Shown: positions 1 through 64,000 of the stretch, piece after piece
Numbering within the stretch: the stretch's first letter is position 1
How the letters are laid out: each line of letters starts with the position of its first letter
From: an endosymbiont of Bathymodiolus septemdierum str. Myojin knoll
Lineage (GTDB): Bacteria; Pseudomonadota; Gammaproteobacteria; PS1; Pseudothioglobaceae
Length of the DNA: 64,000 nt
Assembly: GCF_001547755.1 (NCBI RefSeq)
Contig: NZ_AP013042.1
Coordinates: forward strand, 930,001 to 994,000
Reading direction: 5' to 3'
The notes under the pieces: model-generated
Told to the model about the DNA's origin: nothing
Databases searched by the model: none
What the model saw: the letters and a program-made list of their open reading frames with translations, nothing else
Translations under genes and position numbers: made by a program

Positions 1-362
<362 letters not shown>

Positions 363-372
363 CTTTAATTTT

Positions 373-705
373 CTACTGATAAGACCTTAGTCTATCTGTA
401 ATAAAGTTACGCACTAAAGCATTAACGCTCATTTTACGCTGTCGGGCAACTTGCGTTAATTGCGCATGTTCTTTTGGGTCTATACGCAGAGAGAATTTTC
501 CAGATGCTGGTTTAACAACCTGATTATTATTTTTCTTGCAAGTTTCGAGATAAAAGTCAACAGATGCTTTAAATTCATCATAAATTTTTTTGGCGTTATC
601 ACTTTCAAAAAGGATTTTATTCTTGCCGATATTAATCACTTCACCCCAAAATATTTGGTCCTCTTCGCTAAAGTTTACTTGTGCCTTATAACCCTTGTAT
701 TCCAT
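373..705 (-). CDS. hicB: HicB-family antitoxin
   Basis: This 110-residue protein has the two-part HicB layout. An N-terminal partial RNase-H-like HicB fold (about residues 1-60, YKGYKAQVNFSEEDQIFWGEV) is followed by a C-terminal ribbon-helix-helix segment (about 70-105, FSLRIDPKEHAQLTQVARQ and SVNALVRNFI). Family knowledge: the N-terminal part masks the HicA toxin and the C-terminal part binds the operator to repress the operon. Its ATG overlaps the hicA stop codon by one base, so the genes are translationally coupled in the order toxin then antitoxin. The region upstream of hicA holds a candidate operator. Confidence 0.88.
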   Translation of the reverse strand: MEYKGYKAQVNFSEEDQIFWGEVINIGKNKILFESDNAKKIYDEFKASVDFYLETCKKNNNQVVKPASGKFSLRIDPKEHAQLTQVARQRKMSVNALVRNFITDRLRSYQ

Positions 706-956
706 TATTTAACTCCAATATCTTTCAAAAAATTTTGTAACTGTTTTATCACATAGGTTTTAACTTCGTTATTCGGATGTGGCTTATGTAAAACAATAAA
801 CGCATCACCAAATCTAAACACAATCCTTGAACCACTACCTTCGCTTCTTACTAATCCAATAGCAATCAATAAATTATCAATATCACTAAATTTAATATTC
901 TTTAACGCTGGTTTTGTTAATAATCTATCAAGTGTTTTCCTATGCTTATTATTCAT
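705..956 (-). CDS. hicA: HicA-family toxin (mRNA interferase)
   Basis: The protein is about 83 residues long. It matches the HicA subgroup that begins with NNKHRKTLDRLL and carries EGSGSR followed by VLHKPHP. This subgroup has its histidines in the HxPHP segment instead of the GSH motif. HicA proteins are dsRBD-like RNases that cleave mRNA and are neutralised by HicB. A longer reading starts at 974, but that ATG lies inside the direct-repeat/palindrome operator, so I prefer the ATG at 956, which begins at the conserved MNNKHRKT. The ribosome-binding site is weak for either start. Confidence 0.85.
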   Translation of the reverse strand: MNNKHRKTLDRLLTKPALKNIKFSDIDNLLIAIGLVRSEGSGSRIVFRFGDAFIVLHKPHPNNEVKTYVIKQLQNFLKDIGVK

Positions 957-964
957 ATATTTAA

Positions 965-994
965 ATGATACCATATTTTAAAATATGATACCAT
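965..994. promoter_or_regulatory. Candidate HicB operator upstream of hicA
   Basis: The 10-base word ATGATACCAT occurs at 965-974 and again at 985-994, exactly 20 bases apart (about two helical turns). A perfect 14-base palindrome, ATATTTTAAAATAT (973-986), lies between and overlaps them. Ribbon-helix-helix antitoxins bind such paired sites, so autorepression by HicB/HicAB is inferred. Confidence 0.6.
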
Positions 995-1013
995 TTTTAT
1001 ATTCTATTCTCAA
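985..1013 (-). promoter_or_regulatory. Candidate sigma-70 promoter for hicAB
   Basis: Read on the minus strand, TTGAGA (1008-1013) is separated by 17 bases from TATCAT (985-990). The -10 hexamer coincides with the upstream repeat of the candidate operator, so a bound repressor would block RNA polymerase. The promoter lies inside the last codons of acs. Confidence 0.5.
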
Positions 1014-2907
1014 TCAAATCATCTACCACCTCTGGCTCTGCTAGCGTTGAAGTGTCACCTAAGTTACCATAATCACCTTCGGAAATTTTTCTTAAAATAC
1101 GACGCATTATTTTGCCACTGCGGGTTTTTGGCAGTCGATTGGCAAATTGGATTTTATCGACGGTGGCAATTGGTCCGATTTCACTGCGAACTAATTTAAC
1201 CAATTCGACTTTTAACGCATCGCTTGGCTCTATACCATTAATGAGGGAAACATAGGCGTAAATAGCCTGACCTTTGATATCGTGGGGGTAGCCGACGACA
1301 GCGGATTCAGAGACATTTTTGTGTAGCACCAAGGCGGATTCTATTTCTGCAGTACCGAGTCGGTGTCCAGAAATGTTGAGGACATCATCAACTCTGCCGG
1401 TAATCCAATAGTAACCGTCTGCATCACGACGAACACCATCACCGGCAAAATATTTACCTTTGAAAGTAGAGAAATAGGCTTCCATAAAGCGTTCATGATT
1501 ATTATAAAGTCCACGCATTTGTCCAGGCCATGAGCGGGCTAAAACCAAGATACCTTCCGCTTCACCTTTTAATACTTGGCCTAATTCATTGACCACTTGC
1601 GGTTCAATGCCGAAGAATGGCTTACTGGCAGAGCCTGGCTTTAAGGCAGTGGCATACGGCAGTGGGGTAATCATATGCCCACCTGTTTCAGTTTGCCACC
1701 AAGTATCAACGATTGGACAATTACCATTACCGATTTTATGGTAGTACCATTCCCACGCCTCAGGATTGATTGGCTCACCAACAGTACCAAGAATGCGCAA
1801 ACTTGAACGCTCGGTTTTTGCAACGAAATCATCACCTGCACCCATGAGTGCACGAATAGCAGTTGGCGCGGTATAAAATGCATTAACCTGATGTTTGTCA
1901 ATAACCTGCCAAAAACGCGCCGCATCTGGATAAGTCGGAATACCTTCAAACATCAATGTAGTTGCGCCGTTTGCGAGCGGACCATAGACAATATAAGAAT
2001 GCCCTGTAACCCAGCCAACATCGGCAGTACACCAATAAATATCGCCGTCTTGATAATCAAAAACATATTTATGCGTGATGGCAGCATAAAGCAAATAACC
2101 ACCTGTGGTATGCAAAACGCCTTTTGGCTTGCCAGTGGAGCCCGAGGTGTAAAGGATGAATAACGGGGTTTCTGCATCGAATGACTCACACGGGCAGTTA
2201 GTAGAAACTTCAGCGACTAAATCATGATACCAAACATCGCGCTTACCCCAATCCACATTGCCCTTGGTATTTTGCACTACGATGACTGCCTCAACGCAAT
2301 CACAAAATTCAATTGCTTTATCAACATTGGTTTTAAGCGCTGTTGCCCTACCGCCTCGCATGCCTTCATCGGCAGTAATCACAACCTTACACTGTGAATC
2401 CAAAATTCTGTCTTTTAACGCCTCGGGCGAAAAGCCAGCGAAAACCACAGAGTGAATTGCACCAATTCTTGCGCATGCCAACATTGCATAACTTGCTTGC
2501 AAAATCATCGGCATATAAATACAGACTCTATCGCCCTTTTTAACGCCGAGTTTTTTCAAGCCATTCGCCAATTTTGCTACTTCGTCATGCAATGCCTGGT
2601 AAGTCACTTTTTGACTGTCTTTTGGGTTGTCACCCTCCCAAATAATTGCGGTCTGATTGGCTCGTTGTGGCAAATGACGGTCAATACAGTTGTACGCTAC
2701 ATTTAACTCACCGCCCTTAAACCACTCAATCAAACCGATGTTGTAATCCACATTGGAGATAGTCGCCCAGTCCTTATCCCAATCCAAAAATTCCTTAGCT
2801 TGCAACGCCCAAAACTCATCAGAATTCTCAATAGAATCTTGATACATTGCAAGATATTTAGCCTCATTAATTAAAGGTCTTCTGTCGGATTTAGCAATTG
2901 GATACAT
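997..2907 (-). CDS. acs: Acetyl-CoA synthetase (AMP-forming)
   Basis: This 636-residue protein has the full length expected for Acs. It activates acetate to acetyl-CoA through acetyl-AMP in the cytosol. The adenylate-forming core motif [19 protein letters not shown] is visible mid-protein, as are the [12 protein letters not shown] motif and the C-terminal [13 protein letters not shown], whose lysine is the acetylation-controlled catalytic residue of the family. The start [18 protein letters not shown] is typical. It lies downstream of rpoZ on the same strand, but a terminator hairpin separates the two, so it is probably transcribed on its own. The hicAB promoter overlaps its 3' end. Confidence 0.95.
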
Positions 2908-2924
2908 AATTTTTATTTTAAAAC

Positions 2925-2952
2925 AAAAAAATGACGCAAATGCGTCATTTTT
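2925..2952 (-). terminator. Intrinsic terminator after rpoZ
   Basis: The arms AAAAATGACGCA and TGCGTCATTTTT (2927-2938 and 2941-2952) are perfectly complementary around a 2-base centre. On the minus strand they are followed by more T residues. It sits just after the rpoZ stop and before acs, and its symmetry would also let it act in the other direction. Confidence 0.8.
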
Positions 2953-2974
2953 GAATGAGAAAAAATAAAAAAAG

Positions 2975-3310
2975 TTATGCGTCTGTTACCTCTGTCATTT
3001 CATCAGCAACTTTATCAACCGCTGTCTGCGATAATTCTGCTTCAACTTCTGCCATCTTTTCGCTATCGGCTTTTTTCTCTTGGGCGGACAATTCTGTTTC
3101 TAAAGCATTCGCTTCGGTTAAGATGGATGCATTTATCAAACCCGCTTCAATTTCTCTTAATGCAACAACGGTTGGCTTATCCTTGCCCGTGTCTAAAGTA
3201 GATCGATGCCCGCCAGAACTTAATTGATGTGCACGCTTAGCTGCGACCAATACTAATTCAAAACGATTTTCTACAAAATCCAAACATTCTTCAACAGTTA
3301 CTCTTGCCAT
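2975..3310 (-). CDS. rpoZ: DNA-directed RNA polymerase omega subunit
   Basis: This 111-residue protein starts [20 protein letters not shown] and continues with [13 protein letters not shown], the core omega signature. Omega helps assemble and stabilise the beta' subunit of RNA polymerase. In many gammaproteobacteria rpoZ lies between gmk and spoT; here it stands divergent from dnaQ and upstream of acs, so the usual neighbours are absent. The C-terminal part after about residue 70 is acidic, low in complexity and alanine/glutamate-rich, somewhat longer than in E. coli. Confidence 0.93.
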
Positions 3311-3369
3311 GGTTTAACCTTCCAACTTCAAATACGATAAAATGAAGTAATTTTACACGAGAATTGCAC

Positions 3370-4029
3370 ATGGAAAGGTACATTGTTTTAGATACGGAAA
3401 CCACAGGTATTGAACCCAGTGAAGGACATCGTATCATTGAAATCGGTTGCACGGAAATTGTTAACAGGGAAATCACCAAAGACAATGAGTATCATCAGTA
3501 TATTAATCCAGGCCGCATGGTGGGGGATTCTGAACGAATTCACGGCATTAAAGACGCTTTTTTAAAAGGAAAACCCAGATTTGAAGAAATTGCCGAAGAA
3601 TTTTTAGAATATATTGAGGGTGCTACTTTGGTGATTCACAATGCACCTTTTGACCTTGGGTTTCTCAATCATGAATTAATGTTAATGGGTTCTGAGCAGC
3701 GCATTGAAGACAGTTGTACTATCATTGACTCTTTAGAGTTGTCCAAAGAGCAGCGCCCTGGGGGTATGCACAACCTTGATACGCTATGCCGTCGCTTTGA
3801 GATTGATGCCAGTGAACGAACAGTCCATGGTGCGTTGTTAGATGCAAAAATCTTGGCACAAGTTTATTTGGCAATGACAGGCGGGCAATTTCACCTATTT
3901 GGCGAAGCACATAACACAGAAAATGAAAGACTTTCAATTTCAAAAGTGTCTTCTAATCGCGCTCAAATTAAGGTCGTCCTTGCTAACAAAGAAGAACTAA
4001 AAAAACATAACACTTATTTTGAAAAATAA
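3370..4029 (+). CDS. dnaQ: DNA polymerase III epsilon subunit (3'-5' proofreading exonuclease)
   Basis: This is a DEDD-type exonuclease of about 219 residues that proofreads for the replicative polymerase. Exo I is VLDTETTG (D8 and E10 with this start), Exo II is HNAPFDLGF, and Exo III is HGALLDAKILAQVYLAMTGGQ; the last matches DnaQ closely. The C-terminal tail, which binds the alpha subunit in E. coli, is present but divergent. I chose the ATG at 3370 over an in-frame TTG two codons upstream. The gene is divergent from rpoZ across about 60 bases and is followed by two tRNA genes. Confidence 0.93.
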   Translation: MERYIVLDTETTGIEPSEGHRIIEIGCTEIVNREITKDNEYHQYINPGRMVGDSERIHGIKDAFLKGKPRFEEIAEEFLEYIEGATLVIHNAPFDLGFLNHELMLMGSEQRIEDSCTIIDSLELSKEQRPGGMHNLDTLCRRFEIDASERTVHGALLDAKILAQVYLAMTGGQFHLFGEAHNTENERLSISKVSSNRAQIKVVLANKEELKKHNTYFEK

Positions 4030-4055
4030 ATCAAACATTACCCCCTTTAACACAG

Positions 4056-4061
4056 TATAAT
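4056..4061 (+). promoter_or_regulatory. Candidate -10 element for tRNA-Pro
   Basis: A perfect TATAAT lies 11 bases before the mature 5' end of tRNA-Pro. No good -35 hexamer is seen at the usual distance, so this is only a partial promoter call. Confidence 0.4.
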
Positions 4062-4072
4062 TATCGTTTTTT

Positions 4073-4149
4073 CGGAGTGTAGCGCAGTTTGGCAGCGTAC
4101 CTGGTTTGGGACCAGGTGGTCGGGGGTTCAAATCCCTCCACTCCGACCA
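4073..4149 (+). tRNA. tRNA-Pro (anticodon UGG)
   Basis: A 77-base cloverleaf. The acceptor stem CGGAGTG pairs with CACTCCG, the anticodon stem CCTGG/CCAGG encloses loop TTTGGGA (anticodon TGG), and the T arm contains GGTTCAAATCC. The 3' CCA is encoded. It reads all or most proline codons through wobble modification. Confidence 0.95.
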
Positions 4150-4219
4150 TTTTTATTAAGCTTTTCAGAGACTCTTTAAATGTAATAATAAATTACATAA
4201 CTTCTAAAAGTATCAATTT

Positions 4220-4296
4220 GCGCCCTTAGCTCAGCTGGATAGAGCAACGGCCTTCTAAGCCGTAGGCCTCAGGTTCGAATCCTGAAGGGCGCACCA
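4220..4296 (+). tRNA. tRNA-Arg (anticodon UCU)
   Basis: A 77-base cloverleaf. The acceptor stem GCGCCCT pairs with AGGGCGC, the anticodon stem ACGGC/GCCGT encloses loop CTTCTAA (anticodon TCT), and the T arm contains GGTTCGAATCC. The CCA end is encoded. It reads AGA/AGG codons and is probably cotranscribed with tRNA-Pro 70 bases upstream. Confidence 0.95.
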
Positions 4297-4313
4297 TATA
4301 TTCAACCACTCTC

Positions 4314-4338
4314 CAACCCTTGCTATGCAGGGGTTTTT
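4314..4338 (+). terminator. Intrinsic terminator after tRNA-Arg
   Basis: AACCCT, a short loop, then AGGGGTT followed by a run of T residues lies 18 bases past the tRNA-Arg CCA end. The stem has a one-base bulge but a clear T tract. Confidence 0.65.
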
Positions 4339-4358
4339 TTATTTGTCTATATTAACAG

Positions 4359-4399
4359 CTTATAAGCCCGGCGTACAACTTATACGCCGGGCTTATAAG
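4359..4399. repeat. REP-like palindrome, divergent copy
   Basis: The arms CTTATAAGCCCGGCGTA (4359-4375) and TACGCCGGGCTTATAAG (4383-4399) are perfectly complementary. The AAGCCCGGC/GCCGGGCTT core is shared with seven other palindromes in the window, but the flanks and loop differ, so it is the most divergent member. It sits between the convergent tRNA operon and porin gene. Confidence 0.75.
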
Positions 4400-4492
4400 T
4401 TGTAATACTCATCTTCCAAACAACGGTTGAAAATACCTTAAGACACTTATTAAGATATTTGAATTATGCACGGCGCCCTTCTTTCTTTAAGG

Positions 4493-4525
4493 CAAAAAAA
4501 ACCCCAGCCAAAGCTGGGGTTTTTA
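4493..4525 (-). terminator. Intrinsic terminator of the first porin gene
   Basis: ACCCCAGC, loop CAAA, GCTGGGGT (4501-4520) flanked by A and T runs: a strong terminator for the minus-strand porin. The same hairpin and its surroundings are repeated after the second porin (5783-5815), showing that the 3' flank was duplicated with the gene. Confidence 0.85.
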
Positions 4526-4573
4526 AGTGAGACTTAAAACCGAAGTCTTAAATCAAACTTCTAACAACTAAGA

Positions 4574-5629
4574 TTAGAATTTAACATCAAATCTAAGACC
4601 TTTATTAGTTGTGTTAGCGTCAGTGTTAGTAGATCCACTAAGGTTGCCCAAGTTAACCGTTAACTTACCGCCAGACATAGCGCGTGTTAAGATTAACTCT
4701 GCACCATTTACCGTGTCGTTGACAACAGTAGTAGGAGAAGTGCCAGTTGAAGCAGTCTTCAGGCTAGTAAAAATAGCCTTGATTGTGTTACCTGCTACTT
4801 TAGTGCTAACAGCAAGACCTGTGATTTTAGAGAAATCATTAGAGTTAGCCACTGCTATTGATGTACCACCACGAGCAGCTGTACCAACAAGCATAGAGCC
4901 TAATGGGGCAAACTTTGCGTTGCCATCATTGATAGCTGTACCGTTCTTAAGGTGAGCAACATCCCATTTAATACCGCTTGCTTTACCACCGATGTGAATT
5001 AAAGTTGTGTCTGAATTAGCGACTTTAGCGCTTAACTTTTCAGCGGCAACTAAAATACCATTGACCGTGCCTTTAACAGAAAAATCCGTATAACCCTCTT
5101 CAGAATTAGGATTGTGATCTATTGTCACATCAAAGCCTTTAATTTTAGTAGCAGCATAAACCTCAGTTGTCCCAGCTGACAAAGAGTTATCAGCAGTAAA
5201 AATACCTACTGTCGTATTGCCAAACTCAGTTGAGATGTCTAATGCGTCTTTATTAGAACCACCTTTAGACCATGCACCCAAACCATAAGTATAGTAGAAG
5301 TCACCCGCTTTAACATTCACAGGACCGACTTTAGTAGTCATATAGAATTGGTGCGTTTTAATAGTGCCGCCAGAAGCGCCAGTACCTTCAACAGCACCTG
5401 TGTTATTGTTGTCATCATTTCTAAGACTAATAACAACTGTAGTAGCACCAGATTTACCAGTGATATCTAAGTTGATACGCTTACGGTTAGCAGTCGTATC
5501 AGCAGAAGCTGCTGTCCTGCCAATTGCATTATCAGCATACTGGATATATGCGTCACCTTTGATTGAAATATCAGCCATAGAAGCTGATGCCATTGTTGCA
5601 GCAACTGCTGCGATCATTAATTTTTTCAT
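4574..5629 (-). CDS. Gram-negative porin, paralogue A
   Basis: This 351-residue outer-membrane beta-barrel protein has a Sec signal peptide (MKKLMIAAVAATMASASMA, cut before Asp20). It shows alternating beta-strand composition, a glycine- and threonine-rich body and a terminal phenylalanine (RFDVKF) as expected for BAM-dependent insertion. It probably forms a general diffusion channel. It is the downstream member of a tandem pair with the gene at 5864-6919. Residues 1-107 and about 191-351 are almost identical between the two, while about 108-190 differ strongly. The start codon is preceded by AAAGGTAAT. The substrate specificity cannot be read from the sequence. Confidence 0.85.
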   Translation of the reverse strand: MKKLMIAAVAATMASASMADISIKGDAYIQYADNAIGRTAASADTTANRKRINLDITGKSGATTVVISLRNDDNNNTGAVEGTGASGGTIKTHQFYMTTKVGPVNVKAGDFYYTYGLGAWSKGGSNKDALDISTEFGNTTVGIFTADNSLSAGTTEVYAATKIKGFDVTIDHNPNSEEGYTDFSVKGTVNGILVAAEKLSAKVANSDTTLIHIGGKASGIKWDVAHLKNGTAINDGNAKFAPLGSMLVGTAARGGTSIAVANSNDFSKITGLAVSTKVAGNTIKAIFTSLKTASTGTSPTTVVNDTVNGAELILTRAMSGGKLTVNLGNLSGSTNTDANTTNKGLRFDVKF

Positions 5630-5727
5630 TGTATTACCTTTGATTTTATGTAAAAAATTACTAAAATAGCAAAACCTTTGTATTGCAAAAGCCTCAACTA
5701 CTTTAGCGCTATTTACCCCCTAAATTG

Positions 5728-5747
5728 ATTATACCCTAATCATTATA
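5728..5747 (-). promoter_or_regulatory. Possible promoter of porin A
   Basis: Two TATAAT hexamers occur on the minus strand (5728-5733 and 5742-5747), about 100 bases before the porin start. Neither has a convincing -35 box. This region differs from the promoter of porin B, so the two copies are probably expressed differently. Confidence 0.35.
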
Positions 5748-5782
5748 AGCAAGTCATATTTTAAACTTCCTTTCTTTAGGGC

Positions 5783-5815
5783 AAAAAAAAACCCCAGCCA
5801 AAGCTGGGGTTTTTA
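5783..5815 (-). terminator. Intrinsic terminator of the second porin gene
   Basis: It has the same ACCCCAGC/GCTGGGGT hairpin with A and T runs as at 4493-4525. It separates the two tandem porins transcriptionally. Confidence 0.85.
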
Positions 5816-5863
5816 AGTGAGACTTAAAACCGAAGTCTTAAATCAAACTTCTAACAACTAAGA

Positions 5864-6919
5864 TTAGAATTTAACATCAAATCTAAGACCTTTGTTAGTT
5901 GCGTTAGCGTCAGTGTTAGTAGAGCCACTAAGCTTACCCAAGTTAACCGTTAACTTACCGCCAGACATAGCACGCGTTAAGATTAACTCTGCACCCTTTA
6001 CTGTGTCTTCCAATACACCAGTAGGAGAGGCACCAGTTGAAGCAGTCTTCAGGCTAGTAAAAATAGCCTTGATTGTGTTACCTGCTACTTTAGTGCTAAC
6101 AGCAAGACCTGTGATTTTAGAGAAATCATTAGAGTTAGCCACTGCTGTTGATGTACCACCACGAGCACCCGTACCAACAAGCATAGAGCCTAATGGGGCA
6201 AACTTTGCGTTGCCATCATTGATAGCTGTACCGTTCTTAAGGTGAGCAACATCCCATTTAACGCCGCTTGCTTTACCACCGATGTGGATTAAAGTTGTGT
6301 CTGAATTAGCGGCTTTAGCGCTTAATTTTTCAGCGGCAACTAAAATACCACCAAAAGTACCTTTAGCCATTAAGTTAGTCCAACCCGCTTCACTATTAGG
6401 ATTATGCTGCACTTTAACCGTTGCACCTGAAATTTTGGTAGAAGCAAAAACATTAGTAGAACCTGCAGCATTAGAATTATCATGAGTATAAAGACCTACT
6501 TTAGTAGCGCCAAATTTAGTTGACAATACTAAGGCATCTTTCTTAGAAGCGCCTTTAGAAGTTGCACCTAAGCCAATTGTACCATAAAAGTCACCCACTT
6601 TAACATTCACAGGACCGACTTTAGTAGTCATATAGAATTGATGCGTTTTAATAGTACCACCAGAAGCGCCAGTACCTCCAACAGCACCTGTGTTATTGTT
6701 GTCATCATTTCTAAGACTAATAACAACTGTAGTAGCACCAGATTTACCAGTGATGTTTAAGTTGACACGCTTACGGTTAGCAGTCGTATCAGCAGAAGCT
6801 GCTGTCCTGCCAATTGCATTATCAGCATACTGGATATATGCGTCACCTTTGATTGAAATATCAGCCTGAGAAGCTGATGCCATTGTTGCAGCAACTGCTG
6901 CGATCATTAATTTTTTCAT
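5864..6919 (-). CDS. Gram-negative porin, paralogue B
   Basis: This 351-residue porin has the same layout as paralogue A: a signal peptide ending ASQA, a beta-rich body and C-terminal RFDVKF. The central block (about residues 108-190) shares only scattered positions with paralogue A, for example GTIGLGATSK against YTYGLGAWSK, while the flanks and the 3' untranslated region are nearly the same. In porins such variable stretches usually fall in surface loops or the constriction loop, so the two copies may differ in selectivity or antigenicity (inference). It has a near-perfect sigma-70 promoter and an AGGAAA ribosome-binding site. Confidence 0.85.
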   Translation of the reverse strand: MKKLMIAAVAATMASASQADISIKGDAYIQYADNAIGRTAASADTTANRKRVNLNITGKSGATTVVISLRNDDNNNTGAVGGTGASGGTIKTHQFYMTTKVGPVNVKVGDFYGTIGLGATSKGASKKDALVLSTKFGATKVGLYTHDNSNAAGSTNVFASTKISGATVKVQHNPNSEAGWTNLMAKGTFGGILVAAEKLSAKAANSDTTLIHIGGKASGVKWDVAHLKNGTAINDGNAKFAPLGSMLVGTGARGGTSTAVANSNDFSKITGLAVSTKVAGNTIKAIFTSLKTASTGASPTGVLEDTVKGAELILTRAMSGGKLTVNLGKLSGSTNTDANATNKGLRFDVKF

Positions 6920-6976
6920 TTTAGTTTCCTAAGTTGTATAAAAAATATCTGCCACGAGATTGCAGTAGATGACGCA

Positions 6977-7004
6977 ATTATAACAACTTGCTTTCTAATG
7001 TCAA
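6977..7004 (-). promoter_or_regulatory. Strong sigma-70 promoter of porin B
   Basis: On the minus strand TTGACA (6999-7004), a 16-base spacer and TATAAT (6977-6982) match the consensus in both hexamers. The leader to the ATG is about 50 bases. High expression of this porin is expected. Confidence 0.8.
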
Positions 7005-7057
7005 CACTTTTTTGTAAAAAAGAGACAAATATTTGTTTTTTTACTACAAATGTACTT

Positions 7058-7897
7058 TTATGTGGAAAATAATCTATCAACATCGCCTTCATTAAAAAAT
7101 AAATGCTGATTGCAAATTTCGTTGTAAATGGCAATTTCATTGCGTTCTTTGAGCAGTATCCTAGCTTCTTGCTCGCCAAGACTTAGGATAACTTTTTCAA
7201 AGCGTTGTTTGTCGTTTTGACATTCGTAGTTAATAGCAGTTGACGCAAAGTGTTCGATTGTTTCTTGGTGAAAAAGACGATAAAGTAAAGGTTCAATGGC
7301 TAATTCGCATAATTCTTTATCTGTTACCGTATCCGCTAATATCTTGACTCGATGCCAGCCTTCGGGATCGTTACTTGTGGATTCTGGCATTTTTTGAATC
7401 AACATTGCGGATAGGTTTTCCTTGGTAGAACTGACCCACAATTTAGATGGCAATTGCTCTGATTGGGTAAAATAATCCTCAAAGGTTGGTAGTAAGCCCC
7501 GCTCATTAATAGCAACCAAGGATTGAAAATTGCTATCGGTTTGAGCATTATATAAGGTGGCAACGATTTGCCCGTTACCAAGAATTTCAGACAGGGTTTG
7601 CTTGGGCGTTATATCAGTGCCTGCACGCACCATGCCACGAATTTTTAAATCATGCGTTACCTCAACGAGTAGCAAATCAACCATACCATCACCTTGTGAT
7701 TGCAAGGTGAATTTACCCGTATGCTTCATACCACTAGCAAGCATCAATGCCAAAGCACTCATTTCGCCAAACAATTGTCTAATTTGCTCGGAATAACCAC
7801 GGTCTTTAATCATCGCTTGCCAAGCGCTATTAATGGACAAGTGCTGCCCACGAATATCCAATTCTTTAAATAAAAATTTTGTGTGTGCATTTTTCAT
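7058..7897 (-). CDS. hslO: Hsp33-family redox chaperone with altered zinc centre
   Basis: This 279-residue protein aligns along its length with Hsp33 (HslO), a cytosolic holdase activated by oxidation. The N-terminal fold (FGEMSALALMLASGMKHTGKFTLQSQGDG) and the C-terminal LGEQEARILL element are present. The family normally holds zinc with CxC and CxxC. Here the equivalent segments read YECQNDKQR and YNEICNQ, leaving C226 and C262 but Asn at 228 and 259. Two of the four ligands are therefore replaced, and the classic redox switch is unlikely to work unchanged. The start is 16 bases from the divergent pseudouridine synthase gene. Confidence 0.88.
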   Translation of the reverse strand: MKNAHTKFLFKELDIRGQHLSINSAWQAMIKDRGYSEQIRQLFGEMSALALMLASGMKHTGKFTLQSQGDGMVDLLLVEVTHDLKIRGMVRAGTDITPKQTLSEILGNGQIVATLYNAQTDSNFQSLVAINERGLLPTFEDYFTQSEQLPSKLWVSSTKENLSAMLIQKMPESTSNDPEGWHRVKILADTVTDKELCELAIEPLLYRLFHQETIEHFASTAINYECQNDKQRFEKVILSLGEQEARILLKERNEIAIYNEICNQHLFFNEGDVDRLFST

Positions 7898-7913
7898 AGT
7901 ATTATTTTAGTTT

Positions 7914-8735
7914 ATGAATGTCATTGAAAAGAAAATTATTATCAAAGATGAGAACATATCGCTCATTGACGCATTGTCAAATCATACAGATTTGTCCAAA
8001 CAAGTGCTGAAATCAGCATTGGATAAGGGTTGCGTGTGGTTAAAAACAGGAAAAAAAATCAATCGGGTGCGTCGGGTGAAAAAGCCGTTAAAAAAAGGCA
8101 GTGAAGTTTTTCTCTATTTTAACGAAAATATTCTTTCCTCTATTCCAACAAAACCTGAGTTGTTGCTAGATAAACAAACATATAGTGTGTGGTTTAAACC
8201 TGCAGGCGTATTTGCACAAGGGTCAAAATGGGGTGACCATTGTGCACTGACGCGACTGGTGGAAAAAATAACCCATCGTGATAGTTTTCTCGTGCATCGG
8301 TTAGACCGTGCAACCAGTGGAATAATGGTGATTGCACATAATAAAAAAATGGCGGCAGCGTTCTCCAAGCTTTTTGCAAAACGCCAAATTAACAAGGTAT
8401 ATTTAGCAATTGTGAATGGCGAATTTCCAAATAAAACAGTTAGTATTGACGACAAAATTGACGGGAAAACGGCGTTGAGTCATGTTTCATTATTAGAAAA
8501 ATCAGATGGCAGGTCGTTGCTAAAAGTGGAAATTGAAACTGGTAGAAAGCATCAAATTCGCAAACACTTGAGTGCATTTGGCTTTGCGATTATCGGCGAT
8601 AGAATGTATGGCAATGCCCCAAAAAATTATCCAGAAAATTTGCAATTGCAAGCCATTTCATTGGCGTTCAATTGCCCTATTGATAAAAAGGATATAGCCT
8701 TAGTATTAGCGGAAAACAAAAAAATTATGCTATAA
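7914..8735 (+). CDS. RluA-family pseudouridine synthase
   Basis: This 273-residue protein isomerises uridine to pseudouridine in rRNA or tRNA. The catalytic motif HRLDRATSG with its Asp is clear (about residues 124-132). An N-terminal segment of about 60 residues resembles an S4 RNA-binding domain, and the C-terminal GRKHQIRKHLSAFG motif is typical of the RluA family. The exact target (as for RluA, C or D) cannot be assigned by reading. It is divergent from hslO. The stop codon overlaps the candidate promoter of lemA. Confidence 0.85.
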   Translation: MNVIEKKIIIKDENISLIDALSNHTDLSKQVLKSALDKGCVWLKTGKKINRVRRVKKPLKKGSEVFLYFNENILSSIPTKPELLLDKQTYSVWFKPAGVFAQGSKWGDHCALTRLVEKITHRDSFLVHRLDRATSGIMVIAHNKKMAAAFSKLFAKRQINKVYLAIVNGEFPNKTVSIDDKIDGKTALSHVSLLEKSDGRSLLKVEIETGRKHQIRKHLSAFGFAIIGDRMYGNAPKNYPENLQLQAISLAFNCPIDKKDIALVLAENKKIML

Positions 8736-8736
8736 T
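8728..8736 (+). promoter_or_regulatory. Candidate extended -10 promoter for lemA-htpX-map
   Basis: TGCTATAAT is a consensus extended -10 element (TGnTATAAT) 30 bases upstream of lemA. It contains the stop codon of the preceding gene. No -35 box is evident, which is usual for extended -10 promoters. Confidence 0.5.
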
Positions 8737-8765
8737 ATTACTTTTTATAATGACGAGATATACAT

Positions 8766-9374
8766 ATGGAATTCATTACACAAAATTGGTTGGCAATTGC
8801 TATTATCGTGGTTGCGGTTATTTGGGTTGTTAAAATTTACAACAACTTAGTTTCTTATAAAACGCAATACCAAAATGGTTTTGAGCAAATTTCAGTGCAA
8901 CTCAAACGCCGCTTAGATTTAATTGGCAATTTGGTTGATGCCGCTAAAAAATACATGGAACATGAAAAAGAAACGCTAATGGCAGTTACTCAGGCTAGGT
9001 CGGGGCTTTTACAAGCCACGCAAGCCGCTGAAGGCAACCCTGGTGATACTGGCGTAATGGCAAATTTAGCCACTTCACAAGTTGCTATGGAAAGTGCAAT
9101 GGGTGGGTTTAATTTAAAAATGGAAGACTATCCCGAATTAAAAGCCAGCGACAATATGATGCAACTGAGTGAAGAAATGACCAGCACAGAAAACAGAATT
9201 GCAGCAGCACGACAAGGATATAACGATTTAGTGCAAAAATTTAACGAATATAAAAAATCATTTCCTAATGTTGTTTTTGCAGGTTTGTTTGGCTTTGGTA
9301 ATGATGCACAAAACTTAGAGTTTAGTGAAAACATTGAGCAACTCAATGAAGCACCGAAAGATTTGTTTAAATAA
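8766..9374 (+). CDS. lemA: LemA family protein
   Basis: This 202-residue protein has one N-terminal membrane helix (about residues 7-25, WLAIAIIVVAVIWVVKIYN) and a cytoplasmic or periplasmic helical domain with the LemA core (QNGFEQISVQLKRRLDLIGNLV and ENRIAAARQGYNDLVQKFN). The molecular function of LemA is not established. It is commonly encoded beside a membrane M48 protease, as here: htpX begins 3 bases after the stop, so the two are cotranscribed and may act together in membrane-protein quality control (inference). Confidence 0.9.
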   Translation: MEFITQNWLAIAIIVVAVIWVVKIYNNLVSYKTQYQNGFEQISVQLKRRLDLIGNLVDAAKKYMEHEKETLMAVTQARSGLLQATQAAEGNPGDTGVMANLATSQVAMESAMGGFNLKMEDYPELKASDNMMQLSEEMTSTENRIAAARQGYNDLVQKFNEYKKSFPNVVFAGLFGFGNDAQNLEFSENIEQLNEAPKDLFK

Positions 9375-9377
9375 AGA

Positions 9378-10391
9378 ATGGACTTCAGAGAGCATCAAGA
9401 TCGCGCTAAAAAAAATAGCCGAATTATTTGGTTTTTATATATTTTATTATTGTTGGTTTCTTCGTTTTTAATCGGCTGGACTTTGCTTGTCGGCTTAAAT
9501 TTAGCAGAACTTTATCAGCCTGGCTATGAAAAATATGGTTTTTTAGATAAGTTTTTAGCCAGCAATCGTTACGCCTTTAACGCTAAACAAATCACGACTT
9601 TACTAGGCATTTCTGCCATCGCTTTTATCGTTCAAGGGCTAACCACGGTATTTGGTTTTATGAAAAAATCAAACGGACATAAAGTGGCACTCGCCTTTGG
9701 CGGTATTTTAATCAATGAAGACAGTGCTGAAACATTAGAACAAAAACAAGCGCTGAATATTGTTACTGAACAGGCGCTGGCTGCCAGCATTCCAACGCCA
9801 AGTCTATATCTTATTCCAGAACAGGGTATTAACGCTTTTGCCGCTGGTAAAAAAAGCGACGATGCCATTGTCGCAATCACCCAAGGCGCAATGGATAACT
9901 TCAATAGAAATGAATTATCGGGCGTTATTGCCCATGAAATTGGGCATATTGTCAACCAAGATATTAAACTCAATATTCAAATATCTGCCTTTGTATTTGG
10001 CTTTACCGCTCTATTCTTCTTAGCCAGATTTGTATTTTATCAAGCTGCTTATAATCGCAGAATGGATGGGCGTGCAAAACTGATTATGTTTGCAGTGGCT
10101 ACCGTTATCGGTATTATTGGTGCGCTTACTGTGTGGCTTGGTCGCATTCTGCAAGCAGCCATGAGTCGGCAACGAGAATATCTAGCCGATGCCAGCGCGG
10201 TACAATTTACCCGTTATCCTCAGGGTCTAGTGCAAGCTTTTGAGGTGTTAGAAAATGGGGGAAAATCAAGCAAAATGGAAAACCCTTCCTCTAAAGAATA
10301 CGCACATGCGATGATGTTTGGTATTGGTGGAGAGTTGTTTGCCACTCACCCACCACTTAAAGAACGCATTAACAGAATTCAAAATAAATAA
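9378..10391 (+). CDS. htpX: M48 family membrane zinc metalloprotease (HtpX-like)
   Basis: This 337-residue protein has the HEIGH zinc motif at residues 186-190. It has hydrophobic helices at about 17-40, 74-92, 202-220 and 235-255, and a downstream EYLADASAV segment supplying the third zinc ligand. The family degrades misfolded membrane proteins. It lies in an operon with lemA upstream and map 3 bases downstream. The N-terminal half is longer than that of E. coli HtpX, closer to the M48 proteins that pair with LemA. Confidence 0.88.
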   Translation: MDFREHQDRAKKNSRIIWFLYILLLLVSSFLIGWTLLVGLNLAELYQPGYEKYGFLDKFLASNRYAFNAKQITTLLGISAIAFIVQGLTTVFGFMKKSNGHKVALAFGGILINEDSAETLEQKQALNIVTEQALAASIPTPSLYLIPEQGINAFAAGKKSDDAIVAITQGAMDNFNRNELSGVIAHEIGHIVNQDIKLNIQISAFVFGFTALFFLARFVFYQAAYNRRMDGRAKLIMFAVATVIGIIGALTVWLGRILQAAMSRQREYLADASAVQFTRYPQGLVQAFEVLENGGKSSKMENPSSKEYAHAMMFGIGGELFATHPPLKERINRIQNK

Positions 10392-10394
10392 ACT

Positions 10395-11174
10395 GTGTCA
10401 ATTGATATTAAATCTGCGGATGAAATAACAAAAATGCGCGTTGCCGGGCGTTTGGCTGCCGATGTGTTGGACATGATCGCACCGTATGTGAAAGCAGATG
10501 TTACTACAGATGAATTGGACAAAATTTGTCACAATTTTATGGTCAATGTACAAGGCACTATTCCTGCCCCATTAAATTACCATGGATTTCCAAAGTCAAT
10601 TTGCACCAGTGTTAACAATGTTGTCTGTCACGGCATCCCAGGTGATAAAAAACTCAAAAAAGGTGATATTGTTAATATTGACATTACCGTAATTAAAGAT
10701 GGCTATCATGGTGACACTTCTAAAATGTTTATCATTGGAAAGTCTAGCATTAAAGCACAGCGTATTTGTCGCATTGCACAAGAATGCTTATATATTGGCA
10801 TTAAAAAAGTCAAACCAGGTATTCATCTTGGCGAGATTGGTAAGGCGATTGGTGCACATGCAATTAAAAATAATTGCGCAATCGTGCGTGATTATTGTGG
10901 ACATGGGATTGGTCGTTTGTTCCACACTGAGCCACAGGTGGTGCATTATGACGATGGCGGCATTAAAAATAGCCAAATCTTAGAGGCAGGAATGTCATTT
11001 ACTATTGAACCGATGGTAAATTTAGGAAAATGGGAAGTTACAACTTCACAAAAAGATGGATGGACGGTAACAACCAAAGACCGTTCGCTTTCAGCGCAAT
11101 GGGAGCATACGATTTTAGTAACCAAAGACGGTTATGAAATTCTAACAATTCGTGATGAAGAATATATTAAATAA
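10395..11174 (+). CDS. map: Methionine aminopeptidase, type I
   Basis: This 259-residue cytosolic enzyme removes initiator methionine from nascent proteins. The pita-bread fold motifs are present: HGIPGDKKLKKGDIVNIDI, DGYHGDTSKMF (metal-binding Asp residues), GHGIGRLFHTEP (catalytic His), SFTIEPMV and WEHTILVT (metal-binding Glu residues). It starts at GTG directly after htpX, so it is translated from the lemA-htpX-map transcript. This linkage is unlike E. coli, where map lies beside rpsB. Confidence 0.95.
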   Translation: MSIDIKSADEITKMRVAGRLAADVLDMIAPYVKADVTTDELDKICHNFMVNVQGTIPAPLNYHGFPKSICTSVNNVVCHGIPGDKKLKKGDIVNIDITVIKDGYHGDTSKMFIIGKSSIKAQRICRIAQECLYIGIKKVKPGIHLGEIGKAIGAHAIKNNCAIVRDYCGHGIGRLFHTEPQVVHYDDGGIKNSQILEAGMSFTIEPMVNLGKWEVTTSQKDGWTVTTKDRSLSAQWEHTILVTKDGYEILTIRDEEYIK

Positions 11175-11212
11175 ATGCTAAAATAACGCCTTAAAATTCT
11201 TTTTTTAACTTT

Positions 11213-11806
11213 ATGAAGCGCTTACGCAATTATTTTATCTCTGGTCTATTATTTTGGATACCGCTTGCTCTGAGCGTTATTGTTGTCAAATTCTTCTTGC
11301 AATTTGTTGATAATATTATTCCTGTGCAATATTTACCAAAATCATTATTGAATGTTACGCACGACATTCCAGGCTTAGGCATTATGCTAATATTAATCAT
11401 TATGCTGATAACAGGTGCCCTGGTGAATAATTTTATTGGGCGTCAATTATTGGCACTTTGGGATAAATTCTTAAATCACATCCCTGGCTTTAGAGGTATT
11501 TATAATGCTTTAAAACAATTGTCAGATACGGTGCTTAGTCCTTCTGGCAATAGTTTTAAAAAAGCATTGTTGGTCGAATATCCGCGTAAAGGTATGTGGA
11601 CAATTGCTTTTCAAACAGGGGACTATCAAGGTGAAGTCAGTAAAAAAATTGGCAAAGAAATCGTCAATATTTATGTCCCAACAACCCCAAACCCGACTTC
11701 TGGATTTTTTATTATGTTGCCGAAAGACGATGTGATAGAGTTGGATATGAATGTCGATGAGGCCTTTAAATTAATTATTTCTACTGGCGTGGTAAAGCCG
11801 AAATAA
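11213..11806 (+). CDS. DUF502 family membrane protein
   Basis: This 197-residue protein has two membrane helices (about residues 7-33 and 50-72) followed by a soluble domain containing [19 protein letters not shown] and [17 protein letters not shown]-like motifs (here [15 protein letters not shown]). The latter is diagnostic of DUF502. The function is unknown. It lies 13 bases upstream of aspS, an arrangement seen in many gammaproteobacteria, and probably shares its transcript. Confidence 0.85.
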
Positions 11807-11819
11807 CAAGGAAAAAACT

Positions 11820-13580
11820 ATGAGTATGAGAACAGATTATTGCGGTGAATTACGCAAAGAGAACATTGGTCAAAGCGTTGAGATTTGTGGCTGGACCAAT
11901 CGTCGTCGTGACCACGGCGGTGTTATTTTTTTGGATATGCGTGATAAACGCGGCATCGTTCAAGTGGTGATTAATCCTGACAATAATGATTTTGCGTTAG
12001 CAGAAACGATTCGCAATGAATTCGTATTAAAAATCACGGGTGAAGTCATTGCCAGGGCGGATAATTTAATTAACCCAAAACTTGATACTGGTGAGATTGA
12101 AATTGTTGCCAATAAGATTGAAATTCTAAATACTTCTAAACCAGTACCTTTCCAGATTGATGCCGTTGATACCTCAGAAGAAGTGCGTCTCAAATATCGT
12201 TACTTGGATTTACGCACTAATGTTATGCAACAACGGATGCGTTTGCGTTCAAAAGTGACGCATTTTATGCGCGAATTTATGGATAACAATGATTTCTTGG
12301 ATATTGAAACGCCGTTTTTAACTAAGGCGACACCTGAGGGCGCGCGCGATTATTTAGTGCCTTCGCGTACTTATCCGGGTGAGTTTTTTGCCCTACCACA
12401 ATCACCACAATTATTTAAGCAGTTGTTAATGATGTCGGGTTTTGAGCGATACTATCAAATCGTTAAATGCTTCCGAGATGAAGATTTACGCGCTGATCGC
12501 CAACCAGAATTTACCCAATTAGATGTAGAAACTTCGTTTATGAGTGAAGGTGAAATTATGTCTATGATGGAGGAAATGACACGCGGTTTATTCAAAGAGG
12601 TGATTGAGGTTGACCTTGGTGACAAATTCCCAACCATCACTTATAATGATGCAATGTCCACTTACGGCGTTGACCGTCCTGATATGCGTATTCCGATGAA
12701 ATTGGTATGCGTGAACGAGATTATGAAAGGTGTGGATTTTAATGTATTCTCAGGTCCAGCCAGTGCTGATGATTCTCGCGTTGCCGCCCTTAAAATCCCA
12801 GGTGGTGCGAGCATCAGCCGTAAAGATATCGACAAATATACCAAATATGTCAGTATTTACGGCGCCAAAGGCTTGGCATATATCAAACTGAACGAAGAGG
12901 GTCCTGCTTCGCCAATTTTGAAATTCTTAGGCGACGATGTCACCAATCAAATCATCGAAATGACCGACGCTAAAACGGGCGATATTATTTTCTTCGGTGC
13001 TGACAAAATCAAAATCGTCAACGAGGCACTCGGTAACTTGCGTGAGCAAATCGCCAAGGATTTAGACCTTTACACTTGTAAATGGGCGCCAATTTGGGTG
13101 ATTGACTTCCCAATGTTTGACCAAAACGAAGACGGTTCTTTAAGTGCTATTCATCACCCTTTCACCGCGCCAAGCGTCGATGCAAAAACCTTGGAAGCCA
13201 CTGCAGCCACCGCCCTATCTCGCGCCTACGATTTAGTCATTAATGGCAGTGAAGTTGGTGGTGGATCTATCCGTATCCATCAGGTAGAGATGCAACAAAC
13301 GGTATTAAAATTGCTGGGCATTTCCGACGAAGAAGCCAAAGATAAATTCGGCTTCCTGCTTGACGCTTTAGAGTACGGCTGTCCACCCCATGGCGGTATG
13401 GCATTCGGCTTAGACCGCCTGGTGATGATTATGACTGGCAGTGACTCTATCCGCGATGTCATTGCCTTCCCTAAAACTCAAACTGCCGCCTGCTTATTGA
13501 CTTCTGCTCCTGCCGCTGTGCCAAACAAAGTATTAAGAGAATTGAGCGTTAAAGTAAGCCTTCCCGAAAAAGACAGCTAA
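11820..13580 (+). CDS. aspS: Aspartyl-tRNA synthetase
   Basis: This 586-residue class II synthetase of bacterial type charges tRNA-Asp. It has an N-terminal OB-fold anticodon-binding domain (about 1-105, [19 protein letters not shown]), motif 2 ([19 protein letters not shown]), the bacterial GAD insertion and motif 3 ([15 protein letters not shown]) near the C-terminus. An AAGGAA ribosome-binding site lies at the right distance from the ATG. Whether it is discriminating or also charges tRNA-Asn depends on the presence of asnS or gatCAB elsewhere in the genome. Confidence 0.96.
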
Positions 13581-13581
13581 A

Positions 13582-14529
13582 GTGTCAATCCAAGACCAAA
13601 TCAAGGCCAAACTCAAGGATAAAAATGCTGTATTAGTAGCACACTACTATGTCAGTGGTGAATTGCAAACCTTAGCGGAAGAAACTGGCGGTATAGTTTC
13701 CGATAGTTTGGAGATGGCACGGTTTGGACAGAACTGTGATGCAGACATTATTATCGTTGCGGGTGTTAAGTTTATGGGGGAAACTGCTAAAATTCTATCC
13801 CCTGAAAAAACCGTTTTGGTATTAGACGACAAAGCCACTTGTTCATTAGATGAAGATTGTCCAATTGACGAATTTTCTAAATTTTGCGACCAACATACCG
13901 ATAGAACGGTGGTGGTTTACGCCAATACTTCAGCTGCGGTTAAAGCACGGGCAGATTGGGTAGTCACTTCAGGTAGTGCGTTGACAGTGGTAAAGCATTT
14001 ACACGAAAAAGGTGAGAAAATTCTTTGGGCGCCCGACAAACATTTAGGTAATTTCGTGCAAAATCAAACAGGTGCAGATATGTTGCTCTGGCAAGGTTCT
14101 TGCGTGGTACATGAGCGTTTTAAAGCAGATGCTCTGCTTACACTCAAAGAAAAACACCCTCAAGCGGCAGTTTTGGTGCACCCAGAATCCCCGCAAGCAG
14201 TCGTAGATTTAGCAGATATAATAGGCTCAACTACAGCACTCATTAATGCAGTTAGAGACAGAAAAGAATCAACTTTTATTATTGCCACTGATAACGGTAT
14301 TTTTCACAAAATGCGTGAAGTGGCACCGAATAAAATCCTGATTGAAGCGCCGACTATGGGTGTGGGAGCAGACTGTGAGAGCTGTGCGCATTGTGAATGG
14401 ATGGCAATGAATGATTTAGAAAATTGCCTAAATGCTATTCAAAATAAAACCCACGAAATAACTATTGAAGAATCGGTGGCAATTCAGGCGAAAAAATCAA
14501 TACAAAAATTATTAGACTTTACCGCATGA
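13582..14529 (+). CDS. nadA: Quinolinate synthase
   Basis: This 315-residue enzyme condenses iminoaspartate with dihydroxyacetone phosphate to quinolinate in NAD synthesis and needs a [4Fe-4S] cluster. Conserved segments include [24 protein letters not shown], the WQGSCVVHE cysteine and the C-terminal [13 protein letters not shown] cluster region. It starts with GTG one base after the aspS stop, indicating translational coupling. The first MITE-like element begins 8 bases after its stop. Confidence 0.94.
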
Positions 14530-14536
14530 GGCAAAA

Positions 14537-14699
14537 CCCTAATCCAAAGATAGAAAATGCAAATCTGACGCCAACCCTTACCACCACAGCACTTTCAAAA
14601 AATCGCCGTGGAACCACTGGGTGGCACTAAGATTTTTTACAAAGCACTGTGATAGCAAGGCTTAACGCCATATTCACACCTTCTATCTTTGGATTAGGG
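14537..14699. mobile_element. 163-bp palindromic MITE-like element, copy 1
   Basis: The element has perfect 19-base terminal inverted repeats CCCTAATCCAAAGATAGAA, and most of the interior is also complementary between left and right halves, so it can fold into one long hairpin. No coding potential is seen. A second copy in the opposite orientation is at 21928-22090, with about six differences. Target-site duplication is not clear. It occupies most of the nadA-yebC gap. Confidence 0.8.
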
Positions 14700-14734
14700 T
14701 AAAATAAAACGATTGAAAAAATGGAGAAAATCTG

Positions 14735-15475
14735 ATGGCTGGACACAGTAAATGGCATAACATTCAACATCGTAAAGGCGCACAGGATGCAAAACGCGGC
14801 AAAATCTTTACTAAATTAATCAAGGAAATTGTCATTGCTGCTAAGCAAGGCGGTGGCGTGATTGAGAACAACCCTTCTTTGAGGATGGTGATTGATAAAG
14901 CATTGGCAGCGAATATGAAACGCGATACCATTGAAAATGCGGTTAAACGCGGTTCTGGAGACCTTGATGGCGAAAATTATGATGAAGTGCGTTATGAGGG
15001 CTATGGATTGGGCGGTACTGCGGTAATGGTGGACACGCTGACGGATAATCGCAATCGCACCGTTGCTGATGTGCGACACGCATTTACTAAACACGGGGGC
15101 AATCTTGGCACAGATGGCTCAGTATCTTACTTATTTAATAAGCAAGGTTTTATCAGTTTTGAATCGGGTGATGAAGACACTATTATGGAGATTGCATTGG
15201 ATGCGGGTGCTGAAGATGTGATTACCAATGACGACGGCTCTATTGATGTGATTACCACACCAGAATATTTCTTTACTGTCAAAGATGCATTAACGGCTGC
15301 TGGACTTGAAGCAAGTCATTCTGAAGTAACAATGGAGCCTGCCAACCGCATTGAGCTCAATCTTGGCGATGCAGAAAAGTTTATGAAACTGATTGAACGA
15401 TTAGAAGATTTAGACGATACACAAGAAGTCTATCACAATGCGGATATTTCTGATGAAGTGATGGCACAATTGTAA
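14735..15475 (+). CDS. yebC: YebC/PmpR family protein (TACO1-like)
   Basis: This 246-residue protein starts [25 protein letters not shown], the invariant YebC beginning, and continues with the RYEGYG and [16 protein letters not shown] motifs. The family has been described as transcriptional regulators and, more recently, as translation factors acting on proline-rich stretches. In E. coli-like genomes it is followed by ruvC; here purL follows after 2 bases and ruvA is far away (37202). GGAG lies about 8 bases before the ATG. Confidence 0.95.
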
Positions 15476-15477
15476 CA

Positions 15478-18400
15478 ATGATAACAACCTTTAAGAATAT
15501 TCGCGCGTTAGGCGCCTTCAAGCAAGACGCGCTGAATAAAAAATTATTGCCTTTGGGCGTACAATTGACGGGCGTGGAATTTGTACATTTTGCGAATTGC
15601 ACAGAGGTATTGAGTAATGACGAGTCTTTGATGCTTGAAAAATTGTTGGGTTATGAACAATCTATTAAGGTTTCAGGTGTTGAGGAAGTCGTGGTTATCC
15701 CAAGATTAGGCACGATATCACCTTGGTCATCGAAAGCCAGTGATATTTTGCATTTGTGTGGGTTGAAAAAAGTCAAACGCATTGAACGGGGCATAATTTA
15801 TCACTTTGATAAAGCGATTATGGATAAGTCAGCAGTCTTGGCGATTGTGATGGATAAAATGACAGAATCTGAGTTGACTTCGATGAATGAAGCGCAGGCA
15901 ATTTTTGATGATTTTGAGCCACAGCCATTTAGTCGTATTGATATTTTAAGCAAAGGAAAATCTGCATTGGAACAGGCAAATGCAACTTTAGGCTTGGCAT
16001 TGTCAGCGGGTGAAATTGAATATTTAGTGAACAGTTTTACGCAATTAAAACGCAATCCGACGGATGTGGAATTAATGATGTTTGCACAAGCGAATTCTGA
16101 GCATTGTCGCCATAAGATTTTTAATGCCGATTGGAGCATTGACGGTGAGTTGCAAGCGAAAAGTTTGTTTGCGATGATTCGCAATACTTATCACCAGCAT
16201 CCAGAAGGTTTGTTGAGCGTTTATTCAGACAACTCTGCGGTAATGGCAGGTTATGAGGGGAGTCGTTTTTATGCGGATGCCGATGGAAAATATGTAAATT
16301 CGACTGAACACAGAGCGATTTTAATGAAAGTGGAAACACATAACCACCCTACTGCTATTGCTCCTCACCCAGGTGCGGCAACGGGCTCTGGCGGTGAAAT
16401 TCGTGATGAAGGTGCAACGGGTAAAGGCTCAAAACCCAAAGTTGGACTGTGTGGGTTTAGTGTTTCTAATTTAAAAATTAACGATGCTATGCAACCGTGG
16501 GAAATTGATAATGGCAAGCCAAGTCAAATACAATCAGCGTTAGATATTATGATTGAAGGTCCGATTGGTGCGGCGAGTTTTAACAATGAATTTGGTCGCC
16601 CAAATACCTTGGGTTACTTCCGAACTTACGAACAAAAAACGCCTGATGGCGATATACGAGGCTACCATAAGCCAATTATGTTAGCGGGTGGCTTGGGGCA
16701 TATTCAAGAGCAACATATTGAAAAAGGCAACATCCCTGTCGGCAGTAAAATCATCGTGCTTGGCGGTCCTGCGATGTTAATTGGCCTTGGTGGCGGTGCG
16801 GCGTCAAGTATTAAGAGTGGCGAGCAAAGTGAAGATTTGGATTTTGCATCCGTGCAACGCGCTAACCCAGAAATGGAACGCCGTGCACAAGAAGTGATCG
16901 ACTGTTGTGCTAATTTTGCTGATAAAAACCCAATTATTTCCATTCACGATATTGGTGCAGGCGGTTTGTCCAATGGCTTACCTGAATTGGTCAATGATTC
17001 AGGCAAAGGCGGAAAATTCAAACTGCGGAAAATTCCAAATGATGATAAAAAAATGTCGCCATTAGAAGTGTGGTGTAATGAGTCACAAGAACGCTATGTG
17101 CTAGCAATTGCCAATGAAAGCGTGGCATTATTCAGCGATATTTGTCAGCGGGAACGCACACCTTTTGCCATTTTGGGCGAATCCACTAAAGAGCAAGAAT
17201 TGATTTTAAGTGATGACTTATTTGACAATAATCCGATTGAAATGCCGATGGCAGTATTATTGGGCAATCCACCAAAAACCTCAATTGATGCCGTCACGCA
17301 ACCTATTAAATTGAACACTTTAGACACCAGTTCGATAAAACTTGATGATGCAATTTCAAGAACTTTACAACTGCCAACTGTTGCCAGTAAAAACTTTTTA
17401 ATCACCATTGGTGACCGCAGTGTAACTGGCATGGTGGCTCGTGACCAATTCGTCGGACCGTGGCAAATGCCAGTGGCAGATTGTGCAATTTCTATTTCTG
17501 ATTACATAGGCTACAAAGGCGAGATTATGTCTTTAGGCGAGCGCGCGCCATTGGCTTTATGTGATGCAAATGCAGCAGCAAGAATGACGATTGGCGAAGC
17601 CTTAACCAATATGTTGGGCGGTTTTGTAGAAGACATTCATCACATCAGTTTGAGTGCGAATTGGATGAGTGCAAGTGGCCATGCGGGTGAAGATGTAAAA
17701 CTTTTTGAAGCAGTGAAAGCGGTGGGCATGGATTTATGCCCTGAACTTGGCTTAACTGTGCCAGTCGGCAAAGATTCAATGAGCATGAAAAGCGCATGGA
17801 CAGAAAATGGCAAGGACAAATCTGTCACCTCTCCACTCTCTTTAGTGGTCACTGCCTTCTCTAAGACCCCTGATGTCAGAGCACAAATTACGCCTTTATT
17901 AGACACCGAAATTGGCAGTGAGTTGCTGTTAATTGATTTAGGTTTTGGTAAAAATCGCATGGGTGGCTCGTGCTTGGCACAAGTTTACAATCAAATTGGT
18001 GATATTTCACCAAACCTTGACAATTCAGCCGTATTTAAGAATTTCTTTACAACCATCAACCAACTGAATAAAGAAGGATTAATCAGTGCCTATCATGACC
18101 GTAGCGATGGTGGTGTCATTACCACTTTATTAGAAATGGCATTCGCCTCTCATTGTGGCTTAGATATTATTAAACACGATATTGAAACACTATTCAACGA
18201 AGAGTTAGGCTGCGTGATTCAAGTAGAAAATAGCAATAAAGATACTGTCATTGACGCCCTATCCAAGGCAGGATTAGCAGATTGCACTGATACAATTGCA
18301 ACACTTAATAGTACCGATACAATTAACATTGGTGATTATAGTGAAAAACGCGCAACCCTACAGCAACTATGGAGTACTACTTCTTACCAGATTGCTAAAC

Positions 18401-19269
18401 TCAGAGACAATCCAGAATGCGCCCAACAAGAATTTGATTTGGTCGGTGAGAACACCGCAGGCTTGCAAACCAAACTGACTTTTGACATTAATCAAGCGCC
18501 TGCTATTTTAAGTAGTCGCCCGAAAATAGCCATATTGCGTGAACAAGGTATTAACGGACAAATAGAAATGGCAGCAGCATTTGACAAAGCAGGTTTTGAA
18601 GCTACTGATGTACATATGAGCGACATTTTATCAGGTCGCTTGTCATTAGCTGACTTTAAAGGTTTGGTCGCTTGTGGTGGCTTCTCGTATGGCGATGTAC
18701 TGGGTGCGGGTCGTGGTTGGGCGAACTCTATTCTTTATAATCCCCGTGCTAAAGGCGAATTTGAAGCCTTCTTTAATCGTGATGATAGCTTTTCTTTGGG
18801 CGTTTGTAACGGCTGCCAAATGATGTCTAATTTAACCGATATCATTCCAGGTTCACAAAACTGGCCGAGTTTTAAGCGTAATGTTTCAGAGCAATTTGAA
18901 GCACGCTTTTCTTCGGTTAAAATTGGCAAATCTAATTCTATTTTCTTAGATGGCATGGAAGATTCGGTGATGCCAATTGCTATTGCTCACGGTGAAGGTC
19001 GTGCCATCTTTACTGCTGAGCCATCCAACAACATTGCCCTACAATATGTAGATCATAATGCTAACCCAACCCAAAGTTACCCACATAATCCAAACGGCTC
19101 TGATAATGCCGTTGCTGGTCTAACCAACAAATCTGGACAGGTAACCATTATGATGCCACACCCAGAGCGTGTTATCAGAACTGTGCAAAACTCCCATCAT
19201 CCAAAAGATTGGATTGAGCGAAGCCCTTGGATGAGAATGTTTGAAAATGCCAGAATTTGGGTTGGGTAA
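15478..19269 (+). CDS. purL: Phosphoribosylformylglycinamidine synthase (single-chain)
   Basis: This 1263-residue enzyme catalyses the fourth step of purine synthesis (FGAR to FGAM with glutamine and ATP). It has the gammaproteobacterial fused form: an N-terminal PurS-like region, two AIRS-like halves ([36 protein letters not shown]) and a C-terminal class I glutaminase with nucleophile Cys in [10 protein letters not shown] and the His/Glu in HPERV. The length is slightly short of the 1295 residues of E. coli PurL. It starts 2 bases after yebC. Confidence 0.96.
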
Positions 19270-19272
19270 CGA

Positions 19273-19929
19273 TTGATTGATTATCAACTCATTCGCTCCA
19301 AACGCAAAACACTTTCCCTGCAGATTGACAAACAAGCGCGGCTATCTGTGCGGGCACCGATGCGTTTAAGTGTTAAAAAAATTGAGGATTTTATTAACGA
19401 AAAGCAAAGTTGGATTGAGAAAAAACAATCCGAAATCAAAAGCAATCTACCCCCAAAACAAACCTATGCAATCGGCAATAAATATCTATTATTAGGCAAA
19501 TCATACCCCTTACAACACACGCAATCTGGCAATCCCATCAATTTTGACAATCAGGCTTTCTCACTCAACACGAATTACGAAGGCAACAAAGCCTTTCACT
19601 GGTTCTATAAAAAAGAATTCATCAAAATTGCCACCCCAATCCTTGAGCAGTTAGCCAAAAAATACGATTTAAATTACAAAGAAGTCCGCTTCAAGGCACA
19701 AAAAAGTCGCTGGGGCTCTTGCAGTGCCAGTAATAACATCAACCTAAACTACCTGTTAGTCATGGCGCCAATATCCGTCATCACTATGGTTATTGCCCAT
19801 GAATTAGCCCACATCATCCACAAAAATCATTCCAAGGATTTTTACGCCCTATTGACTGAAATGATGCCTGAACACAAACAAGCCGATATATGGCTCAAAA
19901 AGCACAGTCAAACTTTACACAACTTGTAA
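19273..19929 (+). CDS. YgjP-like metallopeptidase domain protein (DUF45)
   Basis: This 218-residue protein has the zinc motif HELAHIIHKNHSKDF (HExxH with a third His) and the upstream KSRWGSCS segment, both diagnostic of the YgjP/DUF45 family related to the WLM/SprT peptidases. The substrate is unknown. It begins with TTG 3 bases after the purL stop and converges on grxD. The end (EHKQADIWLKKH) matches the family. Confidence 0.88.
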   Translation: MIDYQLIRSKRKTLSLQIDKQARLSVRAPMRLSVKKIEDFINEKQSWIEKKQSEIKSNLPPKQTYAIGNKYLLLGKSYPLQHTQSGNPINFDNQAFSLNTNYEGNKAFHWFYKKEFIKIATPILEQLAKKYDLNYKEVRFKAQKSRWGSCSASNNINLNYLLVMAPISVITMVIAHELAHIIHKNHSKDFYALLTEMMPEHKQADIWLKKHSQTLHNL

Positions 19930-19933
19930 AAGT

Positions 19934-20263
19934 TTATTTGTTGTTAAACTTCTCAGTGGCATTTTCCATTTCACCTTTAAGCGTACCCATTTCTGCCATT
20001 TCAACAATAATATCTCCGCCGCCGACGAGCTCACCGTTCATATAGATTTGCGGGAAAGTTGGCCAGTCTGCAAAAGCGGGTAAATTTTGCATAACTTCTT
20101 GGTCTTCAAAGATATTGACATAGGCAAACTCAACACCTGTTGAGGCTAAGGTTTTTACAGCGGTAGAGGAAAAACCACATCGTGGAAATTGTGGTGTGCC
20201 TTTCATATATAAAACAATTGCAGCACTGTCCACTTGTTTTTGAATTCTTTCCATGATATCCAT
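19934..20263 (-). CDS. grxD: Monothiol glutaredoxin (Grx4 type)
   Basis: This 109-residue protein has the active site CGFS (Cys29) in PQFPRCGFSSTAV, plus the glutathione-binding WPTFPQIYMNGELVGGGDI segment. Such CGFS glutaredoxins carry [2Fe-2S] clusters with BolA partners and deliver iron-sulfur clusters. AAGGAG is placed correctly before the chosen ATG. It lies downstream of the methyltransferase gene on the same strand, 27 bases away. Confidence 0.95.
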   Translation of the reverse strand: MDIMERIQKQVDSAAIVLYMKGTPQFPRCGFSSTAVKTLASTGVEFAYVNIFEDQEVMQNLPAFADWPTFPQIYMNGELVGGGDIIVEMAEMGTLKGEMENATEKFNNK

Positions 20264-20290
20264 AAGTTACTCCTTATTTTAAATACTTGA

Positions 20291-20884
20291 CTATTTTACT
20301 TTGATTGCCTCAGCAATGGTATATTTTTGTCCTTGTTTTATTTTCTTATAATTACCAAAAACAGATTTAAAATTATCTTTGATGAAATTGCGTAAACCAT
20401 TAATAGTGACAAAAACAATTTTACCGCCTGGTTTGAGTGCGTCGTAAGCATCGTAAAGGATAATACTAAGTTGCTCTCTGCCAACTTTAGCAGGAACATT
20501 GGAAATTACCTGATCAAAATATTCGCTTTTGTTGACATTTGAAAAAGCATCAGATAAGTAGGCTTTGGCATTGTCTAAATGGTTGAGCTTTGCATTAGCA
20601 TTGGACAACTCAACAGCGACAAAATCTTTATCAACCATATGCACTTCACCTTTTGAACAAGATTTGGCAACTGCTAAACCAATGGGACCGTAACCACAGC
20701 CAAGGTCTAAACATTTGTCAGTTTCTTCGATTTTCAAATGTTTCATTAATAATATAGTACCATCATCAATTGCCCGCGGGGAAAACACACCCCAGCGGGT
20801 TTTTAATGTTAAATCACAACCTAACAAATGGGTTTGCAGCGTAAGATCTTGCTTGAGTTTAGGAATATCACTTCTAAAAAACAT
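20291..20884 (-). CDS. RsmC/MTS-type class I methyltransferase
   Basis: This 197-residue SAM-dependent methyltransferase has motif I LDLGCGYGPIGLAVA and an acidic second strand (HMVDKDFVAVELS). In the MTS family the catalytic motif is NPP[FY] or NPPIRAG; here the position reads SNVPAKVGREQL, so the second residue is Val instead of Pro. The C-terminal ITINGL-like VFVTINGLRNFIKDNF fits RsmC/YbxB relatives that methylate rRNA guanine. It is single-domain, like Gram-positive YbxB and unlike the two-domain E. coli RsmC. The target is unassigned. Confidence 0.75.
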   Translation of the reverse strand: MFFRSDIPKLKQDLTLQTHLLGCDLTLKTRWGVFSPRAIDDGTILLMKHLKIEETDKCLDLGCGYGPIGLAVAKSCSKGEVHMVDKDFVAVELSNANAKLNHLDNAKAYLSDAFSNVNKSEYFDQVISNVPAKVGREQLSIILYDAYDALKPGGKIVFVTINGLRNFIKDNFKSVFGNYKKIKQGQKYTIAEAIKVK

Positions 20885-20896
20885 AATAAAATACCT

Positions 20897-21859
20897 TTAA
20901 GATTGTTGGGCTTTCTTGGCTTTTTTCTTAGCTTTTGCCATAATAACCTGTGCAGCATTATCGCCAATATGCTCTTCACCGCGTGCTTTTGCTAATTCAA
21001 TTTGTTTTTGTCTTTCTTGGTAACGATTGATTTGTTTCTCAGAATGCGTGCCATGGCAACGAGGACAAGAAACGCCTTTTACATAATGTTCGTGTTGTTT
21101 ATCAATATCAGTAATTGGATAGCGACAGGCATGACATTGGTCGTATTGCCCCTGCTCTAAATTGTGCTTAACCGCAACACGCTCATCAAAAACAAAACAT
21201 TCGCCCTCCCATAGGCTGTCAGATTCTTCCACCTCTTCAAGATATTTCAATACGCCGCCGTGCAGATGATAAACTTCTTTAAACCCTTGTGATTTTAAAT
21301 AAGCTGTGGATTTTTCACAACGAATACCGCCAGTGCAAAACATAGCAACTTTTTTATGACGATATTGCTCTAAATTTTCTTTAGTATAACTTGGAAATTC
21401 TCTGAAAGTTTCGGTATTTGGGTTAATTGCACCTTTAAAGCTACCAATGCCGTATTCATAATCATTACGAGTATCAATCAATATTACATCGGGGTCGCTG
21501 ATCAAGGCGTTCCAATCTTTGGGTTTAACATAAGTACCAACAGATGACAATGGGTCAATATGCTCTACGCCCAAAGTCACGATTTCTTTTTTGAGTTTTA
21601 CCTTTAGGCGTTTAAACGGTAGGCTTTCACTTTGAGAAAACTTGATTTCTAAGTTGTTGAAACGACCGTCTTCTTCTAAAAATTGCACCAATTTATTAAT
21701 GGATTCTTGTGTGCCTGACACCGTACCATTTAAACCTTCTAAAGCCAAAAGAAGCGTGCCTTTAATATTTAAATCCACTAATAATTGTCTTAGCGGGGTG
21801 CGGAATTCTTCAAAATTATCAAGACGAACAAACTGATATAGGGCACAAACAGTAAACAT
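20897..21859 (-). CDS. trhO: tRNA uridine(34) hydroxylase (rhodanese-type)
   Basis: This 320-residue member of the YceA/TrhO family makes 5-hydroxyuridine at the tRNA wobble position using O2. It has an N-terminal acylphosphatase-like domain ([20 protein letters not shown]), a central rhodanese domain with active-site loop [13 protein letters not shown], and a C-terminal zinc-like cysteine cluster ([14 protein letters not shown]). The lysine-rich tail is short. It lies upstream of the methyltransferase and grxD genes. The second MITE copy begins 68 bases before its start. Confidence 0.93.
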
Positions 21860-21927
21860 AGAAATCTATTATTCAATAAAATTGTTTATTTTACAATAAA
21901 CCATAAAAATAAAAGGTTATTTATTTA

Positions 21928-22090
21928 CCCTAATCCAAAGATAGAAAGTGTGAATATGGCGTTAAGCCTTGCTATCACAGTGCTTTGTAAAAAATCTTAG
22001 TGCCACCCAGTGGTTCCACGGCGATTTTTTAAAAGTGCTATGGTGGTAAGGATTGGCGTCAGATTTGCGTTTTCTATTTTTGGATTAGGG
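21928..22090. mobile_element. 163-bp palindromic MITE-like element, copy 2
   Basis: It has the same length and nearly the same sequence as 14537-14699, in inverted orientation. The termini are CCCTAATCCAAAGATAGAA on the left and its complement with one mismatch on the right. It fills most of the 308-base gap between the divergent trhO and dxs genes; the remaining 77 bases before dxs contain a TATAAT at 22130-22135 that may serve dxs. Confidence 0.8.
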
Positions 22091-22167
22091 ATTTAACCTC
22101 CTCACATATAAAACACACAGCTGTCAGCGTATAATAAGATACTTTAAAAAAATACCTTTTCAATTCT

Positions 22168-23979
22168 GTGCTTGACTCCATCCATTACCCTGCAGACATT
22201 AAACAACTTGATTTAAAGCAACTACAGTCTTTGGCGGATGAAATTCGTGAATTTTTGATTGAAAACATTCAAAAAACAGGTGGACATCTTGCACCAAATT
22301 TGGGTACGGTCGAAATGTCGATTGCAATGCATTATGTTTTTGACACACCCAAAGACAGCTTTGTTTTTGATGTTGGGCATCAGGCTTATACGCACAAAAT
22401 TCTGACGGGGCGTAAGGATAAGATGGATACGCTGCGCCAAAAAGATGGACTGTCAGGCTTTACCAAACGCGCGGAAAGTGAGCATGACGCCTTTGGCGCT
22501 GGACATTCTTCTACTTCTATCAGTGCAGCACTCGGTATTGCCATTGGCAACAAGATTAATAACAATAACCATAAATCAATTGCAGTAATTGGCGATGGTG
22601 CACTCACGGGTGGCATGTCATTTGAAGCGCTCAATCATGCGGGGGATAGCGATGCAGATTTGTTGATTATTCTGAATGATAACGATATGAGTATCTCTAA
22701 AAATGTCGGCGCAATGAGTAAGTACCTCACCAAACTCATCTCTGGCAAGATTTATTCAACCATGAAAAATAAATCGTTAGGTATTTTAGAAAAAATGCCA
22801 AACTTACGCGAATTTGCTAAACGCTCAGAAGAGCACTTGAAAGGCATGATTTTGCCAAGTACTTTGTTTGAAGAATTGGGACTGGATTATTATGGTCCGA
22901 TTGATGGGCATGATTTACCGACTTTGGTAAAAACATTACAAAATCTAAAAACACAAAATAAACCCAGATTGTTGCATATTATCACCAAAAAAGGCTATGG
23001 TTTAGACAGTGCAGAAAATGACCCTTGTAAGTTCCACGGCATTGCCCCTGTGACTGACAGTGTAAATAGTGCCATCCCCTTAGACAGTTATAGCAATGTC
23101 TTTGGACGCTGGCTGATAAATACTGCGGTCAACAATAAAAAATTAATTGCCATCACCCCAGCAATGTGCACTGGCTCTGGCATGAGTGAATTTGAACAAA
23201 AATTTCCCGAACAATATTTTGATGTGGGGATTGCTGAGCAGCATGCTATCACTTTTGCAGGGGGCTTAGCAACGCAAGGTTTGAAGCCTGTGGTGGCTAT
23301 TTATTCTACCTTTCTACAACGAGGCTACGACCAGTTAATTCATGATATCGCCCTGCAAAATCTAAATGTTATTTTTGCTATTGATCGTGCGGGCTTGGTA
23401 GGTGCAGATGGTGCGACACATGCAGGCAGTTTTGATTTGAGTTTTTTACGCTGCATTCCTAATCTGACAATTATGGTGCCGAGTGATGGCTTAGAAATGT
23501 ATCAAATGTTAAATACCGCCTTAACAATGACTGGCCCTGTTTGCGTCCGCTATCCGCGTGGCACGGCAAATATTGAGCGTTATGAAACGCAAGAGGTAAT
23601 TGAAATTGGCAGGGCAAAAGTTTTATTAAAAGGTAGGAAAACTGCTATTTTTGCTTATGGTAACTTTGTTGAAACCGCCTTAACAGCGGGCAAGGAACTT
23701 GGTGCAACCGTCATTGATATGCGTTTTGTCAAACCTTTGGATACTACGCTAATCAGTGAAATGGCAAATAGTCACCAACAATTAATCTCTATTGAAGATA
23801 ATGCAATTGCTGGTGGTGCTGGTGGTGCTATTGGAGAGTATCTACAGCAACAAAAAATCACCACGACGCTACAAATCTTAGGTTTGCCCGATGATTTCAC
23901 TGAACAAGGCTCGCAAATAGAGTTGTACCAGAAATACGGATTAACCGCTCAAGATATTATCAAGGCAGCCTCATCATGA
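22168..23979 (+). CDS. dxs: 1-deoxy-D-xylulose-5-phosphate synthase
   Basis: This 603-residue thiamine-diphosphate enzyme condenses pyruvate and glyceraldehyde 3-phosphate and opens the MEP isoprenoid pathway. Visible motifs: FDVGHQAYTHKILTGR, the TPP/Mg segment GDGALTGGM followed by LNDNDMSIS, the catalytic-Glu region DVGIAEQHAITFAGG and DRAGLVGADGATHAG. It starts with GTG. The pathway is also represented by ispG (24511) and ispB (43530). The DUF2062 gene overlaps its end by 4 bases. Confidence 0.95.
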   Translation: MLDSIHYPADIKQLDLKQLQSLADEIREFLIENIQKTGGHLAPNLGTVEMSIAMHYVFDTPKDSFVFDVGHQAYTHKILTGRKDKMDTLRQKDGLSGFTKRAESEHDAFGAGHSSTSISAALGIAIGNKINNNNHKSIAVIGDGALTGGMSFEALNHAGDSDADLLIILNDNDMSISKNVGAMSKYLTKLISGKIYSTMKNKSLGILEKMPNLREFAKRSEEHLKGMILPSTLFEELGLDYYGPIDGHDLPTLVKTLQNLKTQNKPRLLHIITKKGYGLDSAENDPCKFHGIAPVTDSVNSAIPLDSYSNVFGRWLINTAVNNKKLIAITPAMCTGSGMSEFEQKFPEQYFDVGIAEQHAITFAGGLATQGLKPVVAIYSTFLQRGYDQLIHDIALQNLNVIFAIDRAGLVGADGATHAGSFDLSFLRCIPNLTIMVPSDGLEMYQMLNTALTMTGPVCVRYPRGTANIERYETQEVIEIGRAKVLLKGRKTAIFAYGNFVETALTAGKELGATVIDMRFVKPLDTTLISEMANSHQQLISIEDNAIAGGAGGAIGEYLQQQKITTTLQILGLPDDFTEQGSQIELYQKYGLTAQDIIKAASS

Positions 23980-24470
23980 AAAAATTCTTTAGACGCTATA
24001 CGCCCAACCCAAGCGAACTAAAAAACCATAAAAATCTTGGCTGGCTAGGCAAACATTTACATAATGCAAGTTTGTGGAATTTCAATCGAAAATCCATCTC
24101 TAAAGCCTTTGCCGTAGGTTTATTTTGCGCCTTTGTACCCGTGCCCTTTCAAATGTTATTAGCAGCACCTGCTGCCGTTGTATTTAGTGCAAATTTACCG
24201 ATTTCTGTTGCCTTGGTTTGGATTACCAACCCACTAACTATGCCACCGATTTTTTATGGTTGTTATAAATTAGGTGCATGGATTTTAAGTGTTGGTATTG
24301 AGCAAGACTTTATCATGTCACTTGATTATGTGTGGCAGGTATTTGATATCATTTGGCAACCTTTCTTATTGGGTTGTTTAATTATTTCTGTGATGAGTTC
24401 AGCACTGGGTTATTTCGGTATTCAGATTATCTATCGATACAAGGCTTACAAAAGAGTTAACCAATTCTAA
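23976..24470 (+). CDS. DUF2062 family membrane protein
   Basis: This 164-residue protein has a basic N-terminus (FFRRYTPNP) and hydrophobic helices at about 45-65, 70-95 and 127-150. The AVGLFCAFVPVPFQMLLAAPAAV and WITNPLTMPPIFY segments are characteristic of DUF2062. The function is unknown. The ATG overlaps the dxs stop (ATGA), so it is coupled to dxs. A REP palindrome follows its TAA directly. Confidence 0.85.
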   Translation: MKKFFRRYTPNPSELKNHKNLGWLGKHLHNASLWNFNRKSISKAFAVGLFCAFVPVPFQMLLAAPAAVVFSANLPISVALVWITNPLTMPPIFYGCYKLGAWILSVGIEQDFIMSLDYVWQVFDIIWQPFLLGCLIISVMSSALGYFGIQIIYRYKAYKRVNQF

Positions 24471-24508
24471 AATTCTAAGCCCGGCTTACCTAAGCCGGGC
24501 TTAGAATT
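24471..24508. repeat. REP palindrome, copy 2
   Basis: AATTCTAAGCCCGGCTTA and its complement are separated by CC. The symmetry continues outward: GTTAACCAATTC at the end of the DUF2062 gene is complementary to GAATTGGTTAAC at 24503-24514, which reaches into the ispG stop. It lies between convergent genes and may also work as a bidirectional terminator. Confidence 0.85.
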
Positions 24509-24510
24509 GG

Positions 24511-25584
24511 TTAACTTTTGAGTTGGGATCGGATTTGTGCTTCAAGGGTATCAACCAAACTTTCATTACTGACTTTGGAATGCGTTAACCCATTAATATA
24601 CATCAAATTAGGTTCTCCGCCGGTTAAGCCAACCGATACTGCCTTAGCTTCACCGGGTCCATTTACCACACAGCCAATCACTGCAGCGTCAATTGGTTCG
24701 GTAATATCTTCTAAGCGGGCTTCTAATTCATTAACCACTTTAATCACATCAAATTTTTGACGAGAACATGAGGGGCAGGCGATTAAATTAACGCCTTTTT
24801 GTCGCAATCCAAGAGACTTAAGAATGTCAAAACCAACTTTAATTTCATCCACAGGATCGGATGCCAAAGAGACGCGAATGGTATCGCCAATACCTTCTGC
24901 AAGTAACAAGCCTAGACCTACTGAAGATTTTACCGAGCCCGCTCTGAGTGACCCTGCTTCAGTAATACCAAGATGTAAAGGGTTGTCAATTTGTGAGGCT
25001 AATTGCTTATAAGCAAAAACAGTCATAAAAACTTCAGAAGCCTTAAGTGATATTTTGTAATTATCAAAATTCAACTTGTCTAAAATATCAATATGCCTAA
25101 AAGCAGATTCCACCATCGCTTCAGGCGTGGGTTCTGTGTATTTCTTTTGTAAATCTTTTTCCAATGAGCCTGCGTTAACACCGATACGAATAGGAATATT
25201 ATGATCTAAAGCGGACGCTATCACTTCTTTTACTCTATCCTTGCGTCCGATATTACCTGGGTTAATACGCAAACAATCGGCGCCATATTCTGCTACTTTT
25301 AGGGCAATTTTATAATCAAAATGAATGTCAGCAATTAATGGAATACTGGTTTTTTTCTTAATAATTTTAAAAGCTTCTGCTGTTTCCATCGTTGGTACAG
25401 AAACACGCACCAAATCTCCTCCTGCCTTTTGAATAGACTCAATTTGTGCAACCGTCGCCTTTATATCATTGGTATTAGTATTAGTCATGCTTTGCACGAC
25501 AATCGGTGCATTGCCACCAATCGCAACATCGCCAACAAAAATTTGTCTAGATTTTCTTCGGGTAATGATATGGGTTGATTTCAT
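24511..25584 (-). CDS. ispG: 4-hydroxy-3-methylbut-2-enyl-diphosphate synthase
   Basis: This 357-residue iron-sulfur enzyme of the MEP pathway converts MEcPP to HMBPP. The N-terminal TIM barrel begins [28 protein letters not shown]-like; the C-terminal cluster ligands are in ACPSCSRQ and [10 protein letters not shown]. The length fits the short bacterial form. The gene lies downstream of rlmN and a small membrane-protein gene, the same order as the rlmN-rodZ-ispG region of other gammaproteobacteria. Confidence 0.96.
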
Positions 25585-25593
25585 AGTTTTTTA

Positions 25594-25884
25594 TTAACGC
25601 TCTTGGTTTATTTCATCTAAGTTTTCTAAAATTTCAGGCTGTTTAGGCTTGGCTTGAATATCGCCAATTTCGTCGTTGATAGGCGTGATAACTACCTGGG
25701 TTTTTTTAACTTCTGCTTCTTTAATCACAATCAAATTGGTTTGTGAGGCTTTTGGTGTTTGACTATCGTCAAAAGAAAAGTAAAACGCAAGCAGAGTAAG
25801 CATAAATATTACAACACCCAGCTTAATTTTACTTTTGTTATTTTTTCTTCCCCGCTTAGGGTAATAGTCAATACCTTCTATCAT
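25594..25884 (-). CDS. Small single-pass membrane protein between rlmN and ispG
   Basis: This 96-residue protein has a lysine/arginine-rich cytoplasmic start (YYPKRGRKNNKSKIK), one membrane helix (about residues 23-38) and a charged periplasmic tail. I do not recognise a domain. Its ATG overlaps the rlmN stop by 4 bases and ispG follows within 10 bases, so it is part of the operon. This slot commonly holds rodZ or a pilF-like gene. Here there is no helix-turn-helix domain, so it is at most a reduced analogue. Confidence 0.75.
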   Translation of the reverse strand: MIEGIDYYPKRGRKNNKSKIKLGVVIFMLTLLAFYFSFDDSQTPKASQTNLIVIKEAEVKKTQVVITPINDEIGDIQAKPKQPEILENLDEINQER

Positions 25885-26957
25885 AATATTTTTTTAGTGC
25901 GTTTGGTTTTATCAACCACTTGTCCTGCCAATTGTCCGCAAGCCGCATTCACATCTTCACCCCTCGTACGCCGAGTGGTGGTGCGAATGCCACCAGCAAA
26001 CAACACATCTTGGAAATTCTTAATTGTAACCTCTTTTGAGGTTTTATATTGAGTTTCTGGAAAGGGGTTAAAAGGAATTAAGTTCACTTTTGCTGACATT
26101 CCCTTTAATACTGTTACTAATTTTTTTGCCTGTGCAACACTATCATTTACCCCATCCAACATCACATATTCAAACAAAATATGTCGTTCTTGAGTGCCTG
26201 CATTAAGATAAACCTTACAAGCCTCCAATAAATCTTTAATAGGGTATTTTTGGTTAATTGGCACCAATTCATCACGCAATGAATCGTCTGCCGCATGCAA
26301 AGAAACTGCCAAACTCACTGGCACTCTATCTGCCATTCGTAATAAGGCTGGCACCACACCCGAAGTTGAAACAGTGACTTTACGCCTTGAAAGTCCAAAT
26401 GCCAAGCCATCTAACAACAAATCACAGGCAGGATATACTGCTTTTTCATTCAACAAAGGTTCGCCCATTCCCATAAACACCACATTGGAGATTCTTTTAC
26501 TCTTGTCTTTTAAATAATGATTCGCCAGCATTACCTGTCCGATAATTTCTGCCACGCTGAGGTTACGATTAAAGCCTTGCATACCTGTTGAGCAAAAAGT
26601 ACAATCCAATGAACAACCTACTTGCGAAGAGATGCACAATGTTCCTCTATCGTCTGAAGGAATATACACAGTTTCAATAAAATTATCCCTGCCCGTGTCA
26701 ATCACCCACTTAATTACCCCATCAAGTGCATGATCTTGCTTGGCTACCTTGGGCAATTCAATACAAGCCATCTCGCTCAATTGCTGTCTGAGATTTTTAC
26801 TGAAATTAAGCATCTTGTCAAAATCAAGCTCATGGTATTTATAAATCCATTGCATCAATTGTTTGACGCGATAGGGTTTTTCACCTAACGATTCAAACAG
26901 TTTAGTGAGCGATTCTTGATTTAACCCTAGTAGATTTAGCTTATCTTTTTTTGACAT
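25881..26957 (-). CDS. rlmN: 23S rRNA A2503 / tRNA A37 C2-methyltransferase (radical SAM)
   Basis: This 358-residue radical SAM enzyme has the cluster motif CTFCSTG preceded by Cys (SLDCTFCSTGMQGFNR), MGMGEPLLN, SLHA and a C-terminal AACGQLAG cysteine that forms the methyl-transfer intermediate. The N-terminal domain QLMQWIYKYHELDFDKMLNF is typical. It methylates 23S rRNA A2503 and some tRNAs. It begins the rlmN-small protein-ispG operon. The HU gene upstream has its own terminator in between. Confidence 0.95.
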   Translation of the reverse strand: MSKKDKLNLLGLNQESLTKLFESLGEKPYRVKQLMQWIYKYHELDFDKMLNFSKNLRQQLSEMACIELPKVAKQDHALDGVIKWVIDTGRDNFIETVYIPSDDRGTLCISSQVGCSLDCTFCSTGMQGFNRNLSVAEIIGQVMLANHYLKDKSKRISNVVFMGMGEPLLNEKAVYPACDLLLDGLAFGLSRRKVTVSTSGVVPALLRMADRVPVSLAVSLHAADDSLRDELVPINQKYPIKDLLEACKVYLNAGTQERHILFEYVMLDGVNDSVAQAKKLVTVLKGMSAKVNLIPFNPFPETQYKTSKEVTIKNFQDVLFAGGIRTTTRRTRGEDVNAACGQLAGQVVDKTKRTKKIL

Positions 26958-26961
26958 ACCG

Positions 26962-26990
26962 AAAAAAAAGCACCCAAAGGGGTGCTTTTT
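26962..26990 (-). terminator. Intrinsic terminator of the HU gene
   Basis: GCACCC, loop AAAG, GGGTGC with an A run on one side and a T run on the other lies between the HU stop and the rlmN start. Read on the minus strand it is a standard intrinsic terminator. Confidence 0.8.
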
Positions 26991-27008
26991 CCATAAAACG
27001 GTTAAATA

Positions 27009-27284
27009 TTAACCGTTTACAGCGTCTTTAAGTGCTTTTCCAGCTTTAAATGCAGCCACTTTAGATGCTTTAATTTGAATTGCAGCACCAGTCTGTGGAT
27101 TGCGACCTGTGCGTGCTGCACGGTCTCTAACTACGAAAGAGCCAAAGCCAGTCAACTGTACGCCGTCGCCTTTAGCCATAGCACTAGTGATAGCACCTGT
27201 AGTAGCGTTCAACGCACGACCTGCGTCCGCTTTAGAAAGATTTGCTGCTGATGCGATTGCATCAATTAATTCTGATTTATTCAT
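27009..27284 (-). CDS. hupB: HU-family DNA-binding protein
   Basis: This 91-residue nucleoid protein begins [21 protein letters not shown] and carries the DNA-binding arm [21 protein letters not shown] with the Arg-Asn-Pro tip motif, ending [17 protein letters not shown]. It bends DNA and compacts the chromosome. It is of HU rather than IHF type. A consensus promoter and a strong GAGGAG ribosome-binding site suggest high expression. In E. coli hupB lies near lon, which is not the case here. Confidence 0.93.
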
Positions 27285-27388
27285 TTTTCATTCTCCTCGA
27301 AAGATTTTATTTAAAAAGTACTAAAAGCTCACTGATGGAAGATGAAAATAAAAAATTATTACTCACATCTCTTCATTTAGTGCCGTCA

Positions 27389-27416
27389 ATTATAAACAAA
27401 AACGCACCCCTGTCAA
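27389..27416 (-). promoter_or_regulatory. Consensus sigma-70 promoter of the HU gene
   Basis: On the minus strand TTGACA (27411-27416), 16 bases, TATAAT (27389-27394): both hexamers are perfect. The transcript leader is about 100 bases. The promoter lies just beyond the smpB stop. Confidence 0.8.
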
Positions 27417-27435
27417 CGCTTTTTTTTTAAATTTA

Positions 27436-27915
27436 TCACTTAAGACTTTCTTTTAAAAGTCTTTGCTTATCTCTTTGCCAGTCTTTTTCTTTGATGTCTT
27501 GTCGTTTATCGTGGGATTTTTTTCCTTTGGCTACGCCGATTTCTAGTTTTACCTTGCCTCGGACCCAATAAAGCTTAAGTGGAACGACGGTTGCACCCTT
27601 TTGATCAATCTTATCTTTTATTCTGTTAATTTCTATACGATTTAACAATAACTTACGCGTTCTAGTAGGATCTGCATTAACATGGGTGGATGCTGTGTTT
27701 AAGGGCGAGATGTGACTACCAAATAAAAACAGTTCATTATTTTTTAAAATCACATAACTTTCTTTAATTTGCACCTTGTTATCTCGTAGGCTTTTCACTT
27801 CCCAACCCTGTAAAGAAACGCCAGCTTCCAGACTTTGTTCTATAAAATAGTCGTGTCGTGCCTTTTTATTGACGACAATCGTATTTGAACTTGTTTTTTT
27901 CTTTTTCTTTGCCAT
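27436..27915 (-). CDS. smpB: SsrA-binding protein
   Basis: This 159-residue partner of tmRNA in trans-translation ribosome rescue has the OB-fold core ([28 protein letters not shown] and [19 protein letters not shown]), [23 protein letters not shown], and a basic C-terminal tail that enters the decoding centre. Its ATG is separated from the divergent ratA ATG by a single base. The tmRNA gene itself is not seen in the window. Confidence 0.95.
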
Positions 27916-27916
27916 T

Positions 27917-28348
27917 ATGCATCACATCTCTAAAAGTGCTATCGTTTCTTATTCATGCAGTCAAATGTATCAATTGGTCAATCAAATTAATGATTACCCA
28001 CAATTTCTCAATTGGTGCTCCTCTGCGAGTATTTTAAATCAAACTGAGTACGAAATCATCGCTTCGGTAACGATTAATAAAAGTGCTTTTAATCAGTCAT
28101 TTACCACGGTAAACACTTTAACCCCTGATACGCGTATCGATATGCAACTTAAAGATGGTCCATTTAAGCAATTACAAGGTACTTGGATTTTCACGCCGTT
28201 GAACCAGTCGGCTTGTAAAGTCAGCCTTGAATTAGAATTTAGTTTTGCTTCGCGTTTGATAGATATTGCCATTGCTCCGATTTTTACTGCAATTTCTAAT
28301 GCACAACTTGACGCATTTGTCGCTAGAGCCAAACAAGTCTATGGCTAA
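27917..28348 (+). CDS. ratA: RatA family START-domain protein
   Basis: The protein has about 143 residues with the START/Coq10-like fold: [34 protein letters not shown] at the start and a final amphipathic helix. RatA of E. coli was reported to inhibit 70S ribosome assembly; related proteins bind ubiquinone. A longer reading from 27869 lies inside smpB and lacks family similarity, so the ATG at 27917 is used. It is divergent from smpB, as in many gammaproteobacteria. Confidence 0.88.
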
Positions 28349-28880
28349 TTCCAATTCCATTCTCTTATTTAATAAACCATTTGGCATTCTGTGTCAATTC
28401 AGTGGCAATATGAAAAACCTTTCTCACTATATTAATGAAAAAGATTTTTACCCTGCGGGTCGCCTTGATAAAGATTCGGAGGGCTTGTTACTACTGACCA
28501 ATAACGGAAAATTGCAACATCAAATCTCACATCCAAAATTTGACAAAGAAAAAACCTACCTTGTACAGGTAGAGGGCAAGGTAACTGAAGAAGCCATTTG
28601 GCAATTACGCAAAGGTGTGAGACTTAAAGATGGATTAACCAAACCTGCCAAAGTAAAAATCACTGAACACCCTGATTGGTTATGGCGTAGAGTGCCACCA
28701 ATTCGGATGCGAAAAAATATTCCAACTTCGTGGATTGAACTCAAAATTACCGAAGGTAAAAATCGTCAAGTAAGGCGAATGACGGCGGCGGTTGGCTTTC
28801 CGACGCTGAGATTGATTCGCACACGAATAGGTGATTGGAAATTAGGCGACATCGCATTAGGAAAATATGAACGCTTTTGA
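28341..28880 (+). CDS. rluE: 23S rRNA pseudouridine synthase, RluE type
   Basis: The protein has about 179 residues, without an S4 domain. The catalytic motif is GRLDKDSEGLLLLT, followed by KTYLVQVEG and ITEGKNRQVRRMTAAVGFPTLRLIR, all as in the RsuA/RluB/RluE branch. RluE modifies U2457 of 23S rRNA in E. coli. The ATG at 28341 ([13 protein letters not shown]) overlaps the ratA stop by 8 bases; a longer frame from 28266 is only a shadow of ratA. The next gene overlaps its end by 14 bases. Confidence 0.88.
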   Translation: MANSNSILLFNKPFGILCQFSGNMKNLSHYINEKDFYPAGRLDKDSEGLLLLTNNGKLQHQISHPKFDKEKTYLVQVEGKVTEEAIWQLRKGVRLKDGLTKPAKVKITEHPDWLWRRVPPIRMRKNIPTSWIELKITEGKNRQVRRMTAAVGFPTLRLIRTRIGDWKLGDIALGKYERF

Positions 28881-29652
28881 ACTTGCCCACCGTGCTTTAA
28901 TGAATGAAGTTATTAATGATAAAATTAATCTTACTCAACATTTGCACATCCTTAACGCCAATCAAAAATTATCATTTGATAATTTTCCAATTGAGCCAAT
29001 ACCTAGCCCTGGCAGACCTAAAAAACCAAAATTAGTTAGGTTTCAATCGGTGCCAAAACGAGGAAAATCAGATATTGGGCTTATCAATACCATTCACGCA
29101 ATTTGTCACATTGAATTTAATGCGATTAATTTGGCTTTGGATGCGGTCTATCGCTTTCAAGGTATGCCCAAGAAATTTTATCAAGATTGGATTCAAGTGG
29201 CTTTTGAAGAATCCCAACATTTTAAATTATTGAGCGACTACTTAATAGAGTTGGACTATCAATACGGTGACTTTGATGGGCATAATGGCTTGTGGAAAAT
29301 GACTAAAGATACCGATTACGATGTATTGGCACGAATGGCGTTAGTACCGAGAGTATTAGAAGCAAGAGGTTTAGATGCTACACCAAAAATTAAAGCCCGT
29401 TTTAAAAAATCAGCGTTTAGCAAAATGTCAGATATTTTAGACATCATCTTTAAGGACGAAATTGAACATGTAAAAATTGGCAATCACTGGTTCCATTATG
29501 TATGCCAACAAAGAAAAATCAATCCTTTAGAAACCTTTGATCAGTTGGTTAAAAAACACATTGGCTCCGAACTGCGCGGACCATTTAACATTAAAGCCAG
29601 AAAACTGGCAAATTTTTCCCAACAAGAATTAAACTATTTACAACAATTATAA
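28867..29652 (+). CDS. DUF455 family ferritin-like protein
   Basis: This 261-residue helical protein has the DUF455 signatures HAICHIEFNAINLALDAVYRF, FEESQHFKLL and FKDEIEHVKIGNHWF, in which the Glu and His residues form a ferritin-like di-iron site. The role is not established. Family members sit beside varied genes; here it is translationally coupled to rluE (14-base overlap). A REP palindrome follows 30 bases after its stop. Confidence 0.85.
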   Translation: MNAFELAHRALMNEVINDKINLTQHLHILNANQKLSFDNFPIEPIPSPGRPKKPKLVRFQSVPKRGKSDIGLINTIHAICHIEFNAINLALDAVYRFQGMPKKFYQDWIQVAFEESQHFKLLSDYLIELDYQYGDFDGHNGLWKMTKDTDYDVLARMALVPRVLEARGLDATPKIKARFKKSAFSKMSDILDIIFKDEIEHVKIGNHWFHYVCQQRKINPLETFDQLVKKHIGSELRGPFNIKARKLANFSQQELNYLQQL

Positions 29653-29682
29653 ATCTAAAAAATCCAATTATTACTTACGAAC

Positions 29683-29712
29683 CTAAGCCGGGCTTAGGTA
29701 AGCCGGGCTTAG
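29683..29712. repeat. REP palindrome, copy 3 (arm variant)
   Basis: CTAAGCCGGGCTTA, GG, TAAGCCGGGCTTAG. A C-to-G change in the left arm makes the two arms direct repeats of the same short palindrome rather than fully complementary. It lies between the convergent DUF455 and DUF3530-like genes. Confidence 0.8.
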
Positions 29713-29719
29713 TTGCTAC

Positions 29720-30619
29720 CTATAGCGCATTCAACCAATCGCCCACTTTATTAATTAAGCCCTGTATAGCCTTATCGTTTTTATAATAATGATCTGCCTC
29801 TTTAACAATCATTTGCCTAGATTTTTTATTATCTGCTAGTCTGATTAACGCCAACCTATCGGTTGCTAATTTTCTAACACCGGAAAAATCTGCATCTGCA
29901 TAAATATCTAAAATCGGCACCCGCATTTTATAAAATGGAAATTCATTTATCATTTTTTGTCTATAATCTGTTGCCCCTATGCCGATACCAACAAAGCCTT
30001 TGATTTTATCATCACCATATTTATCAAAATAACTCATTGCCATATGTGCACCACAACCATGGGCAACGATGACAATATTGGTCACACCCTTCTTTTTATA
30101 AAACGCAATCGCCGCATCAATGCGTTCGTGCGAGTAAGGAAAAATTGGCACATAGTCATAATATTTTGCATGTTTATTCAATACCGGCATTTGCACAGAT
30201 AAAGTATGCCAGCCCTTTTCCGTTAATCCAACCCGCAATGGTTTAATCGTGTCACCCCAATTAGGATGATGCCCACGGTTGTGCAAAATAATTACACCGC
30301 CTTTTGGCTTATCCGATTCGCTTTCCATGTAAATTGAAAAAACCTCTCTGCCTTTTTTAAGGGGTAAAAATTCCACATCACCTTCTATTACCGAATCCTC
30401 AATCTGGCTAACGACGCGCCTTTCCCTGGCAAAATCAGGTTCAACACCAACAAATTGATTAAAATTAGCGCGTAATGTATTAGGATCAAAGCCATTAAAC
30501 ATTGGTAATTTTGGTGCATTTGTCATCCCTGGAATACTAGGCATCCATGATGGCATTGAAAAAGATGCGAAGACACCTTGTGTCAACAGTAAACTTGCTA
30601 GTAGTAATATTTTTTTCAT
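29720..30619 (-). CDS. DUF3530-like alpha/beta-hydrolase-fold exported protein
   Basis: This 299-residue protein has a signal peptide (MKKILLLASLLLTQGVFA). The body has the alpha/beta-hydrolase pattern: GGVIILHNRGHHPNW (oxyanion strand), VIVAHGCGAHMA at the nucleophile elbow, IYADADFSG and EADHYY near the acid and His positions. The elbow has Cys where the nucleophile Ser is expected, so hydrolase activity is uncertain. It overlaps the upstream Sel1 gene by one base. The function is unknown; the envelope location is inferred from the signal peptide. Confidence 0.72.
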   Translation of the reverse strand: MKKILLLASLLLTQGVFASFSMPSWMPSIPGMTNAPKLPMFNGFDPNTLRANFNQFVGVEPDFARERRVVSQIEDSVIEGDVEFLPLKKGREVFSIYMESESDKPKGGVIILHNRGHHPNWGDTIKPLRVGLTEKGWHTLSVQMPVLNKHAKYYDYVPIFPYSHERIDAAIAFYKKKGVTNIVIVAHGCGAHMAMSYFDKYGDDKIKGFVGIGIGATDYRQKMINEFPFYKMRVPILDIYADADFSGVRKLATDRLALIRLADNKKSRQMIVKEADHYYKNDKAIQGLINKVGDWLNAL

Positions 30620-31152
30620 TATTTTTTCTCCTTTAATGCCTCTAATGCGGCTTGCGCCTGAGGGTGTTTATTTTTACTTGCTTGTTGAAACCAATAAATC
30701 GCCCGCTTCCTCTTCTTTTGCTCTAAAAATAACGATGCCAAATTAAACTGCGCATATTCATCGTTCAAATTCGCCGCTATTAGCCACCACTTTTGCGCTT
30801 GCTTTATATTACCTTGTTGATAATAGAGCATTGCCAATTCGCTTTGTGCATACGACAACCCTTGTTTGGCAGCTTTTTCAAACCACACAAACGCCCGCTT
30901 TTTATCTTTTTCCACACCCAGCCCATGCAAGTAACTCAATCCAATATTATTTTGAGCTGCGCTATGCCCTACATCGGCAGCACGAAGCATATATCTAAAA
31001 GCTTCGTCATTGCGTTTTCGCTGCGAGTAATCGTAGCCAATTTTATACCACAAGTCTGCACGCGTATCAGCGGCAACCGATAGCGACGACATTATGAAAA
31101 TGAAAAAAAAGGGCGCTAACAGCACCCTTTTTTCCTTTAATAAAACAATCAA
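30619..31152 (-). CDS. Exported Sel1/TPR-repeat protein
   Basis: This 177-residue protein has a signal peptide of about 27 residues followed by four to five Sel1-like repeats (for example AAQNNIGLSYLHGLGVEKDKK, SYAQSELAMLYYQQGN and EYAQFNLASLF). Such repeats scaffold protein-protein contacts. The start at 31152 is preferred because it supplies the signal peptide. It lies 3 bases after the lipoprotein rhodanese stop, and a terminator-like hairpin falls inside its signal-peptide codons. Confidence 0.8.
   Translation of the reverse strand: MIVLLKEKRVLLAPFFFIFIMSSLSVAADTRADLWYKIGYDYSQRKRNDEAFRYMLRAADVGHSAAQNNIGLSYLHGLGVEKDKKRAFVWFEKAAKQGLSYAQSELAMLYYQQGNIKQAQKWWLIAANLNDEYAQFNLASLFLEQKKRKRAIYWFQQASKNKHPQAQAALEALKEKK
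31103..31136 (-). terminator. Terminator-like hairpin inside the Sel1 signal-peptide codons
   Basis: On the minus strand AAAAAAGGGTGCT, loop GTT, AGCGCCCTTTTTT (with one G-U pair) is followed by further T residues. It starts about 20 bases after the lipoprotein rhodanese stop and lies within codons for about residues 7-16 of the Sel1 protein. It could terminate the rhodanese transcript and limit expression of the genes downstream. Confidence 0.6.
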
Positions 31153-31155
31153 AGA

Positions 31156-31809
31156 TTACTTACCAACGGTACTAAGTCCTAATGAATGCCATGCATTCAT
31201 ACCTTCACGATAGTACTTTAACTTGCTATCAGGATAACCTAACGAAAGTAGTGCTCTAATCGCTGCAGGTGATTGACCACACCATAGTCCATTGCAGAAC
31301 AAGTACAAAGTCTTAGCATTGCTAAAGTTAAACACACCGTCTTGCTCAGTAACACCAAACTTGCCAGTTAGGATTTCCATCACTGCATCTGGGTCTTTAG
31401 CAACTGCTTTAGAATTTAACTTGTTAAATGGAATATTAACTGCACCTTTGATTGTGCCACCTTTTTTAGCGGTAGTCCAAACTGGAGTACGAGCGTCAAT
31501 TACCATAATGTTAGCACCATTATTCATATCACGAATAGCATGAATAATATCCAACTCTGTTACCGTATCTACTTTCGCAGGCCAAAACGGATGTGATGGC
31601 TGAATACAGAATGGTGGGCAAGGACGCGAAGTCTTTGCAAACGCTGGGTGAATAGTAGCCTTGGTGTTTTGATTGCGAGAAATACCCGCAACTTCATGCA
31701 CGCCTTTAACAATAGCAACTTTGCCTTTTATGGCACTCTTGGTCCCTGTGTCGCCACAAGCTGTTAAGAATAAAGCTGTTATCGCAATCAATAATAACTT
31801 AATTTTCAC
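31156..31809 (-). CDS. Rhodanese-domain lipoprotein
   Basis: This 217-residue protein has a lipoprotein signal peptide with lipobox LTAC (Cys18), then a segment with PCPPFC, then a rhodanese domain (about 85-215) with active-site loop CNGLWCGQSP. Rhodaneses transfer sulfane sulfur, for example from thiosulfate; an envelope form would fit a sulfur-oxidising lifestyle, but the substrate is not shown. It is paralogous to the next gene upstream (31880-32518), nearly identical over the mature domain but with a different export signal. Gly after Cys18 suggests outer-membrane sorting. Confidence 0.85.
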   Translation of the reverse strand: MKIKLLLIAITALFLTACGDTGTKSAIKGKVAIVKGVHEVAGISRNQNTKATIHPAFAKTSRPCPPFCIQPSHPFWPAKVDTVTELDIIHAIRDMNNGANIMVIDARTPVWTTAKKGGTIKGAVNIPFNKLNSKAVAKDPDAVMEILTGKFGVTEQDGVFNFSNAKTLYLFCNGLWCGQSPAAIRALLSLGYPDSKLKYYREGMNAWHSLGLSTVGK

Positions 31810-31828
31810 AATAATCTCCTATGAATTA

Positions 31829-31862
31829 CAAAAAAAATAGGGCAGTTATAAAATCTGCCCTA
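31829..31862 (-). terminator. Intrinsic terminator between the rhodanese genes
   Basis: On the minus strand TAGGGCAG, a 9-base loop, CTGCCCTA is followed by eight T residues. It follows the stop of the soluble rhodanese gene and precedes the lipoprotein copy. Confidence 0.8.
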
Positions 31863-31879
31863 TGTTCGAAAAACTAAAT

Positions 31880-32518
31880 TTATTTACCAACAGTACTAAG
31901 ACCTAATGAATGCCATGCATTCATACCAGAACGGTAATATTTAAGTTTAGACTCAGGATAACCTAAAGAAAGTAACGCTCTAATCGCTGCAGGTGATTGA
32001 CCACACCATAGACCATTACAGAACAAATACAAAGTCTTCGCTTTAGTAAAGTTAAAGATGCCATCTTGCTCAGTAACGCCAAATTTACCCGTTAAAATGT
32101 CCATTACTGCGTCTGGGTCTTTAGCAACTGCTTTAGAATTTAACTTGTTAAATGGAATATTAACTGCACCTTTGATGGTCCCACCTTTCTTCGCGGTAGT
32201 CCAAACTGGGGTACGAGCGTCAATAACCATAATGTTAGCACCTTTATTCATATCACGAACAGCGTGAATAATATCTAGCTCACTGACTGTGTCAACTGCT
32301 GCCGGTGCAAACGGATTTGTCGGCTGAATACAAAACGGTGGACAAGGACGCGAAGTCTTTGCGAACGCCGGATGAATAGTTGCTTTGTTATCTTGGTTAC
32401 GACTAATACCCGCAACTTCCATAACGCCTTTAACGATACCAACTGGCTTAGCTGTTACAGCCGTTGATGCTAACAATGCTACTGATGCAGCACTTACTAC
32501 TAATGTTTTAAGTTTCAT
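31880..32518 (-). CDS. Periplasmic rhodanese-domain protein
   Basis: This 212-residue protein has a cleavable Sec signal (MKLKTLVVSAASVALLASTAVTA) in place of the lipobox of its paralogue. The mature part repeats the PCPPFC segment and the rhodanese loop CNGLWCGQSP. It probably is a soluble periplasmic sulfurtransferase. The two copies therefore place the same domain in two envelope compartments. The terminator between them suggests partly separate expression. Confidence 0.85.
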   Translation of the reverse strand: MKLKTLVVSAASVALLASTAVTAKPVGIVKGVMEVAGISRNQDNKATIHPAFAKTSRPCPPFCIQPTNPFAPAAVDTVSELDIIHAVRDMNKGANIMVIDARTPVWTTAKKGGTIKGAVNIPFNKLNSKAVAKDPDAVMDILTGKFGVTEQDGIFNFTKAKTLYLFCNGLWCGQSPAAIRALLSLGYPESKLKYYRSGMNAWHSLGLSTVGK

Positions 32519-32545
32519 CTTATTTTTTCCTCTTTTTTATATATA

Positions 32546-32570
32546 AAAATGACTCACCATGAGTCGTTAT
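32546..32570 (-). terminator. Weak terminator-like hairpin after the small acidic protein
   Basis: On the minus strand GACTC, ATGGT, GAGTC is followed by ATTTTTATA. The stem is short, so this may be an incomplete terminator or an attenuator ahead of the rhodanese gene. Confidence 0.4.
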
Positions 32571-32618
32571 TGGTAGCTCCCCCGTAATGTAGAACTACAA
32601 ATTCGTTGTTAATCTTGT

Positions 32619-32855
32619 TTAATCGCAGCTTGGCTCTTCTTCTAAATTATGCTGCGCATAATAATCAACCACGCAAACCTCGCGCTTGTCATCATCGTCA
32701 ATATCTTCGCAACGCACTTTTGCGCCATCTCTAACCGCTTGCATTTGTGCCTCAGTTGCCTCATCACCCAAAGCAGCAACGCCATCTTGTGCATCTGCTA
32801 ATACAGTAAAGTTTAATGCGAATGCCAATCCAAATAATAAAACTAATTTTTTCAT
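32619..32855 (-). CDS. Small acidic exported cysteine-containing protein
   Basis: This 78-residue protein has a signal peptide (MKKLVLLFGLAFALNFTVLA). The mature part of about 58 residues is strongly acidic (EDIDDDDKREVC) and holds three cysteines (in VRCED, EVCVV and PSCD). I do not recognise a family. It lies upstream of the two rhodanese genes on the same strand and is probably periplasmic. The cysteines could form a disulfide or bind metal, but nothing in the sequence decides this. Confidence 0.7.
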   Translation of the reverse strand: MKKLVLLFGLAFALNFTVLADAQDGVAALGDEATEAQMQAVRDGAKVRCEDIDDDDKREVCVVDYYAQHNLEEEPSCD

Positions 32856-32951
32856 CGTTACCCCTAGGTGTTTATTTAATTAAAGATACCCCATTATTCA
32901 CAAATAAAATCACTTTGCAAGTCTATCTATATTTGTTAATATTACGATATT

Positions 32952-33389
32952 CTAATGGAATTCATTCATCGCCTGATTGGCTAATAAATCCGCCATGTCA
33001 TTACCTTTATCGTCACTATGCCCTTTCACCCAATGCCAATTAACTGAATATTTTGCGTTTAATGTGTCAAGTTTTTGCCATAAGTCCACATTTTTTACAA
33101 GTCTTTTGCCTGCTGTTTTCCAATTCTTCTTCTTCCAATTGACAATCCAATCGTTAATACCATTCATTACATATTTCGAATCGGTATATAAATCTACCTC
33201 AATTTCGTCAGATTTTAACGCTTCCAGTGCTTTGATTGCCGCTGTGAGTTCCATGCGATTATTGGTCGTGTCTTTTTCTGCGCCTTTAAGTTTTTTTTCT
33301 GCGCCTTTATACCTTAACCAAACGCCCCAACCACCCACACCTGGATTGCCACGGCATCCGCCATCTGTGTATATCAATATCTTATTCAT
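32952..33389 (-). CDS. rnhA: Ribonuclease HI
   Basis: This 145-residue enzyme degrades RNA in RNA-DNA hybrids. The active-site carboxylates lie in [11 protein letters not shown] (Asp9), [12 protein letters not shown] (Glu), [13 protein letters not shown] (Asp) and the C-terminal [16 protein letters not shown]. The length fits E. coli RNase HI. It overlaps the upstream amidotransferase gene by 8 bases and so is coupled to it. It lacks the usual dnaQ neighbour, which is at 3370. Confidence 0.95.
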
Positions 33390-35142
33390 CTATATTTACC
33401 TGTAACCAATATTCTAATAGTGCTAAGTGCCAAAGTCGAGAACCATTAAGTGCTGTCATATATTGCTCAGGTTGATTAATCACTTTTTGTACAAAATCTT
33501 GATTATAAACCCCTCTATTAATACATTGACTGGAATTCAAAATATCGGACATAAATTCTAAAAACTCACCGCGTACATATTTCAACGCAGGCATTGGAAA
33601 ATACCCTTTTTTTCTGTCAATTACACTGTCAGGCAATAATCCACGAGCGATTTTTTTTAGTGGATACTTACCCTCTTCTTGCATTTTTAACGCAGTCGGC
33701 ATACTCAGTGCATGCTCTACTAATGCGGCATCCATAAACGGTACGCGTGCCTCTAAACCCCACGCCATAGTCATGTTATCAACGCGTTTAACTGGGTCAT
33801 CAACCACCAATCGAGTAATGTCAGTGCGGAATACTTTGTCCATAAATTCATCAGCATTGGCTTTGGCAAATTCTTTGTTGAGCCATTCTTGCGTGTGGTC
33901 ACCCGTATGGTATTGCGTATTCACAGTCTGCAAATATTCTTCATAAGGTCTATCGACATAATGCTTGGCAAAGCGTTCAAATTCACTGCCTGATTCCTTT
34001 AACATCCGCGGATACCAAAAATAGCCCGAGAACGCTTCATCAGCCCCCTGTCCTGATAATACTACTTTAATATGCTTTGATACCTGTTCGGACAATAGAT
34101 AAAACGCCACTGCATCCTGTCCTACCATCGGCTCCGCCATATTTGCCACCGCCTCGCCCAATCGTGGCAAGACTTGTGAGTTGCTAATAACATATTTTTC
34201 GTGCCTGGTATTAAATTGCTTTACAATCTGGTCAGAATATTCAAATTCTGATCCTGCTTCATCATCAATGTCTTCAAAGCCAATGGAAAAAGTGCGAATA
34301 TCTTGGTGCCCTGCCTCACTCAAAAGCCCAACCAATAAAGAAGAATCTAACCCACCTGAGAGCAAAACCCCAATCGGCACATCAGTAGCCAACATTCTTT
34401 TGTCGACGGCTTTAATCAATAATTCTCGGGTTTTTTCTAGGTATTCTTCGTTACTCAACCCTGTTCTTTGCGCCTTTGGCTGCCAATAAGTTTTTTCCGT
34501 AATTACACCTTGTGCGTCAATCATCAGCGTCGTTGCAGGTTTGATTTTATTCACCCCATTAAGAATGGTATTCGGTGCAGGTACCACACCATGTAAAGAC
34601 AATTGCTGCTGTAACGCCACCGAATTAATCTCCGTATCCACGCCAATTGCCACCAATGCTTGCGTGTTAGAAGCAAAACTAAATGCATCACTGGTTAAAT
34701 TAAAATACAACGGCTTAATCCCCATTCTATCGCGCGCCACAAACAACTGCTCACCGTCCCAAATAGAAAATGCAAACATGCCATCAAGATGTTTAACGCA
34801 ATCTTGACCCCAATAATGATAGGCTTTAAGTATCACCTCAGTATCTGAGGTAGAAAAAAACACATAACCCTGTTTAATCAAATCTCGTCGCAAGGACTGG
34901 TAGTTATAAATCGTGCCATTAAACACCAGGGTCAAGCCCAGCGTCTCATCCACCATCGGCTGATGGGCATGATTAGATAAATCGATAATACTCAATCGCC
35001 GATGCCCAAAGCCCAGTGTTTTGTCCTGCCACACACCCTCATCATCAGGACCACGACGAGCAATCTTTTTCATCATCGTTTTTAAATCATTCGTCTGCAC
35101 TGCCCGATTATCGAATCTTAATTGTCCACAAATTCCGCACAT
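33382..35142 (-). CDS. Asparagine-synthase-type amidotransferase resembling the NAGGN type
   Basis: This 586-residue protein begins with the class II glutaminase domain (Cys2 in [14 protein letters not shown]; about 1-190), followed by the ATP-pyrophosphatase synthetase domain ([27 protein letters not shown]). Overall pattern, including [23 protein letters not shown] and [15 protein letters not shown], reads like N-acetylglutaminylglutamine amidotransferase (TIGR03104 type) rather than housekeeping AsnB. That enzyme makes the osmolyte NAGGN, normally with an adjacent ngg synthetase, which is not here. Plain asparagine synthetase remains possible. The start codon follows from the required Cys2. 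Confidence 0.8.
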
Positions 35143-35190
35143 AGGTTTAATGAAAATGTAAAATAGGTTATTTTATCGCTAATTCAAGCA

Positions 35191-36591
35191 ATGACTTACA
35201 CACTTTACGACAAATTAATGAATGCACATATTGTGCGCGAAGACGATACCGGTACACTTATTTATATTGACCGCCAACTGATTCATGAAGTTACTTCTCC
35301 TCAAGCCTTTGAGGGTTTACAAATGGCGGGCAGAAAACCGTGGCGATTAAAGGCAAACTTAGCTGTGCCTGACCACAATGTGCCAACGACCGAACGCTTG
35401 TCGGGTGTGAGTGGCATTAAAGATCCGATTTCTAAATTACAAATTGAAACTCTGGATAAGAATTGCGATACTTTCGGCATCGATGAAATCACCATGAATG
35501 ATATTCGTCAAGGTATCGTCCATGTGGTCGGCCCCGAACAAGGTGCTACCCTACCTGGTATGAGTATCGTCTGTGGTGACTCACACACTTCAACACATGG
35601 TGCCCTCGGTGCGCTTGCATTCGGTATCGGTACTTCTGAAGTTGAGCATGTTTTGGCAACAGGCTGTCTATGGCAGTCTAAATCTAAAAACCTAAATATT
35701 GAAATCACTGGCACATTAAATCAATATGTGAGCGCCAAAGATATTGCCCTATATGTCATCGGTAAAATCGGCACTGCAGGTGGCACAGGTTTTGCAATTG
35801 AATTCACTGGCAACACCATTCAAAATTTATCCATTGAAGGTAGGATGACTTTGTGTAATATGGCAATCGAAGCGGGTGCACGCGTGGGCATGGTCGCTGT
35901 AGATGACAAAACCATTGACTATGTCAAAGGTCGTCCAATGGCGCCAACAGGTAAAGAGTGGGATAAAGCTGTTGAATACTGGAAAACCTTACACTCAGAC
36001 AAAGGTGCTTTTTTTGATAAAACTATTCGTTTTGATGCTGCCAATATTAAGCCCCAAGTCACTTGGGGCACTTCCCCAGAAATGGTTGTCGCTATTGATG
36101 AGTGTGTGCCCAATCCAAAAAATGCCAAAAGCGATGTACAGAAAACCAGTTGGGAAAATGCGTTATCCTACACACATCTAAAAGCCGACATCAAAATCAC
36201 TGATATTAAAATCGACAAAGTTTTTATTGGCTCTTGCACCAACGCTCGTATTGAAGATTTACGCATTGCCGCTAAAGTTGCAAAAGGCAAGCGCATCGCT
36301 GATAATATCAAACTTGCCTTAGTAGTGCCTGGATCGGGTTTAATCAAACAACAAGCTGAAAAAGAAGGTTTAGATAAAATTTTTATTGAAGCGGGTTTTG
36401 AATGGCGTGAAGCAGGCTGTTCAATGTGCTTAGCAATGAACGCCGACAAATTAGAGGTGGGTGAACGCTGCGCCTCTACTTCTAATCGCAACTTTGAAGG
36501 TCGTCAGGGTCAAGGCTCGTTTACCCATTTAGTTAGTCCCGCTATTGCCACCGCTAGCGCTATTGCTGGTCATTTTTCGGAGATTAAATAA
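35191..36591 (+). CDS. leuC: 3-isopropylmalate dehydratase, large subunit
   Basis: This 466-residue aconitase-family subunit isomerises 2- to 3-isopropylmalate in leucine synthesis. It begins with KLMNAHIV and has [32 protein letters not shown] and the [4Fe-4S] ligands in [12 protein letters not shown] and [10 protein letters not shown]. The leuD ATG overlaps its stop by one base. It is divergent from the amidotransferase gene across 48 bases. No leuA or leuB is visible nearby. Confidence 0.96.
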
Positions 36592-37205
36592 TGAATAAAT
36601 TTACTACTTTAACTTCCATTGCTGTACCCCTTGATAGAGCAAATGTGGATACCGATGCAATTATCCCTAAGCAATTTTTAAAATCAATTAAACGCTCAGG
36701 TTTCGGCGTTAATCTTTTTGATGAATGGCGTTATTTAGACCACGGGGAGGTGGGAATGGATAATTCCAAGCGCCCTATTAATAAAGATTTTGTTTTGAAT
36801 AATCCAAAATACGAGGGTGCACAGATATTATTAGCACGGGAGAATTTTGGTTGTGGATCATCACGAGAACATGCACCATGGGCATTATCAGATTATGGGT
36901 TTCGCGTCATTATTGCACCAAGTTTTGCAGATATTTTTTACAATAACTGCTTTAAAAATGGCATTTTGCCAATTGTTCAAAATAATACGGTGATGGATGT
37001 GTTATTTTCTTTTGATGGAAAAATTAGCATTGATTTAGACAAGCAAAGCATCGTAGCAAATGGTGAAAAATACACTTTTGAAGTGGATACTGAACGAAAA
37101 AGACGCTTAATAAATGGGCTTGATGACATCGGTTTAACCTTGCAATATGAAGATGATATCAAAACCTTTGAAAGAAATTACTTCAGCAAATACAGCTGGT
37201 TATGA
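36591..37205 (+). CDS. leuD: 3-isopropylmalate dehydratase, small subunit
   Basis: This 204-residue swivel-domain partner of LeuC has the family motifs [33 protein letters not shown] and [11 protein letters not shown]. It is translationally coupled to leuC (TAATG) and to ruvA (ATGA overlap at 37202), giving a tight leuC-leuD-ruvA transcript. The pairing of ruvA with leucine genes is not the classical ruvC-ruvA-ruvB arrangement. Confidence 0.96.
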
Positions 37206-37789
37206 TTGGAAAACTCACAGGCACGATTTTAGAAAAAAACCAACCTGAACTTCTTTTAGAAGTCGGTGGTATTGGCTATGAGATTTTGTGCCCGATGTCA
37301 AGTTTTTATGCAATGGGCAACGAGGTGAATATTTCACTTTACACGCATCTTAGCGTTAAAGAAGACTCACACACCTTGTATGGTTTCATCACAAAAGATG
37401 AAAAAACCATTTTTAGAGAGCTCATCAGAGTAAATGGCGTTGGACCAAAGGTTGCTTTGGCAATTTTGTCACATTTAGATATTGGTTCCTTAATGAGTGC
37501 GGTTGCAAATGACGATGATGTATTATTGGCTAAAACACCAGGCATTGGTAAGAAAACGGCACAAAAGCTCATTGTAGAGCTCAAAGACCGCCTGGCAAAA
37601 CTCAATCTTATTAAAGCAAGTAATCAAGCGACAACGATTAACAACAAAAATCCAAATAGCAATCAAGCCTTAGCTGCCTTGCAATCTCTTGGATTTAAAG
37701 TCAAAGAAGCAGAGAAAATGATTGCTAGCGTTAGCGGCGATAGTCTTTCAACCGAAGAACTAATTCGTCACGCTTTGCAAAATAAATAA
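37202..37789 (+). CDS. ruvA: Holliday junction branch migration protein RuvA
   Basis: This 195-residue protein has an N-terminal OB domain ([28 protein letters not shown]), helix-hairpin-helix motifs ([33 protein letters not shown]) and a C-terminal RuvB-binding domain ([13 protein letters not shown]). It binds four-way junctions and loads RuvB. ruvB and ruvC are not in this window. A REP follows 4 bases after its stop, between it and the convergent RND gene. Confidence 0.95.
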
Positions 37790-37793
37790 TCAA

Positions 37794-37825
37794 CCTAAGC
37801 CCGGCTTAGGTAAGCCGGGCTTAGG
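37794..37825. repeat. REP palindrome, copy 4
   Basis: CCTAAGCCCGGCTTA, GG, TAAGCCGGGCTTAGG: perfect arms. The right arm contains the stop codon of the convergent RND gene (37821-37823), so the last codons of that gene come from the repeat. Confidence 0.9.
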
Positions 37826-40800
37826 TATTTTGTTTACGGAATCTGGCAATCCAGTTCACGAAATCATAATTCATCAAATACAGGCACGGTAACAAGACTA
37901 AAGTCATTAATGTGCCGAATAGTAAACCATAGCCCAATGCTAATGCCATTGGCTGTAGCAAAAAATCCACGCCGCCAATACCATAGGCAAGTGGAATAAT
38001 ACCTGCCAAGGTGGTTAATGTTGTCAATACCACTGCCCGCAAGCGGTCGGTGGTACCCTGGACAATCCATTTGTGTATGTCAAGCGTCGGATCTTGTTGT
38101 TTGAGAAAATTCAAATGATTAACCAAAACAAGTGAATCATTCACAATCACGCCAACCAATGCCAATGTACCTAAAACTGCAAAAAAACTAAGGGGCTCTC
38201 CATGTAAGAAAAATGCCCAAATAACCCCAACCAACGCAAAGGGAATGGCACTTAAAACCAACAAAGGCTGCGTGTAAGAATTAAACAACAGCAGTAATAA
38301 TAAATAGATGCCGAGTATTGAGAAAATAAAGGCTTTGATAAAATCTTGCATTGATTTTTGTGTATCCTCACTCCCACCTTCAACTTTTACCTCAATATCT
38401 AGGTAATTCTCACCTGCATTTAATTGGGTTAGGATTTTTTTTGTAACACCACTCAAATTGATAATTTCATCGTTAACACTGGCACTAATAACCGTTGCAC
38501 GCTGACCGTCAAAATGGTTAAAATTGGGCTCCCCTTGAATTAACCTAACTTTTGAAAATTGGGTAATGGGCACTAAATTTCCAGTTTTATTACTGATTTT
38601 TAGTTGCTTAATGAAGGCTTGAGAATTTTCACCATCACCCAAATACAATCTAAAACTGACATCTGTTTGCCCTTGACGAACATGTGTAATATCAATACCA
38701 GTAAAGGCTGTTTTTAAATAATTACTAACACTCAATAAATCAACATTCAAACGCGCCATCTTGGCAAAATCAAGCACCACTTCAAGACGCTCTTTGCCTG
38801 GTTCATCGTCCCGATCAAGGTTATCAATGCCAGTAATATTTGACATAATTTGCTCTAATTGATTACTGGCGGACTGTCGTTGAATATCGTTACTGCCAAT
38901 CAAACCGATTTGAATATCTTCCCCTTGCGGCGGACCAGGTCGTTTAACGGAAAAAGTGAGTTTTTCAACACCTTTCACTTCGTAAGCTCGAGCTTTTAGT
39001 CGTTTTAACAAGGTCATGGCACTTTCTGTACGCTGATTTACATTAATCAAATCAATATTAAATGCAGCCTTTGTCCTGCTAACATCATTAGAAACACTGC
39101 GAATATTCTCACCCACTACTTCATTAATCAATGCTTCAACTTGTTTAGAAGTAATTTCAGTGTGGGACAAAGAACTGCTCTTTGACATCTGCATTTTTGC
39201 ATGAATACTGTCAGCACCAATCGCTGGGAACAACACAAATTGCATATTATTTTTAGCAAAATACAACGAAAATCCCAATACAAAAACAAATACTCCGACG
39301 GCTAAATAACGCCATTTTAAAACCCGAGCAATCACCACTGAAAAATAAGATTCAACTTTGTTGAACCAAGATTTTTGCACAATCTCTTCTTTTGTACTTA
39401 CCAAGTGCGCAGGCAGTGCAATCAGAACTTCCGATAAAGACAATAACAAAGCAAAAATCACCACCAATGGAATCACATAGATAAATTTACCCATGGTGCC
39501 ACCCATTAAAAACATGGAAGAAAATACCAAAATAGTGGTGGTAATAGTGGTAATTACCGGCATAATCACACGCTTTAAGCCAATAACTGCTGCCTCAACA
39601 CCACGCAAACCTTTTTGCTTGTAATGATGAATACTTTCTGCTACGACGATTGAATCATCCACCACAATTCCGAGCACCAAAATCATTGCCGCCAAAGAGA
39701 TGAGATTGATATTTTCACCAAAAACACCTAGCAAAAGAACCGTTCCGAGTAAACTCACTGGCAAACTAAGTGCCACCCAAAATGCGGTTTTTAAATTTAA
39801 AAACACACTCAAAACAATCAACACCATTAACAAACCAATTGCACCATTGTTGGTCACAATCTCTAAACGATTTTTCACCCGTGAAGATTCGTTTGATGAA
39901 TAAGAAAACTGCAATTGGTTATTGTTTTTTTGATTGAATGCTTCTAATTCATTTTGGACCAAATCCACCGTGTCAATCACATCAGCATAATCATGCTTAA
40001 AGATTGTCAAAATAAAACCTTTCTTGCCATTAATACGCACAATATCAGTTTGTTCGACATTGCCATCAACAATAGTGGCAACATCACTCAAATGAATCAC
40101 AGGTCCGTTAAAAGTGGATTTAAGCACCACATCTTCAAGCGGCGCATCGTTGCCAAATTTTGCCAAAACAACAATATTCTTTTCATTTATTTTGTTATGA
40201 TTGGTGCCTACGGTATAGCGCTTATTGCGACTACTAACGCTATTAATAACCTCATTCAATGAAAGTTTGTATTGGTTGAGTTTATCTGGATTAAGGTGGA
40301 TTTGTATTTGTTTATCTAGGTAACCATCTTTTGCAACTTCAGAAACCCCCTCAACACGCTCAAGATAATGACTGATATCGTCCACTTTATTGCGCAATTG
40401 TTCGTAATTAAGATATTTGGCGCCAATGCCAACACGCAAAATCCCCCGTGAAGGTTGCGCATCAGTCACTTTAGGTAAATCCACCACTTCTACCGGAAAA
40501 CTACGCACCCGATTAATTGCTTCACGCACTTCTTGTTTGACGCTTTTGGTGTCGTCCAAATCTTGGTCTAAGGTAATGACAATAACAGAGAGACCTTCGC
40601 TGGAAGTGGAGGTATATTTATCAATACCCGTAACACCCCTAAGTTCATCTTCAATCAGATTGGTTACATTTTTCTCAACATCTTCAGGTGAAGCACCTGG
40701 ATAAGCCGTGGTAACAATCATTATTTCTAAATCCACAATAGGAAATTGATTACGCTGAATGCCGTTTAAAATAAGCAAGCCAACACTGATAATGCTAATG

Positions 40801-40856
40801 GTGAAAGCCAGTGCCAGTTTTTTTTGCTTAACAAAAAAATTGAGAAAATTATCCAT
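37821..40856 (-). CDS. RND-family efflux permease (AcrB/HAE1-like)
   Basis: This 1011-residue inner-membrane proton antiporter has the RND layout: TM1 (about 12-30), a large periplasmic loop, TM2-6, a second loop and TM8-12. It includes the proton-relay stretch GIVVDDSIVVAESIHHY around TM4 and VGVIVNDSLVLVNHLN in the second half. Substrate is not assignable. A membrane-fusion protein and outer-membrane factor normally accompany such pumps, but the upstream gene is typA. Its stop codon lies in a REP. TolC at 52535 belongs to another locus. Confidence 0.9.
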   Translation of the reverse strand: MDNFLNFFVKQKKLALAFTISIISVGLLILNGIQRNQFPIVDLEIMIVTTAYPGASPEDVEKNVTNLIEDELRGVTGIDKYTSTSSEGLSVIVITLDQDLDDTKSVKQEVREAINRVRSFPVEVVDLPKVTDAQPSRGILRVGIGAKYLNYEQLRNKVDDISHYLERVEGVSEVAKDGYLDKQIQIHLNPDKLNQYKLSLNEVINSVSSRNKRYTVGTNHNKINEKNIVVLAKFGNDAPLEDVVLKSTFNGPVIHLSDVATIVDGNVEQTDIVRINGKKGFILTIFKHDYADVIDTVDLVQNELEAFNQKNNNQLQFSYSSNESSRVKNRLEIVTNNGAIGLLMVLIVLSVFLNLKTAFWVALSLPVSLLGTVLLLGVFGENINLISLAAMILVLGIVVDDSIVVAESIHHYKQKGLRGVEAAVIGLKRVIMPVITTITTTILVFSSMFLMGGTMGKFIYVIPLVVIFALLLSLSEVLIALPAHLVSTKEEIVQKSWFNKVESYFSVVIARVLKWRYLAVGVFVFVLGFSLYFAKNNMQFVLFPAIGADSIHAKMQMSKSSSLSHTEITSKQVEALINEVVGENIRSVSNDVSRTKAAFNIDLINVNQRTESAMTLLKRLKARAYEVKGVEKLTFSVKRPGPPQGEDIQIGLIGSNDIQRQSASNQLEQIMSNITGIDNLDRDDEPGKERLEVVLDFAKMARLNVDLLSVSNYLKTAFTGIDITHVRQGQTDVSFRLYLGDGENSQAFIKQLKISNKTGNLVPITQFSKVRLIQGEPNFNHFDGQRATVISASVNDEIINLSGVTKKILTQLNAGENYLDIEVKVEGGSEDTQKSMQDFIKAFIFSILGIYLLLLLLFNSYTQPLLVLSAIPFALVGVIWAFFLHGEPLSFFAVLGTLALVGVIVNDSLVLVNHLNFLKQQDPTLDIHKWIVQGTTDRLRAVVLTTLTTLAGIIPLAYGIGGVDFLLQPMALALGYGLLFGTLMTLVLLPCLYLMNYDFVNWIARFRKQNT

Positions 40857-40912
40857 AAGTGGTCAGTATATCAAAAAAAATATTCTATACTTACATCTAA
40901 TTCAAAAAGTAA

Positions 40913-42736
40913 CTACTTAGCTTTAGCCTTAGGCTTTGCGCGTTTTCTTTCCGTTTCGTTCAATAAGCGCTTACGAATACGGATATTGTTCGGGGTAACC
41001 TCTACCAACTCATCGTCATCGATGAATTCTAAGGCTTGCTCAAGATCCAACTTAATCGCTGGCGTCAATGAAACTGCCTCATCCGTACCTGAAGCACGGA
41101 CATTGGTTAATTGCTTGCCCTTCATTACATTGACAACCAAATCATTTTCACGCGTGTGAATACCAACAACCATACCTTCATAAATATCGGTGTTGTGTTC
41201 AACGAAGAATTTACCTGATTTTTGTAAGTTAAAAATTGCATAGGCAACAGCTTGACCTTGTGTCATTGAAATCAATGAGCCGTTATTTCGCTGACCAATA
41301 ATGCCGTCTTTTTGTGGCTTATAACCATCAAAAGTTGAGTTCATCAAGCCTGTGCCTGTTGTAGCCGTTAAGAACTCGGTTCTAAAGCCAATTAAACCAC
41401 GAGCAGGAATATTAAAATCTAATTTCACACGACCATTGCCATCTGGCACCATATTCGTTAATTCTGCTTTTCTCTCGCCCAATTTCTCCATTACTGTGCC
41501 TTGATGCTGACTTTCAACATCCACACTTAAATCTTCAAAGGGCTCACACATCACCCCATCAATCTCTTTTAAAATCACTTGCGGACGACCCACTGCTAAT
41601 TCAAAACCCTCGCGGCGCATAGTCTCAATCAAGATAGATAAGTGCAACTCGCCACGACCTGAAACAATAAATTCTGATGGGTCGTCAGTATTGGCAACAC
41701 GCAACGCTACATTGTAGATTAGTTCTTTATCTAAGCGGTCACGAATATTACGAGAAGTAATATACTTGCCATCTTGCCCCGCAAACGGCGAGTCATTGAC
41801 GCGGAATGCCATCGATACTGTCGGCTCATCAACACTGAGTGGCGGCAGAGCCTCCGCACCTTCCACATCGCAAACCGTATCCGAAATAGAAATACCTTCA
41901 ATGCCAACGATACAAGCAATATTACCCGCTTCTGCGCTAGCAACATCTACTTTTTCCAAACCCATAAAGCCCATCAAATTTGCAATTTTCGCTTTTCGTT
42001 CTTTACCATCTGCGCCAATCACTATCACTTGTTGATTTCTCTTAATTGTACCTCGGGTAATGCGACCAATACCAATTGCACCCACAAATGAAGAATAATC
42101 TAACGCTGTAATTTGCATTTGCAACGGTGCATCAACATCCACTTCTGGTGCCTCAACTTTCTCAATAATCGTTTCAAACATTGGTGTCATGTCGCCCGCG
42201 CGCACATTGTTTTCTAAAGACGCGTAACCATTAATGCTTGAGGCATAAATAATAGGGAAATCTAACTGCTCATCCGTTGCACCAAGTTGGTCAAACAAAT
42301 CAAACACTTGGTCAATTACCCAGTCAGGGCGCGCTGCATCTTTATCAATTTTATTAATCACTACAATCGGATTCAACCCTTGGTCAAACGCCTTTTTAGT
42401 GACAAAACGCGTCTGTGGCATCGGCCCTTCCTGTGCATCAACTAATAGTAAAACCGAATCTACCATAGATAAAACTCGCTCTACCTCACCACCAAAGTCC
42501 GCGTGTCCAGGGGTGTCAACGATATTAATGTGGTAATCGTTCCACTTAATTGCTGTATTCTTACTTGAAATTGTGATACCGCGTTCTTTTTCCAAATCAT
42601 TAGAATCCATCATTCTGTCTGAAGACTCGAAACGCTCGTCAAAAGTTTGTGACTGCTCCAAAAGTTTGTCAACCAAAGTAGTTTTTCCGTGGTCAACATG
42701 GGCAATAATAGCAATATTTCTGAGTTTCTCGTTCAT
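40913..42736 (-). CDS. typA: Ribosome-associated translational GTPase BipA/TypA
   Basis: This 607-residue GTPase has G1 [10 protein letters not shown]3 [16 protein letters not shown]4 NKID, then EF-G-like domains and the BipA-specific C-terminal domain ([26 protein letters not shown]). It supports 50S assembly and growth at low temperature. The C-terminus ends in a lysine/alanine-rich tail. It is divergent from rlmE across 112 bases. Confidence 0.96.
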
Positions 42737-42818
42737 AAGATTATGATGATAATGAAAAAGGCATTATTATCCCCTAAACTGCCTATAATATCGAACAATA
42801 TTAGTACTCAATAATGTA

Positions 42819-42835
42819 GAGACCGCAAAGGTCTC
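42819..42835 (+). promoter_or_regulatory. Small hairpin in the rlmE leader
   Basis: GAGACC, GCAAA, GGTCTC lies 13 bases before the rlmE ATG, downstream of a TATAAT at 42784-42789. It would place a stem close to the ribosome-binding region, which has no clear Shine-Dalgarno sequence. A regulatory role is only inferred. Confidence 0.35.
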
Positions 42836-42848
42836 AATATAATCAATT

Positions 42849-43475
42849 ATGGCAAAAAATAAGGGCAGTTCAGGGCGTTGGATGAGCGAGCATATGAGTG
42901 ATGAATATGTGAAACGCGCACAAAAAGAAGGCTATCGTTCGCGTGCAGTTTACAAACTTATCGAAGCAATTGATAAAGATAGATTTATCAAACCGGGTGA
43001 TACCCTATTAGATTTAGGTGCAGCCCCAGGTGGGTGGAGCCAAGTGGCCATTAAAATTGTAGGTAAAAAAGGACAAGTGATTGCCAGTGATATTTTGGAT
43101 ATTGAGCCGATTGATAATGTCGATTTTTTACAAGGCGACTTTACTAAATTGGAAGTTTACGGAGCATTACTCACACTCACCAAAGGCAAAAAAGTTAATG
43201 TGGTATTGAGCGATATGGCACCCAACATGAGTGGGCAACTATCCGTTGATATTCCAAAATCTCTATATTTATGTGAATTAGCCCTAGATATGGCTGTTAA
43301 AACCCTAACACCAAATGGCTATTTCTTTGTCAAAGTCTTTCAGGGCGTGGGGTTTGACGAATATGTTAAAGCCTGTCGCGCTGCCTTTGCTAAAGTCATC
43401 ATCCGCAAACCTAAAGCCTCTCGTGCTCGCTCTAAAGAAGTTTATTTGTTAGCCAGCACTTTGAAGTCTCTTTAA
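42849..43475 (+). CDS. rlmE: 23S rRNA U2552 2'-O-methyltransferase
   Basis: This 208-residue protein, also called RrmJ/FtsJ, methylates U2552 of 23S rRNA late in 50S assembly. It begins with a basic segment ([29 protein letters not shown], containing the first catalytic Lys) and has motif [22 protein letters not shown] and FVKVFQG with the second catalytic Lys. In many genomes it precedes ftsH; here ispB follows. Confidence 0.95.
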
Positions 43476-43529
43476 AATAACACACTACCCTTTGCCCAAT
43501 GACGGGTGAATATTGTTAAAATAACCTTT

Positions 43530-44498
43530 ATGAAATTCACAGACATTCAAAATTTACTCCAAGATGATATCACTAAGACTGATAAGGTACTGGTTGAGCA
43601 TTTGAGCTCTGATGTTGCCCTCATTAATCAAATGAGTGGCTATATTATTAATGCAGGTGGTAAGCGCCTGCGCCCCCTATTGTTATTACTTTGTGCGCGT
43701 GCAACGAATTATCAAGGCACGCACCATCATTTAATGGCAGTGGTCATTGAACTCATTCATACTGCAACTTTGCTACACGATGACATCGTTGATGAATCAG
43801 ATATGCGTCGTGGCAAAGACACTGCAAATGAAGTTTGGGGTAATGCTGCCAGCGTACTCGTTGGTGATTTTCTATACTCTCGTGCTTTTGAAATGATGGT
43901 CAAACCTGAATCGATGCGTATCATGGAACTTCTTTCCAAAGCCACCAATGAGATCGCACAAGGGGAGGTTTTGCAATTATTAAATTGCCAAAATGCCGCT
44001 ATCACTGAAGCCGAATACTATCAAGTCATCAAGCGCAAAACGGCAGTATTGTTTCAAGCAGCCACGCAAATCGGCGGTATCTTATCCGAAGTTGATGAAG
44101 CGCAAGAGAGGGCTTTGAAAGATTATGGTTTACATCTCGGCAACGCCTTTCAAATCATTGACGATGTTTTGGATTACCAATCTGACAGCAAAACAATGGG
44201 CAAAGAAGTCGGTGATGATTTAAGCGAAGGTAAGACCACTTTACCGATGATTTACGCCTTGGAAAACACCTCAGGTAAAGATAGACAACTCTTAGAGGAT
44301 GCCATCAATAACGCTGATAATTCTAAAATCCAACAAGTCATTGACATTTTACAATCCGTCAATGCCTTTGACTACACCCGAGAACAAGCGCAAAAATCAG
44401 CCGATTTAGCCAAACAATCACTGACTATTATTAAAAATTCTGACTACAAAGACGCGCTCATCGCTCTGTGCGATTTGTCACTACAGCGCAGGTCTTAA
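43530..44498 (+). CDS. ispB: Polyprenyl (octaprenyl) diphosphate synthase
   Basis: The protein has about 322 residues. The two aspartate-rich motifs are HDDIVDESDMRRGK (first DDxxD) and IIDDVLDYQSD (second), with GGKRLRPLLLLL near the N-terminus. Small residues ahead of the first motif fit a long-chain synthase making the ubiquinone side chain. The ATG at 43530 (MKFTDIQNLL) fits the family better than an upstream GTG at 43506. The dinG-type helicase starts at the next base after its stop. Confidence 0.9.
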   Translation: MKFTDIQNLLQDDITKTDKVLVEHLSSDVALINQMSGYIINAGGKRLRPLLLLLCARATNYQGTHHHLMAVVIELIHTATLLHDDIVDESDMRRGKDTANEVWGNAASVLVGDFLYSRAFEMMVKPESMRIMELLSKATNEIAQGEVLQLLNCQNAAITEAEYYQVIKRKTAVLFQAATQIGGILSEVDEAQERALKDYGLHLGNAFQIIDDVLDYQSDSKTMGKEVGDDLSEGKTTLPMIYALENTSGKDRQLLEDAINNADNSKIQQVIDILQSVNAFDYTREQAQKSADLAKQSLTIIKNSDYKDALIALCDLSLQRRS

Positions 44499-46559
44499 AT
44501 GCCACTATCTGAGGATTTAAAAGGGCAAATTCGTGATTCTTTTATCGCTTTAAAAGACGATATGGATGGCTTTCAATTGCGAGGCGCACAAAATAAAATG
44601 ATTGCAGAAATCTCTAAGACTTTAGCGGGAGAATATAAAGACAATAACAAAATCTTATGTGTAGAAGCCCCAACAGGCACAGGAAAAACCTTCGCTTACT
44701 TACTTTCTGCCATTCCCATCGCCAAAGCCAACAAGAAGAAACTGATTATTTCCAGTGCCAATGTCGCCTTGCAAGAACAATTATTGGTTAAAGATTTACC
44801 CGAAGCCAGTAAATATTGCCAAGCCGAATTCAAATATGAACTGGTTAAAGGTCGCTCCCGCTATGTCTGCATTCGCAACCTCATCAATTTAACAGAAGAC
44901 AATGCAACTGACGAATCTTTGGCGGCAGGCGTTCTATTCGATGAACCCCCTGCACAATACCAAATCCAACAAATGGCAGACTTACTTCGCGACTACTCAG
45001 AGCAAGAATGGAATGGCGAAATCGATGATTTAATACGCACGCCTGATTCTATGGTTTGGCAAAAAATCGCCTGCAATCGCTTCACTTGCACTGCCAAAAA
45101 CTGCGAATTTTACCAAGACTGTTCCTTCTTTAAAGCGCGCAAAAAAATCACTCAAGCCGATGTCATCGTCGCCAATCATGACCTGGTCTTAGCCGATTTA
45201 TCTACTGGTAATACCGTGCTCCCCAATGTCGAAGATGCTATTTTCATTTTTGACGAAGCACACCATTTAAACGCTAAGGCATTGTCACATTTCTCCCTTA
45301 GCACCAGCACCGAATTCATTAAAATCAGCATCCGTCAAGCCAAAAGCGTCAGCGAACAAATCTGTAAAATTACCGAGCAGAATGACATCGAAATCGACAT
45401 TAAGCAAATTGATGAGCATCTACAAGATTTAACAATGATATTCAAAGGTTTGCCTTATGATGATGACACTCATCTATTTAACCAAGGGCAAGTAGATGCA
45501 AGTATTGCTCAAATTTCCACGCAACTCAATACCCTTATTACCGTCACCGCTAACCGTTTTCAACAATTAAAAAAATCGTGGGAGGACTGTCTAAAACTCA
45601 AGCCTTTAGACAAACACATCGCCGACCCCCTTAACAACGCCATCGGCGAAGTCGAGCAACATTTGGTTGGTATCATTGAATTACTTATGTCCTTCTTAAA
45701 AACCGACAATGACACGAAAACCCCTTATTCTCGCTGGATTTCCAAAAATACTGTCAACAAAAAAATCAACTACAGCATTAACAGCGCCCAAACCGATATT
45801 TCCACCAATTTAGACAAACTCATCTGGTCAAAAGCCGCGGGGTGCATCCTTACCTCTGCCACCTTATCCTCACTCGGCAGTTTCGAGCGACTCAATAATC
45901 AACTCGGCTTAATCAAGACAGAAAACCAATATTTACGCCTACCCTCTCCATTTAAATTTGAAAAAGTTGATTTTATCGTCGCTAAATTCCAAGCTAACCC
46001 AACTCAAATCTACGAACACACTCAGGAAGTTGCCACACAACTCCTAGAGCGCATTGATAGCAACGAAGGCAGCTTGGTTTTATTCGCTTCCAATAAACAA
46101 ATGCAAATGGTGGCAGATTTAGTTGAGAAAAAATTAGAGCCACACTTATTAGTGCAAGGCGAATTTTCAAAGAAATTAATTTTAGAAAAACACATCAACC
46201 TGCGTAAACAAGGTCAAGGTTCTGTCATTTTCGGACTTGATAGTTTTGCCGAAGGTGTAGACCTCAAAGGCAACAACCTCACTCATGTTATCATCGCTAA
46301 ATTGCGCTTTAGCGTCCCAACCTCACCGATTGACAAAACCCTTGCTGATTACTTGCAATCACAAAATCGCAATCCTTTTATGGAAATCTCCCTACCAGAT
46401 GCTTCCCTCAAACTTATTCAAGCCTGTGGTCGTTTAATTCGCACCGAAACCGACAGTGGAAAAATCACTATTTTTGACAATCGCATGGTAACAAAATTCT
46501 ACGGCAAACAACTACTCAACGCCCTACCCAACTATAACATTATCATTGAACAGCCCTAA
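44499..46559 (+). CDS. dinG: DinG-family ATP-dependent DNA helicase
   Basis: This 686-residue superfamily 2 (XPD-like) helicase has Walker A APTGTGKTFAYLL, DEAH in FIFDEAHHLN, and four cysteines (in KIACNRFTCTAKNCEFYQDCSFF) that hold the [4Fe-4S] cluster of DinG. The C-terminal motifs GLDSFAEGVDLKG and ACGRLIRTETD are intact. E. coli DinG removes R-loops and unwinds 5' tails. It directly follows ispB. Its last Pro codon and TAA stop coincide with the start of a REP palindrome. Confidence 0.9.
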   Translation: MPLSEDLKGQIRDSFIALKDDMDGFQLRGAQNKMIAEISKTLAGEYKDNNKILCVEAPTGTGKTFAYLLSAIPIAKANKKKLIISSANVALQEQLLVKDLPEASKYCQAEFKYELVKGRSRYVCIRNLINLTEDNATDESLAAGVLFDEPPAQYQIQQMADLLRDYSEQEWNGEIDDLIRTPDSMVWQKIACNRFTCTAKNCEFYQDCSFFKARKKITQADVIVANHDLVLADLSTGNTVLPNVEDAIFIFDEAHHLNAKALSHFSLSTSTEFIKISIRQAKSVSEQICKITEQNDIEIDIKQIDEHLQDLTMIFKGLPYDDDTHLFNQGQVDASIAQISTQLNTLITVTANRFQQLKKSWEDCLKLKPLDKHIADPLNNAIGEVEQHLVGIIELLMSFLKTDNDTKTPYSRWISKNTVNKKINYSINSAQTDISTNLDKLIWSKAAGCILTSATLSSLGSFERLNNQLGLIKTENQYLRLPSPFKFEKVDFIVAKFQANPTQIYEHTQEVATQLLERIDSNEGSLVLFASNKQMQMVADLVEKKLEPHLLVQGEFSKKLILEKHINLRKQGQGSVIFGLDSFAEGVDLKGNNLTHVIIAKLRFSVPTSPIDKTLADYLQSQNRNPFMEISLPDASLKLIQACGRLIRTETDSGKITIFDNRMVTKFYGKQLLNALPNYNIIIEQP

Positions 46560-46585
46560 GCCCGGCTTAGGTAAGCCGGGCTTAG
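46556..46585. repeat. REP palindrome, copy 5
   Basis: CTAAGCCCGGCTTA, GG, TAAGCCGGGCTTAG: perfect arms. It contains the stop codon of dinG (46557-46559) and lies between convergent genes, 4 bases from the DUF2927 stop. Confidence 0.9.
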
Positions 46586-46588
46586 AAA

Positions 46589-47410
46589 TTAAAAGAGTTC
46601 TAATTGTTGACTAAGACGAAGTTTTCTGGCTTTCGATATGGCATTTTTAATTAAGTTTTGTTGCTCAAAATCTAGCAATATCTCATCAATAATAGCACCA
46701 CTCTGTTTAACACCCATACCAACTGCAAGGCGCCTATCATAGAGTATTTTTAACATTAAATAATCTAATCCCGTCAATAAATCTAAGACACTTTTATCGT
46801 TTGCTACTGATGGATTCACCCAATCAGAGTCATTTGGCAAACCCATTGCCTGCGTTAATTCTTCAACGATACAAGCAGGCAAAAGACCATACTTCATTGT
46901 ATGATCAACAGGAATAATAACGGTAGCCCCAACTATTTGATAGTATAAATACTTAAAAGATAATAAACAATTGCTTTCGGTATCAAGATTTTTTATCTTG
47001 CTATCGGTGTATTTGTCAATAGCCTCTTTATAATGCGTTCGCTTGGTGAGTATGACTCTAAAATTAGGGTTTTCATTACTTTTGGCAATCGGCAAAGCCG
47101 TAATATCAGACAAATCTTTAAAATGGTTATCAATCATATTTTCAGCTATCTCCAAAACAGCTGGAAACTTAAAATAATCAACCTTATAGTGAATAGATTT
47201 TTCCCAGCGTCTTAGTTTGTCAACCTTAAGTTCTTGGTTGTATTCATTTTTATAAGCGATTTCAAAAAAAGCTTTTTTAATGTAATCTTTAGATTGCCAC
47301 GATGGCTGAGCGCCAACCGATACCACTATAAATAGAAATAAAAACCCTAAGCCCGGCTTACCTAAGCCGGGCTTAGGGTTGGGCTTAGGGTTAAAAAGAA
47401 AAATCTTCAT
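46589..47410 (-). CDS. DUF2927 family protein with REP-encoded N-terminus
   Basis: The 273-residue frame ends in a domain with VEELTQAMGLPNDSDW, the signature of DUF2927, a family of unknown function that has a metalloprotease-like helix. The first codons after the ATG overlap the end of the transposase gene, and the next run (NPKPNPKPGLGKPGLG) is pure REP sequence. A normal signal-peptide core (FLFLFIVVSVGA) begins after it. The native start therefore seems to have been displaced by the repeat; a GTG in that core is a possible start. It may be functional, altered or degraded. Confidence 0.65.
   Translation of the reverse strand: MKIFLFNPKPNPKPGLGKPGLGFLFLFIVVSVGAQPSWQSKDYIKKAFFEIAYKNEYNQELKVDKLRRWEKSIHYKVDYFKFPAVLEIAENMIDNHFKDLSDITALPIAKSNENPNFRVILTKRTHYKEAIDKYTDSKIKNLDTESNCLLSFKYLYYQIVGATVIIPVDHTMKYGLLPACIVEELTQAMGLPNDSDWVNPSVANDKSVLDLLTGLDYLMLKILYDRRLAVGMGVKQSGAIIDEILLDFEQQNLIKNAISKARKLRLSQQLELF
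47343..47392. repeat. REP palindrome, copy 6, with extra half-unit
   Basis: AACCCTAAGCCCGGCTTA, CC, then its complement (47363-47380), followed by an additional GGGCTTAGGGTT (47381-47392). It overlaps the stop of the transposase gene and is read as the first codons of the DUF2927 frame. Confidence 0.9.
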
Positions 47411-48017
47411 TTTCTAAATTAATATTTTTATTATCAGCAAAAGAAATAGAGGCGTTTGTAGCATATTTTTTATACTCTTCCAGACCGCCAACTTCATTTA
47501 AAATATTATTAATTTCATTCTCTGAGCAAATACGCCTACCCATTTCCATATCCAGATATTCAAAAATACTCGACTTAACCATTCTTGTTTGTCTGTCTAT
47601 TTTATGGTGCTTGTAGTTTAAATTAACATAACTTGCCAATGTGGGCAAGGCATACTCTCCATTCAAATGATTTGCTTTAAATCGCCCTTGAAAAAGTGAA
47701 CCATTTCTTTTGTATTTTTTATTAAAAAACTTAGCATAGGAAGTGCATAATTTTTGCATAAATCTAGAAATCCCCTCATCGGAGACCTGTCTCAACAACA
47801 AATGAAAATGATTGGGCAATAAGCAATAAGCAACAATATCAACAAATTTTTCTGGACTTTGGGTAAATGGGCTGGTATCCACCTTATTAAAAATCAGCAA
47901 CCCATTAAAAAAGAATTGCAAATCTTCTGAATCAATAAAAATATCACGCCGCTCAACCCCGCGATTAAACACATGATAATACTCTTTATTAACCAACTCA
48001 ACTTTTCTTATCGACAT
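47391..48017 (-). CDS. REP-associated tyrosine transposase (RAYT, Y1_Tnp/TnpA_REP)
   Basis: The protein has about 208 residues. The Y1-transposase hallmarks are YYHVFNRGVERRDIF near the start, the HUH motif in LLPNHFHLLL, and the helix with the candidate catalytic Tyr (SYAKFFNKKYKRNGSLFQGRFK). RAYTs act on REP palindromes as single-strand nucleases and are domesticated relatives of IS200/IS605 transposases. The gene is flanked on both sides by REPs that match the rest of the window. I use the ATG at 48017 (MSIRKVELV); an earlier ATG at 48038 is possible. The C-terminal tail is acidic and unrelated to the core. Confidence 0.9.
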   Translation of the reverse strand: MSIRKVELVNKEYYHVFNRGVERRDIFIDSEDLQFFFNGLLIFNKVDTSPFTQSPEKFVDIVAYCLLPNHFHLLLRQVSDEGISRFMQKLCTSYAKFFNKKYKRNGSLFQGRFKANHLNGEYALPTLASYVNLNYKHHKIDRQTRMVKSSIFEYLDMEMGRRICSENEINNILNEVGGLEEYKKYATNASISFADNKNINLENEDFSF

Positions 48018-48062
48018 AATTTCCCACCAGATTCCCATCTACATTTAAAATTATAACATAAA

Positions 48063-48097
48063 CCCTAAGCCCGGCTTAACTAAGCCGGGCTTAGGTT
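48063..48097. repeat. REP palindrome, copy 7
   Basis: CTAAGCCCGGCTTA, AC, TAAGCCGGGCTTAG with partly complementary AACC/GGTT flanks. It lies upstream of the transposase start and touches the stop codon of the HlyD-like gene at its other edge. Confidence 0.9.
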
Positions 48098-49265
48098 ATT
48101 TTTCGTTAAGGGCGCCGCTGAATCCTCTGGAGATAGGCTTAATAAGATAAGTAAATAATGAGCGTTCGCCAACTTTAATATCAACCGTAGCTGACATACC
48201 TAATTTTGGCTTAATAAGTTTAGACTTTTCATTATCGTCATGCTCTGGACCTTCTATTTTAATATTAACTTGGTAAAAAGCCATTTCCCTGCCTGAAGGA
48301 TCTTTATCTAATAAAGTATCTGAACTGATGTAAGTAACCACACCTTTTAAACCGCCAAAAATCGTATAATCAAACGCATCTAACTTAATAGTGGCTAACA
48401 TACCAAGTCTTAATCGACCAATATCAACAGGATTGACTTTTAATTCCAAAACAACTCCTCCCTTCAAAGGAGATATTTCCATTAATTGCTCACCTGACCG
48501 CAACACACCACCAACAGTTGTCACCTTTAACTCTTTAACAATACCCGATACAGGGGAATGAATATCGGTATATTCTAAAACGCTTTTTTGTTTTTTAAGC
48601 ATGTGTAGTTGTTTAGCCAACTCACCCTCTAACTTTTCAATCTCAGTACCAGTTCTTTCATAATACTTATTTTTAGTATCCGCCACCTTGCGTTTAAAGT
48701 CTAATACTTTTTGCCTTGCTCTCAAAACTTCTAATTGACCAACATCACCTGTTTTTTCTAAACTTTGTGTAATTTCCCACTCTTTAGTACTCATTGCGAG
48801 ACTTTCTTCTAATACCGATACTTCTTGATTTAGAGAACGCTTCTTTTGCACATATAAGGCCTTTTGTGCATTCATAAAATCAGGGTAATTTTGCGTTAAT
48901 TCATCGAACACAATAGGCTTTTCCAAAAGTTCTGCATTGGCTCTTGCTAGTGCTGACTTTAAATGTGCCACTTGAGACCTTACTTCATAATAGCCTGCTT
49001 GTGCACGCTCTTTTTCAAGTGTTGCCAACAGTTGTCCTTGAACGACAATTTCCCCTTCTTTGACTAATAATTTAGACAGAACACCTCCATCTGCCACTTG
49101 AATGATTTGAGTGCTGCCATTTGCCACCACTTTTCCCTGAGAGCGTATCGTTTCATCAATATCAAACAGAGTTGCCCATAGAATAAAAACAACCAACCCC
49201 CCTAAAAATACATAAACAATCGAAAATGAATGCTCTATTTTTAACAAAAACTTCTCTAAACTCAT
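48096..49265 (-). CDS. HlyD-family type I secretion membrane-fusion protein (LapC-like)
   Basis: This 389-residue adaptor has one N-terminal membrane helix (about residues 15-33), a split biotinyl-lipoyl segment (VVANGSTQIIQVADGGVLSKLLVKEGEIV and HSPVSGIVKELKVTTVGGVLRSGEQL), a long alpha-hairpin (about 85-210) and a beta-barrel C-terminus (KLGMSATVDIKVGERSLFTYLIKPI, typical of the family). It bridges the ABC transporter to the TolC-like channel. The ABC gene ends 2 bases upstream of its start. Confidence 0.92.
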   Translation of the reverse strand: MSLEKFLLKIEHSFSIVYVFLGGLVVFILWATLFDIDETIRSQGKVVANGSTQIIQVADGGVLSKLLVKEGEIVVQGQLLATLEKERAQAGYYEVRSQVAHLKSALARANAELLEKPIVFDELTQNYPDFMNAQKALYVQKKRSLNQEVSVLEESLAMSTKEWEITQSLEKTGDVGQLEVLRARQKVLDFKRKVADTKNKYYERTGTEIEKLEGELAKQLHMLKKQKSVLEYTDIHSPVSGIVKELKVTTVGGVLRSGEQLMEISPLKGGVVLELKVNPVDIGRLRLGMLATIKLDAFDYTIFGGLKGVVTYISSDTLLDKDPSGREMAFYQVNIKIEGPEHDDNEKSKLIKPKLGMSATVDIKVGERSLFTYLIKPISRGFSGALNEK

Positions 49266-49267
49266 TA

Positions 49268-51379
49268 TTAAACCTCTTGCGACTGTGTTTTAGGTGCATT
49301 TTGTGGTTTACCTGAAAGCTGTGCAATAACATCAGCTTTTGGTCCATCCATTATTATTTGATTTTTATTCACTACAATCAAACGATCTACCAATTCTATC
49401 ATCTCCATCTTATGTGTGACTAATACCAATGTGTCTTCAGGTTTAATAACTTCTTTAAACATATTGATTAACAAGGCCTCTAAGTTTCTATCTACTGATG
49501 CAGTAGGTTCGTCTAAAAGCCAAACTTTTGGCTTACGCAATACCACACGAGTTAAATTAACGAGTTGCCTCTGTCCACCAGACAAGCCCAGTCCGCCTTC
49601 AAATATTTCATGCTCCAAACCTTTTTCACTGGCAGAAATAACACTGTCTAACAATCCCGTTATTTTACAAGCCTCTAAAATCTTTTCATCCCCAGGGTCA
49701 ACCAAACCCAAAATTAGGTTTTCTCTCACCGTGCCTTTAAACAGGCGTCCTTCTTGTTGTAAGAAGCCAATATTTTCGGCTAAAACTGGTTTAGAGATAT
49801 GTGCCAAATCAATATCATTGAGCATTACCCTGCCTGTATTGGGTTTGTACATACCGCTCAATAAGCGCAGTAGCGAAGTTTTTCCAGAGCCAATTGGACC
49901 TAAAACACCGATTTTTTCACCTGGATTAATTCTTAATTCTGGCGATATTAGAGCGACTTTTTCACCATAATTCAACTGGGTTTTATCTTCAATCAAATAA
50001 TTACTGTGTAAATTTTCAGGAACAATTGGCTGCTCAATGCCATCATGGTCACATTTAAGATCCCAAATCACATCCAATGAACGAATGGCCGACTTGGTGT
50101 TTGCCCATTGTACCAACTGCGCTGGAATTTGTGCTACTGGTGCGAGAATACGCCCCGACAAGATAGAACAGGCAATAAGTCCACCCATAGTCAAAGCGCC
50201 ACTGCCAATCATCGTTGCACCTGATGCAACCATAATTATAAAGGAAGATTGTTGAAATAATGCCACCATATATTGAGACTGGTCAGTCATTCGTTTCATT
50301 TCTAAATCGTAGCCTCGCCCTTCATCGGTAACATTCATCCAATTAGAGAGCATACGCCAACCACCTTGTCCTGATTTAATGGTTTCTGCACCTTCGACTG
50401 ATTCAACCAACAAACCCACTTTAAGATTGACGGATTCGTTAATATTGTCCGCTAAACTTTCAATTCTTTTATGGAAATACAAACCTGTTAAGGTTGCAAT
50501 AACAAAAAATGCCATTGGTACAAATGCCAATTTACCGGCAATAATTACAATCAACAAAACATAGAACAAAATAAAGGGCACATCTACCACTAGATAAGTG
50601 GTAATTGTCGATAAAAAAGCGCGTACTGATTCATAACCACGCATTTGCGACGCCAAACTACCCACACTTTTGGGTAATTGGTCCATACGCAAGGATAAAA
50701 ATCGCTTATAAACATCTCGGGATAAACGCCTATCAATATTTTCAATCAGTTTTTCATACAAACCTGCACGCACTAATTTGGAAATAAAATCCAATATTGT
50801 TAATGCTAATACACCAATAGTCAATACCATTAGCGTTTGAAAAGCACCCGTTGGCACAACTCGGTCATACACTTGCATTGAATAAAACGCACTGGCTACA
50901 GCAATAACATTGATAAATATACCCGCCAAAGAGGCGTCAATCAACCATTTTTTATGGATAATAATTTCACTTTTTACCATCTGAAAAATTCGACTGTTGC
51001 CAGCATTAAAATTTTTCTTGGTTTTTAAAGAAAATATTTCGTATTCAGCAAGATTGTCAATAACCAACTCTAACCATGAGCCGTTTTCCACAGAAAACCA
51101 TTCGCCAATCCATTCGCCCTTAGTGTTCTGACTGTTAAGAACACCCCAACCCTGCTCTGAATCAAAAATTAATAAAGGTAATACAGAAGGGTCTTTAATG
51201 GTTTTTAATGCCTTAGGTGCAGACAATAACAATCCCGAACAAATCCCTTTTAGGTTCACCAGTTTACTGGATGACTCATCATATTCGTCATCAATAACTT
51301 GCTGTAATTCCACCTTATCAATGCGTGCACGCTGCAACTGCGACAGGCGTTGAAAACTAAAAAGTAAACTATTTTTCAC
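49268..51379 (-). CDS. Type I secretion ABC transporter (LapB-like)
   Basis: This 703-residue protein has an N-terminal C39-like domain without the catalytic Cys/His pair (about 1-125), a six-helix membrane domain (about 140-420) and a nucleotide-binding domain with Walker A GPIGSGKT (494-501), signature LSGGQ (599-603), Walker B WLLDEP and the switch His656. This is the architecture of transporters that export RTX adhesins with a C-terminal signal and do not cleave a leader. It probably exports the giant protein encoded upstream. Confidence 0.93.
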   Translation of the reverse strand: MKNSLLFSFQRLSQLQRARIDKVELQQVIDDEYDESSSKLVNLKGICSGLLLSAPKALKTIKDPSVLPLLIFDSEQGWGVLNSQNTKGEWIGEWFSVENGSWLELVIDNLAEYEIFSLKTKKNFNAGNSRIFQMVKSEIIIHKKWLIDASLAGIFINVIAVASAFYSMQVYDRVVPTGAFQTLMVLTIGVLALTILDFISKLVRAGLYEKLIENIDRRLSRDVYKRFLSLRMDQLPKSVGSLASQMRGYESVRAFLSTITTYLVVDVPFILFYVLLIVIIAGKLAFVPMAFFVIATLTGLYFHKRIESLADNINESVNLKVGLLVESVEGAETIKSGQGGWRMLSNWMNVTDEGRGYDLEMKRMTDQSQYMVALFQQSSFIIMVASGATMIGSGALTMGGLIACSILSGRILAPVAQIPAQLVQWANTKSAIRSLDVIWDLKCDHDGIEQPIVPENLHSNYLIEDKTQLNYGEKVALISPELRINPGEKIGVLGPIGSGKTSLLRLLSGMYKPNTGRVMLNDIDLAHISKPVLAENIGFLQQEGRLFKGTVRENLILGLVDPGDEKILEACKITGLLDSVISASEKGLEHEIFEGGLGLSGGQRQLVNLTRVVLRKPKVWLLDEPTASVDRNLEALLINMFKEVIKPEDTLVLVTHKMEMIELVDRLIVVNKNQIIMDGPKADVIAQLSGKPQNAPKTQSQEV

Positions 51380-51407
51380 TCTAATTTATAATATATTGAT
51401 GATAATA

Positions 51408-52466
51408 TTAGCGATCAGAGGTGATGTTGACGTTAACAACCTTATTACGCAGTGATGTTGCGTGTTGATTATTGTCTAAAAGTTGAGCCTTGTAAATTTT
51501 ACCGTTTAACTCTGCACCAATACTGGCAATGGTCAATGATTCTCTAGTAGCATCAAATTTCAATACTGGAAAAACTTTAGCAAGATTCTGCTTAAAAACC
51601 TTGGCACCTTCAAGTGCCACATTTATCACAACCGGTTGACGAAAGTTACTTTTATTAGAAAGCAAGTTGCAAAACATTTGCTGTTTATCTGCATCATAAA
51701 TTGGATCAGAGAAATAAGGTTCTCCCAGCACATTGTCAATATTACTATTAACATAATCAAGATACACATCTAAACTGCGCAACTCTCTTTCTTTCTTTTC
51801 TTTTTCAAGATCGGTGTTATAAGCATTTAACGCCTGATTGTAAGCCGCTAATTTCTCTTGATAATGTTTTTCTATCAACGCCTCTTTTTCTGCTATTTCT
51901 TTTTTCGCCAATGCAACCCTTTGTTTGAAATCAATTGTTGTTTCAAACTCCCCTTTAACCAAAGACAAAGAGCGTGTCTTCGACAAACTCTTAGGTAGTG
52001 TAGGTGGTTGTAGTGTGAATTTCCCCAGTTTTGTTTTTCTGTTTAACCACTTATCTGTCTGTTGATTGGCTTTATTAACAATATAAGCCAAGGGCTGGTT
52101 AATTTTTTGTAACAATTCAGCTGCTAATTGATTGTCAGAATTAAACCCACCAAGATAGTCGGCAGCACTATTCATATCTCCATTTTTATACAAACATAAT
52201 GCATACTCATAGCCTACATAATACTTCTGCATACACTGTTTTGCTTCGGGTGTTAATTTAGCATACTGTGTACTTAGTTGATTAGCAACCGAATCTCGAA
52301 CTTTTTTTACTCTTGGCGCTTTTTTAGTGGGTTCTTTTTTTGATTCAACGGGTTTTTCAATTACTAAACCAAAACTAGAGACCTTAGAATTAAAGCCTAA
52401 AAAAGTACAACTAGAAAGCATTAACACAGATAAAAACACAACAACATATTTTGCAACAAACGACAT
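51408..52466 (-). CDS. Lipoprotein of the adhesin secretion locus, unknown function
   Basis: The protein has about 352 residues with lipobox LSSC (Cys20). A basic linker (about 35-55) is followed by a helical region, a coiled-coil-like stretch (about 190-235, rich in Lys, Glu and Ala) and a C-terminal domain. I do not recognise the domains. AGGAGG spaced for the ATG at 52466 decides the start against a GTG at 52472. It lies between the TolC-like and ABC transporter genes, so a role in secretion, channel assembly or adhesin retention is inferred. Thr after Cys20 suggests outer-membrane sorting. Confidence 0.75.
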   Translation of the reverse strand: MSFVAKYVVVFLSVLMLSSCTFLGFNSKVSSFGLVIEKPVESKKEPTKKAPRVKKVRDSVANQLSTQYAKLTPEAKQCMQKYYVGYEYALCLYKNGDMNSAADYLGGFNSDNQLAAELLQKINQPLAYIVNKANQQTDKWLNRKTKLGKFTLQPPTLPKSLSKTRSLSLVKGEFETTIDFKQRVALAKKEIAEKEALIEKHYQEKLAAYNQALNAYNTDLEKEKKERELRSLDVYLDYVNSNIDNVLGEPYFSDPIYDADKQQMFCNLLSNKSNFRQPVVINVALEGAKVFKQNLAKVFPVLKFDATRESLTIASIGAELNGKIYKAQLLDNNQHATSLRNKVVNVNITSDR

Positions 52467-52534
52467 ACACAACCTCCTTAATTAATATAAAAATAGCACA
52501 TAATTATACGGCATTATAATGGTTATTGCCGTTA

Positions 52535-54328
52535 TTAGTAATGCCTTCTCCAAAATATTTTTGTTCGATTTTTTTCATTGCGCACTTTTTTATCTCTATG
52601 TATTTTCATCTTGGGCAATATTTTTAATTTAAATAAATCCAAATTAGCTGGCGCTATTGGCAATTTAACAACATGGGGCTTTAATGGCCTATCATTTAAA
52701 TCTAAAAATTTAGACTTATAGCCCTGTTTAGAAGGGCGCCAAACCACTCTATTTGCAGTACTTTTTCCTGTTTTTAAGTCAGATTCCACTGTAATATTCT
52801 CAGATGTTATTACTTTGGTCTTTTCTACTTTCTTAACAACAGGTTGCTTAGTAGAACTAAGCTGTTTTATGCTCTCAACTTTAGCCGCAGAAGAATTCTC
52901 AACCTTTTTAATCGCCCTAATTAATTTTGGCGCTTGCACTATTTCTTTAGTAATAATAGGTTTGTCAGGTATCATCTTGGCTGTTTTAGAGGTAGTTATT
53001 GGTGAATCATCATCCAACAGTTTTTCATTACCCGTTTCAATAAAAGACCTTGGCGGGACATCATTGTGTACTAATTTCAACACACCGTTAATACGGATAC
53101 CCATGCGCCAACTGATCAGTAAAGACTCTGCGGTCGCATCTGCTAACTGAGACTCTAATTGCGCTACTTCACGAATAGCATTCATCACATCTTGCCATTG
53201 TTTTCTGCCTGCTAAGAATTGACGATACCAAGATTTTTGTATTTTTTTCGATGCTATTAATGCATCACTCAATATTGCCTTTTGTTTAATTAACGATTTC
53301 ACAGAAAGCCACTCTCCCTCAAATTTCTGTTTAAGAGAATCTCTAATACTTTTAATCTCAAATTCAGAAGATTGCTGCTCAAACTTCGCTTGTTTAATCT
53401 TAGAAAAACTGCTAAGCCCCGCACCAAAACGACTCACCAGATCAATATATACACGATTTTCAGCTTTTGCATTTTTATTATTAAAGTTTCCCCATTGACG
53501 CTCTAACTTTAAATTAACTAGCGGTTGTAAACTCGCCTTACTTGCTTTATGCGTTGCCCTTAAAGACTTTATTTTAGCATGCAGCCCTATTAACTGTGGA
53601 TCGATAATTAGTGCATTTGCAAGCAATGATTGCAACTCTCCTTTAACAGGATAGTCAGCAGAAATATTAGCCACTATGTTTTTTAAATCCAATGCCTTGC
53701 CGACACTTTCTTCTAACTGTAATAAAGAATTTTTATGACGAATTTCAGCTGAATTTAAACTGGACTTGACTTGTAGCAAGCGACTACTTACCAAGGCTAA
53801 GTCACTACCTGAAGAAAGCCCTTGTTTAATGCGGCGTTTAATTCTTTCTTTTAATGATTGATGCTCTTCTTTACTTGAGCGATAGGCTTTCAACTTTAAA
53901 TAAGAAGCTAGCCATGTTGAATAAGAATTAATCACTTTAAGCGCTAAATCGCGCCTAGCAATTAATGATTGTGATTTTTTAATTTCTAACTCAGCCTCTG
54001 CTTTTTCTAAATCAGCATCTAAACTACCGCCCGACCAAAGTGGTTGAGTAAGCCCTAACTTAATAACACGATTGTTGCCATTAAAATTGGTATCTGTCTC
54101 AGAAGCCTTAACTTGACTAACTGACAAACTGGGTGTAGGAAAATACTGCCACTCTGCTGCATCAACCCCTTGTTCTGCAGCATTCTGTAAGCGAACACTA
54201 GCCACAATAGAAGGATGGTAATTTAACGCCATATCGACTAAACCACCCAAACTGTAATTGTTAGCCTTTGCATTAACACTCAAAGAAAAACTGATTAATA
54301 AAAATATTGATAAATATCTAAGTAACAC
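52535..54328 (-). CDS. TolC-like type I secretion outer-membrane channel with C-terminal extension
   Basis: This 597-residue protein has a signal peptide (MLLRYLSIFLLISFSLSVNA) and two OEP repeats (about 25-215 and 235-420), with motifs such as ALNYHPSIVASVRLQNAAEQGV and KLGLTQPLWSGG. Residues from about 425 form a 173-residue tail, rich in Lys, Thr, Ser and Pro and strongly basic, that TolC relatives lack. It starts with GTG. The gene follows the giant adhesin on the same strand, after a terminator and a REP. Confidence 0.88.
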   Translation of the reverse strand: MLLRYLSIFLLISFSLSVNAKANNYSLGGLVDMALNYHPSIVASVRLQNAAEQGVDAAEWQYFPTPSLSVSQVKASETDTNFNGNNRVIKLGLTQPLWSGGSLDADLEKAEAELEIKKSQSLIARRDLALKVINSYSTWLASYLKLKAYRSSKEEHQSLKERIKRRIKQGLSSGSDLALVSSRLLQVKSSLNSAEIRHKNSLLQLEESVGKALDLKNIVANISADYPVKGELQSLLANALIIDPQLIGLHAKIKSLRATHKASKASLQPLVNLKLERQWGNFNNKNAKAENRVYIDLVSRFGAGLSSFSKIKQAKFEQQSSEFEIKSIRDSLKQKFEGEWLSVKSLIKQKAILSDALIASKKIQKSWYRQFLAGRKQWQDVMNAIREVAQLESQLADATAESLLISWRMGIRINGVLKLVHNDVPPRSFIETGNEKLLDDDSPITTSKTAKMIPDKPIITKEIVQAPKLIRAIKKVENSSAAKVESIKQLSSTKQPVVKKVEKTKVITSENITVESDLKTGKSTANRVVWRPSKQGYKSKFLDLNDRPLKPHVVKLPIAPANLDLFKLKILPKMKIHRDKKVRNEKNRTKIFWRRHY

Positions 54329-54410
54329 AAAAAAACCCTAACATAATTTTAATTCACTGCGTATTATACATTACCATTCTTCTTTGGTATTTTAAAACAT
54401 ACAGCCAAAA

Positions 54411-54440
54411 CTAAGCCCGGCTTAGGTAAGCCGGGCTTAG
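54411..54440. repeat. REP palindrome, copy 8
   Basis: CTAAGCCCGGCTTA, GG, TAAGCCGGGCTTAG with further AAAA/TTTT symmetry (54407-54444). It lies between the adhesin terminator and the TolC-like gene. Confidence 0.9.
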
Positions 54441-54451
54441 TTTTATAGTTT

Positions 54452-54497
54452 TACAAAAAAAAACACCCATTGCAACTATTTGTCGCAATGGGTGTTT
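54452..54497 (-). terminator. Intrinsic terminator after the giant adhesin gene
   Basis: AAACACCCATTGC (54461-54473) and GCAATGGGTGTTT (54485-54497) are perfect complements around an 11-base loop, followed on the minus strand by a T run. It probably limits read-through into the TolC-like gene. Confidence 0.85.
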
Positions 54498-54536
54498 GTA
54501 TTTAGGGCAGTTAGTTTATTCTAACTTAACTTCATA

Positions 54537-57500
54537 TTACTCAAGAATTAAATTAGCATCACTAATCATAGTTGCAAGACTTACCCCAGTAACACCAGTT
54601 AGAGTAATGGTCAAATCTGTGCCAGAACTATCGCCATTGCTATCAATGGCAATGCTACTATTAGTACCATCATCACTTAAGCTTAAGAAGTCAGCCAAAT
54701 TAGCAGAACTATAACCCGTTAACAAGTCTGCTAGATTGAGCGTATCCTTACCAGCACCCGTACCCATGGTAAAGTCAGCGATAGCGTCATTACTACTGCT
54801 TGCTGCTGCATCACTCCAAGACTTATAAACAAAAGTATCACTACCACCTCTACCATAGACTAACTCATTAAATGAAGACATATTAATCGTATCATTACCC
54901 GTTGTACCAAAGGTAACAACTTCTTGAGTAGCACTGTGATTAAGTGTTGCACTGTTATACACAATACTATCACCACTGTCCATCAGCACACTAAGAATAG
55001 AGCCGTTAGTAGTTAACTGAGCATCGTTAATGGTGAGTACATTGGCTTCAGTATTTTTCATATGGACAAGTTCAATAGATTTAATACCACTGCTAAACTG
55101 TGCATTGGTTAAATCTAGGTTATTAGCGCCAGAGATATAAACGGTGTCATAGCCTGCTTTGCCATCGTAACCAGTCACTATCGATTCTCCACCATAGGTA
55201 AAGGTATCGTTATTTGAACTGCCTAAGAACTGTTTTATGGAGGTACTTTGTTCATTAGCCGCATAAATAAACATTTCAGTTATTTTGGCTTGGTTATTTT
55301 GAAGTGTCCAGCCGTCACTACCATTATCCAAATTAAGGCTACCACTTGCACCACCTAATAACGTGCCATCACGAGCTTTTGAAACACCATTAATATAAAT
55401 CCCCTGAGCTGCATCGGTGTAATTTTTAGACGAAGTACCAGTATTACCCACATTGTTATAATTTGCTTCAAAGACAACATCAAGTTTAGTATTAATTGCG
55501 CCTGCGCCATTAGTGATTGCTAACCTTCCATGTCCAGAATTTGATCCCGCATACCAATATAAATTACCTCTGTAATTAGGGTATATGCTGGTCGATCCAA
55601 AAACTATTGAATTAGAATATTGTGCGGTAGTTGTATATTCCATCGACTCGTAAATAACAACATTGGTAAATGTATTCGAGTCAGTATCACTCACTTGAAA
55701 ACCGTCTCGCTCTGTATCCAGCCAATTTTTAGATGTGGGTGTACCATTTAACCCTTCATTAAAACTAACTGCCACCTCACCGGTTGAAGTAAGTGTGACT
55801 AAAGCGCCGTTATTAACAATAACTGGTTGTTTATTATAAGTATTTTGCACTGCGTTTTCAGCCCGACTGGATTGGTCATACCAAGTGGTAACAAAGCCTT
55901 TAGCCCATGTTACCGCAGAACCATCGTCATTATTATTGACAAACTTCAATAAGGCTTGCGTATCCAAATTACCATATTTATCAAAACCAATATCCATCTC
56001 CGCATCATCGCTTGAGCGTCTAACACGAATCGCATTGGTCACTAAATCACTATTAACATCTTTAAGGCTAAAAGCCGATACCATGGCAGATGCATCTATC
56101 TCATTAATCTCACCAATACCCGTATCTTTTGACACCACGCCACCTGTTGAGTTACTGAGTTTCACGATGATGTTTTGGTTAATTTCTTTATAATAATCAG
56201 CATTAATCGTTAATGTAATTTCTTTAAAATTTTCACCCGCAGCAAAGTTCACTGTACCACTGCCTGTACCCGTATAGTCATTCTCAACACCACTACCTGT
56301 CTTAGCAGAACTTAGTGTGGTATCTACCGCATAATTAACTGTGCCAGCAGTAGACAAATCACCCTCCCTAGTCACAATAAAAGTCATAGTCTTAGTACCC
56401 GTCTCACCCTCAATCACCTTTGAGTCAGAAATAGAATAAGAAGATGCCTGCTTAGTCACCACCTCCGTCTTAATCGTCGCATTACCCGCATCATCAGTGG
56501 CTGTGACTTGCACACCCAAGGTGCTTGCAGTAATAGCTGAATAACTCATCGGACTTGAAGTGCCATCAGCATTCACACTCGACAAATCAAGCGCCCAATT
56601 ACCACCACTCACACTCACCGTATAAGTCCCTTCACCAACCTCACCATACACACCATCACCATCCAAATCCAACTTAACCTCAACACTAGACTCAGAAGTC
56701 TGACCCGTAATCGTAGGCAAACTCGTAATCACCTCATCAATCGCCACAGTAGACACTGGCGCTGTCCTATCAACCGTGATATTTTGTAACACCTGTGTAG
56801 CAGGATTACCATGAGCATCACTCGCATTCACAATCACCGCATAAGTAGAACCATCAGTAAGATTAGCCGCATCTATTGAATACACATTCAAACTCCAAGT
56901 ACCATTAGCAAGTATACTTGCAGTATAAGTAACACTATTAAGCAACACACTTACTTGCGTTCCTGTTTCTAACCCTGTAGTTGTACCCGTAATACTAAAA
57001 CCACCACTCACCTCAGAGATATTCACCTTAGCATCGGTTGCAATAGTAGTTGTATCCAGTGTTGGTACCGTCGTATCCACAGTAACAGCCTGCGTTGTCT
57101 GCGGTGCACTAACACCACTAGCAGCACCCGCTGAGCCCGTCACATCTGCCGTAATCGTATAAGCCTCAGCATCCGTTAACCCACCACCCGTAATAGTTGC
57201 ACTCCAAACACCTGTTGCAGAGTTATAACTTGCACCTGTTAATGTCACTGCACTACCATCAGAATCCTTAACAACAGTGACTGTAAAATCACCCACAAGT
57301 AAAGCTGGCAATATACTACTATCAGCAGAAACTGTTACACTAACCGTAATATCAGCACCATTCTCAGCAGCATTAACTTTATTATCTGTGGCAACAGCAA
57401 TACTAGTACTCATCGCATTAACACTCACATCCCAATCATTTGCAGCAATAACTGCTGAGGTATTACCTGCACTATCTGTAAATGCACCCGCATCTACTTC

Positions 57501-60500
57501 AATGTAATAATTATTGCCAGCAACTAGATTAGCATCTGTTGGATTAATAGTAACAACTCCGTTAGAGATTATTACCTGAGCACCGTTTGCTGCAATAGTT
57601 TCTACAACAGCATTGTTACTACTATTTTTAATCACAATATTCTTACCCGCAACCGCACTTACATTCTCTGCAAAGGTTAGAACAAGATTACTACTTGTTG
57701 AGATATTACCTCCACCTGCTGAAGAGAGCATTGGCGCATCAATTGAAGTATCTACAGTCAGTGCAGAAGTGTACTTAGTAATGGTACTTGTTTGTCCAGC
57801 ACTATCAGTTTGTCTAATTCGAATTAAGTTTGCACCATAAGTCCCAGGTGCTAAAGTAAAGCTAGTATCACCATTACTGACTATTGTCCAAGTAGAACCA
57901 CCATTGATACTATACTGCCAAGAGCCAAGGTTAGTATCTAATCCACCAACATTCATAACACCATCTTTAGTAATACCATCACTGGCATTACTACCTGTGT
58001 CTGTATTGAGTGTTAGTGTTGATGCAAAAGGTGGTGTAGTATCGAAACTTTGAGAAGAGCTTGATTGCACCAGATCAGCATTAACATTGCCATAGATATC
58101 AGCAATAGAACCAGCATCAATCTTTAATCGCACTGCAGTCACATCAATGGCATTTGCACCCGTTGGTGGTGTCACTGCAACTGTCCAAGTAATACCATCA
58201 CTGGTTGTTGGCGTGCCAATTGTCCAGTTGGCAGTAATGTCTGTACCAGCAGCGTTGATAAGTTTAATATCAGCACTTGCAAAAGTGTCTTGATCCAGAG
58301 CATGACTAAACACCACAGTGTAAGTCACTATTGAACTCGTAACAGTGTTGGATTGGTTATCTGTAACACTGCTAATTGTAGGTGGGTTGGTATTAATACT
58401 AATCTCATTAGTGCTACTATCTGATGTGCTATTGTCAGCCGCATCTGTAACTGTGGCTGTAACTTCATAACGATTGCCATCTGTTAATGCACTAAGTCTG
58501 CCGCTTGTCGATATAGCAGTTTCAAGATTAAGACTCCAAGTGCCGTCTGATGCTGGGGTAACGCTATAAGTAGCACCCGAGATAGTCACACTAAGGCTCT
58601 CACCTGTTGCCAGTGCAGCACTGCTGCCAGTAGTTCCTGTAATGACTGGCGTGGTGTCATTAGTTGTTAGCGCATCCACGGTTGGCGCAGTTGGCGCAGT
58701 TGTGTCAATGGTAATTGACTTAGCAGCAGAAGTTGCAGTATTACCAACAGTATCTGTTGCTGTTGCAGTAATACTCTCAGCACCCTGACCCATAGCCGTG
58801 ATGTCTGCATCTGTTAATGTATAGCTCCAAGTTGTACCCGTAACAGTAGCCGCTCTAGTATTGCTAGCAATTGAAAGCGTCACAGTACTACCAGCCTCAG
58901 TTGTACCTGTAATAGCCGAATTCTTCTCAGACAAATTAATCACATCATCAGTTGCAACCGCAGCAATAGTTGGTGTAGCTGGTGCAACCGTATCAACCGT
59001 AATTGACTTCGCGCTAGAAGTTGCAGTATTACCATTAGTATCTGTTGCCGTTGCGGTAATACTCTCAGTACCCTGACCCATAGCCGTGATATCTGCATCT
59101 GTTAAGGTATAACTCCATGTTGTATTAGTAACAGTAGCCGTTCTAGTATTACCACCAATTGAAAGCGTCACAGTACTACCAGCCTCAGTTGTACCTGTAA
59201 TAGCCGAATTCTTCTCAGACAAATTAATCACATCATCAGTTGCAACCGCAGCAATAGTTGGTGTAGCTGGTGCAACCGTATCAACCGTAATTGACTTCGC
59301 GCTAGAAGTTGCAGTATTACCATTAGTATCTGTTGCCGTTGCGGTAATACTCTCAGTACCCTGACCCATAGCCGTGATATCTGCATCTGTTAAGGTATAA
59401 CTCCATGTTGTATTAGTAACAGTAGCCGTTCTAGTATTACCACCAATTGAAAGCGTCACAGTACTACCAGCCTCAGTTGTACCTGTAATAGCCGAATTCT
59501 TCTCAGACAAATTAATCACATCATCAGTTGCAACCGCAGCAATAGTTGGTGTAGCTGGTGCAACCGTATCAACCGTAATTGACTTCGCGCTAGAAGTTGC
59601 AGTATTACCATTAGTATCTGTTGCCGTTACGGTAATACTCTCAGTACCCTGACCCATAGCAGTAATATCAGCATCTGTTAAGGTATAACTCCATGTTGTA
59701 TTAGTAACAGTAGCCGTTCTAGTATTACCACCAATTGAAAGCGTCACAGTACTACCAGCCTCAGTTGTACCTGTAATAGCCGAATTCTTCTCAGACAAAT
59801 TAATCACATCATCAGTTGCAACCGCAGCAATAGTTGGTGTAGCTGGTGCAACCGTATCAACCGTAATTGACTTCGCGCTAGAAGTTGCAGTATTACCATT
59901 AGTATCTGTTGCCGTTGCGGTAATACTCTCAGTACCCTGACCCATAGCAGTAATATCAGCATCTGTTAAGGTATAACTCCATGTTGTATTAGTAACAGTA
60001 GCCGTTCTAGTATTACCACCAATTGAAAGCGTCACAGTACTACCAGCCTCAGTTGTACCTGTAATAGCCGAATTCTTCTCAGACAAATTAATCACATCAT
60101 CAGTTGCAACCGCAGCAATAGTTGGTGTAGCTGGTGCAACCGTATCAACCGTAATTGACTTCGCGCTAGAAGTTGCAGTATTACCATTAGTATCCGTTGC
60201 CGTTGCGGTAATACTCTCAGTACCCTGACCCATAGCAGTAATATCAGCATCTGTTAAGGTATAACTCCATGTCGTATTAGTAACAGTAGCCGTTCTAGTA
60301 TTACCACCAATTGAAAGCGTCACAGTACTACCAGCCTCAGTTGTACCTGTAATAGCCGAATTCTTCTCAGACAAATTAATCACATCATCAGTTGCAACCG
60401 CAGCAATAGTTGGTGTAGCTGGTGCAACCGTATCAACCGTAATTGACTTCGCGCTAGAAGTTGCAGTATTACCATTAGTATCTGTTGCCGTTGCGGTAAT

Positions 60501-63500
60501 ACTCTCAGTACCCTGACCCATAGCAGTAATATCAGCATCTGTTAAGGTATAACTCCATGTTGTATTAGTAACAGTAGCCGTTCTAGTATTACCACCAATT
60601 GAAAGCGTCACAGTACTACCAGCCTCAGTTGTACCTGTAATAGCCGAATTCTTCTCAGACAAATTAATCACATCATCAGTTGCAACCGCAGCAATAGTTG
60701 GTGTAGCTGGTGCAGCCTTGTCAATCAAAACTGGTGTGCTGTTGCCACCAGTACCTGTGATACTACCACTAGCAGCCAAACCCACTTCAATTGTATATGT
60801 CTTTCCATCAACCAAATTTGATGGTATGCTAGCATTAACTAACTCCCAAGTAGTGCCACTAATACTAGGAATCTTGTCATTAGCGATGGCAATATCCCCC
60901 GAACCATCTGTTGCTTTGAATATGATGCTACTTATTGTTACACTAGATGCACCACTTGGATTGGTAATACTACCTTTAATTGACAAATTGCTAAGTTCAG
61001 CAATATTAATACCATCTGATGATACATCAGTTGAGCCATTAGACCATACAGCACTTGTTGTTAAGGCTGCAACAGTAAAGCTCCAAGAGCTTGTATCACT
61101 AATACCTGCATAATCATTACCAGCTGTGTCTTTGAAAGCGCCTGCGTCTATTTGGACATAGTAGTTAGTATTCGCATCTAAATCTGCTGGATTGATACTT
61201 ACTGTGTTACCACTAAATGTTACTTTAGATCTATCAGCTGCGTCAAACTGTTCAATTTGTGTACCATCGCTCTTATAAAGTGTAATCTTCTTACCACTAA
61301 CTGCAGTGACTGTTTCTGCAAATGTCATGGTTAAATCTGCACTCGGTGCAATATTGCTACTGAGTGTTGCAGTTGGTGCTGTTGTATCAATAACAATAGC
61401 CTTAGAATCTTCGATATTACTGCCAGAAGGTAGCGTAGTAGCAGTCATTGCATTACCTGCAACATCTGTTACCGCTTGAGCACCTGAGCCAATTGCAAAA
61501 CTTGTAACAGTTAAATCAGAACTTGTATCACTACTACCAACTGTGTAAACGCCTGTTAATGTTGTACCATCAGATGCTGCAGTTAGTATTGCAGTACCGC
61601 CAGAGTCTAGTGTTACAGTAATCTGACCACCAGTCTTAACTGCTTCACTTGTTGTTGCGGTAATTGTAATTGTGTCGCCTACTTTGTAATTACCGTCAGT
61701 TGTTGTCGCACTAAATGCTGTAATTGTTGGCGCTGTACCATCTACAACAATCGCACTTGTATCTGAAATATTTTTTCCAGATGGGACAGTAGTATCCGTC
61801 ATTGCACTACCTGCAAGGTCTTTTGTGGTTGAGCCAATTGTAAAGCTAACAACGGTTAAATCACCACTTGTATCACTACTGTCAATTGTATAAGTGCCTG
61901 TTAGCGTTGTACCATCTGCAGATGCTGTTAGATCAACAGTATCGCCTGTATCTAATGTCACAGTAATTGTACTACCACTGACTACTTTTTCACTGGTTGT
62001 TGCGGTAATTGTAATTGTGTCACCTACTTTGTAGCTACCATCGGCTGTTGTAGTACTAAACGCTGTTACTGTTGGTGCTGTTGTATCAATGTTAACCTCA
62101 ACTGCATTAGCATTTGTATCTTTAAAAGTTGCAAAAGTAGATTTGTTGCCAAACTCATCAGTTTGTCTCACTTGGATTTGGTTTGCAACATAAGAACGAT
62201 TATCTAATAAGTCAAAAGATGTTGATGTTCCTGTTTTCCAGTTAGCACCACCATCAGTTGAATATTCCCATGTGTTAGAGCCAGTAATACCACCAACAGT
62301 AACAACTTTATTGCTAGTAATAAAATCATCGCTAGCTGAACCTGTATCTACAAGCGTGACTGTGAGTGCACTTGGAGCAGAAGTCGAAACCTCTACGCTA
62401 CTAGCAGAGATAAAAGTACCAAGGTTTACTGCCGTTCCGTCAGCAGTACCCGAAATTTTCACTTGAACATTACTTGCGGCTGTTGAGCCAGAAGGCAACT
62501 CAAAAGATGTACCTGTAGCATCAATCCAAGCTCCACTACTGGTAGTTCTGTATTGCCATGCAACAGAACCGCTTACACTAACATTGACTGTTGCATCATT
62601 AGTTTTTCCATCATCACTCAAAGAACCTGTATCGTTTGCAAGAGATAGTGTTACAGTGGATGTGGTAACAGTTGCTGAACTAGAAACATTTCCTTCATTG
62701 CCGGCAACATCTTTACCTCTAACTTGTATAGCACCTGCCGTCCAACTTTGTCCAGCATCTAAATAAATTCTATCGCCAGAACCTGTTGTCCAAGTTGTGC
62801 CGCTATCTAACGAATATTCCCAAGTGTCAACCTGCGTTACTCCAACTGAGAGATAACCTTGTGTACCATCGCCACTAATAGTTATAGTTGGGGCTGTTCC
62901 ATCAACTGTTAAAGTGCCACTAGCAGCTAATGCAACCGAACCTGTTGTACCTGCTATAGTGCTGGTTCCTGTTCGAACCATAATGTCTGATTTGTTGTAA
63001 GCAGTTGAATTTTCAGGTAAATCAAAACTTGTGCCAGAACCTACTGCCCAAGTCGTACCGCCATCAGTTGTATATACCCAGTTATTTGCCGTGACACCAG
63101 AAACATTAATTTTGATCCCTTTATCAGTACCACTACCGCTACCATCTAAGTCATATGCTTTAACAATACCATCAGTATGGCTACTACCTGTATCTTGGAA
63201 GCCTAATTTAATCGTTGTTGTTAAGGTTGCACCTGTTGTAGCTGCTGTAATTGCACTATCTGTTGTTAAAGAATTAATATTGTCATTATCAAGTTCTGCT
63301 TGTTGTGCGCCATCAAGAATATCTTTTTTTGCTGTCGTACTTAAACTTAGACTTGACCCAGTACCTGTTAAAGCATTTTTTAGCGTGTTGATTGTTTCAC
63401 CAACGCCACCAGTACTTTTATCCATACCAGAAAGTGCTGCTAATACCTTACCATAGGCATTAGAACTGCTAGAACTAGAGCCGTCTGTGTTAATCATAGC

Positions 63501-64000
63501 TACTGGGATATCATTAATAATATCAGTCAGTCCAAGTGCATTTGCAACACCTTTATTTGCTGCATTAACTGTAGTTGCATCAAGGGTAGTTTCTGAAGGA
63601 ACATCACCACTCTCAGTAACACCTGCTTGTTGAGCAGCAAGTGTTGTTACTGGTGTAACCACAACTTTAATTGAACCACCTGATGATGCATCAACGACAG
63701 CAAGGAGTGTGATATCTAAATCAACTTGAGCGCCCGTTGCTTCATCAACATAATCTGCGCCATCATTATCATCAATCACTTTTAAGATAACAACGCCTTT
63801 ATAATCGCCTAAATTAACTGTAAAACTACCATTAGCATTTACCTTTGTAAGAGCGCCAACTTTGGTTTTGCCATCGGCTTTAAATGCTTGAACGCTAAGA
63901 CCGTTGCCTTCGATCACCGGGCCCATTAAAATTGCGCCAAAGAGAATAGTATCGGCAGCCGCAGTTGCACCAGCACCAGCCAAGTCAACCGCTGTCAAGC
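54537..64000 (-). CDS. Giant type I-secreted Ig-like repeat adhesin, C-terminal 3153 residues
   Basis: The start lies beyond the right edge. Numbered within the fragment: about 280-1090 is a chain of Ig-like modules with WEYS.DGG..W and SbsA-like (DTITITATTSE) types; about 1096-1767 holds seven 96-residue modules, almost identical; about 1767-2510 has further Ig-like modules; about 2520-2630 reads as Calx-beta; about 2635-2910 contains IRVRRSSDDAEMDIGF and FVTTWYDQS, a lectin/arabinofuranosidase-like domain; and the end has TGNDTINM, GRGGSDTFVY and the T1SS C-terminal target pattern. It is probably exported whole by the transporter encoded downstream and shown at the surface. Host or biofilm contact is an inference. 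Confidence 0.9.
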   Translation of the reverse strand, partial: LTAVDLAGAGATAAADTILFGAILMGPVIEGNGLSVQAFKADGKTKVGALTKVNANGSFTVNLGDYKGVVILKVIDDNDGADYVDEATGAQVDLDITLLAVVDASSGGSIKVVVTPVTTLAAQQAGVTESGDVPSETTLDATTVNAANKGVANALGLTDIINDIPVAMINTDGSSSSSSNAYGKVLAALSGMDKSTGGVGETINTLKNALTGTGSSLSLSTTAKKDILDGAQQAELDNDNINSLTTDSAITAATTGATLTTTIKLGFQDTGSSHTDGIVKAYDLDGSGSGTDKGIKINVSGVTANNWVYTTDGGTTWAVGSGTSFDLPENSTAYNKSDIMVRTGTSTIAGTTGSVALAASGTLTVDGTAPTITISGDGTQGYLSVGVTQVDTWEYSLDSGTTWTTGSGDRIYLDAGQSWTAGAIQVRGKDVAGNEGNVSSSATVTTSTVTLSLANDTGSLSDDGKTNDATVNVSVSGSVAWQYRTTSSGAWIDATGTSFELPSGSTAASNVQVKISGTADGTAVNLGTFISASSVEVSTSAPSALTVTLVDTGSASDDFITSNKVVTVGGITGSNTWEYSTDGGANWKTGTSTSFDLLDNRSYVANQIQVRQTDEFGNKSTFATFKDTNANAVEVNIDTTAPTVTAFSTTTADGSYKVGDTITITATTSEKVVSGSTITVTLDTGDTVDLTASADGTTLTGTYTIDSSDTSGDLTVVSFTIGSTTKDLAGSAMTDTTVPSGKNISDTSAIVVDGTAPTITAFSATTTDGNYKVGDTITITATTSEAVKTGGQITVTLDSGGTAILTAASDGTTLTGVYTVGSSDTSSDLTVTSFAIGSGAQAVTDVAGNAMTATTLPSGSNIEDSKAIVIDTTAPTATLSSNIAPSADLTMTFAETVTAVSGKKITLYKSDGTQIEQFDAADRSKVTFSGNTVSINPADLDANTNYYVQIDAGAFKDTAGNDYAGISDTSSWSFTVAALTTSAVWSNGSTDVSSDGINIAELSNLSIKGSITNPSGASSVTISSIIFKATDGSGDIAIANDKIPSISGTTWELVNASIPSNLVDGKTYTIEVGLAASGSITGTGGNSTPVLIDKAAPATPTIAAVATDDVINLSEKNSAITGTTEAGSTVTLSIGGNTRTATVTNTTWSYTLTDADITAMGQGTESITATATDTNGNTATSSAKSITVDTVAPATPTIAAVATDDVINLSEKNSAITGTTEAGSTVTLSIGGNTRTATVTNTTWSYTLTDADITAMGQGTESITATATDTNGNTATSSAKSITVDTVAPATPTIAAVATDDVINLSEKNSAITGTTEAGSTVTLSIGGNTRTATVTNTTWSYTLTDADITAMGQGTESITATATDTNGNTATSSAKSITVDTVAPATPTIAAVATDDVINLSEKNSAITGTTEAGSTVTLSIGGNTRTATVTNTTWSYTLTDADITAMGQGTESITVTATDTNGNTATSSAKSITVDTVAPATPTIAAVATDDVINLSEKNSAITGTTEAGSTVTLSIGGNTRTATVTNTTWSYTLTDADITAMGQGTESITATATDTNGNTATSSAKSITVDTVAPATPTIAAVATDDVINLSEKNSAITGTTEAGSTVTLSIGGNTRTATVTNTTWSYTLTDADITAMGQGTESITATATDTNGNTATSSAKSITVDTVAPATPTIAAVATDDVINLSEKNSAITGTTEAGSTVTLSIASNTRAATVTGTTWSYTLTDADITAMGQGAESITATATDTVGNTATSAAKSITIDTTAPTAPTVDALTTNDTTPVITGTTGSSAALATGESLSVTISGATYSVTPASDGTWSLNLETAISTSGRLSALTDGNRYEVTATVTDAADNSTSDSSTNEISINTNPPTISSVTDNQSNTVTSSIVTYTVVFSHALDQDTFASADIKLINAAGTDITANWTIGTPTTSDGITWTVAVTPPTGANAIDVTAVRLKIDAGSIADIYGNVNADLVQSSSSQSFDTTPPFASTLTLNTDTGSNASDGITKDGVMNVGGLDTNLGSWQYSINGGSTWTIVSNGDTSFTLAPGTYGANLIRIRQTDSAGQTSTITKYTSALTVDTSIDAPMLSSAGGGNISTSSNLVLTFAENVSAVAGKNIVIKNSSNNAVVETIAANGAQVIISNGVVTINPTDANLVAGNNYYIEVDAGAFTDSAGNTSAVIAANDWDVSVNAMSTSIAVATDNKVNAAENGADITVSVTVSADSSILPALLVGDFTVTVVKDSDGSAVTLTGASYNSATGVWSATITGGGLTDAEAYTITADVTGSAGAASGVSAPQTTQAVTVDTTVPTLDTTTIATDAKVNISEVSGGFSITGTTTGLETGTQVSVLLNSVTYTASILANGTWSLNVYSIDAANLTDGSTYAVIVNASDAHGNPATQVLQNITVDRTAPVSTVAIDEVITSLPTITGQTSESSVEVKLDLDGDGVYGEVGEGTYTVSVSGGNWALDLSSVNADGTSSPMSYSAITASTLGVQVTATDDAGNATIKTEVVTKQASSYSISDSKVIEGETGTKTMTFIVTREGDLSTAGTVNYAVDTTLSSAKTGSGVENDYTGTGSGTVNFAAGENFKEITLTINADYYKEINQNIIVKLSNSTGGVVSKDTGIGEINEIDASAMVSAFSLKDVNSDLVTNAIRVRRSSDDAEMDIGFDKYGNLDTQALLKFVNNNDDGSAVTWAKGFVTTWYDQSSRAENAVQNTYNKQPVIVNNGALVTLTSTGEVAVSFNEGLNGTPTSKNWLDTERDGFQVSDTDSNTFTNVVIYESMEYTTTAQYSNSIVFGSTSIYPNYRGNLYWYAGSNSGHGRLAITNGAGAINTKLDVVFEANYNNVGNTGTSSKNYTDAAQGIYINGVSKARDGTLLGGASGSLNLDNGSDGWTLQNNQAKITEMFIYAANEQSTSIKQFLGSSNNDTFTYGGESIVTGYDGKAGYDTVYISGANNLDLTNAQFSSGIKSIELVHMKNTEANVLTINDAQLTTNGSILSVLMDSGDSIVYNSATLNHSATQEVVTFGTTGNDTINMSSFNELVYGRGGSDTFVYKSWSDAAASSSNDAIADFTMGTGAGKDTLNLADLLTGYSSANLADFLSLSDDGTNSSIAIDSNGDSSGTDLTITLTGVTGVSLATMISDANLILE
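58699..60714 (-). repeat. Seven tandem 288-bp coding repeats in the adhesin gene
   Basis: Unit length is exactly 288 bases (96 codons); units lie at 60427-60714, 60139-60426, 59851-60138, 59563-59850, 59275-59562, 58987-59274 and 58699-58986. Six units are nearly identical; the last (58699-58986) is the variant with ASNTRAATVTG in place of GGNTRTATVTN. Differences among the six are mostly synonymous, such as alternative codons in the DADITAMG segment, and one Ala-to-Val change in the fourth. Such an array can expand and contract. Confidence 0.92.

Follow-up and report, generated by a model that had tools for sequence, protein, structure and literature searches.

The window (the whole 64,000-nt stretch analysed) corresponds to positions 930001-994000 of the single 1,469,434-base contig of a deep-sea mussel symbiont of the SUP05/Thioglobaceae group. 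It carries a gene for a Y1/HUH transposase, which is framed by two perfect palindromes of the form TAAGCCCGGCTTA-NN-TAAGCCGGGCTTA and lies between the DUF2927 and hlyD genes. The features considered here are listed below (palindromes and repeats without strand).

47391..48038, minus strand: Y1/HUH transposase gene, RAYT-like, 215 aa (ORF, Pfam Y1_Tnp, orthologue alignment, fold match)
47343..47380: palindrome flanking the transposase gene on its 3' side, AACCCTAAGCCCGGCTTA-CC-TAAGCCGGGCTTAGGGTT, with perfect 18-nt arms and a 2-nt centre
47381..47392: extra half-arm repeat GGGCTTAGGGTT adjoining this flanking palindrome (sequence repeat, family D2)
48064..48095: palindrome flanking the transposase gene on its 5' side, between the hlyD end and the transposase start, with perfect 15-nt arms
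46589..47410, minus strand: DUF2927 gene (ORF, Pfam), signal-peptide region rewritten by insertion (MKIFLF-NPKPNPKPGLGKPGLG-FLFLFIVV)
46556..46585: copy at the convergent helicase/DUF2927 junction, providing the helicase stop codon (28-mer match at 46557)
37795..37824: copy between convergent genes (28-mer match at 37796)
29683..29712: copy between convergent genes, a one-mismatch variant (28-mer match at 29684)
24471..24508: copy between convergent genes, extended beyond its core by 5 extra complementary pairs (28-mer match at 24476)
54407..54444: copy between genes, with 5 extra complementary pairs, AAAAC/GTTTT (28-mer match at 54412)
4359..4399: palindrome of a second family, TTATAAGCCCGGCGTA...TACGCCGGGCTTATAA, cognate of the RAYT paralogue at genome position 368462

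The transposase and its palindromes

A sequence-only reading of the window had proposed a Y1-type transposase with the HUH motif PNHFHLLL and a helix tyrosine, and the open reading frame, a Pfam Y1_Tnp match (E 8e-9) and the orthologue alignment agree with it. The motif PNHFHLLL occupies residues 75-82 and the tyrosine, within YVNLN, is residue 137; the HUH motif and the tyrosine are invariant in 12 orthologues and align with H59, H61 and Y115 of E. coli RayT, all of which are kept. The start common to the family is probably Met8 (48017). Within the window genome the gene is present in one copy at 100% identity, the next protein being 51% identical; related transposases occur in 1-3 copies per genome, with paralogues 47-59% identical to one another. 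Some orthologues contain internal stops, and at some loci degenerate palindrome pairs are all that is present. No TnpB partner was seen beside the transposase among the window ORFs. Four more, distant Y1 proteins are encoded at genome positions 814950, 1001160, 42358 and 189701.

The 51% paralogue (genome positions 368462-369076; L014/L325) has a palindrome family of its own. It is flanked by TTATAAGCCCGGCG-type palindromes, one copy of which lies in frame inside the gene.

The palindrome at 47343-47380 folds as a hairpin of -21.7 kcal/mol (z -5.6). A search with the 28-mer TAAGCCCGGCTTA-NN-TAAGCCGGGCTTA, allowing up to 3 mismatches, found 7 copies in the window (24476, 29684, 37796, 46557, 47348, 48066 and 54412), the expectation from 100 shuffles being 0.00. 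The bracketing of the gene by REPs at 47343-47392 and 48063-48097, as proposed earlier, is seen in the perfect palindromes at 47343-47380 and 48064-48095. Of the six further copies claimed, those at 24471, 29683, 37794, 46556 and 54411 stand, while the one at 4359 belongs to the second family. The statement that all copies lie between genes holds approximately, but the helicase stop codon comes from the copy at 46557, the one at 47348 is inside the N-terminal end of the DUF2927 ORF as it now stands, and three copies outside the window lie in frame inside genes (L001, L002 and L012). Similarly, the 2-base centre attributed to the core is a spacer between two halves: the repeating unit is more aptly seen as a 13-nt hairpin, TAAGC-CCG-GCTTA, whose centre is 3 nt long and which is found either alone or as two inverted copies separated by the 2-nt spacer. 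Lone 13-nt halves are also present elsewhere.

Copy number, occupied sites and empty sites

The palindrome occurs in 12 copies in the 1.47-Mb window genome and in none of 39 relatives. The sequence-only reading had suggested such a count, together with a search for empty sites, and had named as evidence against itself a palindrome equally common in relatives without the transposase; with 0 copies in the 39 relatives, this is not what was found. Empty sites were likewise found, the congeners being without this palindrome at the places tested.

In the window genome, the whole unit occupies the beginning of the DUF2927 gene, and the palindrome is translated as NPKPNPKPGLGKPGLG in the leader. In relatives an uninterrupted DUF2927 leader lies beside hlyD, and in six congeners (G004, G005, G007, G008, G010 and G011) the DUF2927-hlyD spacing is 77-105 bp, with neither transposase nor palindrome. 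The site of the 46557 copy is empty in G005 (8 bp) and G011; at this helicase/DUF2927 junction, where the window genome has a palindrome alone, G007 carries a different RAYT unit (C16:15901-16527; L135, L201). No palindrome is present at the site of the 37795 copy in G003, G006 and G008, nor at that of the 24471 copy in eight or nine congeners. The site corresponding to genome position 876838 is a short junction in G005 and holds a different palindrome of its own in G002. Finally, folD (genome position 1190537, L012) contains a 15-bp in-frame insertion of a palindrome half, absent from 11 relatives, which lengthens the protein by 5 residues. This insertion adjoins native codons that already resemble the other palindrome half, which, as one clear case beside a suggestive one (the DUF2927 leader), hints that resemblance of the target may matter. 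Even the closest empty sites differ by 10-30% in intergenic DNA, too much for target-site duplications to be called.

The near-identity of the copies had been taken as a sign of recent activity. The insertions are indeed younger than the split from congeners that are approximately 72-80% identical at the DNA level, but conversion could also keep copies near-identical.

Of the 16 dispersed copies, 10 are no more than 50 kb from a RAYT gene (2.2 expected, P 1e-5). REPs are reported to accumulate sometimes near the gene in marine gammaproteobacteria (PMC2817692), a trait that the present system shares with REPtrons; as it was already described there, and as G005 shows no such clustering, it was dropped as a new feature. 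At three loci of G005 (L268, L278 and L280) palindrome copies have shared flanking sequence, and some of the spread is therefore within a longer repeat.

Related loci and turnover of the stems

In the survey of related loci of Thioglobaceae and Patescibacteria, a matched palindrome with the same 13-nt core was found on both flanks at 49 of 84 loci, against 9 of 400 in a cross-locus control. These comprise 24 of 29 loci of Thioglobaceae and 25 of the other 55, which are almost all from Patescibacteria. A second measure of matched flanks gave 53/81 against 2/150 in the control. At the remaining 35 loci the flank test gave no matched pair; for some of these contig ends are the reason, and many belong to distant Patescibacteria. 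The matched palindromes at the 49 loci have a 3-nt centre and a mean stem of 10.

In relatives the orthologues stand between palindromes of other sequence, e.g. ACACCCACGCCCGGCGTGGGTGT, TTGACAAGGTTCGACCTTGTCAA and GTATTATAGGCAAGGCCTATAATAC. In total, 31 distinct cores were distinguished, and the distance between cores rises with that between proteins (Mantel r 0.59, 0/5000 permutations), a correlation to which the kinship of the sequences by itself adds. The palindromes are also multi-copy in other genomes (26 copies in G005, 9 in G007, 19 in G024 and 11 in G018), with up to 20 copies in Patescibacteria. In 18 of 51 transposase genes the gene's own palindrome lies in frame inside it, either ahead of the HUH motif or beyond the Tyr helix.

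The tree unites the Thioglobaceae genes with six others, of which five are Patescibacteria records and one is labelled Crocinitomicaceae, in a clade with 100/100 support that is placed among Patescibacterial genes, and no other full-length relatives of the transposase were found among 299 Pseudomonadota genomes. Taken together, this suggests transfer between Thioglobaceae and Patescibacteria, in either direction, with the caveats that the 80 loci compared are the best of 333 and that contigs may be misbinned. The closest relatives outside Thioglobaceae (L127, L132, L133, L134, L136 and L137) come from vent and sediment Patescibacteria and from one contig labelled Crocinitomicaceae (transfer or misbinning). 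Among the papers listed by a literature search, none links RAYTs to palindromes in Patescibacteria.

Beyond the core, extra outer pairs vary from copy to copy in the window genome, and at least 5 of them are present in 4 of 12 copies, compared with 2.3% for swapped flanks; the cross-locus control means near 92 and 110 for G007 and G000_mono, which arise from a sequence being paired with its own reverse complement, were left out of account. Orthologous sites compared among Thioglobus relatives lack a palindrome in one genome and have it in a second, while the palindrome in a third has different, still complementary arms. Two orthologous sites differ by compensated stems. At one coding site (L287 position 1798; orthologues L331, L342 and L344), relatives have different palindromes with no difference in length, and one of these, GACCCAAGCAAGGCTTGGGTC in G336 and L107, is exactly that of the genome's own transposase. 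Selection for the hairpin, template switching and the enzyme are candidate causes of the matching outer arms. It is also conceivable, although rather doubtful, that the copy-specific arms reflect insertion at the centre of small pre-existing palindromes, as the excess over swapped flanks and the REP dimers reported inside longer palindromes in Anabaena and Halothiobacillus (PMC3733652) would allow; the aligned empty sites in congeners are without such a palindrome, and the different self-complementary stems at orthologous Thioglobus sites point to arms made or changed after insertion. The same-length palindromes at the coding site, the compensated stems at two sites and the in-frame copies in 18 of 51 genes also led us to consider that the transposase may in addition rewrite inherited palindromes in place, including the in-gene copy, to the currently recognised one, with the enzyme segment and the target changing together; we regard this as unlikely.

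Interpretation and relation to known systems

The core of the sequence-only reading, that a Y1 transposase has a family of dispersed palindromes of its own, receives strong support from the genome-specific copies, the empty sites, the arrangement at orthologous loci and the fold. Very probably, the locus is a REPtron-like unit consisting of a single-copy Y1 HUH transposase and its own dispersed palindrome family, and represents a little-described branch present in deep-sea symbionts and Patescibacteria. The association of palindrome and transposase, the insertions and the co-divergence are computed results. From what is known of the family, we infer that the enzyme would recognise the palindrome with its 3-nt centre as a folded single-strand hairpin and nick beside it. 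It may then help to copy or move the palindrome to other places, mostly gene ends, presumably by single-strand transfer as in TnpA-REP and with low activity. With the same palindrome on both sides of the gene, the whole unit could move too, and joint change of transposase and palindrome would give each lineage its own palindrome.

Two other explanations were weighed against this REPtron-like unit. If the palindromes were ordinary bidirectional terminators, multiplied by other means, and the transposase merely happened to lie beside two of them, the location of many copies between convergent genes and their terminator-like scores on both strands (scan) would be accounted for. Such a view does not predict that at 49 of 84 loci matching palindromes, of a sequence that differs from lineage to lineage, stand on the two sides of the transposase, nor does it predict the in-frame copies inside genes, transposase genes included, nor the co-divergence of palindrome and protein; as a full explanation it is highly improbable and was rejected, and terminator activity as a side effect is plausible. 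It is still less probable that the palindromes are terminal inverted repeats of an IS200/IS605-like element, of which the solitary copies would be relics left by excision or deletion. The unit does consist of a gene with a hairpin at each end, congeners lack it as a whole, a complete other unit occupies in G007 the junction at which the window genome has the palindrome alone, and tyrosine transposases flanked by terminal inverted repeats (TIRtrons) have been described (PMC3733652). Against this, the palindromes (12-26) far exceed the 1-3 transposase copies per genome, whose paralogues share just 47-59% identity, the 15-bp insertion in folD leaves no room for a former element, and the tyrosine motif is not of the IS200 type (Y...Q).

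The predicted structure, of moderate confidence (pLDDT 77, pTM 0.76), is best matched among solved structures by 4er8, in which the E. coli RAYT is complexed with a REP hairpin, and next by the IS608 and ISDra2 enzymes; a sequence-only phmmer search of the PDB with the transposase gave no match. A GT[AG]G tag near both flanking palindromes was found at just 1 of 49 loci. Of the RayT residues listed as contacting GTAG (W94, Q95, E100, H101 and R104; PMC6006769), Q95 alone is kept, with W94 replaced by F, E100 by A or S, and H101 and R104 variable. The NCBIfam RAYT model NF047646 scores 32.9 bits and does not reach its cut-off of 80. With the tag missing, four of the five contact residues replaced and this cut-off failed, the system falls outside the canonical RAYT/REP type. 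The earlier assignment of the locus to the Escherichia and Pseudomonas pattern needs qualifying: it agrees with that pattern in its flanking and dispersed palindromes and its 4er8-like fold, but not in the tag, the contact residues, the model score or the copy number of 12.

These results extend the REP/RAYT idea to a Y1 branch that a published survey described as being without REPs, and to Patescibacteria. Over 30 natural pairs of enzyme and palindrome are available in this branch; their palindromes have perfect stems around a 3-nt centre and no GTAG tag, and many are at known empty and occupied sites. The questions of how these enzymes read their palindrome, and of how a new family originates with the enzyme keeping pace, thereby become testable. 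Deep-sea mussel symbionts and their relatives have the system in reduced genomes, in which gene ends and a signal peptide have been rewritten by the palindromes.

Judged by its motifs, the transposase appears nearest to TnpA-Y1 subclass 2.1, as NHFH and FQ are present and YVNLN is retained, with the P of Y[IV]xLNP being Y, H or N here. The two have in common NH[YF]H and FQ, the Y-V-x-L-N helix motif and a C-terminal extension, but subclass 2.1 was reported without REP-like sequences (Quentin et al. 2018, PMC6006769; Bertels group 1), whereas clear palindromes are found here at 49 of 84 loci. With the REPtrons of E. coli, Stenotrophomonas and Pseudomonas (PMC2817692, PMC8266576) the system shares a Y1 HUH gene that is present once and lies between copies of its own palindrome, an enzyme-specific palindrome family, co-divergence and the fold; it differs in having no GT[AG]G tag, in the replacement of RayT W94, E100, H101 and R104, in NY, NH or NN instead of the NP of the tyrosine motif, in a longer C-terminus and in its low copy number (12, not hundreds). 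The perfect-stem REPs of RAYT group 3, whose 3-4-nt loop is read by the enzyme, are similar to the present palindromes. In TIRtrons/TIRYT (De Nocera et al. 2013, PMC3733652) a Y1 gene is likewise flanked by non-GTAG repeats, some of them self-complementary and some repeated in the genome (PMC3733652), but the repeats described here consistently form near-perfect palindromes around a 3-nt centre, and inspection of the listed sequences by eye did not show the GGGGWSAS motif reported for many TIRs. REP copies in frame inside the transposase gene are shared with TnpA-Y1 subclass 2.4 (PMC6006769), whose REPs bear GT[AG]G, while the in-gene copies of the present branch immediately precede the HUH motif or follow the Tyr helix. 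Finally, IS200/IS605 elements (IS608, ISDra2) have the HUH-Y1 fold and terminal hairpins in common with this system, which is distinguished from them by YVNLN in place of a Y...Q motif, by a low gene copy number and by palindromes that far outnumber the genes.
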